Part shown: piece by piece, positions 1 to 42,244 of the stretch | Layout of the letters: each line of letters begins with the position of its first letter | How positions within the stretch are numbered: the first letter of the stretch is position 1 | NCBI GenBank assembly: GCA_016926475.1 | Contig: JAFGON010000029.1 | Span: forward strand, 1 to 42,244 | DNA: 42,244 nt | Source of the DNA: a candidate division WOR-3 bacterium | GTDB taxonomy: Bacteria; SDB-A | Direction: 5' to 3' | Translations under genes and position numbers: made by a program | The notes under the pieces: model-generated | Databases searched by the model: none | Seen by the model: only the letters and a program-made list of their open reading frames with translations | What the model was told of the DNA's origin: nothing

Positions 1-8
1 ATTTACGT

Positions 9-83
9 CGCGGGATGGAGCAGTGGTAGCTCGCTGGGCTCATAACCCAGAGGCCGAGGGTTCAAATCCCTCTCCCGCAACCA
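9..83 (+). tRNA. Initiator tRNA-fMet (CAT anticodon)
   Basis: The sequence folds as a full cloverleaf with an encoded CCA at 81-83. The acceptor strands are 9-15 and 73-79, and the first position is a C opposite A (C9/A79), which is the C1-A72 mismatch of bacterial initiator tRNA. The anticodon stem at 34-38 / 46-50 ends in three G-C pairs flanking the loop with CAT at 41-43, the second initiator hallmark. Elongator Met and Ile2 tRNAs lack both features. The iorB gene ends six bases downstream on the other strand, so its transcript probably runs antisense into this tRNA. The tRNA promoter lies outside the window. Confidence 0.96.
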
Positions 84-88
84 TTTTT

Positions 89-670
89 TTATCTGGAATT
101 TTTACCCATTTCAAACGCTTTTATGTTTTTATCGAAAGCCTTTTCAGGCAATCTCTCTCTTATCGCCTTCTCCCAGGAAACGCTTTTTATCTGGGGAATT
201 TTCGAGGAAATCGCGCCTATTAGAAAGACGTTCATCGTCCTCACATCGCCTATGCTTTTGACCGAATCCAGGGCGTCCACGAAAAGAACGTTTTTTTCGC
301 CGACAATAGACAACAGCCTTTCCTTTATATCCGGCGGGTATTCGAAATTTCCGACCGCTACGGGCAAAGGGTCGATTTTCATGTTGTTGACGGCCAAAAA
401 TCCACCGTCTTTAAGAAAATGGATTTGTCTGAGAGACTCGAGAAGTTCGAATGAAAGCAGAATATCAGCTTCACCGGATGTTATCACGGGAGACAAAACT
501 TTCTTCGCGAATTTTACAGATGACGTCACGCTTCCGCCTCTTTGAGACATGCCGTGAATTTCGCTTTTTTTGACGTCGTATCCCGAATGGATAGCCGCAA
601 GGGCGATTATATCAGCCGCGACGATTATACCTTGTCCGCCAACCCCCGCTATCATGATATTCTTATGCAT
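89..670 (-). CDS. iorB: Indolepyruvate:ferredoxin oxidoreductase, beta subunit
   Basis: This is the small subunit of the oxygen-sensitive enzyme that oxidatively decarboxylates aryl-pyruvates (from aromatic amino acids) to aryl-acetyl-CoA and reduces ferredoxin in the cytoplasm. The 193-residue protein has the N-terminal GxGGQG motif (residues 9-14) and the following alpha/beta region of the pyruvate:ferredoxin oxidoreductase gamma family, including a SEIHGMSQRGG stretch. Its ATG overlaps the end of iorA by 8 bases and has a GGAGG-type ribosome site inside the iorA 3' end, so the pair is translationally coupled. Length is normal for the family (about 190-200). Its 3' end converges on the initiator tRNA. 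Confidence 0.93.
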   Translation of the reverse strand: MHKNIMIAGVGGQGIIVAADIIALAAIHSGYDVKKSEIHGMSQRGGSVTSSVKFAKKVLSPVITSGEADILLSFELLESLRQIHFLKDGGFLAVNNMKIDPLPVAVGNFEYPPDIKERLLSIVGEKNVLFVDALDSVKSIGDVRTMNVFLIGAISSKIPQIKSVSWEKAIRERLPEKAFDKNIKAFEMGKNSR

Positions 671-2408
671 TGGCTCCTCCCTGGAATGTTATAGCTTTTG
701 TGGGGCACAAAGAAGCGCATAGACCGCACCCGACGCACAGAAAGGGATTTATGATTGATTTTCGGTTTTTGAATGAAATAGCCGGACATCCGAGTTCCAC
801 GCATATTTTGCAACCTATGCATTTTTCAGTGTTGACAGAATATACTTTTCCGTAAGAACGGTTTGGAACGAGAAAAATACATGGTCTTTTAGCGATTATG
901 ACAGAGATGCCGTCAAATGCGAGAGCTTTTTTGAAAGCTTCTTTGACAGAAGGAATATCATGCGGGTCAACTTTGTGAATATCCTTGACCCCGAGAGCTG
1001 AAACAACTGCGTAAATGTCTATAATTTCCTGATCTCCGTAATGAAGGGTCTTGCCTGTTCCCGGGTGACCCTGGTGACCTGTCATAGCTGTGGTTGAATT
1101 GTCGAGGATCACCACTATACCTTTGCTCCTGTTGTAGACCATGTTGGCCAAACCCGTCAAACCACTGTGGAAAAACGTCGAATCACCTATGACCGCGACA
1201 ATTTTTTTACTTAGCTCTCCAACCTCGGCTTTTTCAATTCCATGGGCGTTTGTTATGGATGCCCCCATACATACTGTCGTGTCGAGGGCGTTGAGAGGAG
1301 GGAACGCTCCAAGGGTATAGCATCCTATGTCGCCTGTGGCGGGGAGTTTCAATTTTGATAAAGCGTAGAAAATTCCGGTGTGTGGACAACCGGGACAGAG
1401 AGCCGGTGGGCGGGGGGGAAGTCCTTTTACCGGGACTTTTAGGGCTGTGTCTTTTTTTAAAGCGATAGCTATCTTTTCCTGGTCGAGTTCGTCTACTTGT
1501 GGGAAAACGTCCTTGCCGATTACTTTTATACCGGCTGTTTTGAGCTCGTTTTCGATGAAAGGATCATTTTCTTCGACCACATAGACCTTTTTGTAATTTT
1601 TTGTCGTCTCTTTTATCGCTTCAAGGTTGAGGGGCCAGCTCAAGCCAATTTTAAAAAAATCCATTTCCGGAAGAGCTTCTTTGGCGTAGTAGAGAGAAAT
1701 TCCTGAAGCTATGACCAAAAAATTCGATTTTTTTGAAGGTTTTTTGTTTAATTTTGTCTTTTTGGCGAATTCGATTAATTTTTTTGTCCGCTCTTCGACG
1801 ACTGCATGCCTGACTTTTGCGTGAGCAGGGACTATAATTCTTTTTTTTATGTCTTTTAAATACTCAATATTAGCCCATTGCTTTTTATCAGATATTTTAA
1901 CTACTGTTTTTGAGTGACATACGCGCGTTGTCATTCTTAGCAGAACGGGCGTATCATACTTTTCGGACATTTCCATTCCTATTGCGACAAAATCTTTGGA
2001 TTCCTGGCTGTCGGACGGTTCAAGGCAGGGGATTTTTGCCGCTCTCGCGTAATGACGGTTGTCCTGTTCGTTTTGTGAAGAGTGCATTCCCGGATCATCA
2101 GCCGATACGACAATAAACCCTCCCGTAGCACCTATGTAACTCATAGAAAACAGTGGATCTGCGGCTACGTTGAGACCGACGTGTTTCATTGCGCAGATCG
2201 CCCTCGCTCCAGCCATTGAAGCTCCGGCGGCTACTTCGAGAGCGACCTTCTCGTTTACCGACCACTCTTTGTAGATTTCGCCGTATTGGGCGATATTTTC
2301 TAAAATTTCGGTTGAAGGAGTGCCGGGATACGCTGCGGCAACTTTGACATCTGCCTCGAAAGCGCCTCTTGCGACCGCTTCGTTTCCTGAAAGAAGAGCT
2401 TTTTCCAT
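663..2408 (-). CDS. iorA: Indolepyruvate:ferredoxin oxidoreductase, alpha subunit
   Basis: Large, thiamine-diphosphate-binding subunit of the aryl-pyruvate oxidoreductase, acting with IorB. The N-terminal PYR-type domain begins with a GNEAVARGA stretch and has the YPGTPSTE motif. The TPP domain carries GDIGCYTLGAFPP and VIGDSTFFHSG with a downstream LDNSTTAMTG. The C-terminus holds two 4Fe-4S ferredoxin motifs: C530, C533, C536, C541 with the CX2CX2CX4CP spacing typical of IorA, and C558, C561, C564, C568. The protein is 581 residues, slightly short for the family (about 600-640). I chose ATG 2408 because GAGG sits five bases upstream; a GTG two codons earlier is possible. A predicted promoter lies immediately upstream. 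Confidence 0.94.
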   Translation of the reverse strand: MEKALLSGNEAVARGAFEADVKVAAAYPGTPSTEILENIAQYGEIYKEWSVNEKVALEVAAGASMAGARAICAMKHVGLNVAADPLFSMSYIGATGGFIVVSADDPGMHSSQNEQDNRHYARAAKIPCLEPSDSQESKDFVAIGMEMSEKYDTPVLLRMTTRVCHSKTVVKISDKKQWANIEYLKDIKKRIIVPAHAKVRHAVVEERTKKLIEFAKKTKLNKKPSKKSNFLVIASGISLYYAKEALPEMDFFKIGLSWPLNLEAIKETTKNYKKVYVVEENDPFIENELKTAGIKVIGKDVFPQVDELDQEKIAIALKKDTALKVPVKGLPPRPPALCPGCPHTGIFYALSKLKLPATGDIGCYTLGAFPPLNALDTTVCMGASITNAHGIEKAEVGELSKKIVAVIGDSTFFHSGLTGLANMVYNRSKGIVVILDNSTTAMTGHQGHPGTGKTLHYGDQEIIDIYAVVSALGVKDIHKVDPHDIPSVKEAFKKALAFDGISVIIAKRPCIFLVPNRSYGKVYSVNTEKCIGCKICVELGCPAISFKNRKSIINPFLCVGCGLCASLCPTKAITFQGGANA

Positions 2409-2430
2409 CTTCACCTCACCAGATTAGAAT

Positions 2431-2459
2431 TTTCTAAAAACTAACATGGAACAGGTCAA
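2431..2459 (-). promoter_or_regulatory. Predicted sigma70-type promoter of iorAB
   Basis: On the minus strand, TTGACC (plus coordinates 2454-2459) is separated by exactly 17 bases from TAGAAA (2431-2436). It would start transcription near 2424, leaving a leader of about 16 bases before the iorA ATG. The call rests on consensus match and position only. Confidence 0.45.
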
Positions 2460-2523
2460 AAGGTCGAGAAAAATTTCATTCGGAGCGTTTTTTTATACAA
2501 AAAAAAGTTGCTTTTTTATCCGA

Positions 2524-2529
2524 TATAAT
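2524..2529 (+). promoter_or_regulatory. Perfect TATAAT -10 element upstream of the PorV/PorQ-family gene
   Basis: TATAAT lies 40 bases before the ATG at 2569. No good -35 hexamer is seen at normal spacing; the region upstream is an A/T tract, which could act as an UP-like element. The call is tentative. Confidence 0.35.
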
Positions 2530-2568
2530 GTAGTTAGAATGAGAATTCCAGCAATTTTGGAGGATTGT

Positions 2569-3486
2569 ATGAAGACTTTATTTTTTTCAGCTTTTTCGGC
2601 GATTTTTTTATCAGCTTCTGTTTTTGCCACAGAGCCATATTCAGGAGCGGGAACAAGCGGATTTAGCTTTCTAAAAATCACCGGTTCGGCAAAATCAGTG
2701 GCGATGTCGAGGACGGGTGTGGCGGGAGATGAATCCTATGGAATAAACCCAGCCTCGTTTTCAGGATCTGAGAAGTTTTTAAGCACATCATACTGTTACT
2801 TGATGCTCTCAACTCACACCGGTTCTTTATCTTATACCCAACCCCATTCCTTTGGTAATCTGTCCGGTTCAATGGACTATCTTTCTTCTCCAGGCATAGA
2901 AAAAACCGACCAGCAGGGAAACGTCCTGGGAGAGTTTTCCTACTCAATAATCATGCCCGGACTTGTTCTTGCGAAGGATATAAACCCGAATTTCAGCGCG
3001 GGTTTAGGCGCGAAATTTCTCTACAGTTCGGTTGATGAATACAACGCGGCGGTGTTTTCATTCAGCGCGGGAGGAATCTACAGATTTCCGGAAATCAATG
3101 GTTTTTCAATAGGCGCTTGTGTTGAAAACATAGGCCTGACGATTAAAGCTTACGACGAAGAAAAAGACCCACTGCCGCTGAAGTTCACGGGCGGAGTGTC
3201 TTTTGCACGTGATTTTTACGCACTCAACGCGGACTTTTCAAAGGCCTCCGACGCCAGATTTATTTTTGCCTTTGGCGGGGAAATCAAACCCTACAAAATG
3301 ATAGCTCTCAGAGCCGGTTATTCGACAAAAGGGACCGAATACAAGACAGGCGATTCAAACGACCTGATGTCCGGTATGAGTTTCGGAGCCGGATTCTTCC
3401 TTCAGAAGATTTCGCTGGATTATTCTTTTGTCCCGATGAAAGACCTCGGATACAGCCACAAAATAGGACTTAATTTTAACTTGTAA
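2569..3486 (+). CDS. PorV/PorQ (UPF0164)-family outer-membrane beta-barrel protein
   Basis: A 305-residue exported protein with a clear signal peptide (residues 1 to about 20, ending SVFATEP). The start of the mature part, GFSFLKITGSAKSVAMSRTG followed by an NPAS motif, matches the FLK...SAR..A(L/M)G...NPA signature of PorQ/PorV-like barrels. The rest is alternating glycine/aromatic-rich strands ending in the aromatic/hydrophobic C-terminus (FNL) expected for an outer-membrane barrel. I chose ATG 2569 because TTGGAGGA sits just upstream; an in-frame start 41 codons earlier would put basic, non-signal sequence before the signal peptide. Substrate and partner are unknown. A second family member is found at 26733. 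Confidence 0.78.
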   Translation: MKTLFFSAFSAIFLSASVFATEPYSGAGTSGFSFLKITGSAKSVAMSRTGVAGDESYGINPASFSGSEKFLSTSYCYLMLSTHTGSLSYTQPHSFGNLSGSMDYLSSPGIEKTDQQGNVLGEFSYSIIMPGLVLAKDINPNFSAGLGAKFLYSSVDEYNAAVFSFSAGGIYRFPEINGFSIGACVENIGLTIKAYDEEKDPLPLKFTGGVSFARDFYALNADFSKASDARFIFAFGGEIKPYKMIALRAGYSTKGTEYKTGDSNDLMSGMSFGAGFFLQKISLDYSFVPMKDLGYSHKIGLNFNL

Positions 3487-3508
3487 TGCAAATTCAAGGA
3501 GGAAATGC

Positions 3509-6500
3509 ATGCCAGATAAGAAAAAAATGAAAAAGAAGACCGGAAAACTAGTCTATTTTTTCGGCAAAGGCAAAGCTGACGGAAATGCAAAAATGAAAGA
3601 TTATCTTGGAGGCAAGGGCGCGAATTTAGCCGAGATGACCAACATCGGTCTCCCCGTTCCTCCTGGTTTCACCGTATCGGCGATTGTCTGCCAACTCTAC
3701 TACAATGGCGGGAAAAAATGGCCTGCCGGACTGTCGCAGGAAATCGAAGACAATTTGAAAAAACTCGAAAAGGTAACGGGAAAAAAATTTGGAGACCACA
3801 TAAATCCCTTACTCGTGTCGGTGAGGTCAGGCGCCGCCGTCTCCATGCCGGGGATGATGGACACTGTGCTAAACATAGGTCTCAACGAAGACACTTTGTC
3901 TGCTATTGCGAGCTTGACAGACAACCCGAGGTTTGCATGGGATTCCTACAGGCGGTTTATCCAGATGTTCGGAGATGTCGTGATGGGGGTACCTCATTCG
4001 TCTTTTGAAGACGAACTAAAAAGGGTGAAAGCTCAATACGGCAAAAAGCAGGACATTGAACTGACGTCTGAGGAGCTCAAGGAAGTCGTCCATGGATTCA
4101 AAGAAATTTACAAGAAGTTCACCAAAGAGGATTTCCCCAAAAACCCCAAGGATCAGCTCTACAAAGCAATAGACGCGGTGCTCGAATCCTGGAACAACGA
4201 AAGAGCTTTGAAATACAGAGAAATTCACGATATAAAGAATCTTCTCGGAACAGGCGTCAACGTTCAAGCAATGGTTTTCGGAAACATGGGAGAGTCTTCA
4301 GGAACCGGGGTGTGCTTCACGAGAGACGCCGGAACAGGGAAAAAAGAAATTCAAGGAGAATTCCTGATCAACGCCCAGGGGGAAGATGTCGTCGCGGGAA
4401 TAAGAACCCCTCTGCCGATAATAGAGCTGGAGAATATACTGCCTAAAAATTACGCCGAACTCGTAAAAATCTGCGATAGGCTCGAAAAGCACTACAGAGA
4501 CATGCAGGACCTTGAATTCACTATAGAACAGGGCAAACTCTTCATGCTCCAGACGAGAAACGGAAAAAGAAACGGAACTTCAGCCGTCAAAATAGCCAAA
4601 GAAATGGTCGAAGAAAAGCTCATTTCGAAAAAAGAAGCTATCATGAGAATAAACGCGGATTACATCGATCAGCTCCTGCATCCATCTTTCGCTGAAGAAG
4701 ACTTGAAAAAAGCCTCCCCTCTGACCAAGGGTTTGCCGGCTTCGCCTGGCGCGGCGGTCGGTCAGGTTGTTTTCACCGCCGCCGATGCTGTCAAGTGGGC
4801 GGAAGAGGGCAAAAAAGTGATACTGTGCAGAGTTGAGACCAGCCCTGAAGATGTCGCGGGAATGCACAAAGCGAACGGAATACTGACTTCAGTCGGAGGG
4901 ATGACGAGTCATGCCGCGGTCGTCGCGAGAGGATGGGGAAAATGCTGCGTCGTCGGAGCAGATGACGTCAACATAAATTATGCTGAAAAAAGCATGAAAA
5001 TTGCGGGAAAACTTTTCACCGAGGGAGACAACATTTCAATAGACGGTTCTACCGGGTATGTCTATGAAGGCGTTATCCCAACCAGATCGACGGAGATGTC
5101 TGACGATTTCAAGACCATAATGAAGTGGGCAGACGATATGAGAAGGTTGAAAATCCGAACCAATTCAGACTCCCCCCAGGACACTCGAAAAGCAGTTTCA
5201 CTGGGAGCCGAAGGCATTGGCCTTTGCAGGACAGAGCACATGTTTTTCGCGGAGGGAAGGATAAACGCTTTCAGAAGGCTGATTCTTTTCGCCTACGAAT
5301 CAAAACGCCTTGAAAAGTTGATAGGAAAAGCGGGGGAAAACGAACAGATAGAACTCAGAAAACAGCATGATTTTTCACTCACAGCATACAATAAAGCCCT
5401 CGACGAATTGCTCCCGTTTCAAAAAAACGACTTTGTTGGAATTTTTGAAGCGCTCGAAGGCAGACCGGCAACAATAAGGCTTTTAGACCCTCCTCTTCAT
5501 GAATTTTTGCCCAAAGAGATTAAGGACATGGAAGCCCTCGCTTCGGAGACAGGACTGTCGGTTGATAAAATCAGACAGATATCTGAAGACCTGCACGAAC
5601 AGAATCCGATGTTGGGACACAGGGGCTGCAGGCTTGGATTGACTTATCCTGAAATAACCAAGATGCAGGTAAGAGCGATAATTGAAGCGGCGATAGAGGT
5701 CAGAAAAGAGAAAGGCATCGAAACTCTTCCGGAAATTATGATACCGCTCGTGGGAGATTACAGGGAGTTGAAACTTTCAAGAGAAATAGCTCAGAAAGTT
5801 ATCGAAGACGTTTTCAAGGAAAAAGAAATCAAAGCCGGTTACGTAAAATATCTCATCGGAACCATGATAGAGGTTCCCAGAGCCGCTTTGACGGCTGATG
5901 AAATTGCAAGGTACGCCGATTTCTTCTCTTTCGGGACAAACGACCTGACACAAATGGGCGCCGGTTTTTCCAGAGACGACGCGGGTAAATTTCTCGGCGA
6001 TTACGTAGGGATGGGAATTTACGAAAAAGACCCTTTCCAGACTCTCGACAAAGTTGGCATCGGAAAGATGATAAAAATCGCTGTTTCTCTTGGAAGAGGG
6101 GAAAAGAAAGATCTTAAAATCGGAATATGCGGCGAGCATGGAGGAGATCCCGCTTCTATATATTTCTGCGATGAGGTCGGCATGAATTACGTCTCCTGTT
6201 CACCTCTCAGAGTTCCCATAGCCAGGCTTGCCGCGGCTCAGGCTGTAGAGGTCAATTCCGAGCATAAAGCAGCTCCGGTAAAAAAATCAGCCAAAACCGT
6301 CAAAAAGGTTTCAAAGAAGGTAAAACCAAAAACTCCGGTTAAGAAGACAATGGCCACTTCAAAAAAGAAGAGTTCTGTCAAAAAAACCGCTGAGAAAAAA
6401 ATCAAAAAAAGCCCTCCCAAAAAGAAAACAGTGAAAAAAGCTGAAGGGAAAAAAGCCAAAAAAATTGTCAGGGCTAAAATCTCGAAAAAAACCGTAAAAG

Positions 6501-6523
6501 GGGCTAAATCCAGAAAAAGATAG
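3509..6523 (+). CDS. ppdK: Pyruvate, phosphate dikinase with lysine-rich C-terminal tail
   Basis: Interconverts pyruvate, ATP and Pi with PEP, AMP and PPi; in anaerobes it serves PPi-linked glycolysis or gluconeogenesis. Domains in order: ATP-grasp nucleotide-binding domain (VYFFGKGKADGN, GGKGANLAEM, SVRSGAAVSMPGMMDT), phosphohistidine domain with catalytic His468 in GGMTSHAAVVARG, and PEP/pyruvate TIM barrel with GHRGCRLG, FGTNDLTQM, GICGEHGGDP and the acid/base Cys897 in YVSCSPLRVPIARLAAAQA. The core ends near residue 915, matching normal PPDKs. Residues 920-1004 are an in-frame extension with 36 Lys in 85 residues. AAGGAGG lies eight bases before ATG 3509. A strong terminator follows. Confidence 0.96.
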   Translation: MPDKKKMKKKTGKLVYFFGKGKADGNAKMKDYLGGKGANLAEMTNIGLPVPPGFTVSAIVCQLYYNGGKKWPAGLSQEIEDNLKKLEKVTGKKFGDHINPLLVSVRSGAAVSMPGMMDTVLNIGLNEDTLSAIASLTDNPRFAWDSYRRFIQMFGDVVMGVPHSSFEDELKRVKAQYGKKQDIELTSEELKEVVHGFKEIYKKFTKEDFPKNPKDQLYKAIDAVLESWNNERALKYREIHDIKNLLGTGVNVQAMVFGNMGESSGTGVCFTRDAGTGKKEIQGEFLINAQGEDVVAGIRTPLPIIELENILPKNYAELVKICDRLEKHYRDMQDLEFTIEQGKLFMLQTRNGKRNGTSAVKIAKEMVEEKLISKKEAIMRINADYIDQLLHPSFAEEDLKKASPLTKGLPASPGAAVGQVVFTAADAVKWAEEGKKVILCRVETSPEDVAGMHKANGILTSVGGMTSHAAVVARGWGKCCVVGADDVNINYAEKSMKIAGKLFTEGDNISIDGSTGYVYEGVIPTRSTEMSDDFKTIMKWADDMRRLKIRTNSDSPQDTRKAVSLGAEGIGLCRTEHMFFAEGRINAFRRLILFAYESKRLEKLIGKAGENEQIELRKQHDFSLTAYNKALDELLPFQKNDFVGIFEALEGRPATIRLLDPPLHEFLPKEIKDMEALASETGLSVDKIRQISEDLHEQNPMLGHRGCRLGLTYPEITKMQVRAIIEAAIEVRKEKGIETLPEIMIPLVGDYRELKLSREIAQKVIEDVFKEKEIKAGYVKYLIGTMIEVPRAALTADEIARYADFFSFGTNDLTQMGAGFSRDDAGKFLGDYVGMGIYEKDPFQTLDKVGIGKMIKIAVSLGRGEKKDLKIGICGEHGGDPASIYFCDEVGMNYVSCSPLRVPIARLAAAQAVEVNSEHKAAPVKKSAKTVKKVSKKVKPKTPVKKTMATSKKKSSVKKTAEKKIKKSPPKKKTVKKAEGKKAKKIVRAKISKKTVKGAKSRKR
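6266..6523 (+). other. Histone-H1-like lysine-rich tail encoded at the 3' end of ppdK
   Basis: The last 85 codons of ppdK encode 36 Lys and 3 Arg against only 2 Glu, with Ala, Pro, Ser, Thr and Val as nearly the only other residues, in repeats of the type (A/T/S)VKK and KKSxKK. This composition resembles bacterial histone-H1-like proteins and the KP/KA tails of some DNA-binding proteins. The reading frame is continuous from the PPDK core with no stop or frame change, so it is part of the same polypeptide. Its function is unknown; binding to nucleic acid or another polyanion is an inference. Confidence 0.85.
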
Positions 6524-6543
6524 AAAATTCTGTCATAAGACAT

Positions 6544-6566
6544 AGCCCCGCTTTTGCGGGGCTTTC
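6544..6566 (+). terminator. Rho-independent terminator after ppdK
   Basis: A perfect 8-bp inverted repeat, AGCCCCGC (6544-6551) and GCGGGGCT (6556-6563), encloses a TTTT loop and is followed by a short T-rich stretch. It sits 20 bases past the ppdK stop and 22 bases before the next start. It is the only strong intrinsic terminator I found in the window. Confidence 0.85.
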
Positions 6567-6587
6567 TTGTAAAAAGAGGGGTTTCCT

Positions 6588-7961
6588 TTGTATAAAAAAA
6601 CTGTTGCCTGTATAGGAGCCGGTTATGTAGGCGGGGTCACCATGTCTGTCATAGCTGAAAAATGCGAAGATTACAAAGTTTTGGTAACTGACATAGACAG
6701 GGAAAAAATCGCCAAGTGGAACACCGACGACCTGCCTATTTACGAGCCTGAGCTGCTCGAAACCGTAAAAAAGGCGAGAGGGAGAAATCTTTTTTTCATC
6801 AACGACGTCAAAAGCGCCATCAAAGAAGCCGACATCGTATTCGTATCGGTGAACACGCCTACCAAAAACTTTGGCGAAGGAGCGGGTAAGTGCGTTGACC
6901 TGCAGTTTTGGGAGAAGACAGCGAGGGACATTCTGAAGTATTCCGACAAAGGTAAGATTGTCGTTGAAAAGAGCACCCTTCCGGTCAAAACAGCTGAAGC
7001 CATGAAAAAAATACTACAATCCAACGAAAAGAAATTGAAGTTCGAAGTGATATCGAACCCTGAGTTTTTGGCAGAAGGAACTGCAATCCAGGATTTGGAA
7101 TTCCCGGACAGAATTTTAATCGGTTCGGAAGACTCTCCTGAAGCTTTGAAGGCGAGAGATGAAATAGCGGACATATACGAAAAATGGGTGCCGAAGGAAA
7201 AAATAATCAAAGGCAATATCTGGAGCTCAGAACTTTCAAAGCTCATCGCTAACGCTTTTTTGGCGCAGAGGATTTCATCTATCAATTCAATTACTCCTCT
7301 TTGCGAGGCAACTGGAGCGGATATATCAGAGATTTCAAAGGCCGTCGGGCTCGACACGAGAATCGGTTCGAAATTTCTGTCTCCCAGTGTCGGCTTCGGC
7401 GGTTCATGCTTTAAAAAGGACATTTTGAATCTCGTGTACATTTGCGAAAACTATTCTCTTCACGAGACGGCGAAATACTGGGAAAATGTCCTTTCGATAA
7501 ACGAATACCAGCAGGAGAGGTTTTTTCTCACCATGCTCAGGTCTATGTTCAACACAATGGCAGAAAAAAAAATCGCGGTTTTCGGCCTTGCTTTTAAAGC
7601 AAAGACCGACGACACGAGAGAATCTCCGGCAATTTTTATTGTCAAAAAACTTCTTGCCGAGACGGCTGATGTGTGGCTGACGGACCCCAAAGCTCTAAGA
7701 AACGCCAGATTAGCTTTCGGCAAAGACGCTGAAAAGATTCATCTCACCGATGACCCATACGAAGCCACCGAAGGAGCACACGCCATTGCGGTCATGACCG
7801 AATGGGGAGAGTTCAAGAATCTTGACTATTTTAAGATTTACAAAAATATGTCTCATCCGTCTTTTCTGTTCGACGGAAGAAATATTTTGGATGGGAAAAA
7901 AATCTACGACATCGGGTTCAACTTCTTTTCTTTGGGGAAAAAGCCGCTGATCAGAGATTGA
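6588..7961 (+). CDS. ugd: UDP-glucose 6-dehydrogenase, eukaryotic-type
   Basis: Oxidises UDP-glucose to UDP-glucuronate with 2 NAD+, supplying uronic-acid sugars for surface polysaccharide. The 457-residue protein has the Rossmann motif CIGAGYVGG at residues 8-16, VSVNTPTK, the EKSTLPV and NPEFLAEGTAI motifs, and catalytic Cys274 in GFGGSCFKKD. Several stretches (SSELSKL.ANAFLAQRISSIN, LCEATGAD, DPYEA..GAHA) are nearly identical to animal UGDH as I know it, and the length and cysteine position (human Cys276) also match that subfamily rather than the shorter bacterial enzymes. The start codon is TTG, preceded by AGAGGGG. Its 3' end overlaps the convergent synthetase gene by 11 bases. Confidence 0.93.
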   Translation: MYKKTVACIGAGYVGGVTMSVIAEKCEDYKVLVTDIDREKIAKWNTDDLPIYEPELLETVKKARGRNLFFINDVKSAIKEADIVFVSVNTPTKNFGEGAGKCVDLQFWEKTARDILKYSDKGKIVVEKSTLPVKTAEAMKKILQSNEKKLKFEVISNPEFLAEGTAIQDLEFPDRILIGSEDSPEALKARDEIADIYEKWVPKEKIIKGNIWSSELSKLIANAFLAQRISSINSITPLCEATGADISEISKAVGLDTRIGSKFLSPSVGFGGSCFKKDILNLVYICENYSLHETAKYWENVLSINEYQQERFFLTMLRSMFNTMAEKKIAVFGLAFKAKTDDTRESPAIFIVKKLLAETADVWLTDPKALRNARLAFGKDAEKIHLTDDPYEATEGAHAIAVMTEWGEFKNLDYFKIYKNMSHPSFLFDGRNILDGKKIYDIGFNFFSLGKKPLIRD

Positions 7962-9468
7962 GCCCCATTTTTTTTACCATGTCAGTTATTTCTCGGAAAT
8001 CGTTTTTACCGCTGCCCATTTTCGGCATGTTTTCAATGCGGATTATTTCTCTTGGAATGGCTATGTTTGGTAAAATTTGAGACAATTCGCCTTTCAAACC
8101 CGAAATGTCAATTTCTTCAGAAAGAACCGCGACGATTCTCGAACCTATCTTTTTGTCTGGAATTTCCACGACGCAGCAATCAGTGCCGGGACCGAGAATT
8201 TTTTCAATCGCGTTTTCTATCATGACGAGGGAGATCATTTCTCCGCCAATTTTGACGAACCTCTTCAACCTGCCGATATGCCATAGATAGCCATCCGTGT
8301 CCAGTTTTCCTATGTCGCCTGTGTCGTACCAACCGTCTCTTATCCTGAAAGAAGTCGCTTCGAGATCGTCGTAGTAACCCGACATCACCGAATCGCCTTT
8401 GACGAATATTTTGCCGTTTTCTCCAACGGGCATTTTGTCTTCGGACTGGATTCCTCTTATTTCCAATTCGAGATTTGGAAGAGGTTTTCCGATGCTACCC
8501 CTTTTGTTCTCATCCGGGGTGTTGACAGAAATAACCGGGCTGGTCTCGGTTGTCCCGTAACCTTCGAGCAGCGTTATCCCATGTTTTTCCGAGTATTCGT
8601 CGAAAAGCCAGGAAGGCGCTTTGTCTGCTCCAGATATCACAATTCTCAAAGAAGAAAAATCACCGGTCTGAGAGTATTTTGAATAGTTGGCGAGAAAATA
8701 GGGAGATCCGGCGATTACAGTCGGTTTTTCTTCCTTGATTATTTTTGAGATGTTTTTGTATTCGAGAGGGTTCGGGTAAGTCAAACTTTTACAACCCAGA
8801 ACCAGGGGCATTATCAGGTTGACGTTAAATCCGAACACATGAAAAGGTGGCAGGATATTCATGAAAACATCTTCTTTTTGTATTTTCAGCCTATCCGCGC
8901 AGGTGAAAACGTTCGACAAAATGTTTTTGTGAGAGAGCTGAACGGCTTTGGGTTCTTTTTCGCTTCCGCTCGTGAAGAGTATGACGGCAATGTCTTCCTC
9001 GCCGGATGAGTGAAAATCACTTAAAACAACCGAGAGAGGAAATTTCGATTTTAGGAAATATTTAATTTTGTCCCTGGTTTTTATCTTTGTTAAAATGTCC
9101 TCAATGAAAACCATGCCGTCAATTTCAGGACATTCAATTTTTTCCAAAAATGTTTTGGATGTTATTGTGTTTGAAAAACCCAGCTTGTTCATAGCGTAAG
9201 ATGTGTTGTGTTGAGCGCCGGTGGAATAGTTTATCATGACGGGTATTTTACCCGCCGCTAAAAGCGAAACTGACGTCAGGGCGCAGGCAGAAGAGGTTGG
9301 TAAAAGCACTCCGATAAAACTGTCGTCGAGTTTGCCGAACTCACTTGACAGAGCATAGACCGCTACGAGAGATTTTTGGAAGCTTAAACGTTTTTTGGAA
9401 AAAAGATCGGCAATGGCGATTTTTGAAGGATTTTTCTTGCAAGTCTCAATGAATCTCTCTTGTATCAA
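7951..9468 (-). CDS. Acyl-ACP/acyl-CoA synthetase resembling the C-terminal half of Aas
   Basis: AMP-forming ligase that activates fatty acids as acyl-adenylate and passes them to ACP or CoA. The 505-residue protein has the ATP-binding loop FTSGSEKEPKAVQLSH, the LEGYGTTETSPVIS motif, YDTGDIG, IGRLKRFVKIGG and the C-terminal lysine motif MGSGKNDFRE. Over the whole length it resembles the synthetase domain of Aas (for example MINYSTG near residue 80, LPPFHVFGFNV), but the N-terminal PlsC acyltransferase domain of Aas is absent. A role in recycling fatty acids or lysophospholipids is therefore plausible but not shown. Translation starts at TTG 9468 with GAGAGGA upstream; the ATG just before it runs straight into a stop. 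Confidence 0.82.
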   Translation of the reverse strand: MIQERFIETCKKNPSKIAIADLFSKKRLSFQKSLVAVYALSSEFGKLDDSFIGVLLPTSSACALTSVSLLAAGKIPVMINYSTGAQHNTSYAMNKLGFSNTITSKTFLEKIECPEIDGMVFIEDILTKIKTRDKIKYFLKSKFPLSVVLSDFHSSGEEDIAVILFTSGSEKEPKAVQLSHKNILSNVFTCADRLKIQKEDVFMNILPPFHVFGFNVNLIMPLVLGCKSLTYPNPLEYKNISKIIKEEKPTVIAGSPYFLANYSKYSQTGDFSSLRIVISGADKAPSWLFDEYSEKHGITLLEGYGTTETSPVISVNTPDENKRGSIGKPLPNLELEIRGIQSEDKMPVGENGKIFVKGDSVMSGYYDDLEATSFRIRDGWYDTGDIGKLDTDGYLWHIGRLKRFVKIGGEMISLVMIENAIEKILGPGTDCCVVEIPDKKIGSRIVAVLSEEIDISGLKGELSQILPNIAIPREIIRIENMPKMGSGKNDFREITDMVKKMGLNL

Positions 9469-9495
9469 ACCATCCTCTCGTCGCTTATTTCCAGG

Positions 9496-9523
9496 TTGAC
9501 AGGAAAAAGAATTCCTATATTTT
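9496..9523 (+). promoter_or_regulatory. Candidate promoter of the htrA-type gene
   Basis: A perfect TTGACA -35 (9496-9501) is followed after 16 bases by TATTTT (9518-9523, four of six consensus positions) within an A/T-rich tract. It lies about 58 bases before the ATG. The -35 is convincing, but the exact -10 is uncertain. Confidence 0.4.
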
Positions 9524-9580
9524 TAATATTTAAAGCATAAATTGGTTTTTTGTAAAGATAATTTGACGCGGAGGATAAAG

Positions 9581-11065
9581 ATGAAAGATTGTTTTGCAAA
9601 ATCTTCTTACGCGATTTTTTTCTCCCTGGTACTCTGGAACCTTTTTTTGACGGGAACGGAGCTCAAGAGCCAGCAAAGCGTGAATACGGATGAAAATTTG
9701 CAAATTGAATTATCGTTCTCGAGGGCTGTTGAAAAATCAATACCCGCTGTCGTCAGCGTCATAGCAGAAAAAAGGACCGAATTCACATATTCCGTAAACC
9801 CTTTCGGCTTCTCTCCGTTCGGTTTTGACCCTTTCGGTTTTTTCGGACCCGGAAACTTTGGAGGAGTAGAACCTGAATTGAGAAAAGGCGAGAGATACGA
9901 AAAATCCGAAGGAAGCGGGTTTATCTTTTCTCCCGAAGGGTATGTTTTGACGAACAACCACATAGTAGGAGGAAGCTACAGGCTCTCGGTAGTATTGCCA
10001 GACGGAAGAGTGTTTGAAGGCAATGAGGTTGAACTCATCGGGACGGATCCGCAGACGGATCTGGCGGTGCTGAAAATAAAAGCAGAAGAAAACCTCCCTT
10101 ACATTGAAAAGGGAAATTCCGACGAAATAAAGCCGGGCCAATGGGTGATAGCGATTGGTTCGCCTCTCGGTTTTTCGCAGACTGTGACGGCAGGCGTGAT
10201 AAGCGCTGTCGGAAGAAGCGAAATACCTCTGCCGGAAGGACCTTCCTACCAGTATTTCATACAGACGGACGCTTCGATAAATCCGGGAAACTCCGGAGGT
10301 CCCCTGCTCGACATACAGGGAAATGTCGTGGGAATAAACACCGCCATAACTTCCCCGACGGGCGTCAGCATAGGAATTGGATTCGCTATACCCATGAACA
10401 TGGCTTCGAGAATTGCCGATGAACTGATTGAAAACGGGAAAGTGACAAGGTCTTACATTGGAATAATGATGGAAAACTTGACCCACGACTTGAAAATTGC
10501 CATGGGCGCGGATGATTTGCGTTCCGGAGTGATAGTCACCGATGTAATTGAGAATTCGCCCTCTGACAAAGCGGGAATAAGGATAGGCGATATCATCTTT
10601 GAAATCGACCAGAACTACGTGGAAAATTTAAACAATTTCAGAATAGATATTTCCCAGAGAAAACCCGGCGACAGAGTTTCTCTTTCCGTGAGGAGGGGGT
10701 CTCACGAACTCAGTTTTGAAGTTGTTCTCGAAGAATTTATACAAAAGTCTCAGGCGAACAGCGAATTGCCAGCGCAGAATTGGCCCTGGCTCGGCATTGA
10801 AACCGGCGAACTGGACGAGAAAAGGACGGCTGATCTCGGTCTCGGGGGAAGGGCGGTGTACATAACTGGAATACACGGCGGATCTCCCGCGAGCAGGGCA
10901 GATTTATCAGAAAGGGACATAATCGTCAAAGTAGGAGATATAACGATAGAGAACCTCTCAGACTACATAAAAGCCCAAGAAGTCTACAGCGGCAGAAGCG
11001 ACCCGCTTCTTTTTCAAATTTTGAGAAACGGAGTAAACCATTTCACGGCAGTGAAATCTGAGTAG
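9581..11065 (+). CDS. HtrA/DegP-family periplasmic serine protease
   Basis: Quality-control protease/chaperone of the periplasm. The 494-residue protein has an N-terminal membrane/signal segment (residues about 10-26), a trypsin-like domain with catalytic triad His127 (TNNHIVGG), Asp160 (TDLAV) and Ser238 (NPGNSGGPLL), then two PDZ domains (about 290-385 and 395-490). This is the DegP/DegQ architecture. The loop before the catalytic His, where DegP carries its LA loop, holds three perfect tandem PFGF pentapeptides (residues 73-87). I chose ATG 9581 because GGAGGA lies seven bases upstream; an in-frame TTG 13 codons earlier adds only basic residues. The next gene follows after eight bases and is probably co-transcribed. 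Confidence 0.93.
   Translation: MKDCFAKSSYAIFFSLVLWNLFLTGTELKSQQSVNTDENLQIELSFSRAVEKSIPAVVSVIAEKRTEFTYSVNPFGFSPFGFDPFGFFGPGNFGGVEPELRKGERYEKSEGSGFIFSPEGYVLTNNHIVGGSYRLSVVLPDGRVFEGNEVELIGTDPQTDLAVLKIKAEENLPYIEKGNSDEIKPGQWVIAIGSPLGFSQTVTAGVISAVGRSEIPLPEGPSYQYFIQTDASINPGNSGGPLLDIQGNVVGINTAITSPTGVSIGIGFAIPMNMASRIADELIENGKVTRSYIGIMMENLTHDLKIAMGADDLRSGVIVTDVIENSPSDKAGIRIGDIIFEIDQNYVENLNNFRIDISQRKPGDRVSLSVRRGSHELSFEVVLEEFIQKSQANSELPAQNWPWLGIETGELDEKRTADLGLGGRAVYITGIHGGSPASRADLSERDIIVKVGDITIENLSDYIKAQEVYSGRSDPLLFQILRNGVNHFTAVKSE
9797..9841 (+). repeat. Three tandem (N/S/D)PFGF pentapeptide codes in htrA
   Basis: Codons 73-87 encode NPFGF, SPFGF and DPFGF in direct succession, followed by a glycine/phenylalanine/proline-rich stretch. 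The repeat sits in the regulatory loop ahead of the catalytic histidine. Confidence 0.85.
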
Positions 11066-11073
11066 AGATTTCT

Positions 11074-11748
11074 ATGACGTTACTTTTTTTAATTTTCGCA
11101 ATCAGCCAGATATGGAACTCTTGTCCCTACAAACAGGTTAATTGCACGGGGCTTTGCAGCGGATTTTTAGATTCGGATTCCGACCGGATCTGTGACTTTT
11201 CTCAACTACCTCCGCATGAGAGAATCCTTTCTCAAAACCCTGCAGAAGACGCTCCGGCAGTCATTGCCGATTCTGTTGTCAATACCCTTGAAGAAAATTC
11301 GGCTGAAAATAGCGGGACTGCTGCCAATGAGACACTATCGCCAGTCTTACCGGGTAGTGAAGATACTTTGAAAGACTCCGGGACGTCCCAGGTCAATATT
11401 CAGAATACTCCCCGTGAGACAAAGCCTATAACCCGAAAATATAAAATATTACCCATAGTTTTGATTATGACGTTTCTTTATTTTTTATCACTTTTGTCGG
11501 TGAGAAAAAAAGCCATTTCAAAACCGACACACATTAAAATTTGGAATGTCGCGCTTTTCATTTCGTTTTTCGTTTCTTTGACCCTTGGTCTGATTCTAAT
11601 TTTTGGGGTTAATACCGGAAAAATTCCCTTTTTCGCTTCCAAAGTACTCTATTGGCATGTTGAAACTGCTACCGTCATGTCGGTAATTGCTTTTTTTCAT
11701 CTGTCCTGGCACTGGACATACATCAGAAACGCTTTGAGAAAAAAGTAG
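11074..11748 (+). CDS. Membrane protein with N-terminal Cys motif and DUF4405-like histidine helices
   Basis: A 224-residue protein. The N-terminus is a short hydrophobic segment followed by a cysteine motif (C17, C24, C28, then DSDSDRICD with C40). This pattern, CP...C...(F/Y).D.(D/N).D.ICD, is known ahead of membrane domains in DUF4405/4Fe-4S-type proteins and looks like a small Ca2+- or metal-binding loop. An acidic, low-complexity linker (about 45-125) leads to three transmembrane helices (about 127-145, 158-183, 193-220). The last holds H195, H209 and H213, spaced as in b-type heme-binding helices. It follows htrA by eight bases, and its own ribosome site is weak. A redox or heme role is inference; no activity can be assigned. 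Confidence 0.6.
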   Translation: MTLLFLIFAISQIWNSCPYKQVNCTGLCSGFLDSDSDRICDFSQLPPHERILSQNPAEDAPAVIADSVVNTLEENSAENSGTAANETLSPVLPGSEDTLKDSGTSQVNIQNTPRETKPITRKYKILPIVLIMTFLYFLSLLSVRKKAISKPTHIKIWNVALFISFFVSLTLGLILIFGVNTGKIPFFASKVLYWHVETATVMSVIAFFHLSWHWTYIRNALRKK

Positions 11749-11793
11749 ATTGCGGAATATACATAAATAGGGAAATATAAAAACTTTCCTTCA

Positions 11794-12852
11794 TTAATTC
11801 GCGAGAACTTTTTTGTAAATTTCGAATGTTTTCTTCGCGGTGTTTATCCATGTAAGGTCTTTGACGACAAGGTGAAGCTTTTTTCTGTTTTTCAAATCAA
11901 CAAGGGCTTTCATTTTTTCTGTCATTTTTTCGGTGTCCCGGCTGTCGACGGTAAACTCTGGGGGAAGGAATTTGGAGCAAGGCAAAGTATTTTCCGCTAT
12001 CACAGGACAGTTGCAAGCGAGGGCTTCAAGAGGGGGAAGCCCAAAGCCTTCATAAGCCGAGGTGAATAAGAGTCCAAGAGAGTGATTGTAGAGAGTCCGG
12101 ATAAATTCTCTGTCGCAATATCCAAGCCATACAATGTTTTTGCCACCCAAAAGACGTTGGTCTTCTCCGTTGTTCTTGCCGACTACGACGAGTTTGATTC
12201 CTGGCATGTTGAGTTCAAGAAAAGCCTTACGGGCGGCGCTGAAATTTTTTCTCGGTTCCAAAGTGCTGACAAAAAGAAAATACTTGAATCTTTCTTGAAA
12301 AGGGTGTGAACTCTCTTTTGGCCGCCAGAAGTCAGAAACACCCTGATGGACAGTGTAAGTTCTATTATCCGCTGACGGAAAATAAGTTTTTATTTCCTCG
12401 GCAGTCTGTTCGGAAATGGCTATAACCGCGTCGGGGACTACAGATTCAAAATATCTCACAAATTTCTTTTTGATAGCCTTGACATAATTGGGGCTGAGCA
12501 TTTCAGGATGAGAAAATACAACCAGATCATGAACGGTTAATACCAGTTTGGATTTCCCCGTGTATTTGTCCGGGAGCCATACGTCGAGTCCATGCCATAT
12601 CTCCGGATGTCTGTAAGGCAACAGGAATCCTTTTAAACATACATGGTGGGAGACATTGTGCCCGAAAAGCCTGTTTTTTTTGAAAGATTCCGGATCTCTG
12701 ATGATTTTTTTCAACCGGCTGTCCCTAACACAGAGAAAATACCTGTTTTCGGGATGGAGAAATATCATCGATTCAGCCAAAGATTTGGCGTATGTACCAA
12801 TGCCGGTCGCTCCGGGTGAATAAGGGTTTGTCATGTCGTAGGCTATTTTCAT
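11794..12852 (-). CDS. GT4-family glycosyltransferase
   Basis: A 352-residue GT-B fold glycosyltransferase that probably adds a sugar from a nucleotide donor to a surface glycan or glycolipid on the cytoplasmic face. It begins MKIAYDM..PYSPGATGIGTYA, the glycine-rich acceptor-side loop of family 4. It has VHDLVVFSHPE and VSTLEPRKNF in the middle and the donor-binding motif TSAYEGFGLPPLEAL (EX7E) near the C-terminus. Its ATG overlaps the stop of the next upstream gene by four bases, so the two GT4 genes are translationally coupled. Substrates are not predictable from sequence. Confidence 0.87.
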   Translation of the reverse strand: MKIAYDMTNPYSPGATGIGTYAKSLAESMIFLHPENRYFLCVRDSRLKKIIRDPESFKKNRLFGHNVSHHVCLKGFLLPYRHPEIWHGLDVWLPDKYTGKSKLVLTVHDLVVFSHPEMLSPNYVKAIKKKFVRYFESVVPDAVIAISEQTAEEIKTYFPSADNRTYTVHQGVSDFWRPKESSHPFQERFKYFLFVSTLEPRKNFSAARKAFLELNMPGIKLVVVGKNNGEDQRLLGGKNIVWLGYCDREFIRTLYNHSLGLLFTSAYEGFGLPPLEALACNCPVIAENTLPCSKFLPPEFTVDSRDTEKMTEKMKALVDLKNRKKLHLVVKDLTWINTAKKTFEIYKKVLAN

Positions 12853-13877
12853 TGCTTTAAAATATCTTCAAGAGATTTTCTGAAATATGCCGAACTGGCG
12901 CTTGGAGAGAGTTCTTTTGCGACAACGTCGGAAAAAAGGCGAAATCTGTCGGGAGTGATGCTGCCGTTGAGAATTTCCAGGGCTTTTTGCGAAACAGTTA
13001 CAGGATCGTCCTCATCGCATGTCAGCTCGTTCCAATTTTTTTCCTTGAAGTATTCGTAGTTACCGCATCCTTTACCAACAATAACCGGGCATCCGCAAGA
13101 TAGAGCCTCCATTACGGACACGGGGAAAGGATCAAAAAAGGGAAAATGAAAAAGGATGCCGGTCTCTCGGTAGAGTTTCGGCATGTCGGTGTATTTGACT
13201 ATTCCGAGATGCCGGATGTTTGCAAATTTTAAAGAAGATTCCTGTGTGCCTGCTATTTTTATTTCCAGGTCGGGTATCGTCTTTTTCATGATGCGGAAAC
13301 AGTCGTCGAGCCATCCGGGAATTTTATCCATCAGCCCTCTTTTACCGCCCTTAGAGACGATGCAGATGGTGTTACGCCGCCTTAAAACACCCGATGCGAA
13401 GCGGGATTGTCTTATGAAAATATCCCCGATAGAAGGCCTGACTGTTTTGATTTTGACGCTTTGCGGGACAAGACCTTCAAAGGTTTCTGTCGTCAAGCCG
13501 GAAACGCTAATCGCTCCGTCAACCATGGAGAGAAAAGCTCTGGTGTCTCTGGAGTAAATATCCTTGTTTTCTCTGACGTAAATACCGGTTTCGTCGGCCA
13601 TTATGAGTATTATTTTAGCGTTTGTAGAAAAGTTGTGCATTACGATCGAAGGGGAAAGAGGCGCTCCCCCTTCAGAAATAATTACGTCAGGTTTGCAAAA
13701 GATGAATTTAGTCCTCAGGAGATTTAAAAGCAAATGCTTATTTCCTCTTTCGCGGAGCTTTCTGTTGCCTCTGAAATAAATAAATTTCGCGCCGACGCTT
13801 TTAGCCCAAGCCGCGTGAGCAGGGTGAGGGTTTTGGTGGACAAAAGCAATTTTGGTTTTTTTTCCGTTAATGACCAT
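12849..13877 (-). CDS. GT4-family glycosyltransferase
   Basis: A 342-residue protein with the Rossmann-like C-terminal half of family-4 glycosyltransferases: ICIVSKGGKRGLMDKIPGWL in the middle, then HLGIVKYTDMPKLYRETGI and a donor loop FFDPFPVSVMEALSCGCPVIVG with the second Glu of the EX7E motif. The N-terminal half is more divergent and contains VHQNPHPAHAAW. The ATG has no visible ribosome site and lies 17 bases after tyrS, so translation probably depends on coupling. Together with the next gene it looks like a two-step glycan assembly unit. Sugar and acceptor are unknown. Confidence 0.82.
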   Translation of the reverse strand: MVINGKKTKIAFVHQNPHPAHAAWAKSVGAKFIYFRGNRKLRERGNKHLLLNLLRTKFIFCKPDVIISEGGAPLSPSIVMHNFSTNAKIILIMADETGIYVRENKDIYSRDTRAFLSMVDGAISVSGLTTETFEGLVPQSVKIKTVRPSIGDIFIRQSRFASGVLRRRNTICIVSKGGKRGLMDKIPGWLDDCFRIMKKTIPDLEIKIAGTQESSLKFANIRHLGIVKYTDMPKLYRETGILFHFPFFDPFPVSVMEALSCGCPVIVGKGCGNYEYFKEKNWNELTCDEDDPVTVSQKALEILNGSITPDRFRLFSDVVAKELSPSASSAYFRKSLEDILKQ

Positions 13878-13894
13878 AGAAGGAAAATTGGGTT

Positions 13895-15175
13895 TCAGTT
13901 CGATACGATTATTTTTTTTCTCTTCTTTTTTCCGACTCTTAAAATAGCGTTTTGACCTTCAATGTCTTTTAATTCAATTTTATGGTCGAACTCTACGATT
14001 TTTTTGTCATTGATAAACACGCCACCCTGGGATAAGGCTCTTCTCGCTTCAGAACGGCTCGGAGAAAGGGAAGATGAGACTAAAAGAGATACTATGTCAA
14101 TGCCATGGGATAGTTCTGTTTTGGAGATTTCATAAGAAGGTATTTCGGCGTCTTTGGATTCGGCAAAGAGTATCGATGAACTCGTCCTGACTCTTTTTTC
14201 TCTGTCAGCTGAGCCGAATTCCCTTACCGAAGAAGAATAAGCTTGTGAAGCGCTTTCTAAACCGTGCAGTATAAGGGTCGCCTCAAAACCCAATATCTCT
14301 TTAGCTCTGTTCACGGGACAAATCTTTTCGTTGGTCAATTCTTTTATCTCTTCAAGAGGCAAAAAAGTGAATTTTTTCAAAGCCTCATCAACCATTGAGT
14401 CTGGTATGTTTCTCCAGTATTGGTAGTATTCATAGGGCGAAACGAGATCTTTTGAAAGCCATACACTGCCCTTAACGGATTTTCCGAATTTTTCACCGGA
14501 TTCGTTGAGAAGAAGAGGAATCGTGAAACCGAGCACATGCTTAGATTTAAGCCTTCTCACCAGATCTGTTCCGGCGACTATGTTGCCCCATTGATCCTGT
14601 CCGCCTATCTGAATCCGGCATCCGTGATTTTCGTTTAGGTAGAGAAAATCGTATGCCTGCAGGAGCATGTAGGTGAATTCGAGAAAAGTGATTCCAGTGT
14701 TTGATTCGAGCCGCGATTTAACCGATTCGGCTGAGAGCATTTTATTCACAGAAAACAACGGGCCTACCTCCCGAAGGAATTCTATGAAATTTTTGTCTTT
14801 AAACCAGTCCATGTTGTTGAGTATTTTGTGGTCTCCCTTTTCACGCGATAGAAACGAGTCTATTTGGGATGAAATACTAAAACAGTTGTCCTGAATAGAG
14901 TTTTTGTCAAGCAGGTTTCTCGTTTCGGTTTTTCCGGAAGGGTCTCCTACGGAACCGGTAGCTCCCCCTACGACTGCGATGACAGTGTTTTTGCGCATTT
15001 TCAGCCATGAAAGAGCCATGAGAGGGAGTAGATTTCCTATGTGCAAGCTTTTGGCGGTCGGATCGAATCCGCAATAGTAAGTGTTGCATTCCTCGTTGAG
15101 AATGTTCTTTAAATTTTCTTCATCGGTTGTCTGGTATATGAAACCTCTCTCTTTGAGCTCTCTGAAAAGGTCCAA
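13895..15175 (-). CDS. tyrS: Tyrosyl-tRNA synthetase
   Basis: Class I aminoacyl-tRNA synthetase charging tRNA-Tyr. The 426-residue protein has the HIGH-type motif as HIGN (residues 45-48), the tyrosine-pocket segment TYMLLQAYDFLYL, the QIGGQDQWGN motif, KFGKS near residue 228 as the KMSKS-class loop, and a C-terminal S4-like RNA-binding domain (SLSPSRSEARRALSQGGVFIND). All are canonical for the bacterial TyrRS family and the length is normal. Translation starts at TTG 15175 with AAGGAGGG upstream. It lies 10 bases after glgC and is part of a minus-strand operon. Confidence 0.96.
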   Translation of the reverse strand: MDLFRELKERGFIYQTTDEENLKNILNEECNTYYCGFDPTAKSLHIGNLLPLMALSWLKMRKNTVIAVVGGATGSVGDPSGKTETRNLLDKNSIQDNCFSISSQIDSFLSREKGDHKILNNMDWFKDKNFIEFLREVGPLFSVNKMLSAESVKSRLESNTGITFLEFTYMLLQAYDFLYLNENHGCRIQIGGQDQWGNIVAGTDLVRRLKSKHVLGFTIPLLLNESGEKFGKSVKGSVWLSKDLVSPYEYYQYWRNIPDSMVDEALKKFTFLPLEEIKELTNEKICPVNRAKEILGFEATLILHGLESASQAYSSSVREFGSADREKRVRTSSSILFAESKDAEIPSYEISKTELSHGIDIVSLLVSSSLSPSRSEARRALSQGGVFINDKKIVEFDHKIELKDIEGQNAILRVGKKKRKKIIVSN

Positions 15176-15185
15176 ATTCCCTCCT

Positions 15186-16421
15186 TTATATCACTGTATG
15201 GGATGGTATTACGGCTTCTTTTTTCACAACAGTAATACCGTCTCTTATCCAAAAAAGATCCCCTTTGAAATCCTCTTCGTCTTTATGGTCCCTTATCACT
15301 ACATGATCTCCTATTATGACGTTTTTATCGATTATCGCTCGTTCTATGTGGCATGAATTTCCTATGGATAGAAGTTCTTTTTCAGCTTCAATCTGGTAGA
15401 AGTCGTTTCCAAAAACAACCGAGTTAATGAGCGTTGTGTCTTTTTTTATGTATGACCTTATTCCGATCAAGGATTTAATTATGGTCGCACCTTCTATAAT
15501 CGCTCCGTCTGAAATAATGCTCTCGTCAATCCTGGAAGACCTGACTTTAGCCGGCGGTATATACCTTCTGCGGAAATAGACAGGGTGATTTATCTCGTCG
15601 TAGAGGGAAAAGGGGGGGAGTATGTCGGTCAGTGATATGTTCGATTTGAAAAAAGAGTCTATCGTGCCGATGTCGTCCCAAAAACCTTTGAAGACATAAC
15701 CGAAAACCTTCAGAGTTTTAATGGATTCCGGGATCAGGTGTTTTCCGAAATCGATGAATTCGGATTCGAGGAGTATCTTTTCAAGGCAGGAGTAGTCGAA
15801 GAGGTATATACCCATGCTCGCAAGATATTCTTTTCCTTCCGAACCGGCGCTTTTCAACGTTTCGAGTTGTTGGCTGTCAGGTTTTTCCTTGAATTCAGTG
15901 ATTCTGGAGTTTTCTGCGATTTTCATGATGCCGAACGATTGGGCTTTTTCCTTTTCAACAGGAATTGTCGCGATGGTTATTTGGGCTTCGTGCTCTTGGT
16001 GGAATTTGAGTAGTTCCCTGAAATCCAAATGATAGAGCTGATCTCCGGACAATATCAGGACGTATTGGGGCCTTTGAGCGCGTATGTGTTTGAGACTCTG
16101 TCTGACCGCATCTGCGGTTCCCTGGAACCAGTCGCTCTTTTCTGGTGTCTGCTCGGCTGCTAGAAGTGAGACAAAACCTCTGCTGAAAGAATCGAATTGG
16201 TAGGTTTCATTTATATGCCGGTTGAGAGATTCTGAATTGTACTGGGTCAGCACAAAAATTTTGTTGAACCTCGAGTTCAGACAATTGGAAATGGGAATAT
16301 CAACGAGTCTGTATTTTCCTCCGAAAGGAACTGCAGGCTTTGATCTCACTAAAGTCAGAGGAAAAAGGCGAGTGCCTTTTCCTCCACCCATTATCACGGC
16401 GACAACCTGAGCAGCTGGCAT
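15186..16421 (-). CDS. glgC: Glucose-1-phosphate adenylyltransferase
   Basis: Makes ADP-glucose from glucose-1-phosphate and ATP, the committed step of bacterial glycogen synthesis. The 411-residue protein has the nucleotidyltransferase signature GGGKGTRLFPLT (residues 12-23) and RSKPAVPFGGKYRLVDIPIS. It also has SGDQLYHLDF, ITEFKEKP, the sugar-phosphate region with GFWDDIGTIDSFF, and a C-terminal left-handed beta-helix with hexapeptide-like repeats. ATG 16421 has AAGGAG upstream. No glgA or glgB is present in the window, so this gene is separated from the rest of the pathway. It sits 12 bases after rocD. Confidence 0.94.
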   Translation of the reverse strand: MPAAQVVAVIMGGGKGTRLFPLTLVRSKPAVPFGGKYRLVDIPISNCLNSRFNKIFVLTQYNSESLNRHINETYQFDSFSRGFVSLLAAEQTPEKSDWFQGTADAVRQSLKHIRAQRPQYVLILSGDQLYHLDFRELLKFHQEHEAQITIATIPVEKEKAQSFGIMKIAENSRITEFKEKPDSQQLETLKSAGSEGKEYLASMGIYLFDYSCLEKILLESEFIDFGKHLIPESIKTLKVFGYVFKGFWDDIGTIDSFFKSNISLTDILPPFSLYDEINHPVYFRRRYIPPAKVRSSRIDESIISDGAIIEGATIIKSLIGIRSYIKKDTTLINSVVFGNDFYQIEAEKELLSIGNSCHIERAIIDKNVIIGDHVVIRDHKDEEDFKGDLFWIRDGITVVKKEAVIPSHTVI

Positions 16422-16433
16422 AGTGACTCCTTT

Positions 16434-17624
16434 TTATTCAAGTACCATTGAAATCCTTTCAAGAGCCCAGTCAACTTCCTCTTTGTCTATCACGAGAGGG
16501 GGGGCAAAACGTAAAGTAGTGACATGGGTCTCTTTGCAGAGGATACCGTTTTCTTTCAGGGCTTCTGCTTTATCCCTGACGTTTTCATTCAGTTCAAGCC
16601 CTATCCACAAGCCTTTTCCTCTGATTTCCTTGAGATTTTTAATTTTCATCTTATTCAAATTGTCCAAAAGGTAAGCGCCCATCCTCTCTGAATTCCCCGG
16701 AAGATCTTCATCGGTTATTATCTTGAGGGCTTCCGTGGCTATGGAAGCGGCGAGTGGGCTTCCGCCGAAAGTGCTGCCGTGAGAACCCGGTTTTATTACA
16801 CCCATTATTTCTTTTCTCGTCATGAAAGCGGAAACGGGATAAAAACCACCCGAAAGGGCTTTCCCAACAATGATTCCGTCCGGCAAAACTCCTTCTTCGT
16901 GCTGGTAGGCGAAAAGTTTTCCCGTTCTTCCAAGACCGGATTGAATTTCGTCGAGAACGAAAAGTATGTTGTTTTTTCTGCATAACTCTTGAGCTTCCTT
17001 GAGAAAACCGTTCGGAGGGATTATGATTCCCGCTTCGCCCTGTATGGGCTCGGTCATGAAAGCGACCGTGTTCTCGTCGATGGCTTTCTCCAACGCTTTT
17101 ATGTCTCCGAATGGAATTATTTCAAAACCTTCGGTGAAAGGACCGAATCCTTCTTTGTAGAGGGGTTCTGTAGAAAAGCCAATTATCGTCACCGTTCTTC
17201 CGTGAAAATTGTTGGCGCTGACGATGATTTTTGCCTTTTCGGATTTGACCCCTTTAACATCGTAACCCCATTTTCTCGTGACTTTAACAGCGGTTTCAAC
17301 GGCTTCTGCCCCTGAATTCATTGGTAAAATCGAATCGTAACCGGTCATTTTGTTGCACTGTTCATAGAACAAAGGCAGTTTGTCATTTCTGAAAGCCCTT
17401 GAGGTCAATGTCAATTTCGACGCTTGCTCTCCTAAGATTTTGACCAACCGAGGATGGCAATGACCCTGGTTTAGCGCTGAATAAGCGGCGAGAAAATCCA
17501 TGTATTTTTTTCCTTCGACATCCCAGACCCATACTCCCTGCCCCTTTTCGATTACGACGTCGAGCGGGTGGTAGTTGTGAGCTCCGAATTTTTCTTCGAG
17601 CGCGATGAGTTCTTTAGTGTTCAA
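16434..17624 (-). CDS. rocD: Ornithine aminotransferase
   Basis: PLP enzyme of class III that transfers the delta-amino group of ornithine to 2-oxoglutarate, giving glutamate semialdehyde, which connects arginine and proline metabolism. The 396-residue protein has the signature FLAAYSALNQGHCHPRLV near residues 43-60, MNSGAEAVETAVK (phosphate-binding), FHGRTVTIIGFS, FVLDEIQSGLGRTGK, the Schiff-base lysine in VGKALSGGFYPV (about residue 250) and HGSTFGGSPLA. These match ornithine aminotransferase better than acetylornithine or GABA aminotransferases. Translation starts at TTG 17624 with GGGAGGAT upstream. It leads an operon with glgC and tyrS. Confidence 0.9.
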   Translation of the reverse strand: MNTKELIALEEKFGAHNYHPLDVVIEKGQGVWVWDVEGKKYMDFLAAYSALNQGHCHPRLVKILGEQASKLTLTSRAFRNDKLPLFYEQCNKMTGYDSILPMNSGAEAVETAVKVTRKWGYDVKGVKSEKAKIIVSANNFHGRTVTIIGFSTEPLYKEGFGPFTEGFEIIPFGDIKALEKAIDENTVAFMTEPIQGEAGIIIPPNGFLKEAQELCRKNNILFVLDEIQSGLGRTGKLFAYQHEEGVLPDGIIVGKALSGGFYPVSAFMTRKEIMGVIKPGSHGSTFGGSPLAASIATEALKIITDEDLPGNSERMGAYLLDNLNKMKIKNLKEIRGKGLWIGLELNENVRDKAEALKENGILCKETHVTTLRFAPPLVIDKEEVDWALERISMVLE

Positions 17625-17661
17625 GTATCCTCCCTGTGTTGTGTTTATTTCGCTTTTTCAT

Positions 17662-17690
17662 AATTTAATACTTTTAAACAGTCCAATCAA
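17662..17690 (-). promoter_or_regulatory. Candidate promoter of rocD-glgC-tyrS
   Basis: On the minus strand TTGATT (plus coordinates 17685-17690) and TAAATT (17662-17667) are 17 bases apart, each matching four of six consensus positions. It lies in the only gap (84 bases) of this minus-strand gene run. Confidence 0.35.
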
Positions 17691-17708
17691 CAGAATATAG
17701 AAAAGGTT

Positions 17709-18155
17709 TCAACCAATTCCTTTTGAGGCGTCGTTTTTAGGTGAATCAAAGAAATCTTTCACCCTTTTGAGAGAAGATAAAAATAAAAAGATTATAGGCA
17801 CCGATATTTCGATTACAAAGACAGCCGCGAGCATTATGTAGAGGACAATCCAATCGGAAGTCCCGGGTTTCATGTCAGGTTCCGGAGAAAAAGAAGGCGA
17901 GTTTATCATCAACAATGTAATGACAAGAGATATGACAAGCAAAAATATTCGGAATACAGAAGCGGAGAAAATCAGAGACAGAGCCCATTTTCGTTTCAGG
18001 AGAATAAATATTCCCGAGACGATGAAAAAAAGGCCAAGGCTAAGTACCAACCCTCTATTTATCGAAATGAAATTTTTATAGAAAGAGGTTAATTCTATGT
18101 CTTGCGGTATGTTTGAATAAGATCCGGCGCACAAGGCGATTATTCCGTAGATCAC
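17709..18155 (-). CDS. Small four-helix membrane protein of unknown function
   Basis: From GTG 18155 the protein is 148 residues with three complete transmembrane helices (about 33-50, 58-85 and 103-127) and a truncated first one. The frame stays open upstream to 18215 and completes that first helix with a KKNKTVIFLSAGAV stretch just before the GTG. The real start is therefore probably upstream, at ATT 18176 or CTG 18212, since no ATG is available. No ribosome site is obvious at any of these. A short loop rich in Pro, Ser, Asp and Glu lies between helices three and four. I do not recognise the family. It follows butyrate kinase with overlap or near overlap. Confidence 0.65.
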   Translation of the reverse strand: MIYGIIALCAGSYSNIPQDIELTSFYKNFISINRGLVLSLGLFFIVSGIFILLKRKWALSLIFSASVFRIFLLVISLVITLLMINSPSFSPEPDMKPGTSDWIVLYIMLAAVFVIEISVPIIFLFLSSLKRVKDFFDSPKNDASKGIG

Positions 18156-18195
18156 AGCACCAGCTGAGAGAAAAATGACCGTTTTGTTTTTTTTC

Positions 18196-19263
18196 TCAGG
18201 CGTATTTGGCAGGTTTCACCTCGCCTCTCAAGACCATCAAAGCCGCCAGGTCAAGAGCCTCAAGCTCATCTTCTCCGGGAAACACCATTACTTGGGCTAT
18301 CCAGGACACGTATTCCTCGATCTTTTTTGTCAATTCCTCTTGATGCGCCATTCCACCGGTGACGACTATAGCATCCACATCGCCTTTGAGAGCGGTGGAC
18401 ATGGCGCCGATTTCTTTGGCTATCTGATAGACAAGAGATTCAAATACTTTTTTTGCACCTCTGTTGTTGTCGTCGATCATTTTGAGCACTTTTCTGAGGT
18501 CGTCGGTGCCCAAATGAGCAGTCAATCCACCTTTTTTGAGTATCATGTTCATCATGTCCTTTTCGGAATATTCTCCGCTGAAGCACATTTTGACAAGTCC
18601 GGTAGCGGGTAGGTAACCAGTTCGCTGAGGGGACATAGGCCCTCCGTCGTTGGCGTTGTTCGCGTCGATTATTTTTCCCTTTTTGTGCGGGGAGATGCTA
18701 ATCCCGCCTCCGAGGTGGGCGATGATTAGGTTCACTTCTTCGTATTTTTTGCCGAGTTTTTCCGCCGCTTTTCTTCCGACCATTTTCATGTTCAAAGCGT
18801 GTGATAGACTTTTTCTCGGCAGCTGCGGCAGACCCGACAATCTCGCCGGATCCTCGAATTCATCGACAGAAACAGGATCAGCTATAAAAGCCGGGCAATC
18901 TGCTTCAAGGGCGATTTCTTTGGCCAAAAGACAGCCTATCAAAGAGACGTGTTCCGCCTGGACGTCTCCTTTCATCACGTCTTCGATCATGGCTTCGTTT
19001 ACTTCGTAAACACCGCCCAAAAGCGGTTTGAAAGGGCCCCCTCTGCCGATTACGGCAGAAAAGCCTGATATGTCGACTTTTCGGGACTTGAGTGTTTCCA
19101 GTATTATTTTCTTTCTGTATTGGTACTGGTCAACGGATCTGTTGAACTTCGAAATTTCGTTTCCTTCGTGTCTTATGACTTCAATAAACAAAGGTCTGTC
19201 GTCTTCGTAGAGGCCGATTTTGGTTGATGTGGCGCCTGGGTTTATTGTGAATATTTTGTACAT
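18196..19263 (-). CDS. buk: Butyrate kinase
   Basis: Converts butyryl-phosphate and ADP to butyrate and ATP, the last energy-yielding step of butyrate fermentation; related enzymes act on branched-chain acyl phosphates. The 355-residue protein belongs to the acetokinase/ASKHA fold: phosphate motif NPGATSTKIGLY, GRGGPFKPLLGGVYEVNE, HLGGGISISPHKKGKIID, GPMSPQRTGYLP and the C-terminal FPGEDELEALDLAAL. ATG 19263 has a perfect AAAGGAGG upstream; an in-frame start 17 codons earlier would include this ribosome site. No phosphotransbutyrylase gene is present beside it, which is unusual. Iso-acid kinase activity cannot be excluded. Confidence 0.92.
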   Translation of the reverse strand: MYKIFTINPGATSTKIGLYEDDRPLFIEVIRHEGNEISKFNRSVDQYQYRKKIILETLKSRKVDISGFSAVIGRGGPFKPLLGGVYEVNEAMIEDVMKGDVQAEHVSLIGCLLAKEIALEADCPAFIADPVSVDEFEDPARLSGLPQLPRKSLSHALNMKMVGRKAAEKLGKKYEEVNLIIAHLGGGISISPHKKGKIIDANNANDGGPMSPQRTGYLPATGLVKMCFSGEYSEKDMMNMILKKGGLTAHLGTDDLRKVLKMIDDNNRGAKKVFESLVYQIAKEIGAMSTALKGDVDAIVVTGGMAHQEELTKKIEEYVSWIAQVMVFPGEDELEALDLAALMVLRGEVKPAKYA

Positions 19264-19290
19264 GTCACCTCCTTTTCTAATCCATCTATT

Positions 19291-19296
19291 ACTATA
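19291..19296 (-). promoter_or_regulatory. Candidate extended -10 element of buk
   Basis: The minus-strand sequence TGGTATAGT gives a five-of-six -10 (TATAGT, plus coordinates 19291-19296) with an upstream TG extension. The -35 is poor. It would give a leader of about 20 bases with the ribosome site. Confidence 0.35.
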
Positions 19297-19326
19297 CCAA
19301 AGTGCATTTATCAAGAAAAATGATAT

Positions 19327-19355
19327 TTGACAGGGGTGGTTTTGAGCTTTAGAAT
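19327..19355 (+). promoter_or_regulatory. Strong sigma70-type promoter of the 19375 gene
   Basis: TTGACA (19327-19332, perfect) and TAGAAT (19350-19355, five of six) are separated by exactly 17 bases. Transcription would begin near 19361, a few bases before the GGAGG ribosome site at 19365-19369. The same hexamer pair and spacing recur at 22234-22262. Confidence 0.7.
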
Positions 19356-19374
19356 TTGAAAAATGGAGGTTTAG

Positions 19375-19770
19375 ATGAAAATTTTTGGAATTGCTTTTTT
19401 TATACTTTTTTTGAATACTGGTTTAGTGTTTTGTGAGACGTTTTCTCCTGTTGTACCGTACGGAAATTTGATATCGCCAAGGGATTATTTTTCTTCCAGA
19501 GATCTTTCCTATAATTTGGGGTTTATGGGATCATCAAACGGTGAAATGTATTCGTGGGCTGGCGTAACCAAATCTTTTATGCCATCGCAAAATCTTTTTG
19601 TTGATATAGACCTTTCTCTCGTCAGGCATTTTGGCGACCACACCGGCAACTATCTAATGTCTGGAGGCAAGATGACATATCTTGTCAACGATAAAATTAC
19701 TTTGAACGTCAGTTTTGTCGCTCCTGCCATCAAGCTTGATAAAAATTCGGATATTATGAATTCATGGTGA
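19375..19770 (+). CDS. Short exported protein of unknown function
   Basis: A 131-residue protein with a clear signal peptide (residues 1 to about 20, KIFGIAFFILFLNTGLVFCE). The mature part is rich in aromatic residues, Gly and Ser with alternating beta-strand character (GVTKSF, NLFVDIDLSLVRHFGD, MTYLVNDKITLNVSFVAPAI). This suggests a small outer-membrane or periplasmic beta protein. I do not recognise a family. ATG 19375 is supported by GGAGG six bases upstream and by the strong promoter just before it. The stop overlaps the next start by seven bases. It could be a truncated barrel, as no C-terminal strand ending is evident. Confidence 0.65.
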   Translation: MKIFGIAFFILFLNTGLVFCETFSPVVPYGNLISPRDYFSSRDLSYNLGFMGSSNGEMYSWAGVTKSFMPSQNLFVDIDLSLVRHFGDHTGNYLMSGGKMTYLVNDKITLNVSFVAPAIKLDKNSDIMNSW

Positions 19771-20963
19771 GATTGAGTATTGTCCAATTTGCCCCCAGGG
19801 TGGGCGAAAAGGACTCCAATCTTCGGAAAATTCAAGATCTGGTTCAGAGGACGACCGGTGACGTTGTAGTGCTCCCAGAGCTTGCCACGACGGGTTACGC
19901 CTACCCAGACAAAAAATCCTTGCTGCCACTTGCGGACGAATTCTCCGAAGACAACTCCACCGTTAAGGTTTTCACCGAGTTGTCGCGTGAAAAGAAATGC
20001 ATGTTGGTAGCTGGTTTTGCACAAAGACAGGGAGACGACCTTTTCAACTCAGCGGGTATTTTCACTCCTGACGGAAAAAAAACCGTCTACAATAAACTTC
20101 ATCTTTTTTCCAGGGAAAAAAGAATATTCAAACCTGGTGACTCGCCGCCGCCGCTTCTGGTTTTCAAGAACGCCGTTTTTTGTCCTCTGATTTGCTTTGA
20201 CTGGTTTTTCACGGAATTGTTCAGGCTGAGAACCATCGACGGAGCTCAGGTTTTTCTCCACTGCGCGAATCTCGTTCTTCCATGGTGTCAAAGATCAATG
20301 ATTGAAAGAGCAATCACGAACAGAGTTTTCATAGCAACTGCAAACAGGATAGGAAGGGAGAGAGAGGGAAAAGACGACTACGTTTTCACCGGGAATTCCC
20401 AAATCGTCTCCCCGAAGGGTGATGTTCTGTCGTCTATAGGATTGGAGGAAGGGATACTCGAAGAGGAAATAGACCCTGATTTAGCCCTGGATAAAAACGT
20501 GACCGAAGAAAACAACTCTCTCGCCGACAGGCGGATGGACATATACGAAATCAGGTGGAAGGAAAAATCGCATGAAACTACAGAGGACATCTGCGCGAAA
20601 GCTGTAATCGCCAAAGAGATGGCTTATTCGCCATATTCTTCGATAAAGGTGGGAGCGGCACTTGAAGATACCGCCGGTCGAGTTTTCACTGGCTGCAACG
20701 TGGAAAACGCTTCATTTGGACTGACCGTCTGCGCCGAGAGGTCAGCGATATTTTCGATGGTAGCCTCCGGAGGCAAAATAATCCAAAAATTGTGCGTGGC
20801 TTCGGATCAGGGATTTGTTCCGTGCGGTGCGTGTCTTCAGGTAATTGCGGAATTCTCTGAAGATCCTGAAATTATAACGATAAACAAAAACGGGGAAAGA
20901 AAAACATGGAAATTTTCAGAATTGTATCCGGTGAAATTTTCAAAAGAAAACTTGCAAACCTGA
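19764..20963 (+). CDS. Nitrilase-superfamily amidohydrolase fused to cytidine deaminase
   Basis: Two enzymes in one 399-residue chain. Residues 1 to about 262 are a carbon-nitrogen hydrolase of the nitrilase superfamily with the catalytic Glu39 (VLPELATTGY), Lys111 (YNKLHLF) and Cys144 (PLICFDWFFTEL). Residues about 272-395 are a tetrameric-type cytidine deaminase: SPYSSIKVGAAL, GCNVENASFGLTVCAERSA with zinc ligand Cys323 and proton-shuttle Glu325, and PCGACLQV with zinc ligands Cys354 and Cys357. All catalytic residues of both halves are present. The cytidine deaminase half salvages cytidine/deoxycytidine to uridine; the amide substrate of the first half is unknown. The ATG overlaps the previous stop. 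Confidence 0.92.
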   Translation: MVRLSIVQFAPRVGEKDSNLRKIQDLVQRTTGDVVVLPELATTGYAYPDKKSLLPLADEFSEDNSTVKVFTELSREKKCMLVAGFAQRQGDDLFNSAGIFTPDGKKTVYNKLHLFSREKRIFKPGDSPPPLLVFKNAVFCPLICFDWFFTELFRLRTIDGAQVFLHCANLVLPWCQRSMIERAITNRVFIATANRIGREREGKDDYVFTGNSQIVSPKGDVLSSIGLEEGILEEEIDPDLALDKNVTEENNSLADRRMDIYEIRWKEKSHETTEDICAKAVIAKEMAYSPYSSIKVGAALEDTAGRVFTGCNVENASFGLTVCAERSAIFSMVASGGKIIQKLCVASDQGFVPCGACLQVIAEFSEDPEIITINKNGERKTWKFSELYPVKFSKENLQT

Positions 20964-22198
20964 TTGTTCTCGCCGTTCTTGCTTCATGCGGACCTAAAAA
21001 CGCTCCGAATTCCGTGGAAGATCAGACGGCTGTGAACCCCAACATAGTTTTGGAAGCAGTCCAGAAAACTTTCATGGTCTCCGGATTCATGGGTGATTTC
21101 AGAATACAGAGAAGAGGTTTTGAAATGTATCCCGACGGATTACTTGATTATTCCATACGATTTCAATACCCTGACAAAGTCCACCTAAAGCCAAAATCCA
21201 CATCCCAGGAAGCATTTTCTGATGAGATTATCGGCATCGGGTCAAGAGAATACCATTTCGTTTCGGGAAAATGGCAGGAATACCCGAGAACAGACCTTTC
21301 AGATCTTTATTTTCAGACGGAACTCGTCCTTCTGGACAGCAATTTCATCTACGACACCGAAAAGTCATCACCAGGGAATTATGCTTTTGTCTTCAAGCCG
21401 AACCTTCCCCTTCTTGACCCTCTGGGCAAGATAATAACGTCTGGATTGATTGTGGTAGGAGCGAGCGACACAATAGTTAAATCTATAAAAGCATACAGCC
21501 CCGATTCTTCTTTTTTATGGAGCCTTGAGATAACTTCCATGGGGATTGAAGAAGATATTCACCCTCCTTCGCTTTTCTACTATTTCCTGAAAATTGAACC
21601 TGAAGATCTCAGCGACACTCTTTCAATTTCGCAAAGACTCAGAAACATTGGTTGTTCTAACGTAAAAATTTCGGCGTTCAGAAAGATTTTGGAAGTCGAA
21701 CTGTTTTCCGAAAGGGAATTCGATTTCATAAAAAAAATGCTGACATCGAAAGGCGAATGGTCTGTATGCGAAGTGAAGTGGGTCGAAGAACCTTCTAAAT
21801 ATTTGATGGACAACGATCTGCTACAGGCGGAATACGGAGATGGAAGCCGCATCGACTATATCGCGGGGATTCCTTACAAACCCGTGGTCATTTCTGCGCC
21901 GATTCTGAATTTTTCAACCGACAGCATAGCCAGAGCGGACATTTCATACAGCGCCATAGACAGAATTTCTCTTGAAATTGAGTTTTCCGAATTTTCAAGC
22001 GCGGCAATCGAAGCTCTTCCTCAAGCATCAAAAATCGGGCTGGTCCTGGACAATTCGCTTGTCGCGATAGCTTGGGTTGAATCGCATGAAAACGGTTACA
22101 GCTTTATTTGGGAGAGAGAGAGTGAATTTGACATAGATTTAATCCTTTCAATCCTGAACTCGAAACCTCTTGCCGGGAAAATACTTTTTTTGAATTGA
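20906..22198 (+). CDS. Lipoprotein with LolA/LolB-like N-terminal and SecD P1-like C-terminal domain
   Basis: A 430-residue predicted lipoprotein: basic N-terminus, hydrophobic core and lipobox LASC with Cys28. Residues about 45-235 are beta-rich with alternating strands and resemble the LolA/LolB sorting-factor fold by pattern only (VSGFMGDFRIQRRG, FQYPDKVHLKP). Residues about 236-430 follow the order of the SecD periplasmic P1 region: ISQRLRNIGCSNVKI, a ferredoxin-like base, then ALPQASKIGLVLDNSLVAIAWV and a final LILSILNSKPLAGKILFL, which match the SecDF P1-head pattern (KRLAIVLDGKVVSAP ... LALLLRSGALP). No SecD transmembrane segments follow. The start overlaps the previous gene by 58 bases and has a weak ribosome site. 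Confidence 0.65.
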   Translation: MEIFRIVSGEIFKRKLANLIVLAVLASCGPKNAPNSVEDQTAVNPNIVLEAVQKTFMVSGFMGDFRIQRRGFEMYPDGLLDYSIRFQYPDKVHLKPKSTSQEAFSDEIIGIGSREYHFVSGKWQEYPRTDLSDLYFQTELVLLDSNFIYDTEKSSPGNYAFVFKPNLPLLDPLGKIITSGLIVVGASDTIVKSIKAYSPDSSFLWSLEITSMGIEEDIHPPSLFYYFLKIEPEDLSDTLSISQRLRNIGCSNVKISAFRKILEVELFSEREFDFIKKMLTSKGEWSVCEVKWVEEPSKYLMDNDLLQAEYGDGSRIDYIAGIPYKPVVISAPILNFSTDSIARADISYSAIDRISLEIEFSEFSSAAIEALPQASKIGLVLDNSLVAIAWVESHENGYSFIWERESEFDIDLILSILNSKPLAGKILFLN

Positions 22199-22233
22199 TT
22201 TTTTTCACCGGCAGTATTTCAGGTCAAAATCAG

Positions 22234-22262
22234 TTGACAGGATACAAACCCTAAAATAGAAT
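22234..22262 (+). promoter_or_regulatory. Strong sigma70-type promoter upstream of the Trm112-like gene and porU/porV-like genes
   Basis: TTGACA (22234-22239, perfect) and TAGAAT (22257-22262) with a 17-base spacer, identical in hexamers and spacing to the promoter at 19327-19355. It leaves a leader of about 88 bases before ATG 22357. I see no clear structure in the leader. Confidence 0.7.
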
Positions 22263-22356
22263 TTCCGAAGGAGTTGATAAGCATATTTTGTAAAAAAAAG
22301 TTAAAATCTATCTTCCTCTCCAACAGAGAATATATTCAAGGGTAAAGGAGTTTTTT

Positions 22357-22542
22357 ATGCTTGATAAAAGACTGCTCGACATTATGGTCTGTCCAAAATG
22401 CAAAGGAGAACTTGAATACAAATCTGATATAAACAGGCTTTTGTGTAAAAAATGCAAACTTGCATACAAGATTGAGGATGACATACCAATAATGCTCATA
22501 GACGAAGCTGAGAGCATTGAAGGGGATTTATATGGGAATTAG
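22357..22542 (+). CDS. Trm112/UPF0434-family zinc-binding protein
   Basis: A 61-residue protein with two CxxC pairs (CPKCKG and CKKCKL) and the family ending DDIPIMLIDEAE. It is the YcaR/UPF0434 type, related to Trm112, a small zinc protein that activates methyltransferases in eukaryotes and archaea. The bacterial role is not established. Length is normal (about 55-65). ATG 22357 has AAAGGAG upstream. Its last 11 bases overlap the start of the C25 peptidase gene, so the two are probably translated together, though a functional link is not obvious. Confidence 0.9.
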   Translation: MLDKRLLDIMVCPKCKGELEYKSDINRLLCKKCKLAYKIEDDIPIMLIDEAESIEGDLYGN

Positions 22543-25500
22543 AACCGCCGCCGCAGGACTTTTATTTTTTGTGATTTCTCTCGGAGTTCTCAGATCCGAA
22601 AGTTTTTTTGTGGACTGGGAGGTGCCCGAAATAGCCATTGAGGAAGTTTCTACTTCAACTGGAGTCTTTTCCGAAATAAAATACGGAGCTGAAATGTCCT
22701 GCTTTGGAGAAACCGGAGCTCCGATTCTTCCTTCGAAATCATTTATTTTTATTGTACCTCCGATAGGTTCCTACTCTTTCGACGTCACATTATCAGGATC
22801 GAGGGCTTATAAACTCGAAAATCCGGTTCTTCCCTTCCCTCGTTGGCAGGGCGAAGAGCTCTCGTTTATTCCCGAAGAAAAGCATTATAAGAGCGTTTAT
22901 CCGGGCGTTTCTTACACGGAATCAAGACCTTTCAGGATGGGTTATTGGAAGCTTGTCCGTATAGAGGTCTATCCCGCTTCTCTTTCCGGCAACAATCTCG
23001 TGGTAGCGGAAAAGATAAAAATCAAAGCGAATTTTTCTGATTACAGTTCCTCGAATCCGCCCTCTGAGTCTTGGAAGAGAATAATTTCTTTTATGACGGC
23101 AAATCCTTCTTATTTGGAAAAATTTTCAATCGCTGAAAATACCAGTATGCGGATGTTTTCAAGCAGACCTTACTATAGGGTCTCCGTCATTGAAGAAGGA
23201 CTTTATGAAGTGACAGGTTCGGACCTGCAGTCTGCGGGTGCGAATTTGGACGCCATAGACCCCTCCACGATATCTGTTCTCTGCGGAAAAGTAGAGGCTT
23301 TGAGTTGGTTTACCACGGACACCATATACGACAGTTTTCCCTATGAACTGCCGATTATTGTAGAAGACGGAGGAGACGACAGGTTTGACGAACAAGACAG
23401 AATTATTTTCTACAATTCTTCCCTGGCCGGTTACGATAAAAATTCGTTTCCTTACAGCGTTTTGTCCTACCACAGCCCCTGGTCTGACACGGCGGTCTAT
23501 TGGATAGCATGGGGACAAGGTGATGGCAGACGAATTGTCAACGAAAATTCTCTGCCATTGACAGGGTCGAACATACAGACATCGTTTATCGACACTGTTC
23601 ACATTGAGACCGACAGCCTAAACCCTTCTCAATCAGGGCTGAGGTTTATCCACAGGGAGATAGCGAGAAACACCGGCGATGAATACGCCGGTTTTTCAAT
23701 CAGCTATGATGTCCACGGTGTAGCCGGAGCGGCAGAACTGCGTCTTCAAAATTTTTCAGAAGCTGTGGATTCGGTCAACGCCCATCAACTCAGGGTTGTA
23801 TTAAACGGCAACCAGATCGGAACCGACGAGTGGTGGGGTAGTGAATACTCGTCATCCCCCAGAGTTTCGGTTTTCAATTGTGACGGAATTCTAAGAGAGG
23901 GATCAAACACTCAGGAAGTTCAGCTATACAGAGTTCATCCGAACACGAACGATTTTTTGATGTACGACCTCACCGACGTCATCTACCAGAGGAAATACAC
24001 CGCCCACGACGGCACACTCGTCTTTGGCGTCAACCCCGGAGTCAGTGACACTGTTCTCGGATTCAACGTCAAAGGCGTAAACCAGGGCAATTTCTACCTT
24101 TGGAACATTGACGACCCTTACAACCCAACGGGAATAATTGGATGCGCCTTTTCAGGCGACACCGTAAAATTCGCCTGGAGAGGAGATTCATCTTCGAGGT
24201 TTGTCGTTTCAAACAACATAAAAAGACCGGTGAATATAAGATACGCGGACCCGAACAGCCTCAAGATGATTTCGGGAGCAGATTACATTATAATAGCGCC
24301 TGATAATTTCATGAACGCCGCGGAAAAACTTGCTTCTCACAGAAGAGTTCATTTTCCCGGAGGAATAACACCTCAAGTGATAACAGTAAGCATTCAGGAG
24401 GTTTATGACAATTTCGGCTACGGGATGTCAGACCCGACAGCTATTAGAAACTACCTCAAGTGGGCTTCGGAGCACTACAACCCTGTTCCGAGCTATGTCC
24501 TTTTTATGGGGTCTGGGACTTACGACTACAGAAACATAGAGAACAGGTCACCTTTCAGGGGGGTATTTCCAGCTCATGAGGAAGGTGGAACCGTCGCGTA
24601 TTTTTCAATGCAGGACTTCAACCCATGTTTTGACGACTGGTTTGTCGATTTCGACGGGAACCGTTTTCCTGACATGTGCGTCGGAAGAATAACCGCTTTG
24701 ACCAACGTCGACATAAGTCAAAATATCGAAAAAATAATAAGGTATGAAAATTCTTCTTCTTTCGGAACCTGGAAGAGCAGGGTTCTTTTTCTTGCAGACG
24801 ACGAATATGCATCGAGAGTATCGCAGTCATACAATGAATACATACACAACTACCAGACTGAAAGCATTTCGAGCTTTCTCTCAAATGACTACCAGCAGGT
24901 CAAAGTTTATTTGATGAACTATTTGGGCACCAACCAAGTCGCTGGACCGCCCTACAATTATGACCCGGGAGAAAAACCTGTCGGAGCGCAGGACCTAAAA
25001 AGTGAAATCAACAAAGGAGCTTTCATGCTCCTTTTCATGGGACATGGCAACCTGACAGTTCTCACCCACGAGGCGGTTTTCAGAAATCCATCGGACGTCG
25101 ACGCCCTTGAGAACGAGATAAGACAACCCATCTGCTATTTCGGCTCCTGCGGAGTTGGAGCTTTCGACAGGACCACTTACAGCTCGATGGCTGACGGAAT
25201 ACAGGTCAAACCCGACCGGGGGGCGATATTCTCCTGGGGCGCTTCAAGGGCTACTTATCCCTCAGACAACTATCCTCTCGCGGTCAATCTGATGACATAC
25301 ACAACAGACAACCACTTGTCACCCGGAGAAGTGACTTTGGTTGTGAAAAATATAATCCACGCGAACAGTTGGCATTACTTGTCATTCGGAGATCCAGCAC
25401 TCATACCATTCAAAGATACACTGGGAATAACGCTGGGTTTAGAAAGAGACAGAGAATTGTCTTCGCTTTCGCAAAGAAATATATCAACCAATTCAGTGGA

Positions 25501-26593
25501 ACATTCTATTGCGGCCTCTTTCACTTTGGCGCCCGTTGACACTGTCGACGGAAGGGTTAATTACACGCTGACCGGAAGCATAGGCGATCCTTCATTCGGA
25601 GACGGATGGGCTTCGGTCATTGTCATGCCCCCTCAGAGACCGGACAGCCACGACTACATGCACAGAGCGGTGCCCCTGCCTGGAGACTTCACGTACTATT
25701 ATTCAGACCAGTTCATCCCGGGACTCCCAATTTACGAAGTGATGACGACGGTAAAAGACAACGTTTTCACCGCTTCATTTACAACCCCGGAAAAAATGCT
25801 TCGATCCGGCGATCAAACCGGCATGAGGAAATTCATGGTCTACGCCTACGCTTGGAATTCTTCGAGAGAGGCGAGGGGAAACCTCCAACTTCCCTGCTCT
25901 GGAATTGACGAGATGCCTTCTGGCGACACGTCGGCTCCGAAAGTTTCTATTCTCGTAAAAGGCAGAATACTCTCGGATTCAGGAGAAACCGTCCAGAACC
26001 CGCTTGAAGTTGAATTCGTCTTCGAAGACGTCAACGGAATTAATCTTACGCCGCTTCCAGAAAACGTGCTGTTTTTCCGAATAGACAACGAAGCTTTGGA
26101 CACTTTGGCGGGAAGACTTTTCAAATACGACGTATCGAGCAGTGAAAGAGGCAGGATAAAGAAAACTTACGATTTTGGAAATGAATCCGGAGAACACGAG
26201 CTGACAGTGGGAGTTTCAGACAATTTGGGCAACAGGGGAGTATATACTTGGACTTTCAACGTTGAATCCTCTTCTGTTCCAGACATAACCAACATAATGA
26301 ATTTTCCAAACCCTATGGAGACTTCCACCCATTTCACTTTTATTCTCACTTCTGGATACGCCGATGTGAAAATTGAAATTTACACTATTTCCGGTAAATT
26401 GATAAAAGTCGTTGAAGCCGGGGAGGTGACAAGCGGCTTCAACAGCGTTTTTTGGGATGGTTTTGATTCAGAGGGAGACAGACCCTCCAACGGAGTCTAC
26501 CTCTACAGGATTGTGGCTGACACAAGAAGCTCACAGACCCAGGGTTCCGAAAGGGAGGTATCAAGAATCGGCAAACTCTTCATAGCGAGATAA
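22532..26593 (+). CDS. porU: PorU-like C25 (gingipain-family) cysteine peptidase with FlgD-like C-terminal domain
   Basis: A 1353-residue secreted protein. Order: signal peptide (1 to about 24), C25 propeptide-like domain (to about 200), a PorU-type region with YYRVSVIEEGLYEVTGSDLQ, then the caspase-like C25 catalytic domain (about 580-970) with His838 (FMGHGN) and Cys873 (YFGSCGVG). The C-terminal FlgD-Ig/T9SS type A-like domain (about 1265-1353) has FPNPM, IYTISGKLI, WDGFDSEG and NGVYLYRI. In Bacteroidota, PorU is the type IX sortase that cuts the C-terminal signal and links cargo to LPS, and it keeps its own such domain. Pairing with PorV downstream supports this. ATG 22532 follows AAGGGGA. 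It could instead be an ordinary secreted C25 peptidase. Confidence 0.8.
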   Translation: MGIRTAAAGLLFFVISLGVLRSESFFVDWEVPEIAIEEVSTSTGVFSEIKYGAEMSCFGETGAPILPSKSFIFIVPPIGSYSFDVTLSGSRAYKLENPVLPFPRWQGEELSFIPEEKHYKSVYPGVSYTESRPFRMGYWKLVRIEVYPASLSGNNLVVAEKIKIKANFSDYSSSNPPSESWKRIISFMTANPSYLEKFSIAENTSMRMFSSRPYYRVSVIEEGLYEVTGSDLQSAGANLDAIDPSTISVLCGKVEALSWFTTDTIYDSFPYELPIIVEDGGDDRFDEQDRIIFYNSSLAGYDKNSFPYSVLSYHSPWSDTAVYWIAWGQGDGRRIVNENSLPLTGSNIQTSFIDTVHIETDSLNPSQSGLRFIHREIARNTGDEYAGFSISYDVHGVAGAAELRLQNFSEAVDSVNAHQLRVVLNGNQIGTDEWWGSEYSSSPRVSVFNCDGILREGSNTQEVQLYRVHPNTNDFLMYDLTDVIYQRKYTAHDGTLVFGVNPGVSDTVLGFNVKGVNQGNFYLWNIDDPYNPTGIIGCAFSGDTVKFAWRGDSSSRFVVSNNIKRPVNIRYADPNSLKMISGADYIIIAPDNFMNAAEKLASHRRVHFPGGITPQVITVSIQEVYDNFGYGMSDPTAIRNYLKWASEHYNPVPSYVLFMGSGTYDYRNIENRSPFRGVFPAHEEGGTVAYFSMQDFNPCFDDWFVDFDGNRFPDMCVGRITALTNVDISQNIEKIIRYENSSSFGTWKSRVLFLADDEYASRVSQSYNEYIHNYQTESISSFLSNDYQQVKVYLMNYLGTNQVAGPPYNYDPGEKPVGAQDLKSEINKGAFMLLFMGHGNLTVLTHEAVFRNPSDVDALENEIRQPICYFGSCGVGAFDRTTYSSMADGIQVKPDRGAIFSWGASRATYPSDNYPLAVNLMTYTTDNHLSPGEVTLVVKNIIHANSWHYLSFGDPALIPFKDTLGITLGLERDRELSSLSQRNISTNSVEHSIAASFTLAPVDTVDGRVNYTLTGSIGDPSFGDGWASVIVMPPQRPDSHDYMHRAVPLPGDFTYYYSDQFIPGLPIYEVMTTVKDNVFTASFTTPEKMLRSGDQTGMRKFMVYAYAWNSSREARGNLQLPCSGIDEMPSGDTSAPKVSILVKGRILSDSGETVQNPLEVEFVFEDVNGINLTPLPENVLFFRIDNEALDTLAGRLFKYDVSSSERGRIKKTYDFGNESGEHELTVGVSDNLGNRGVYTWTFNVESSSVPDITNIMNFPNPMETSTHFTFILTSGYADVKIEIYTISGKLIKVVEAGEVTSGFNSVFWDGFDSEGDRPSNGVYLYRIVADTRSSQTQGSEREVSRIGKLFIAR

Positions 26594-26653
26594 TCGCAGA
26601 AGGAAGGTATTTACCGGTTTCCAACCGCCCTTGAAGACGACTGAATTGAGACC

Positions 26654-26682
26654 TTTACAAATGACGATGCCGTCGATATCTT
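26654..26682 (+). promoter_or_regulatory. Candidate promoter of the porV-like gene
   Basis: TTTACA (26654-26659, five of six) and TATCTT (26677-26682, four of six) lie 17 bases apart in the 139-base gap after porU. The start site would fall near 26689, inside the palindrome described below. The rest of the gap holds A/T-rich direct repeats of an AAAGAT(G)ATAAT type. Confidence 0.4.
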
Positions 26683-26692
26683 TATAAAGATA
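26677..26692 (+). promoter_or_regulatory. Perfect 16-bp palindrome, possible operator
   Basis: TATCTTTATAAAGATA reads the same on both strands and covers the candidate -10 and start site of the porV-like gene. The position fits a repressor site, but no regulator is known and an A/T-rich palindrome can arise by chance. Confidence 0.35.
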
Positions 26693-26732
26693 ATTTTAAA
26701 GATGATAATTGGTGTAACATAGGAGGAATGAA

Positions 26733-27773
26733 TTGAAGAAGATAATATTTGCCTTAACTCTACTCTTTATTTTGGTTCAGTCCATATGGGCGAGCACAAA
26801 CCAGGCGGCAGCTATTTTCCTCACAATATTTCCTGGGGCGAGGTCTGTGGGTATGGGCGGCGCCTACACGGCGATTTCTGACGACGCTTTCGCCTGCTAC
26901 TATAACCCGGCTGGTTTGGGTTTTATAGACACAAAAGTATTTTCGCTGATGCACGCCAACTGGCTCCCGGGCCTTTACCCGAGTATGTATTATGAATACC
27001 TGGGTTTTGCAATGCCTGTGAGCGACATTGGAACACTCGGGCTGAACTTTATATACCTGACTACGGGAGAGACGGAAGCCACGGATGAAAACGGAAACCA
27101 GATAGCGAAGTTCAGAACATTCGATTTGGCCGCGACGGCGAATTACGGCGTAGCCCTTTCCGACAAGCTTTCCGTAGGACTCGGTCTAAAGTTTATATAC
27201 AGTTATTTAGCACCTTCCTGGCTTGTCAGCAGGCTGCTCAACACAAAAGGAGGAGGAGCCGGATCTTCCTGGGCTCTGGACGGCGGTGTTTTATACAAAC
27301 CTTTCAGAAGCTTTTCTCTCGGGGCTTCCATTCAAAATATCGGCCCCGGCTTGAGTTACACTGAGACTGGCGAGAAGGACCCTCTTCCTCAGACTGTCAG
27401 GTTGGGTGTTTCATACCTTCTGGCGTCATACGAAAATCTTGAAGATTCGACTTTGGTCCCCAAAAAATTGTGGGAAGCGAGATTTTCTTTCGACCTCGTA
27501 AAAGTTGTCGTAGGCCTGATGGATGAGATCAAAGAAAGACAGTACAGTTATATTTGGGACGACACGTGGAAAGCTATGGGGTTGGAACTCGGATACTATG
27601 AAATGATCTATTTCAGGCTCGGCTATTTCATAGACGAAGCCGGCTCGAGAAAAGGTTTTACTTACGGCGGAGGGGTCAAATTCAGAAATTTCAATTTTGA
27701 CCTTGGTATAGACTCGCCCCTTTACGATTTTCCCACGAGCAACTACAGGTTCACTTTGAATGTATGGTGGTGA
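26733..27773 (+). CDS. porV: PorV-like outer-membrane protein
   Basis: A 346-residue outer-membrane barrel with signal peptide (1 to about 20, ending SIWAS). The N-terminal signature AAAIFLTIFPGARSVGMGGAYTAISDDAFACYYNPAGLGF is the FadL-like PorV family motif (the quoted stretch spans residues about 26-65; key parts are ARSVGMGG and NPAGL). Barrel strands follow to a C-terminal aromatic end (LNVWW), as expected for outer-membrane insertion. In type IX secretion PorV carries cargo to PorU, and here it follows the PorU-like gene. Translation starts at TTG 26733, five bases after AGGAGGA; the nearby ATG runs into a stop after one codon. Confidence 0.82.
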   Translation: MKKIIFALTLLFILVQSIWASTNQAAAIFLTIFPGARSVGMGGAYTAISDDAFACYYNPAGLGFIDTKVFSLMHANWLPGLYPSMYYEYLGFAMPVSDIGTLGLNFIYLTTGETEATDENGNQIAKFRTFDLAATANYGVALSDKLSVGLGLKFIYSYLAPSWLVSRLLNTKGGGAGSSWALDGGVLYKPFRSFSLGASIQNIGPGLSYTETGEKDPLPQTVRLGVSYLLASYENLEDSTLVPKKLWEARFSFDLVKVVVGLMDEIKERQYSYIWDDTWKAMGLELGYYEMIYFRLGYFIDEAGSRKGFTYGGGVKFRNFNFDLGIDSPLYDFPTSNYRFTLNVWW

Positions 27774-27788
27774 TGAAGAGATCTTCAA

Positions 27789-28610
27789 TTGAAACTCAAA
27801 TCCGGAATAATACTTCTCGACAAACCTAAAGGCATATCTTCTCGAAAAGCTCTCGATATAATAATCAAAAGAGCTGAACTTAAAAAAGCCGGGCACGCAG
27901 GTACAATAGATCCATCTGCGTCCGGTTTGCTCGTGATTTTGGCTGGTCAGGCGACCAAATTGAACAGATTTATACTGTCTGCTGAAAAAAAATATGTCTT
28001 CAAAGCTCTTTTTGGAAAAAAAACAGTTACTGACGATTCTGAAGGCGAGACAATTTTTGAAAAAGACCCGGGAAAGATGGAATTGACGGGTTTCAAAGTA
28101 GTCTTAAAATCGTTTACAGGACTGATAGCTCAAAGACCTCCATCGCATTCTGCCGTTAAAATTCACGGTAAAAGAGCTTACAAATTGGCAAGAAAAGGTC
28201 AAACCCCCGAACTGAAAGAGAGGATGGTCCAAGTTAAATCTCTCGAAGTGACATCGTTTGAGTGGCCTGAGGTGGAAATTGAAGCGGTAGTCACATCCGG
28301 CACTTATATAAGATCGCTGGCAAGGGATGTTGGAGATTTTCTAAATATTGGGGCTTATTGCGAAAACATCAGGAGAATTTCTATAGGTAAAATGAATGTC
28401 GATGAAGCCATAAATCTTGAAGATGAAATAGTTTTTTACCCTCTCGACAAAACTCTTTCTCATCTGCCTGAGATTTCAGATGTTTTCACAGAGAGGGATT
28501 TTTTTGACAGCCCTGGTAAATTCGCAGTTTTCCGCGATGGATCCGGGATTTTGTCAGGTGTTCTCGAAAAGAACGGCGACAGCACTAAGCTACACAAATT
28601 CAATTTTTAG
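27789..28610 (+). CDS. truB: tRNA pseudouridine-55 synthase
   Basis: Makes pseudouridine 55 in the T loop of tRNAs. The 273-residue protein opens with GIILLDKPKGISSRKALD and has the catalytic Asp41 in the motif GHAGTIDPSASGLLVIL. It continues with KKYVFKALFG.KTVTDDSEGE, RPPSHSAVKIHGKRAYKLAR, and SGTYIRSLARDVG, all diagnostic for TruB. The C-terminal PUA-like part is short. Translation starts at TTG 27789, 15 bases after the porV-like stop. It heads the conserved truB-ribF-rpsO-pnp gene order. Confidence 0.93.
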   Translation: MKLKSGIILLDKPKGISSRKALDIIIKRAELKKAGHAGTIDPSASGLLVILAGQATKLNRFILSAEKKYVFKALFGKKTVTDDSEGETIFEKDPGKMELTGFKVVLKSFTGLIAQRPPSHSAVKIHGKRAYKLARKGQTPELKERMVQVKSLEVTSFEWPEVEIEAVVTSGTYIRSLARDVGDFLNIGAYCENIRRISIGKMNVDEAINLEDEIVFYPLDKTLSHLPEISDVFTERDFFDSPGKFAVFRDGSGILSGVLEKNGDSTKLHKFNF

Positions 28611-28613
28611 ATT

Positions 28614-29513
28614 ATGCCTGATAGAGTCGTCACAGTTGGTATTTTTGACGGTGTTCACCTTGGACACAGAAAAATTATTCAAAAACTCAAAATTGTATCC
28701 AGGAACAGGCAACTCGAACCTGTTTTAGTCACTTTCAACCCGCATCCGAGAAAATACCTTTTGGGAAAATCGCCGACTTTGCTCAATGATTTAGATGAGA
28801 AAGTCAAGATTATAAAAGGTATGGGGATTAAAAATATTCAAACAATGGCTTTCGACAAGGAAATTTCCATGATGTCGGCTGAGGAGTTTATATCAGAAAT
28901 TATCTTTAAAAAGTTTTCCGCTCGGCATCTCGTCATAGGCTTCAACCATCATCTCGGAAAAAACAGAGAGGGAGACAGCGATATCGTCAAGAAAATAACG
29001 CGTTATCTGGGGATGGGTTTTTCCCTCGTCAGGCCCAGCATAATTGACGGTGTTGTGGTATCGAGCACTTATATACGCTGCCTGTTGAATGAAGGCGACG
29101 TCGAAAAGGCGGCAAAACTTCTCAAGAGATTTTACAAAACCGGAGGAATTCACACTCGGGGAGCCGGAAGAGGCTCAAAAATCGGATTCCCGACGATAAA
29201 TATCCTAACAAATCCCGAAATGACAGAGGTTGGGGAAGGGGTTTACGGAGTGAGAATTTATCTTGACTCCAAGCCTTTTCTTGGATTAGCATTTATCGGT
29301 AATTCTCCGATTTTTTCGGACGGCAGAAAATTTGAGGTTTTTATTCCAAATTGGAAGCCCATGGAATTCGGGGAGAGGATTGATGTAGAGTTTGTTTTTA
29401 GATTGAGAGATGTTCTGAAATTTGATAGCATTGAAGAGCTGAGAAGGCAGATACAAAAAGATGTCGAACAGCTGAATACGAAAAAGAAAGCAGGAGGTTT
29501 GAAGTGTCCATGA
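28614..29513 (+). CDS. ribF: Bifunctional riboflavin kinase / FAD synthetase
   Basis: Phosphorylates riboflavin to FMN and adenylylates it to FAD. The 299-residue protein has the N-terminal nucleotidyltransferase domain with [14 protein letters not shown] (HxGH motif), [10 protein letters not shown] and [12 protein letters not shown] plus STYIR. The C-terminal flavokinase domain has [20 protein letters not shown] and [10 protein letters not shown]. Length fits the bacterial bifunctional enzyme. It starts three bases after truB without a clear ribosome site, which suggests coupling. The last 10 bases overlap rpsO. Confidence 0.94.
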
Positions 29514-29773
29514 GTTTGTCTGAAAAAAACGAATTGATAAAAAAATACGCGAGAACACAAAACGACACGGGTTCACCCGAGGTGCAGGTAGCGATTCTCA
29601 CAGAAAAGATCAAACTTTTAACCGAACATTTGAAAACTCATAAAAAAGACCATCATTCAAGAACGGGTCTTTTAAAAATGGTGAACAGGAGAAGAAAACA
29701 CCTGAACTATCTGCTACAAAAAGATTACAAAAGATACACAGAAATCGTCAAGTCTTTAGGTCTGAGAAGATAA
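29504..29773 (+). CDS. rpsO: 30S ribosomal protein S15
   Basis: Small primary 16S rRNA-binding protein of the 30S subunit. The 89 residues show the family core [45 protein letters not shown] and a C-terminal [18 protein letters not shown] 29504 has AGGAGG with six-base spacing, which favours it; ATG 29510 two codons later is too far (12 bases) for that site. It lies in the standard truB-ribF-rpsO-pnp order. Confidence 0.97.
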
Positions 29774-29816
29774 TTTCCGGTTTGATACTTTTCATTTAAC
29801 TTTTGGGAGTCGCACA

Positions 29817-31910
29817 ATGCCCGTATTTGAATTTGATTTTTATTCCAAGAAGATGGTTTTCGACACAGGAAATTACGCCACGCAAAGCCACGGAAGCGTT
29901 TTGATTCGCTATGGAGATTCGGTTGTTTTAGTCACCGCGTGTTTTTCTAAAAAACAGCAAACGGAGGATTACTTCCCGTTGATGGTCGACTACAGAGAGA
30001 GAAGTTATTCCTTCGGAAAAATCCCAGGCGGTTATTCCCGCAGAGAAGGCAAATCAAGAGACAAAGAGATTTTAACCAGCAGGTTGATAGACAGACCTAT
30101 AAGACCTCTGTTCCCTGAAAACTATAAAAACGACACGCAGATTATCTCTACAGTTCTCGCCGCCGACCCGGAAATGGATCCGGATGTTTTGGGTATCAAC
30201 GGAGCGAGTTTGGCTTTGTGTCTCAGCCCTATTCCTTTCATGGGCCCTATAGCGGCGATAAGGTTGAGCCGGGTTGAAGGTCAGTTCATCGTCAACCCCA
30301 CTTATTCCCAAATAGAAAAAAGCGATTTATCCCTTGTAGTCGCAGGTAATAAAGACAAGATAACAATGCTCGAAGGCTCGGCTCTTGAGATAAAAGAAGA
30401 GGACCTCGTTCAGGCAATCGAGTTCGCTCAGAAACCGATAAGAGAACTGATAGACAGGCAGGAAGAATTTCTCGGAGGTTTAAATGTCCAAAAAATATCT
30501 CTTGAAAATCCTACTAAACTGCCGGAAGATGTGGCTTCTGAAATCGTTGAGAAGTTTCGAGTAAAGGTCAAAGAGTTTTCTGACACGAAAAAGGGCAAAG
30601 AAGAGCGCGCTGACGCTCTCAACGCACTCAAAGAAGATGTTTGGGAGATTTACAAAGAATCCCGTCCAGAAGAAGAAAACCTGATTAAAGAAATCATTAC
30701 AAGCCTTTGGAGCGAAGCCTGGCAATCACGCCTGAGAAATGAAGGTTTGAGGCCGGATGATAGAAGCGAAGACGACATAAGGCAAATAGACATAAAACTT
30801 GACGTTTTACCGAGAGTACACGGGTCGGCGGTTTTTAAAAGAGGACAGACCCAATCTCTTGCTGTGATAACTCTTGGTTCGCCATCAGACGAACAACGAA
30901 TTGAAGACATAGAAGGCGATATGACAAAGAGCTTCATGCTTCATTATAACTTCCCCCCGTTTTCGGTGGGTGAGACGGGCCCTCAAAGAGGTCCTGGAAG
31001 AAGAGAGATAGGTCACGGCAACCTCGCTGAAAAGGCGATAGCGACCATCGTGCCGTCTGAAGACAAATTTCCATACACCATAAGGATAGTCTCAGAAATT
31101 CTCGAGTCAAACGGTTCGTCTTCGATGGCTTCTGTTTGTTCTTCTTCACTCGCTTTGATGGACGCGGGAGTACCTATCAAAGGGCATGTTGCCGGTATAG
31201 CGCTCGGCCTTATAAGCGCAGAAAATGATGACGAAAAAGATATAATACTCGTCGACATAGCCGGCGAAGAAGACCATGAAGGGGACATGGACTTAAAAGT
31301 CGCCGGGACAAGAAACGGCGTAAATTCCCTTCAAATGGACACAAAGATTGAGGGAATTTCGGTTAAACTTTTGAAAAAAGCTTTTGATAAAGCAAAAACT
31401 GCGAGGGGAAAAATTCTTGACATTATGGAACAAAAAATATCGAGTCCCAGAGAAAACCTCTCTCCGAACGCACCTCGCATGTACACTCTATTCATTCCAA
31501 AAGACAAAATCGGTCTTGTCATAGGACCGAGCGGAAAGACGGTAAGAGGCATTCAGGATCAGACCGGAGCGACGGTTTCTCTCGATGACAACGGCAAAGT
31601 CGTCGTCACCGCTGCAGATGAAGAGTCGGCGAAAAAAGCAGTAGACGAGATAAAAAATTTGACCCGAGAAGCTAAAGTCGGAGAGATTTACACCGGAACT
31701 GTCACAAAAACTACCGATTTTGGAGCTTTTGTTGAGATATTTCCTGGAAAAGAAGGACTCCTTCACATATCAGAAATCGACTGGAAAAGAGTGGCAAATG
31801 TAGAAGACGTACTTAAAGCCGGAGACACTGTTCAGGTCGAATGCATAAATTATGATCCCAAGGCTGGCAAGATAAGCCTATCGAGAAAAAAACTACTTCC
31901 AAAACCTTAG
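29817..31910 (+). CDS. pnp: Polyribonucleotide nucleotidyltransferase (PNPase)
   Basis: 3'-5' phosphorolytic exoribonuclease that degrades mRNA and can add 3' tails. The 697-residue protein has a first RNase PH domain (GSVLIRYGDSVVLVTAC), an all-helical linker, and a second RNase PH domain (PRVHGSAVFKRGQTQSLAV, HYNFPPFSVGE, GRREIGHG and a DxKVAGT segment). These are followed by a KH domain (KIGLVIGPSGKTVRGIQDQT) and an S1 domain (GTVTKTTDFGAFVEIFPGKEGLLHIS). The architecture and length are canonical. GGGAG lies eight bases before ATG 29817. Confidence 0.97.
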   Translation: MPVFEFDFYSKKMVFDTGNYATQSHGSVLIRYGDSVVLVTACFSKKQQTEDYFPLMVDYRERSYSFGKIPGGYSRREGKSRDKEILTSRLIDRPIRPLFPENYKNDTQIISTVLAADPEMDPDVLGINGASLALCLSPIPFMGPIAAIRLSRVEGQFIVNPTYSQIEKSDLSLVVAGNKDKITMLEGSALEIKEEDLVQAIEFAQKPIRELIDRQEEFLGGLNVQKISLENPTKLPEDVASEIVEKFRVKVKEFSDTKKGKEERADALNALKEDVWEIYKESRPEEENLIKEIITSLWSEAWQSRLRNEGLRPDDRSEDDIRQIDIKLDVLPRVHGSAVFKRGQTQSLAVITLGSPSDEQRIEDIEGDMTKSFMLHYNFPPFSVGETGPQRGPGRREIGHGNLAEKAIATIVPSEDKFPYTIRIVSEILESNGSSSMASVCSSSLALMDAGVPIKGHVAGIALGLISAENDDEKDIILVDIAGEEDHEGDMDLKVAGTRNGVNSLQMDTKIEGISVKLLKKAFDKAKTARGKILDIMEQKISSPRENLSPNAPRMYTLFIPKDKIGLVIGPSGKTVRGIQDQTGATVSLDDNGKVVVTAADEESAKKAVDEIKNLTREAKVGEIYTGTVTKTTDFGAFVEIFPGKEGLLHISEIDWKRVANVEDVLKAGDTVQVECINYDPKAGKISLSRKKLLPKP

Positions 31911-31934
31911 AAATAGAGGGGAAATCGGCTAAAA

Positions 31935-33200
31935 ATGCCGGTCGGAAAACTTAAATATCTTCGTTCACATGAATTAAAATTTCAAAAAGTAGTCCTGAAC
32001 AACGGACTTACAGTATGTTGGGAACAACTCGACCATTTGAGGTCTTGTTCTTTAGCCGTCATTGTAAATACGGGTGCCAGAGATGAAACAGAAAAATCAT
32101 GGGGCTACTCTCACTTTATTGAACACATGCTTTTCAAAGGCACCGCGAAAAAAACACCTTATGAAATAGCCTCAGCACTTGAAAAAAAAGGCGGCTACCT
32201 GAACGCGATGACGGGATCAGAGAACACATGGGTCGAAGCCAGGTTTATAGACCATCAGCTTCCCGAAGTTATGGAATTGATAGGAGACATGCTTTCTGAT
32301 TCTCTTCTCGAAAAAAAGAGCATTGAGGATGAAAAAGAAGTTGTCAGACAGGAGATCAAAAGCAGTTTCGATTCTCCGGACGATATGGTATTCGACCTTT
32401 TTTTCAAAGACATTTTTGGGAAACATCCGCTGGGCAGGTCCGTTTTGGGAAGTTATGAATCTGTCAAAGCCATAACAAGACCTAAACTTTTGAAGTATTA
32501 TCGCCAAAATTACTCCAACACAAACACTTATATTGGACTTGTTGGAAATATATATGGCGATATTACTTCTCTTGTCAAAAAATATTTCAACCTTAGCTCA
32601 AATAAAAAAAACGTAAGAGCTGAATTTAAAAAAAGTTACATTGGATATAAAACGCATAGAAAAACTTTGGCGAAGCAGATAAACTTTATAATTGGCGGAG
32701 TGGCTCCCAACGCATCTTCTCCAGATAGATACAGGTTCCAAATTTTGATGAATCATCTTGGAGGCGGTTTGAGCAGCAGATTTTTCCAGCTTCTGAGAGA
32801 GGTAAACCCTCTTGTGTACAATGTCTCTTCTTTTTATTACCCTTATTCAGACGTAGGTATCGGTGGTCTTTACATATCAGTTTCCGCGGACAACTTAAAA
32901 AAAGTTGAAAAACTTGTAGAAAACGAAATAAAAATTATCATGGAAAACGGCTTCACGAAAGATGAAATTGAATTCTCCAAAGAACAGATGAAGGGCAATA
33001 TCATTCTCGGACTCGAATCGAGTAAATCGAGGGTGAGTAAACTCCTGAACGACCAAATTTATAGAGGAAGGTGGATATCCATGGAAGAGACCGAATCGGA
33101 GATATCAAAGGTCACTGACCAGGATGTCAATGTTGAAGCTTTTAAATTTTTTTCTGATAAAAACATAATGAGGACTTACCTGAAACCGAAAGCGAGGTGA
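31935..33200 (+). CDS. M16-family zinc metallopeptidase (processing-peptidase type)
   Basis: A 421-residue protease of the pitrilysin/MPP type. The inverted zinc motif HxxEH is present as His60-Glu63-His64 (YSHFIEHMLFKGTAKK), with the distal Glu in the EDEKEVVRQEI region near residues 132-142. The C-terminal half includes the family's GGGLSSRFFQLLRE motif. This matches the one-chain homologues (YmxG/MlpA type) found next to pnp in many bacteria. It probably acts on peptides in the cytoplasm, as no signal peptide is seen. Its stop overlaps the upstream GTG alternative of the next gene. Confidence 0.93.
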   Translation: MPVGKLKYLRSHELKFQKVVLNNGLTVCWEQLDHLRSCSLAVIVNTGARDETEKSWGYSHFIEHMLFKGTAKKTPYEIASALEKKGGYLNAMTGSENTWVEARFIDHQLPEVMELIGDMLSDSLLEKKSIEDEKEVVRQEIKSSFDSPDDMVFDLFFKDIFGKHPLGRSVLGSYESVKAITRPKLLKYYRQNYSNTNTYIGLVGNIYGDITSLVKKYFNLSSNKKNVRAEFKKSYIGYKTHRKTLAKQINFIIGGVAPNASSPDRYRFQILMNHLGGGLSSRFFQLLREVNPLVYNVSSFYYPYSDVGIGGLYISVSADNLKKVEKLVENEIKIIMENGFTKDEIEFSKEQMKGNIILGLESSKSRVSKLLNDQIYRGRWISMEETESEISKVTDQDVNVEAFKFFSDKNIMRTYLKPKAR

Positions 33201-33202
33201 CG

Positions 33203-34402
33203 ATGAGCTCTATCAATTTGTCTAAAAAAGCGATAGAAATGCCTGCCTCACCTATTAGAAAACTTCAGACGTATTCAGACGAAGCTAAATCTAAAGGAGT
33301 GGGAGTTTATCATTTGAATATTGGACAACCCGACATAAACACCCCAAAAATCATCTTTGAATCCATGCACAAGTGGGACAGTCAAGTTTTATCCTATGGA
33401 CCTTCCAACGGCATTTTTGAGCTCAGAAAAGCCGTCAGCAATTACCTCGAGAGATTCGACGCTAATTTTCTGCCCTCTCAGATCGTAGTGACACAAGGCG
33501 GCAGCGAAGCGATAGTTTTCGCTATGCAGGCTATATGCAACCCCGGGGAGCAAATAATTGTCTTCGAGCCCTTTTACACGAATTACCTCGGTTTTTCAAA
33601 GATGGCCGATGTTGAGTTGGTGCCGGTTGCGACTTCGGTCGAAGACGGATTCAGAATTCCGAAAGACGAGGTCATAGAACCAAAAATCACCCAAAGGACA
33701 AGGGGCATTATTATATGTTCACCAAACAACCCGACAGGGACTGTATATACTCATGAAGAAATGGAAAGGATAGCTCGACTCGCCCGAAAGCATGACTTGT
33801 TCGTGCTCTCGGACGAAGTTTACAGGGAATTTGTCTTTGACGGTAAAGAGCATGTCGGAATATACGCGTTTGACAATATAGCGGACAGAGCTATTGTAAT
33901 GGACAGCGTTTCAAAGCGTTTTTCAATGTGCGGGGCAAGAATAGGGTACTTGGCGACAAAAAATCCAACCCTTTCTGACGCTTTTCTTCGGTTCTCCCAG
34001 GCACGCCTTTGCCCAGCTACAGTAGAGCAAATCGGAGCTTTAGCGGGATTTGAGCATTATGACGAATTTATACCGGACATGATCAAAGAATATGAAAACC
34101 GAAGGAACACAGTATATGAAGAGATTTTGAAAATAAAAAAAGCTTTCACACTCAAACCCGAAGGGGCTTTTTACTGTGTCGTTAAACTGCCGGTGGATGA
34201 CGCCGACGAATTCGCCAAATTTATGCTCACTGATTTCAATTACGAGGGTCAGACCACAATGGTAGCCCCGGCAAATGGATTCTACGTCTCGAGAGACAAG
34301 GGAAAAAACGAAATCAGAATTGCTTATGTCCTTGAAGAAAAAAGGTTGAAATCCGCGATAGATGTCCTTGAAAGAGGTATAGAAGCATTCAATTCGAGGT
34401 AA
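33203..34402 (+). CDS. Class I/II aminotransferase (aspartate-aminotransferase-like)
   Basis: A PLP-dependent transaminase of 399 residues. It has YHLNIGQPDINTP near the N-terminus, the GGSEAI(V) phosphate loop, the CSPNNPTGTVYT motif, SDEVYREFVF, the Schiff-base lysine in SVSKRFSMCGARIGYL and the C-terminal NEIRIAYVLEE arginine motif. These define the fold I family near AspC/aromatic aminotransferases, and the acceptor keto acid cannot be decided from sequence. An aromatic-amino-acid role would match IorAB elsewhere in the window, but that is inference. I chose ATG 33203; a GTG two codons earlier is possible. The gene overlaps the predicted start of dut. Confidence 0.88.
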   Translation: MSSINLSKKAIEMPASPIRKLQTYSDEAKSKGVGVYHLNIGQPDINTPKIIFESMHKWDSQVLSYGPSNGIFELRKAVSNYLERFDANFLPSQIVVTQGGSEAIVFAMQAICNPGEQIIVFEPFYTNYLGFSKMADVELVPVATSVEDGFRIPKDEVIEPKITQRTRGIIICSPNNPTGTVYTHEEMERIARLARKHDLFVLSDEVYREFVFDGKEHVGIYAFDNIADRAIVMDSVSKRFSMCGARIGYLATKNPTLSDAFLRFSQARLCPATVEQIGALAGFEHYDEFIPDMIKEYENRRNTVYEEILKIKKAFTLKPEGAFYCVVKLPVDDADEFAKFMLTDFNYEGQTTMVAPANGFYVSRDKGKNEIRIAYVLEEKRLKSAIDVLERGIEAFNSR

Positions 34403-34824
34403 AATACATCTTTTTAAACCCGGAGGCATACCCTCCCGAATATTCAACGGAATTCTCCGCCGGAGCGGATTTGAGAAGTTGCGAGGAAATAATCATCAAG
34501 TCGTTTAATTGGGGCGCCGTCAGAACCGGCTTGGCAATTGAGATTCCACAAGGGTTCCACGCGGAGATAAGACCGAGGTCGGGTCTCGCTCTCAAGAGCG
34601 GCATAACTGTGCTCAATTCACCCGGCACCATAGACTCCGACTACAGGGGCGAAGTTTTGATAATACTCGCGAATTTTTCCAAGGATGATTTCATTGTTCA
34701 AAAAGGCGACAGAATAGCCCAGATGGTGATAACGGAATCCCAAAAAGCCGCTTTTGTCAGATTCGATTCCCTTTCATCGACACGGAGGGGTGATGGCGGA
34801 TTTGGCCACACAGGAATCAACTGA
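34387..34824 (+). CDS. dut: dUTP diphosphatase, probable ATT start
   Basis: Hydrolyses dUTP to dUMP and PPi, keeping uracil out of DNA and feeding dTMP synthesis. All five trimeric dUTPase motifs are seen: AGADLRS (residues 25-31), RPRSGLA, GTIDSDYRGE, GDRIAQMV and the C-terminal RGDGGFGHTG. The first canonical start codon in frame, TTG 34471, cuts off motif 1, so translation must start upstream. The frame is open back to 34372 and holds no ATG, GTG, TTG or CTG there. ATT 34387 fits best: it gives 145 residues, normal for the family, with AGAGG 10 bases upstream. It overlaps the aminotransferase end. Confidence 0.9.
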   Translation: MQFEVKYIFLNPEAYPPEYSTEFSAGADLRSCEEIIIKSFNWGAVRTGLAIEIPQGFHAEIRPRSGLALKSGITVLNSPGTIDSDYRGEVLIILANFSKDDFIVQKGDRIAQMVITESQKAAFVRFDSLSSTRRGDGGFGHTGIN

Positions 34825-35851
34825 AAAGATTTTATTCAGCATTTGGCCAGGCCTCGGAGACATTCTTTTTTCGACTCCTTCTTTTAGAATACTGAGAAAA
34901 AAAAAACCGAACGCCAAAATAACCGTCGTCAGTTTTTGGGGCGGAGCGGGTAAAAAACTCCTTGAAATGAATCCTTACGTAGATGAAGTGATATTTTCAT
35001 CTCCGGGTCGGATATTAAAACTTCTCTCCGAGTTTAAAAAAAGAAAATTCGACATCGGAATCGAACAGTCTTTTCCGGTTTTTTGGTTTTTCAAACTCGC
35101 CAAAATAAAAAAAAACTTCAGTTTTGCCGACAATTTTTTCTGGTGGCTTCTGCCAATTTCTCCCAAGAAAAACGCCGATCTGCACGCAAGCGAGCAATAC
35201 CTGCTCGCGATAGATAAAATTGACGGCGTAAAACTCCGGGACAACAAGGGGTACGACCTTTTTTTATCCCAAGAGGAGACTGATAAGGCGAAGCGCCTTC
35301 TCAAAGATTTGGGTGAAAAAAGAAAATTGGTAGTCCACCCCGGAGCCAGGTGCAACAAAAATAAAAGATGGGACATAAAAAAGATAATTAAAACCTTGGA
35401 AATTGCCGTCGAATCAAACGACTTGATCACGATCACCGTCGGGGGAAAGGAAGACGAGGAGAACGCTTTTTTGATCGAGAAATCTCTTGGATCCAAAAAC
35501 CTGAATTTAGTCGGAAAAACAAATTTAAGAGAGACTGCCGCGGTTTTCAGCGAGTCAGACCTATACCTGGGGCATGATTCAGGTCCTACCCATCTCGCAT
35601 CCATATTCATTCCTATCGTGGCAATTTTCGCTTCGTCCAACCCAAAAAACTTCCGCCCTTTGACAGACAAAGCGATAATTGTCAGACCCCGATCTTCATG
35701 CTCGCCTTGTTTTCATTTTCCAGGTTACATGAATCTTTTCTGGGGTTTGAGGCTGAGGTGGTTTAACTATTGTCCCGCAATGGACACAATTAGCGTCCAA
35801 GAAGTCGTTGGCGCAATAGACGAGGCTCTGAGAAAATGGCAAAAAAAATGA
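34793..35851 (+). CDS. GT9-family glycosyltransferase (heptosyltransferase type)
   Basis: A 352-residue GT-B enzyme like LPS heptosyltransferases (WaaC/WaaF), which transfer ADP-heptose to the lipid-linked core on the cytoplasmic face. It has the N-terminal WPGLGDILFSTPSFRILRKK, a donor-side VVHPGA motif, and LYLGHDSGPTHLASIFIP near the C-terminus, the family's D.GP.H motif. The CSPCFHFPGY and NYCPAMDTISVQEV segments also match. It starts inside dut (32-base overlap) with GGAGG four bases upstream and overlaps the acyltransferase that follows. Heptose as the sugar is not proven. Confidence 0.87.
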   Translation: MADLATQESTEKILFSIWPGLGDILFSTPSFRILRKKKPNAKITVVSFWGGAGKKLLEMNPYVDEVIFSSPGRILKLLSEFKKRKFDIGIEQSFPVFWFFKLAKIKKNFSFADNFFWWLLPISPKKNADLHASEQYLLAIDKIDGVKLRDNKGYDLFLSQEETDKAKRLLKDLGEKRKLVVHPGARCNKNKRWDIKKIIKTLEIAVESNDLITITVGGKEDEENAFLIEKSLGSKNLNLVGKTNLRETAAVFSESDLYLGHDSGPTHLASIFIPIVAIFASSNPKNFRPLTDKAIIVRPRSSCSPCFHFPGYMNLFWGLRLRWFNYCPAMDTISVQEVVGAIDEALRKWQKK

Positions 35852-36687
35852 AGGCGGCTTTTTGGATCTGTTCCAAAACAGATCCTCTTGTAATTCAGTT
35901 TTCTGTGCTGGCAACGGCTCTTGTTATAATGATGTTCGCCCGGGTAAAAAGGCGCGTGATAGCGGATAATTTCAAGTCTATGGGGCTGAAACCACAACTA
36001 AAATCAACTTTTAGGGTTTTTTACAACATGGTTTTCAACATAGTTGTCTTTTTAAGAAGCCTTGAAAAGGGGATGGATGAAATTGCCATGAGGACAAGCT
36101 TTGTAGGTATAAAAAACTTAAAAAAAATATCCACTAAAAAAAGTGTAATCATGGTCACCTGCCACCTTGGGTTATGGGATCTCGCGGCGAGGTACTTGGG
36201 TTTTTTCGGCATAGAAGTAATAGCTGTCGCTGAGTATAAAAACGTCAGCCATTTCCATTACGAACTCATGAAAAGGGTGAGGTCTTCTTCTTCGGTTCAA
36301 ATACTGCCTCTCGAGAACGATACAACCCCTATAAAATTGGCGAAATTTGCAAAGAGGAATAAGGGCGCTGTCGCTCTAGTAGGCGACAGGGACATATCTG
36401 GGACTGGAAAAGAGACCGTTTTTTTCGGCAGAAAAGCTCGCCTGCCCCTGGGCCCATCTCTTTTGGCCGCCCGTCTTGACATACCCGTTGTTATAGGATA
36501 CTTTGTTAGAAGTAAGGCGTGGAATTACAGAGCTTACACTTCAGAACCTATATATTTGCCCAAAGGCTGCTGCGACATGAAAAAAAAAACAGAAATGTAT
36601 TTTGACGGAATCAAAAACGCTATGGAAAAGATAATTGCGGAGTACCCCGATCAGTGGATCATGTTTCATCCGCCGTGGATAAAATGA
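35836..36687 (+). CDS. LpxL/HtrB-type lipid acyltransferase
   Basis: A 283-residue membrane-associated acyltransferase related to lipid A late acyltransferases and to PatA of phosphatidylinositol-mannoside synthesis. The catalytic HX4D motif is His110...Asp115 (CHLGLWDLAARY); other family marks are GDRDISGTG and FFGRKARLPLGPSLLAARL. The ending WIMFHPPW is typical of LpxL/MsbB. An N-terminal hydrophobic stretch (about residues 16-34) anchors it. GAGG lies 10 bases before ATG 35836; ATG 35848, which overlaps the GT9 stop as ATGA, is an alternative. The next gene is a PimA-like glycosyltransferase, so the natural substrate may be a glycolipid other than lipid A. Confidence 0.87.
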   Translation: MAKKMKAAFWICSKTDPLVIQFSVLATALVIMMFARVKRRVIADNFKSMGLKPQLKSTFRVFYNMVFNIVVFLRSLEKGMDEIAMRTSFVGIKNLKKISTKKSVIMVTCHLGLWDLAARYLGFFGIEVIAVAEYKNVSHFHYELMKRVRSSSSVQILPLENDTTPIKLAKFAKRNKGAVALVGDRDISGTGKETVFFGRKARLPLGPSLLAARLDIPVVIGYFVRSKAWNYRAYTSEPIYLPKGCCDMKKKTEMYFDGIKNAMEKIIAEYPDQWIMFHPPWIK

Positions 36688-37877
36688 GACGAAAACTAAA
36701 AATCCTCATACTATCCGACGTCTATTATCCTACCCCAGGAGGCGTAAGCGAGCACATTTATAATTTTGCCATGAACATGAGAAATCGGGGGCACAGGGTT
36801 GTAATTGTCGCGCCTAGGGGACTGGGGAAAAAAAAATCACCCGACGGGGATTTTGACGTAATCAGGGCAGGAAAAGCAATACCATTCAGGGCTAACAAAA
36901 GCGTTGCCAAGGTCACGGCGGGTTTAAGAGTTTATTGGGAAGTAAAAGATATCATCAGAAATTACGATTGGGATGTGATCCACACCCACGGACCTTTCGC
37001 TCCGGTAATGCCTATGTTGGGGCAAAAATTCGATTCGAGAGCTTCTCTGATAGGAGAACACGTAACAGCAAAAATCGCAACTTTTCACGCCAGTTACAGA
37101 AAAGTTTTGCCCTACGAGATTTTCAAAGCTTACCTAAAAAAACCATTTTCAAAAATCGACGGTTTGATAGCTGTGAGTGAAGAAGCAAAGAAAAGCGTCG
37201 AGCAGTATTTTGAAGGCGATTTCGCGATAATACCCAACGGAGTCAATTCTGAATTTTTTAATCCAGAGCTCAAGAGAATTGAAAACTTCGACAGCTCTGA
37301 TTTCAATATTTTTTTTGCCGGGAGATTTGACCCCAGAAAAGGGGTAAACTACCTGGTCAAAAGTTTCTATTTTATTCTTAAATTCGTACCCAACGCGAAA
37401 CTCTGGATAGGCGGCGGCGACAGATACAGAAAACTCGGCCTCGACCTGATAATGGCAAGGTTGAAAGCCAAGAATCATGAAATCGCCAAGAGGGTCGAAT
37501 ACCTCAAGTTTATCCCTTTTTCACAGTTACCCCGTTATTTCAAAAGTGCCGATGTTTTTTGTTCGCCGGCGATAGGCGGAGAGAGTTTTGGAATAGTCCT
37601 TATAGAGGCAATGTCATGCGGAACTCCGGTTGTCGCTTCGGACATACCCGGGTACAGAGAAGTCGTCTCCGACGGGAAAGACGGACTTCTTTTCAGGCCT
37701 AAGGACATAAAAGACCTTGCAAAAAAAATAGTGTTTTTAGCGCAAAATCCAGAAGTTAGAAAAAAAATGGGTTTTGCAGGAAGGGAAAAGGTTCTCGCGA
37801 AGTATTCTTGGGACAAAGTCACCGACATCATCGAAAACTACTATTACGATATTCTCATCCAGAAGTCCCATGAATAA
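36684..37877 (+). CDS. GT4-family glycosyltransferase, PimA-like
   Basis: A 397-residue GT-B glycosyltransferase close in pattern to PimA and other lipid-sugar mannosyl/glucosyltransferases. It has YPTPGGVSEHIYNFA at the N-terminus, DVIHTHGPFAP, NGVNSEFF, FAGRFDPRKGVNYLV and the donor loop GGESFGIVLIEAMSCGTPVVAS with a complete EX7E. ATG 36684 overlaps the acyltransferase stop as ATGA, so the two are translated together. A glycolipid product is likely from context (acyltransferase before, UbiA prenyltransferase after), while the sugar and lipid acceptor remain unknown. Confidence 0.88.
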   Translation: MRRKLKILILSDVYYPTPGGVSEHIYNFAMNMRNRGHRVVIVAPRGLGKKKSPDGDFDVIRAGKAIPFRANKSVAKVTAGLRVYWEVKDIIRNYDWDVIHTHGPFAPVMPMLGQKFDSRASLIGEHVTAKIATFHASYRKVLPYEIFKAYLKKPFSKIDGLIAVSEEAKKSVEQYFEGDFAIIPNGVNSEFFNPELKRIENFDSSDFNIFFAGRFDPRKGVNYLVKSFYFILKFVPNAKLWIGGGDRYRKLGLDLIMARLKAKNHEIAKRVEYLKFIPFSQLPRYFKSADVFCSPAIGGESFGIVLIEAMSCGTPVVASDIPGYREVVSDGKDGLLFRPKDIKDLAKKIVFLAQNPEVRKKMGFAGREKVLAKYSWDKVTDIIENYYYDILIQKSHE

Positions 37878-38721
37878 AAATCAGTTTTCCGCCGGAGTTG
37901 CAGGAGCTTTTTTTTCTTTTTATATCTACAAAAGAGGTCTTTTCGACAAGTCCTTAACTCCGATACTCCTTTACCACGACGTCACGGACAGGTTTTATTG
38001 GACGTTTTCGAGGACTACAGTTCACTTGTTCAGAAAACAAATGTCTCTGCTGAGAAAAAAAGACTTTTTCGGCGTCGGAATAAAGGAGGCTGCGAGAAAT
38101 AAAACATCGGATAAAATGTTCGCGATAACTTTCGACGACGCTCTCGAATCTGTCGCAGAGAACGCTTTTCCTGTTATCGAAGGGGAGGGATTCAAAGCTG
38201 ATGTCTATATAGTGACCGACTATGCCGGCAGGACAAGCGCTGAATGGGACGTAAATCTCGGAGGCATAGTCAAAAAACACATGGACTGGGACAAAATAGC
38301 CTTCTTGTCCCAAAAAGGATGGGGGATAGGGTCGCACTCCTGCACGCACAGAGATTTGACCTTGCTGACGCCCGATGAGGTGAGTGAAGAAGCCGAGAGA
38401 TCCAAACAGGAGATTATCGAAAAAACAGGAGTCAAACCGGCTTTTTTCAGCTATCCGTTCGGAAGGACAAACCCAAAAATAGCCCGAATAATACAGAAAG
38501 CCGGCTACGACGGCGCTGTAACTTCCTACCCTAACCGCAATTCGTGTTTTGACCCTTTTATGATCGGCAGAAGACCGGTCTATCTCTTCGACAGCGCCTT
38601 TGACGTCCTGAGAAGAGTCGAGAGATCTTCTTGGAAAAATATTCCCTACGACTTTGCAGGGAGAGGCATAAACTTTTTCGCGAGGGGAGTCGGAATTTAC
38701 AAGGAAAAAATCGAAAAATGA
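37870..38721 (+). CDS. Polysaccharide deacetylase-family protein
   Basis: A 283-residue NodB-fold (carbohydrate esterase 4-like) hydrolase that would remove N-acetyl or similar groups from a glycan. It has the ITFDDAL motif (Asp89, Asp90) and GSHSCTH with metal-binding His156 and His160, then SYPFGR.N as motif 3. The N-terminal hydrophobic stretch (about residues 8-19) suggests membrane anchoring. ATG 37870 overlaps the glycosyltransferase stop by eight bases without a ribosome site of its own. Within the operon it may trim the sugar chain of the glycolipid, which is inference. Confidence 0.86.
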   Translation: MNKNQFSAGVAGAFFSFYIYKRGLFDKSLTPILLYHDVTDRFYWTFSRTTVHLFRKQMSLLRKKDFFGVGIKEAARNKTSDKMFAITFDDALESVAENAFPVIEGEGFKADVYIVTDYAGRTSAEWDVNLGGIVKKHMDWDKIAFLSQKGWGIGSHSCTHRDLTLLTPDEVSEEAERSKQEIIEKTGVKPAFFSYPFGRTNPKIARIIQKAGYDGAVTSYPNRNSCFDPFMIGRRPVYLFDSAFDVLRRVERSSWKNIPYDFAGRGINFFARGVGIYKEKIEK

Positions 38722-39722
38722 CCCTGCAGTTGACGAGGTCTCCGAAAAATTTCGCTGAAAAAATTTTAGACAGAATATTCGTTATGAGAATTTTTATGCA
38801 TTTTCCGTTTTCCGGCATTTTGATGCTCGGTTATTTATACGGCCTGCAAACTTCTTCCGACGGCGGCTTTATTGCTCTGTTTCTACGAGCAAATACATTC
38901 AATATGAAAATTTTTGTATCTTACCTCGTGTTTTATGTTCTAATGGGCGGAACATACGTTGTAAACCAGATCATAGACAGGCAATCGGACCTGATAAACA
39001 GAAAGAACTATTTCATCTCCGACGGACATATGTCGATTCAGTCCTCGGTTTTAGAAGCAATTATCCTTTACTCACTTTCACTCGGCTTTGCCCTTTACTT
39101 GTCCTTAAAAGGCTATTTCGTAGGCGGGGCTGCATACTTCTGGGCTGTATTGTCATCTGTCATTCTCGGGCTACTGTATTCCGTAAAACCTTTCAGGTTG
39201 AACGCCAGACCGGGTCTGGACATGGCTGCAAACGCTTTCGGTTACGGTTTTTTAAACCTATCCACGGGTTATCTCGTCGTGGCGCCTTTCGGTTTGGATC
39301 TCGTGAAAATCGCGGCACCGATTGTTCTCATAGGTCTTGCCGGATTCGGCTCGACTACAATTGCGGATATTGAAGGGGACAAAAAAGACGGTAAAATCTC
39401 AATAGGAGTCTTTCTCGGAGAAAAGAAAACCTACTGGTTCTCCATAATTCTCTACATAGCGGCTTTTGTGCTCTCGTTGCTAATGAAAAATATTCCATGT
39501 CTTTTCGCTTCCGCGATAGCGATTCCAGCGCATATTCTGGGTTTAACCAAAAGCACAAAAAAGTCGGCGCTCGTGACGATGAGAATAAGCAACGCCGGTC
39601 TCGTTCTTATCTCTTTTGTAATTTTTCCGGTTTTGATAGCCGCTTTTCTGCTGGTATTTTTGATGACGAAACTATACTACAAAAATAGATTCGGTATTGA
39701 CTACCCTTCGCTTACGAAATGA
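38718..39722 (+). CDS. UbiA-family prenyltransferase
   Basis: A 334-residue integral membrane enzyme with eight or nine predicted helices. The two Mg-prenyl-diphosphate motifs are present: N83-xxx-D87-xxx-D91 (NQIIDRQSD) and D217-xxx-D221 followed by Asp224 (DIEGDKKDGK). The family joins a prenyl chain to an aromatic ring, a heme/chlorin, a sugar or glycerol phosphate. The SVKPFRLNARPGLDMAANAFGYG segment resembles the UbiA clade near bacteriochlorophyll/DGGGP-type synthases, but no clade is certain. No quinone genes are present. It starts with an ATGA overlap after the deacetylase and ends the same way before the next gene. Confidence 0.87.
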   Translation: MTLQLTRSPKNFAEKILDRIFVMRIFMHFPFSGILMLGYLYGLQTSSDGGFIALFLRANTFNMKIFVSYLVFYVLMGGTYVVNQIIDRQSDLINRKNYFISDGHMSIQSSVLEAIILYSLSLGFALYLSLKGYFVGGAAYFWAVLSSVILGLLYSVKPFRLNARPGLDMAANAFGYGFLNLSTGYLVVAPFGLDLVKIAAPIVLIGLAGFGSTTIADIEGDKKDGKISIGVFLGEKKTYWFSIILYIAAFVLSLLMKNIPCLFASAIAIPAHILGLTKSTKKSALVTMRISNAGLVLISFVIFPVLIAAFLLVFLMTKLYYKNRFGIDYPSLTK

Positions 39723-40687
39723 ACGACCAGAAAAAAAAGATATTGATAAGAGAGGGAGGCGTTTCAAAAAGGCCTGGCTGGCCATTTCTTTTTGAGATGG
39801 GGTTGCACGTCGAAGGGCTTTTTGATGAATTCGTTTCTGATGATGATAAACAAATCAGTTCTTTCAGGGAACTTTCCGCTTTTAAAAAAAGAACATTGCC
39901 GAAAATACTCAGAGCAGGGGAATTCTCCTCAACCCTCGTGGATAACCTTGAATATCAGATTTTGCACCACGTTATTTACACAGAGTACGTAATCAACTTC
40001 ACTAACTTCTCCGAAGACCTCAAATTTCTCGACGACACTCTGATGTCAGCTTATTACCTGCTAATGGAGAAATCACAGCGGATGGGTGGATATTTTTCAA
40101 TTGTCCCTGAACTGGAAACATCTGTGGAAGAAAAGATTTTCATAGATTGCCTCGAATTGTGTGTCGACCTCAAACACAGAAACATAATAAAAGGGATTTT
40201 GCTCCTCAGGAGAGGCGATGCTTCCATATCGACCTACTCGAACAAAATAAATGATTCCGGTCTTAGTTTGATACTTGATTTTTCGACTAAAATTGACAAA
40301 AACAGATTCTTTGAAGAGATAGGACTTTCCGGAGTTAGAAGAATTCATTACAACGCGAGGATAGAAGGCTTTTTGAAAGAGATGAGAAAGAAAAATATCT
40401 CAATTCAGATTTCACCGACATCGGACGTGTCTTTTTTTTCTAACTTCTCCTTCGCCGACTATCCTTTCGTAGAATATTTCAGAAAAGGCAACAAAACAGT
40501 TGTTTCCGGAGGATACCCCAAGCTGACGGACACATCCACCGAGAGTGAATTTGTACTTCTCAAATCGTCTTTTGGACTGTCGGTCGAAGACATATTGACG
40601 ATTTCAAAATACTCCGCTAATTATGCTTTTTGCGACGAAGCGGCGAGAGAGTCTCTTTTGCAAAAAATCGAATCTGTCAATCCGTGA
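39719..40687 (+). CDS. Adenosine-deaminase-like pseudoenzyme
   Basis: A 322-residue protein that aligns along most of its length with adenosine/AMP-deaminase-family proteins but lacks the catalytic residues. ADA's HxH becomes Gly28-x-His30 (EMGLHVEG). HAGE becomes Asp187-Phe-Ser-Thr190. RIGHG becomes RIHYN (His to Tyr211). The NTDDP metal/catalytic motif becomes SGGYP (Gly265, Tyr266). Structural landmarks are kept: ISPTSD (231-236), the TDTSTESEF stretch after the lost DDP, and FGLSVEDILTISKYSANYAF. Zinc binding and deamination are therefore not expected. It overlaps UbiA as ATGA and ends the operon; a binding or regulatory role is inference. Confidence 0.75.
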   Translation: MNDQKKKILIREGGVSKRPGWPFLFEMGLHVEGLFDEFVSDDDKQISSFRELSAFKKRTLPKILRAGEFSSTLVDNLEYQILHHVIYTEYVINFTNFSEDLKFLDDTLMSAYYLLMEKSQRMGGYFSIVPELETSVEEKIFIDCLELCVDLKHRNIIKGILLLRRGDASISTYSNKINDSGLSLILDFSTKIDKNRFFEEIGLSGVRRIHYNARIEGFLKEMRKKNISIQISPTSDVSFFSNFSFADYPFVEYFRKGNKTVVSGGYPKLTDTSTESEFVLLKSSFGLSVEDILTISKYSANYAFCDEAARESLLQKIESVNP

Positions 40688-42005
40688 GATAGACCGTTTC
40701 GCCAAGTGACGGCCTGTGCACTTCAAGTTCGGAAGATAGCTCGGATTGTATGTTTTCGAGTGCGGGTTTGTCGCCGTGAACGAGTATTAGTTTCGAGGGC
40801 GACATTTTTTTCACCATGCTCAGGAGTTGAGTTTTGTCCGAGTGTGAAGTTATTCTGAAAGATTTGATGTTTGGATTGCACTTTTCGGCTTTGTCTCCTC
40901 TTTTGTCGAGATCCACAATTTCTCCTATTGCCGAATTGAGTATTCTGTGAGCCGGCGAGTCCGGATCTATGTACCCAACGAAAAATATTGCATTTTTTTC
41001 GCTTCTCAATATCCTTCTCGCCAATTTATACGACGGAGTTCCCGGCATGACCATACCGCTGGTCATAAGTAAAATAGACGGCCCGTAGTCCAGAATTTTA
41101 TCTATTGAAGTGTCTCCTCTGAGGTTGATTTCCACAGCCGAATAGGGTCTGTATGTGTTTCCCAGATATTTTGTGTACAATCTTTTAATTTTTTTCCCCA
41201 GCCCGGCAAGGACAATCGGTACGTAAGGTATTTTTCCTTTGCTCATGAGTTTTTCGCAGATCCCGAGGACTTCTTGGGTTTTACCGAGGGCGAAAGTTGG
41301 GCAGAGGACGGATTGCCTTTTGTCGAGTATTTTGGATATTTCTCTGGCAAAAATTTCTATTTCTTCATCCCTCCTCAAAGCCACATCTTCTTCCAGTCCC
41401 AGAGTTCCTTCCATTATAAGCACATCGGGTTTGAGGTTTTCAATATCTGCTCCAGGGACAGTCATTTGATCGAAAAGCGATATATCTCCCGTGTAGAGAA
41501 CCGTGATTTTGGGGGATTCAACGAAAAAAGACCTTGCGCCCAGTATATGTCCGGCTTTATACGAGAATACGTTTACGTTTCCTTTGAGCCTTAGAGATTG
41601 GGATTTACCCAGTGGTTTTATGGATTTTGAAGCTTTTCTCGCGTCTTTTTCTGAATATAGAGGTTCAGGAAAATTTTCGGGGTCTTCCCGGTAGTGTCTT
41701 TCCTGGACCGAAGCAGAATCTTCGAGCATGAACCTGCTGATAGCTATGGTAGGCTTGCTCGCGTAGAATTGAATCTGTCTGAAAAAAAGAGGCAAAGCTC
41801 CGATGTGGTCGAGATGGGAATGGGTTATCAAGCCCAAATCAGGCAGAGAAGAGAAGAAATCGACAACAGGCAGGGCTTCCGAGCCGATTTTTTTCGGATG
41901 CATTCCGCAGTCGAGAAGTATTTTTGACCCGTTGAGAAAAAGCGAAAAAGAACTCGCTCCGATCTCGTTGCCGCTACCGAACACTTTTAAGAAATCATTT
42001 TCCAT
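40677..42005 (-). CDS. Beta-CASP metallo-beta-lactamase-fold RNase-type hydrolase
   Basis: A 442-residue MBL-fold enzyme with an inserted beta-CASP domain, the architecture of CPSF73/RNase J-like nucleases. Motif 2 is complete as HSHLDH (His62, His64, Asp66, His67), followed by GHILGARSF, YTGDIS and the beta-CASP parts CPTFALGKTQEVL and TSGMVMPGTPS, then the late ITSHSDKTQLLSMV and LVHGD. Most such proteins act as RNA endonucleases or exonucleases. I chose ATG 42005, which places GSGNEIGASSF at the usual distance; TTG 42029 would add eight residues. Neither has a clear ribosome site. Its 3' end overlaps the pseudo-deaminase by 11 bases. Confidence 0.87.
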   Translation of the reverse strand: MENDFLKVFGSGNEIGASSFSLFLNGSKILLDCGMHPKKIGSEALPVVDFFSSLPDLGLITHSHLDHIGALPLFFRQIQFYASKPTIAISRFMLEDSASVQERHYREDPENFPEPLYSEKDARKASKSIKPLGKSQSLRLKGNVNVFSYKAGHILGARSFFVESPKITVLYTGDISLFDQMTVPGADIENLKPDVLIMEGTLGLEEDVALRRDEEIEIFAREISKILDKRQSVLCPTFALGKTQEVLGICEKLMSKGKIPYVPIVLAGLGKKIKRLYTKYLGNTYRPYSAVEINLRGDTSIDKILDYGPSILLMTSGMVMPGTPSYKLARRILRSEKNAIFFVGYIDPDSPAHRILNSAIGEIVDLDKRGDKAEKCNPNIKSFRITSHSDKTQLLSMVKKMSPSKLILVHGDKPALENIQSELSSELEVHRPSLGETVYLTD

Positions 42006-42057
42006 GCTAATATTAAAAAGCTTTGCCAACTAAACATCAAGCATTTTCGGGAGGTTT

Positions 42058-42244
42058 ATGACGGTAATCAAGGGATCGGATTTGACAGGCTTAAATCAGG
42101 ATCTTCTGATGGACGAGTCTAACATGCCTGATTCATGGTGCGAAATAGCCTACATTCCGGAAAAATTGGAAGAGGCAGGAGAAGCTGTTGAAATTTGCGC
42201 CAGCAAACGCATACCTTACACGATCTCATCAGCAAGAACAGGGC
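42058..42244 (+). CDS. FAD-linked oxidase (GlcD-like), 5' part only
   Basis: Only the first 62 codons lie in the window. The visible part includes DSWCEIAYIPEKLEEAGEAVEI and RIPYTISSARTG. This matches the start of a PCMH-type FAD-binding domain (usual pattern P.s.eev..iv..A.....p...rg.GTg) of glycolate/lactate-oxidase-like proteins. ATG 42058 has GGGAGG three bases upstream, which is close but usable. Substrate and remaining domains are unknown. It is divergent from the beta-CASP gene, so the 52 bases between them must hold one or both promoters. Confidence 0.6.
   Translation, partial: MTVIKGSDLTGLNQDLLMDESNMPDSWCEIAYIPEKLEEAGEAVEICASKRIPYTISSARTG

Follow-up and report, generated by a model that had tools for sequence, protein, structure and literature searches.

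Why should an enzyme of central carbon metabolism end in a tail that resembles a histone? This question is raised by a gene for pyruvate phosphate dikinase (PPDK) on contig JAFGON010000029.1 of a candidate division WOR-3 bacterium, in the 42,244-nucleotide stretch of DNA analyzed here (hereafter, the window). A first-pass annotation, made from the letters of the DNA, had described the PPDK core as ending near residue 915 and continuing in frame into a Lys-rich, histone-H1-like tail, which could bind DNA, RNA, or polyphosphate, or tether the enzyme to the nucleoid. The features of the locus are summarized in Table 1.

The ppdK reading frame starts with ATG and runs through 1004 codons in a single frame, with zero internal stops in the translation. 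The product passed the curated equivalog cut-off of TIGR01828 (1315.7 bits; cut-off 843.45) and contained the Pfam domains PPDK_N, PEP-utilizers, and PEP-utilizers_C. Its core was approximately 52-55% identical to solved PPDKs, with which it shared the catalytic His and Cys and the domain order, and the structural model matched 5jvl (Foldseek E 4.2e-94, TM 0.86 by target). In an alignment of 13 PPDKs, Asp334, Glu336, and Gln348 were invariant and Arg106 was nearly invariant; the roles of these ATP-grasp residues, as well as those of His468 and Cys874, are presumably the ones known from PPDK biochemistry. The window's genome has a single PPDK; no second protein matched it at E 0.001, and hence no relative of PEP synthase or PTS enzyme I was seen. 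Compared with the PPDK of C. symbiosum (1KBL), the window protein has extra residues at 913-1004 and approximately 30 more at 594-628; the latter correspond to the gap separating the aligned phmmer stretches 23-594 and 623-913, in a region predicted to form helices at 584-607 and 610-649 (AlphaFold). The solved PPDKs matched were 850-913 residues long, too short to hold a tail of the type found in the window. These results indicate that the core is intact and, judged from its sequence, catalytically complete, with AMP + PPi + PEP -> ATP + Pi + pyruvate as the predicted activity.

Table 1. Features of the ppdK locus, in positions of the window
Feature	Position	Strand	Basis or remark
ppdK, pyruvate phosphate dikinase with C-terminal Lys-rich extension	3509..6523	+	1004 aa
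Short Lys-rich N-terminus MPDKKKMKKKTGK, preceding the first domain, predicted disordered	3509..3547	+	translation; residues 1-11 pLDDT <50
His468 codon, within GGMTSHAAVVARG; aligns with the C. symbiosum phospho-carrier His	4910..4912	+	alignment to chain 9pzl; invariant in 13 PPDKs
Residues 594-628, with ~30 residues more than the C. symbiosum enzyme; predicted to lie in a helical hairpin	5288..5392	+	phmmer gap, AlphaFold
Cys874 codon in GICGEHGGDP, catalytic Cys of the PEP/pyruvate domain	6128..6130	+	invariant in 13 PPDKs
Lys-rich disordered tail with Ala/Ser/Thr/Pro/Val (residues 913-1004)	6245..6520	+	composition; pLDDT <50 at 921-1004
Terminator-like hairpin, 8 bp, 7 GC pairs	6544..6563	+	starts ~20 bases past the ppdK stop

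The border between core and tail was located at approximately residue 912-914 (SCSPLRVPIARLAAAQA; the last letters of the core are LAAAQA), which confirmed the in-frame tail described earlier. Most PPDKs stop 10-13 residues past the PIAR motif. The 92 residues of the tail include 36 Lys, 3 Arg, and 4 Glu (2 of them in the last 86 residues), with no Asp, a net charge of +35, and 13 KK pairs. The tail leaves the core past the last helix (899-920), and residues 921-1004 have a pLDDT of 25-33 and zero secondary structure in the AlphaFold prediction. It is thus predicted to be disordered, strongly cationic, and low in acidic residues, which is the profile of nucleic-acid-binding Lys-rich tails.

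An assembly error, a frameshift, or a fusion artefact could produce such an extension, and the assembly that contains the window is indeed a draft, in 106 contigs. However, Lys codons are used in the same way in the tail and in the core (AAA:AAG of 28:8 and 39:12, respectively), a hairpin follows the stop codon (0.7 such hairpins are expected in shuffles of the region), and a tail occupies the same position in three separately assembled species. An artefact was therefore rejected, and we assign it practically no probability.

The tail is also an outlier in its own genome. Across the 2.04 of 2.15 Mb that were scanned (~95%; ~1,900 ORFs), it ranked first for lysine (35 per 80 aa; runner-up 24) and for net charge (+36 per 80 aa; runner-up +22), and no other ORF contained a comparable segment. 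The second rank in lysine per 80 aa belonged to L242 (G000:C57, 3650-5560, minus strand), which by eye is a sigma-70-like factor with a Lys-rich N-terminus. A scan of the genome for AARAAR-repeat patterns yielded no Lys-rich tail comparable to that of PPDK. Searches with the tail alone against the family genomes and the PDB returned no match beyond the tail itself, probably as an effect of composition correction, which removes Lys-rich matches; for this reason, the sequence was scanned directly for Lys-rich segments. Additionally, NCBIfam NF011492 (valyl-tRNA synthetase) weakly matched PPDK residues 909-1002 (E 6.7e-5) over model positions 962-1040 of 1044, the C-terminal end of the model; this hints that some aminoacyl-tRNA synthetases may also have Lys-rich C-termini.

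Tails of 137 and 175 aa, with net charges of +52 and +71, respectively, were found in both other species of the genus that were examined, and the PPDK of the sister genus ends in a tail of 30 aa (+14); throughout the lineage, acidic residues are almost absent from the tails and no stop interrupts them. The tails could hardly be aligned: 0 to 5 of 300 shuffles reached the observed score, and part of this signal reflects KK spacing, as one tail from a different family scored equally. Sequence order is barely conserved in the lineage, and charge density and KK spacing are conserved. This pattern bears out the suggestion that the tail would be kept in position and not in exact sequence. Its absence from close relatives, which had been named as a sign of assembly error or single-strain drift, was not observed at the level of sister species. 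One sibling's tail is encoded by 15-bp tandem repeats specifying VKKAT/VKKTP-like pentapeptides, a likely route for length change; DNA-level tandem repeats are nearly absent from the window. The two sibling tails scored 38.7 bits (only just short) and 25.5 bits against Pfam HC2 (PF07382; cut-off 40), and the window tail did not match this model. In composition, the window tail is H1/Hc2-like.

Gene order is common to the genus as well, with a PorV-like gene upstream of ppdK and ugd downstream. In the window, PorV-like genes were recognized by eye at 2446-3486 and 26733-27773, and positions 22517-26593 encode a 1358-aa protein that looks, again by eye, like a C25 (gingipain-like) peptidase with an FlgD-like C-terminal domain. 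The C25-like peptidase and the PorV-like genes may indicate a type IX secretion setting.

The variation in the family could reflect tolerated low-complexity growth, in which an A-rich 3' end was lengthened by short duplications into a harmless extension with no selected function. The spread of tail lengths in the family (30 to 175 aa), the 15-bp repeats of one sibling, the hardly conserved residue order, and the tail-less PPDKs of most lineages are all consistent with this explanation. Nevertheless, the charge was kept (+35, +52, +71, and +14) with near-zero acidic residues and no stop, and the window's genome has no other such segment, so that it does not appear to accumulate growth of this kind in general. 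Tolerated growth would also have to account for the independent appearance of such tails on the C-termini of other PPDKs, described below, and we consider it rather unlikely.

Outside the family, none of the genomes compared is closer than the domain level. A genome-contig scan, which leaves out the window's own record, gave 80 PPDK loci, of which L064 (Planctomycetota) has a long Lys-rich tail, of 50 aa, and two others have short ones of ~20 aa. With loci from whole genomes added, Lys-rich tails, defined as at least 15 aa with at least 30% Lys+Arg, were found on 10 of 107 PPDKs. When tail and no-tail labels were placed on a FastTree tree of these 107 proteins, seven changes (gains and losses pooled) were counted, at least five of them forced by well-supported branches. 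In a survey with a C-terminal model, PPDK was present in 318 of 386 genomes, and at least 15 genomes from 11 families matched the model, with no intervening stop, to position 285 or further, which lies ~35 positions beyond the point where the core usually ends; this is a rough count, in which some tails were read directly and the rest depend on a model built from tailed PPDKs. These results suggest that similar Lys-rich tails evolved repeatedly on the PPDKs of unrelated bacteria. Together with the tails of the genus and sister genus, this recurrence makes drift and assembly error unlikely. The PPDK of L021 (G017), from another family, has both a short Lys/Arg-rich tail and, in the PEP-binding domain, a Cys-rich insertion that resembles a zinc ribbon (CEKCGGELDESFTCGTCGG; approximately columns 170-200 in the alignment of PPDK C-terminal domains).

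The reading we prefer, and to which we give an even chance, is that the disordered, polycationic tail anchors the enzyme to a polyanion, with nucleic acid as the likeliest candidate. An intrinsically disordered polycation would extend the C-terminus of a catalytically complete PPDK and bind a cellular polyanion, most probably rRNA, mRNA, tRNA, or nucleoid DNA; binding would concentrate or immobilise the enzyme, with the tail outside catalysis, and localisation would be the selected function. This reading draws on an intact core with an in-frame tail in three species of the genus and a shorter one in the sister genus, on charge density and KK spacing retained while sequence drifts and length changes rapidly, on the top cationic rank among ~1,900 ORFs, and on predicted disorder beyond the point where the tail exits the core past its last helix. 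It also draws on the HC2 similarity of the sibling tails and the Hc2-reminiscent pentapeptide repeats of one of them, and on the recurrence, with at least five forced changes on the PPDK tree and 11 families by model match. By analogy, nucleic-acid binding and localisation as the selected function are both plausible. The tail-less state of most PPDKs and the missing HC2 match of the window tail count against the anchor, as does the fast diffusion of small molecules in a bacterium, which makes any gain from placing PPDK uncertain.

Any polycation binds polyanions in vitro, and composition therefore cannot name the ligand among DNA, RNA, an anionic membrane, and an acidic protein. The tail might accordingly attach the enzyme to an acidic protein or to anionic lipids of the membrane, possibly close to the membrane pyrophosphatase; it might also regulate the core, with lysine acetylation as a switch. 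The membrane H+-PPase of the family shares the PPi pool with PPDK, and the cores of the genus are near neutral to slightly acidic (net charges of -2, -7, and -12), which would suit such roles. However, only 4 of the 92 tail residues are of the F/W/Y/L/I/M/C type useful for membrane insertion (Val excluded from the count), no helix is predicted in the tail, and the core is not strongly acidic; we regard a non-nucleic anchor or a regulatory tail as unlikely. Polyphosphate was another proposed ligand. PPDK acts on PPi rather than on polyphosphate, and searches of four family genomes for PPK1 (PF13090) and PPK2 (PF03976) detected neither kinase, whereas control genomes were positive. These findings weaken the polyphosphate idea, which we consider very improbable despite a composition like that of AlgP, a polyphosphate-granule protein for which binding of this kind has been proposed in granule association (PMC9239181).

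Pyruvate kinase (PF00224) and family I soluble pyrophosphatase (PF00719) are also missing from these four genomes, which contain a membrane H+-PPase and HU. No family II pyrophosphatase motif was detected in the scanned ORFs by a crude test. The window's genome encodes a PPi-type phosphofructokinase (NF010675, 458 bits; cut-off 273). Without pyruvate kinase and family I pyrophosphatase, and with the membrane PPase and the PPi-type phosphofructokinase, glycolysis in the lineage is probably PPi-based. The PPi glycolysis of C. thermocellum is alike in having PPDK and PPi-PFK, no detectable pyruvate kinase, and a membrane PPase in place of the soluble enzyme (PMC7657619). In our lineage, PPDK probably works in the direction PEP -> pyruvate, with a malate shunt as a possible alternative.

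Translation and nucleic-acid synthesis release PPi, tRNA charging releases AMP, and PPDK makes ATP from PEP with PPi and AMP as co-substrates. A more specific, and distinctly doubtful, form of the anchor is that, in cells with PPi glycolysis, the tail keeps PPDK close to ribosomes, to tRNA, or to the nucleoid, coupling energy recovery to the source of PPi; that tethering would aid PPi/AMP recycling is speculation. Such placement fits the PPi-based metabolism of the lineage. On the other hand, small molecules diffuse fast in a bacterium, which argues against a large gain from placing PPDK. The idea that tails track the loss of pyruvate kinase, which also bears on placement, was not supported: the kinase was missing from 7 of 15 tailed genomes, the tailed set being the matches listed, versus 97 of 318 PPDK genomes (Fisher p=0.25; 55 genomes with pyruvate kinase but without a PPDK match were listed by hand).

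No paper on Lys-rich PPDK tails was found among the open-access papers searched. The locus presents a familiar enzyme that bears a histone-H1-like tail, in an arrangement that recurs. Should this tail bind nucleic acid, it would tether an enzyme of core metabolism to the nucleoid or to the translation apparatus, and the repeated origins of such tails on PPDK would offer natural replicates for asking whether the placement of a PPi-using enzyme matters. For annotation, Lys-rich C-termini of metabolic enzymes may be overlooked, as composition filters may hide them. Metabolic proteins have been reported to be depleted of low-complexity regions, based on earlier, mainly eukaryotic work, and Lys-rich regions of this type in prokaryotes have been linked to nucleic-acid binding (PMC6821194).

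Several known systems resemble the tailed PPDK. The Pseudomonas proteins AlgP and PhaF also join a disordered, Lys-rich C-terminal polycation to an unrelated N-terminal domain, and their C-terminal domains have been linked to DNA and granule placement (PMC9239181, PMC3574117). Unlike them, the PPDK tail has no KPAA repeats (as defined in PMC9239181), and its carrier is a soluble metabolic enzyme in a family without polyphosphate kinase. Chlamydial Hc2/HctB (PF07382) is similar in the Lys-rich pentapeptide-like repeats of one sibling, in the near-threshold score of the other sibling's tail (38.7 bits; cut-off 40), and in length variation among relatives, which in Hc2 follows repeat number (PMC2848022); it differs as a stand-alone nucleoid protein whose model the window tail does not match. 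In the enzyme topoisomerase I (TopA) of Streptomyces, the C-terminal part contains Lys repeats like those of histone H1, which stabilise the enzyme-DNA complex (PMC7398561), although TopA acts on DNA and PPDK has no nucleic-acid substrate. With AlgP, PhaF, Hc2, and Streptomyces TopA as precedents, tethering of PPDK to the nucleoid appears plausible by analogy.

Follow-up and report, generated by a model that had tools for sequence, protein, structure and literature searches.

The window, a stretch of 42,244 nucleotides from a candidate division WOR-3 bacterium (contig JAFGON010000029.1), carries towards its end a row of nine genes on the forward strand, which is followed by a convergent gene:

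31935..33200, forward strand: M16-type peptidase (profile match and gene-row comparison)
33197..34402, forward strand: PLP-dependent aminotransferase (profile match)
34405..34824, forward strand: dUTPase reading frame, without ATG, GTG or TTG before 34471
34754..35851, forward strand: GT9 protein, heptosyltransferase family (profile match)
35836..36687, forward strand: LpxL-type lipid A acyltransferase family protein (profile match)
36654..37877, forward strand: GT4 glycosyltransferase (profile match)
37774..38721, forward strand: polysaccharide deacetylase (profile match)
38718..39722, forward strand: UbiA-family prenyltransferase, 334 aa, directly upstream of the next gene in all four genomes compared
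39719..40687, forward strand: pseudo-ADA gene, 322 aa, its start overlapping the UbiA stop by 4 bases
40677..42029, reverse strand: convergent beta-CASP metallo-beta-lactamase protein, aCPSF1-like but below the cut-off; it marks the end of the operon

The subject of our analysis is the last gene of the row, which encodes a homologue of adenosine deaminase (ADA) and is referred to here as pseudo-ADA. It starts with ATG, and its 3′ end shares 11 bases with the beta-CASP gene. The coordinates, the reading frame and every motif quoted for it in an earlier note were correct. That note describes the row as an ‘envelope-lipid operon’, a name that suits the GT9, LpxL-type, GT4, deacetylase and UbiA genes, but the row also includes peptidase, aminotransferase and dUTPase genes. 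A scan of the window for promoters and terminators gave signals no better than those of shuffled sequence. The beta-CASP protein is closest to archaeal aCPSF1 and to the type VII CRISPR protein Cas14, both matches being under the cut-off. The phylum was sampled with four genomes of two genera: that of the window (G000), G001, G002 and G003. The alignment of the dUTPase frame with G001 starts at 34405, ahead of the first ATG, GTG or TTG (34471).

Pseudo-ADA is an ADA homologue, and the similarity is far beyond chance. The Pfam family A_deaminase (PF00962) matches the window protein with an E-value of 1.9e-8 and 34.2 bits (cut-off 27), at residues 218-319 only, which is the C-terminal third. All four members of the family match PF00962 (threshold E up to 1; best E 3.2e-12), and in the genome scan all four exceed its cut-off. 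The equivalog level is not reached, as the NCBIfam ADA models give the window protein at most 42.9 bits against a cut-off of 426. A search of the solved structures with the single sequence gave weak matches, with Plasmodium ADAs at the top (E 0.002), and a profile of the four sequences found ADAs at E 6.6e-7. Using hhalign, the four pseudo-ADAs align with 20 ADAs over 309 columns, with a probability of 99.4% and E 4.7e-20.

Concerning the fold, an AlphaFold2 model of modest confidence (built from three sequences; mean pLDDT 63.8, pTM 0.65) predicts eight strands in barrel order, forming an ADA-type (beta/alpha)8 barrel, with pLDDT below 50 at residues 233-255 and 259-288. For this model, Foldseek ranks adenine deaminase first (3rys, E 9.6e-12), and all 50 matches listed belong to the ADA family, with high rmsd (7.8-12.0 A) and query-normalised TM-scores of 0.48-0.63. 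VIA-align superposes the model on ADA-family entries with Z 18.1-20.9 and rmsd 3.2-4.5 over 257-292 residues; the next family is AtzC (Z 16.8, rmsd 6.4). A second AlphaFold model, for which the most divergent member served as the starting sequence, is of low quality (pLDDT 49, pTM 0.47); its first 47 matches listed are again ADA-family entries, with Z 12-15. The ADA fold proposed in the earlier note is thus borne out by the best PDB matches of the predicted structure. A chance resemblance to ADA was ruled out by the Pfam, hhalign, structure-sequence and fold comparisons.

The conserved and replaced motifs of the window protein are the following:

39767..39784, forward strand: KRPGWP (residues 17-22); R18, G20, W21 and P22 invariant in the four pseudo-ADAs; no ADA motif aligned
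39800..39808, forward strand: GLH (residues 28-30), at the HxH zinc motif of ADA; G in all four, then H,H,H,N
39977..40003, forward strand: YTEYVINFT (residues 87-95), strand 2; Y87, T88, E89, I92, N93 and T95 invariant
40103..40114, forward strand: VPEL (residues 129-132), strand 3; invariant
40277..40288, forward strand: DFST (residues 187-190), at HAGE of ADA; variable among the four
40340..40354, forward strand: RIHYN (residues 208-212), at RIGHG of ADA; Y211 invariant at the position of the catalytic-base His
40409..40426, forward strand: ISPTSD (residues 231-236), strand 7; structural motif retained
40511..40519, forward strand: GYP (residues 265-267), at the DD pair of ADA; invariant in all four

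Positions are given in mouse-ADA numbering, which was carried over to the ADA L011 by eye via the motifs; H15, H17 and D295 we take to be zinc ligands of the mouse enzyme, and further lining positions of the pocket were listed as we presume them to be. The correspondences themselves come from hhalign, with residues in the order window, G001, G002, G003. The alignment places G28/H30 of the window protein at HxH, D187-T190 at HAGE, Y211 at the His of GHG and G265/Y266 at the DD pair. The first His of HxH (H15) is G in all four proteins and the second (H17) reads H,H,H,N; H214 reads D,D,D,C and E217 reads T,S,T,S, while H238 is Y, D295 is G and D296 is Y throughout. In the part of PMC9483566 available to us, H214 of mouse ADA is described as a zinc ligand, E217 as the proton donor, H238 as the base, and L58/F61/L62/F65 as a wall of the site. 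The common ancestor of the four genomes sampled had already lost the zinc site and the acid and base residues. The replacements that the earlier note had read from one protein are fixed, since the deaminase site is lost in all four homologues and each copy found in this position lacks the intact motifs. That ‘all but one’ catalytic residue is lost holds for the window protein, in which H30 remains; the most distant member has N at this position and retains none.

The other ADAs of our motif survey show no such losses: wherever covered, the motifs are intact in all 46 rows (HxH 42/42, HxGE 45/45, H238 46/46, D295 46/46), so the replacements belong to the pseudo-ADA clade and not to a loosely conserved family. 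Some pseudo-ADA rows of the survey align with only part of the motif columns (the window row with one of the four), and the positions given above hence derive from the hhalign-based comparisons. With such a site, pseudo-ADA would be unable to deaminate adenosine. The passed Pfam cut-off would speak for a deaminase that is still active through an unorthodox site. This is very improbable, as the zinc ligands and the acid and base residues have all been replaced and their positions hold no invariant His/Asp cluster that could substitute for them.

A purine site kept for binding only, in a non-catalytic sensor of nucleosides or nucleotides, had been suggested in the earlier note. ADA homology, H30 (retained in three of the four) and the position of D19, presumably on the ribose side in ADA and E in all four pseudo-ADAs, are in line with such a role. 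However, the four homologues differ from one another at the positions of D181, A183, G184, H214 and E217, and the wall positions F61, L62 and F65 read F,F,F,L, K and T,I,I,F, respectively. The side of strands 4-5 (former G184, H214, E217) is variable among the pseudo-ADAs, which speaks against retained purine binding, and the domain search of the protein showed neither a regulatory nor a DNA-binding domain. The positions of H15, H238 and D295 are replaced as well. Sensing is supported by no result, and we consider it improbable. A scaffolding role, the other job named in the earlier note, is conceivable.

Pseudo-ADA is found in all four sampled genomes of the phylum, the other three copies being 56, 55 and 37% identical to the window protein. 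A profile of the four sequences gave matches in 63 of 290 genomes; full-length matches occur in four, all of the window's phylum, and among the matches listed in the other 59 genomes the start is at profile position 113 or later. No relative of pseudo-ADA was found in the scan of viral contigs. A metagenome-assembled genome named ‘Desulfuromonas sp. SDB’ (L042, LKUE01000176.1), which NCBI places in Desulfuromonadia, groups with the window's family; based on this grouping we take the NCBI name to be a misnomer.

The reading frames are intact in all four genomes (322-329 aa). The dN and dS values are 0.23 and 2.0 for G001-G002, 0.32 and 4.0 for window-G001, and 0.33 and 3.2 for window-G002, where dS is near or past saturation, unreliable as a value, and the reading is limited to dN lying far below dS; the window-G003 codon comparison is saturated. 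Within the genus, changes at third codon positions outnumber those at second positions by a factor of 2.5 to 4, and 84 of the 322 positions are invariant across the two genera. In the same three genomes, the identities to the window's proteins are 59, 59 and 37% for the LpxL-type protein, close to those of pseudo-ADA, and 69, 69 and 52% for UbiA, which is thus better conserved. Both the loss of all catalytic residues and a divergence faster than that of UbiA (37% vs 52% identity to the other genus) could suggest a decaying pseudogene or a chance survivor without function, but this was rejected on the intact frames and on dN far below dS; together with the codon-position bias and the invariant positions, they make such a reading hardly credible. 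Based on the intact frame, the purifying selection and the clade-wide losses in four genomes, pseudo-ADA is judged to be a fixed, phylum-specific and maintained pseudoenzyme. Purifying selection on an ADA homologue without its site makes a job other than deamination likely, and to this extent the maintenance for a non-catalytic job put forward in the earlier note stands. Pseudo-ADA is, in our estimate, very probably a conserved non-deaminase homologue of ADA.

A search of 60 genomes with PF00962 revealed an additional full-length ADA in G000, G002 and G003; it is absent from G001. These resident ADAs keep HxH, HAGE, RIGHG and NTD, and that of the window's genome (on C55) passes the NCBIfam cut-off (434 vs 412 bits). 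In a tree of 45 rows, the pseudo-ADAs form one group with 100/100 support that is set off by a very long branch. The resident ADAs form a separate 100/100 group deep among the normal ADAs, which indicates that pseudo-ADA is no fresh copy of the resident enzyme. The tree left out eight of the 53 rows of the motif survey, namely three refetched pseudo-ADA copies and five partial or very divergent ADAs. The pseudo-ADA branch spans 4.1 plus 3.3 changes per column across the midpoint root, and its letter make-up is deviant. The C55 ADA is the weakest match of the pseudo-ADA profile among the matches listed (18.9 bits). A recent duplication of the resident ADA was ruled out by the separate groups and by this weak match.

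The gene row is also present in the other three genomes of the phylum, where M16 peptidase, aminotransferase, dUTPase, GT9, LpxL-type acyltransferase, GT4, polysaccharide deacetylase, UbiA and pseudo-ADA are followed by the convergent beta-CASP gene. Pseudo-ADA is the last gene of the conserved nine-gene row in all four. As the earlier note had supposed, it always lies behind the UbiA gene: in three genomes its first bases overlap the UbiA stop, and in the fourth it begins 3 bases after that stop. Outside the phylum, UbiA has a match in 23 of 112 genomes, and the surroundings of six of the 23 were examined. In G104, the single genome of its phylum, M16, aminotransferase, GT4, a transporter, LpxL, deacetylase and UbiA are recognisable, and the contig ends just after UbiA. 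G101 likewise has the deacetylase upstream of UbiA, and in G004, G102 and G047 a geranylgeranyl-reductase-like gene (named by eye) is near UbiA. The pairing of deacetylase and UbiA thus looks older than pseudo-ADA. A locus of another phylum (L103, G102 C163, 2239-4936) contains two tandem UbiA genes and then a deacetylase-like gene.

Concerning UbiA itself, the best solved match of the window protein is digeranylgeranylglyceryl-phosphate (DGGGP) synthase (6m31, E 3.7e-5). Pseudo-ADA could accordingly be an accessory of DGGGP synthase in archaeal-type ether-lipid synthesis, with the window UbiA as that enzyme. PcrB/GGGP-synthase and geranylgeranyl-reductase relatives exceed their cut-offs in all four genomes of the phylum (in G000, L114 on C56 and L107 on C96), and the reductase-like genes near the UbiA relatives of G004, G102 and G047 also favour such a role. 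However, on the geranylgeranylglycerol-phosphate geranylgeranyltransferase model (PRK12882) the window UbiA scores 31.7 bits against a cut-off of 296, whereas another UbiA of the same genome (L123, G000 C32) reaches 121.5; the window UbiA scores higher on chlorophyll-synthase models (60.7), with all scores below cut-off. A further UbiA, encoded on the contig of the GGGP-synthase gene at a distance of about 3.5 kb, is similar to a decaprenyl-phosphate phosphoribosyltransferase. The better candidate on C32 and this phosphoribosyltransferase-like UbiA weaken the DGGGP-synthase reading. Glycerol-1-phosphate dehydrogenase was not shown in the searches of the phylum genomes, and CarS-like matches are found in two of the four genomes only. 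Taken together, we regard an accessory of DGGGP synthase as quite improbable. Archaeal-type ether lipids are possible in this phylum, given the PcrB/GGGP-synthase and geranylgeranyl-reductase relatives and the DGGGP-synthase-like UbiA on C32. The same pair of relatives is reported for Cloacimonetes in the part of PMC7852524 available to us.

The lost site and the constant position behind the UbiA gene suggest that the protein was probably reused for a different, envelope-building job. In the mechanism that we propose, pseudo-ADA would be a soluble TIM-barrel protein of the cytosol that acts as a partner in the UbiA step and may hold or regulate the prenyltransferase or present its polar acceptor. 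It would act through a rebuilt barrel mouth comprising the invariant E32, N93, E131, Y211, D236 and G265-Y266-P267 and the N-terminal KRxGWP. Invariant residues make up 9 of the 20 former lining positions vs 75 of the 302 positions elsewhere (one-sided p 0.047). They are equally frequent at the strand tops (20/56) and the strand bottoms (19/56); as the tops show no excess, a rebuilt pocket is only weakly indicated, and the invariant Y211 and GYP weakly suggest that such a mouth lies on the side of strands 6-8.

The same residues could instead belong to an ADA barrel turned into a new enzyme, in which E32, N93, E131, Y211, D236 and Y266 would form another active site, either zinc-free or with another metal, that acts on an intermediate of the operon, be it a lipid, a sugar or a nucleotide. 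Strands 1, 2, 3, 6, 7 and 8 carry invariant polar residues at their ends, including the positions of H15, H238 and D295, and these fit such an enzyme; the equal conservation of mouth and bottom and the variable strand 4-5 side do not. We know of no ADA-fold enzyme with this set of invariant residues, which we count against a new enzyme, and its existence is doubtful.

For the UbiA accessory, we infer the coupling from the gene order in four related genomes and from conservation. The conserved order spans nine genes and not just the pair of UbiA and pseudo-ADA, and UbiA relatives elsewhere lack pseudo-ADA; both speak against this role. A role as an accessory of the UbiA step is, on its own, somewhat short of an even chance. 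Our main reading, a non-deaminase ADA homologue that also serves the UbiA step, has a probability of roughly 0.4. Its most specific form, in which the remodelled barrel serves UbiA as a dedicated partner in the cytosol, binds the polar acceptor or the enzyme through the new invariant mouth (E32, N93, E131, Y211, D236, GYP) and thereby determines the specificity of an as yet unrecognised lipid of the envelope, is speculative and by itself unlikely.

Pseudoenzymes are common, but a search of the open-licence PMC literature found no described pseudoenzyme of the ADA family. The automatic label ‘adenosine deaminase’, which the passed Pfam cut-off would give, would be wrong for pseudo-ADA. A clade-wide pseudo-ADA under selection and translationally tied to the gene of a membrane prenyltransferase would exemplify a purine-salvage barrel moved into envelope assembly. 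With the ADA family PF00962 (ADA, ADAL/MAPDA and adenine deaminase 3rys) it shares the barrel and full-length homology, and it differs in that its zinc and catalytic residues are replaced in all four homologues (the H17-equivalent His remains in three). Cad1, the CARF-adenosine deaminase of type III CRISPR (9c6c, 8z3p), is among the closest folds (Z about 20); it carries a CARF sensor domain, whereas pseudo-ADA consists of the barrel only. The fold-match list also includes ADA bound to CD26/DPPIV (1w1i), a precedent for protein binding by the surface of an ADA barrel, although that ADA is presumably an active enzyme, unlike pseudo-ADA. The prozymes of Trypanosoma brucei, such as the AdoMetDC prozyme, are similar in being dead paralogues kept to regulate an enzyme, as described in the available parts of PMC5201418 and PMC6221367; there, prozymes pair with their own active paralogue, whereas the resident ADA is far from pseudo-ADA in the genome and its neighbour is an unrelated prenyltransferase.
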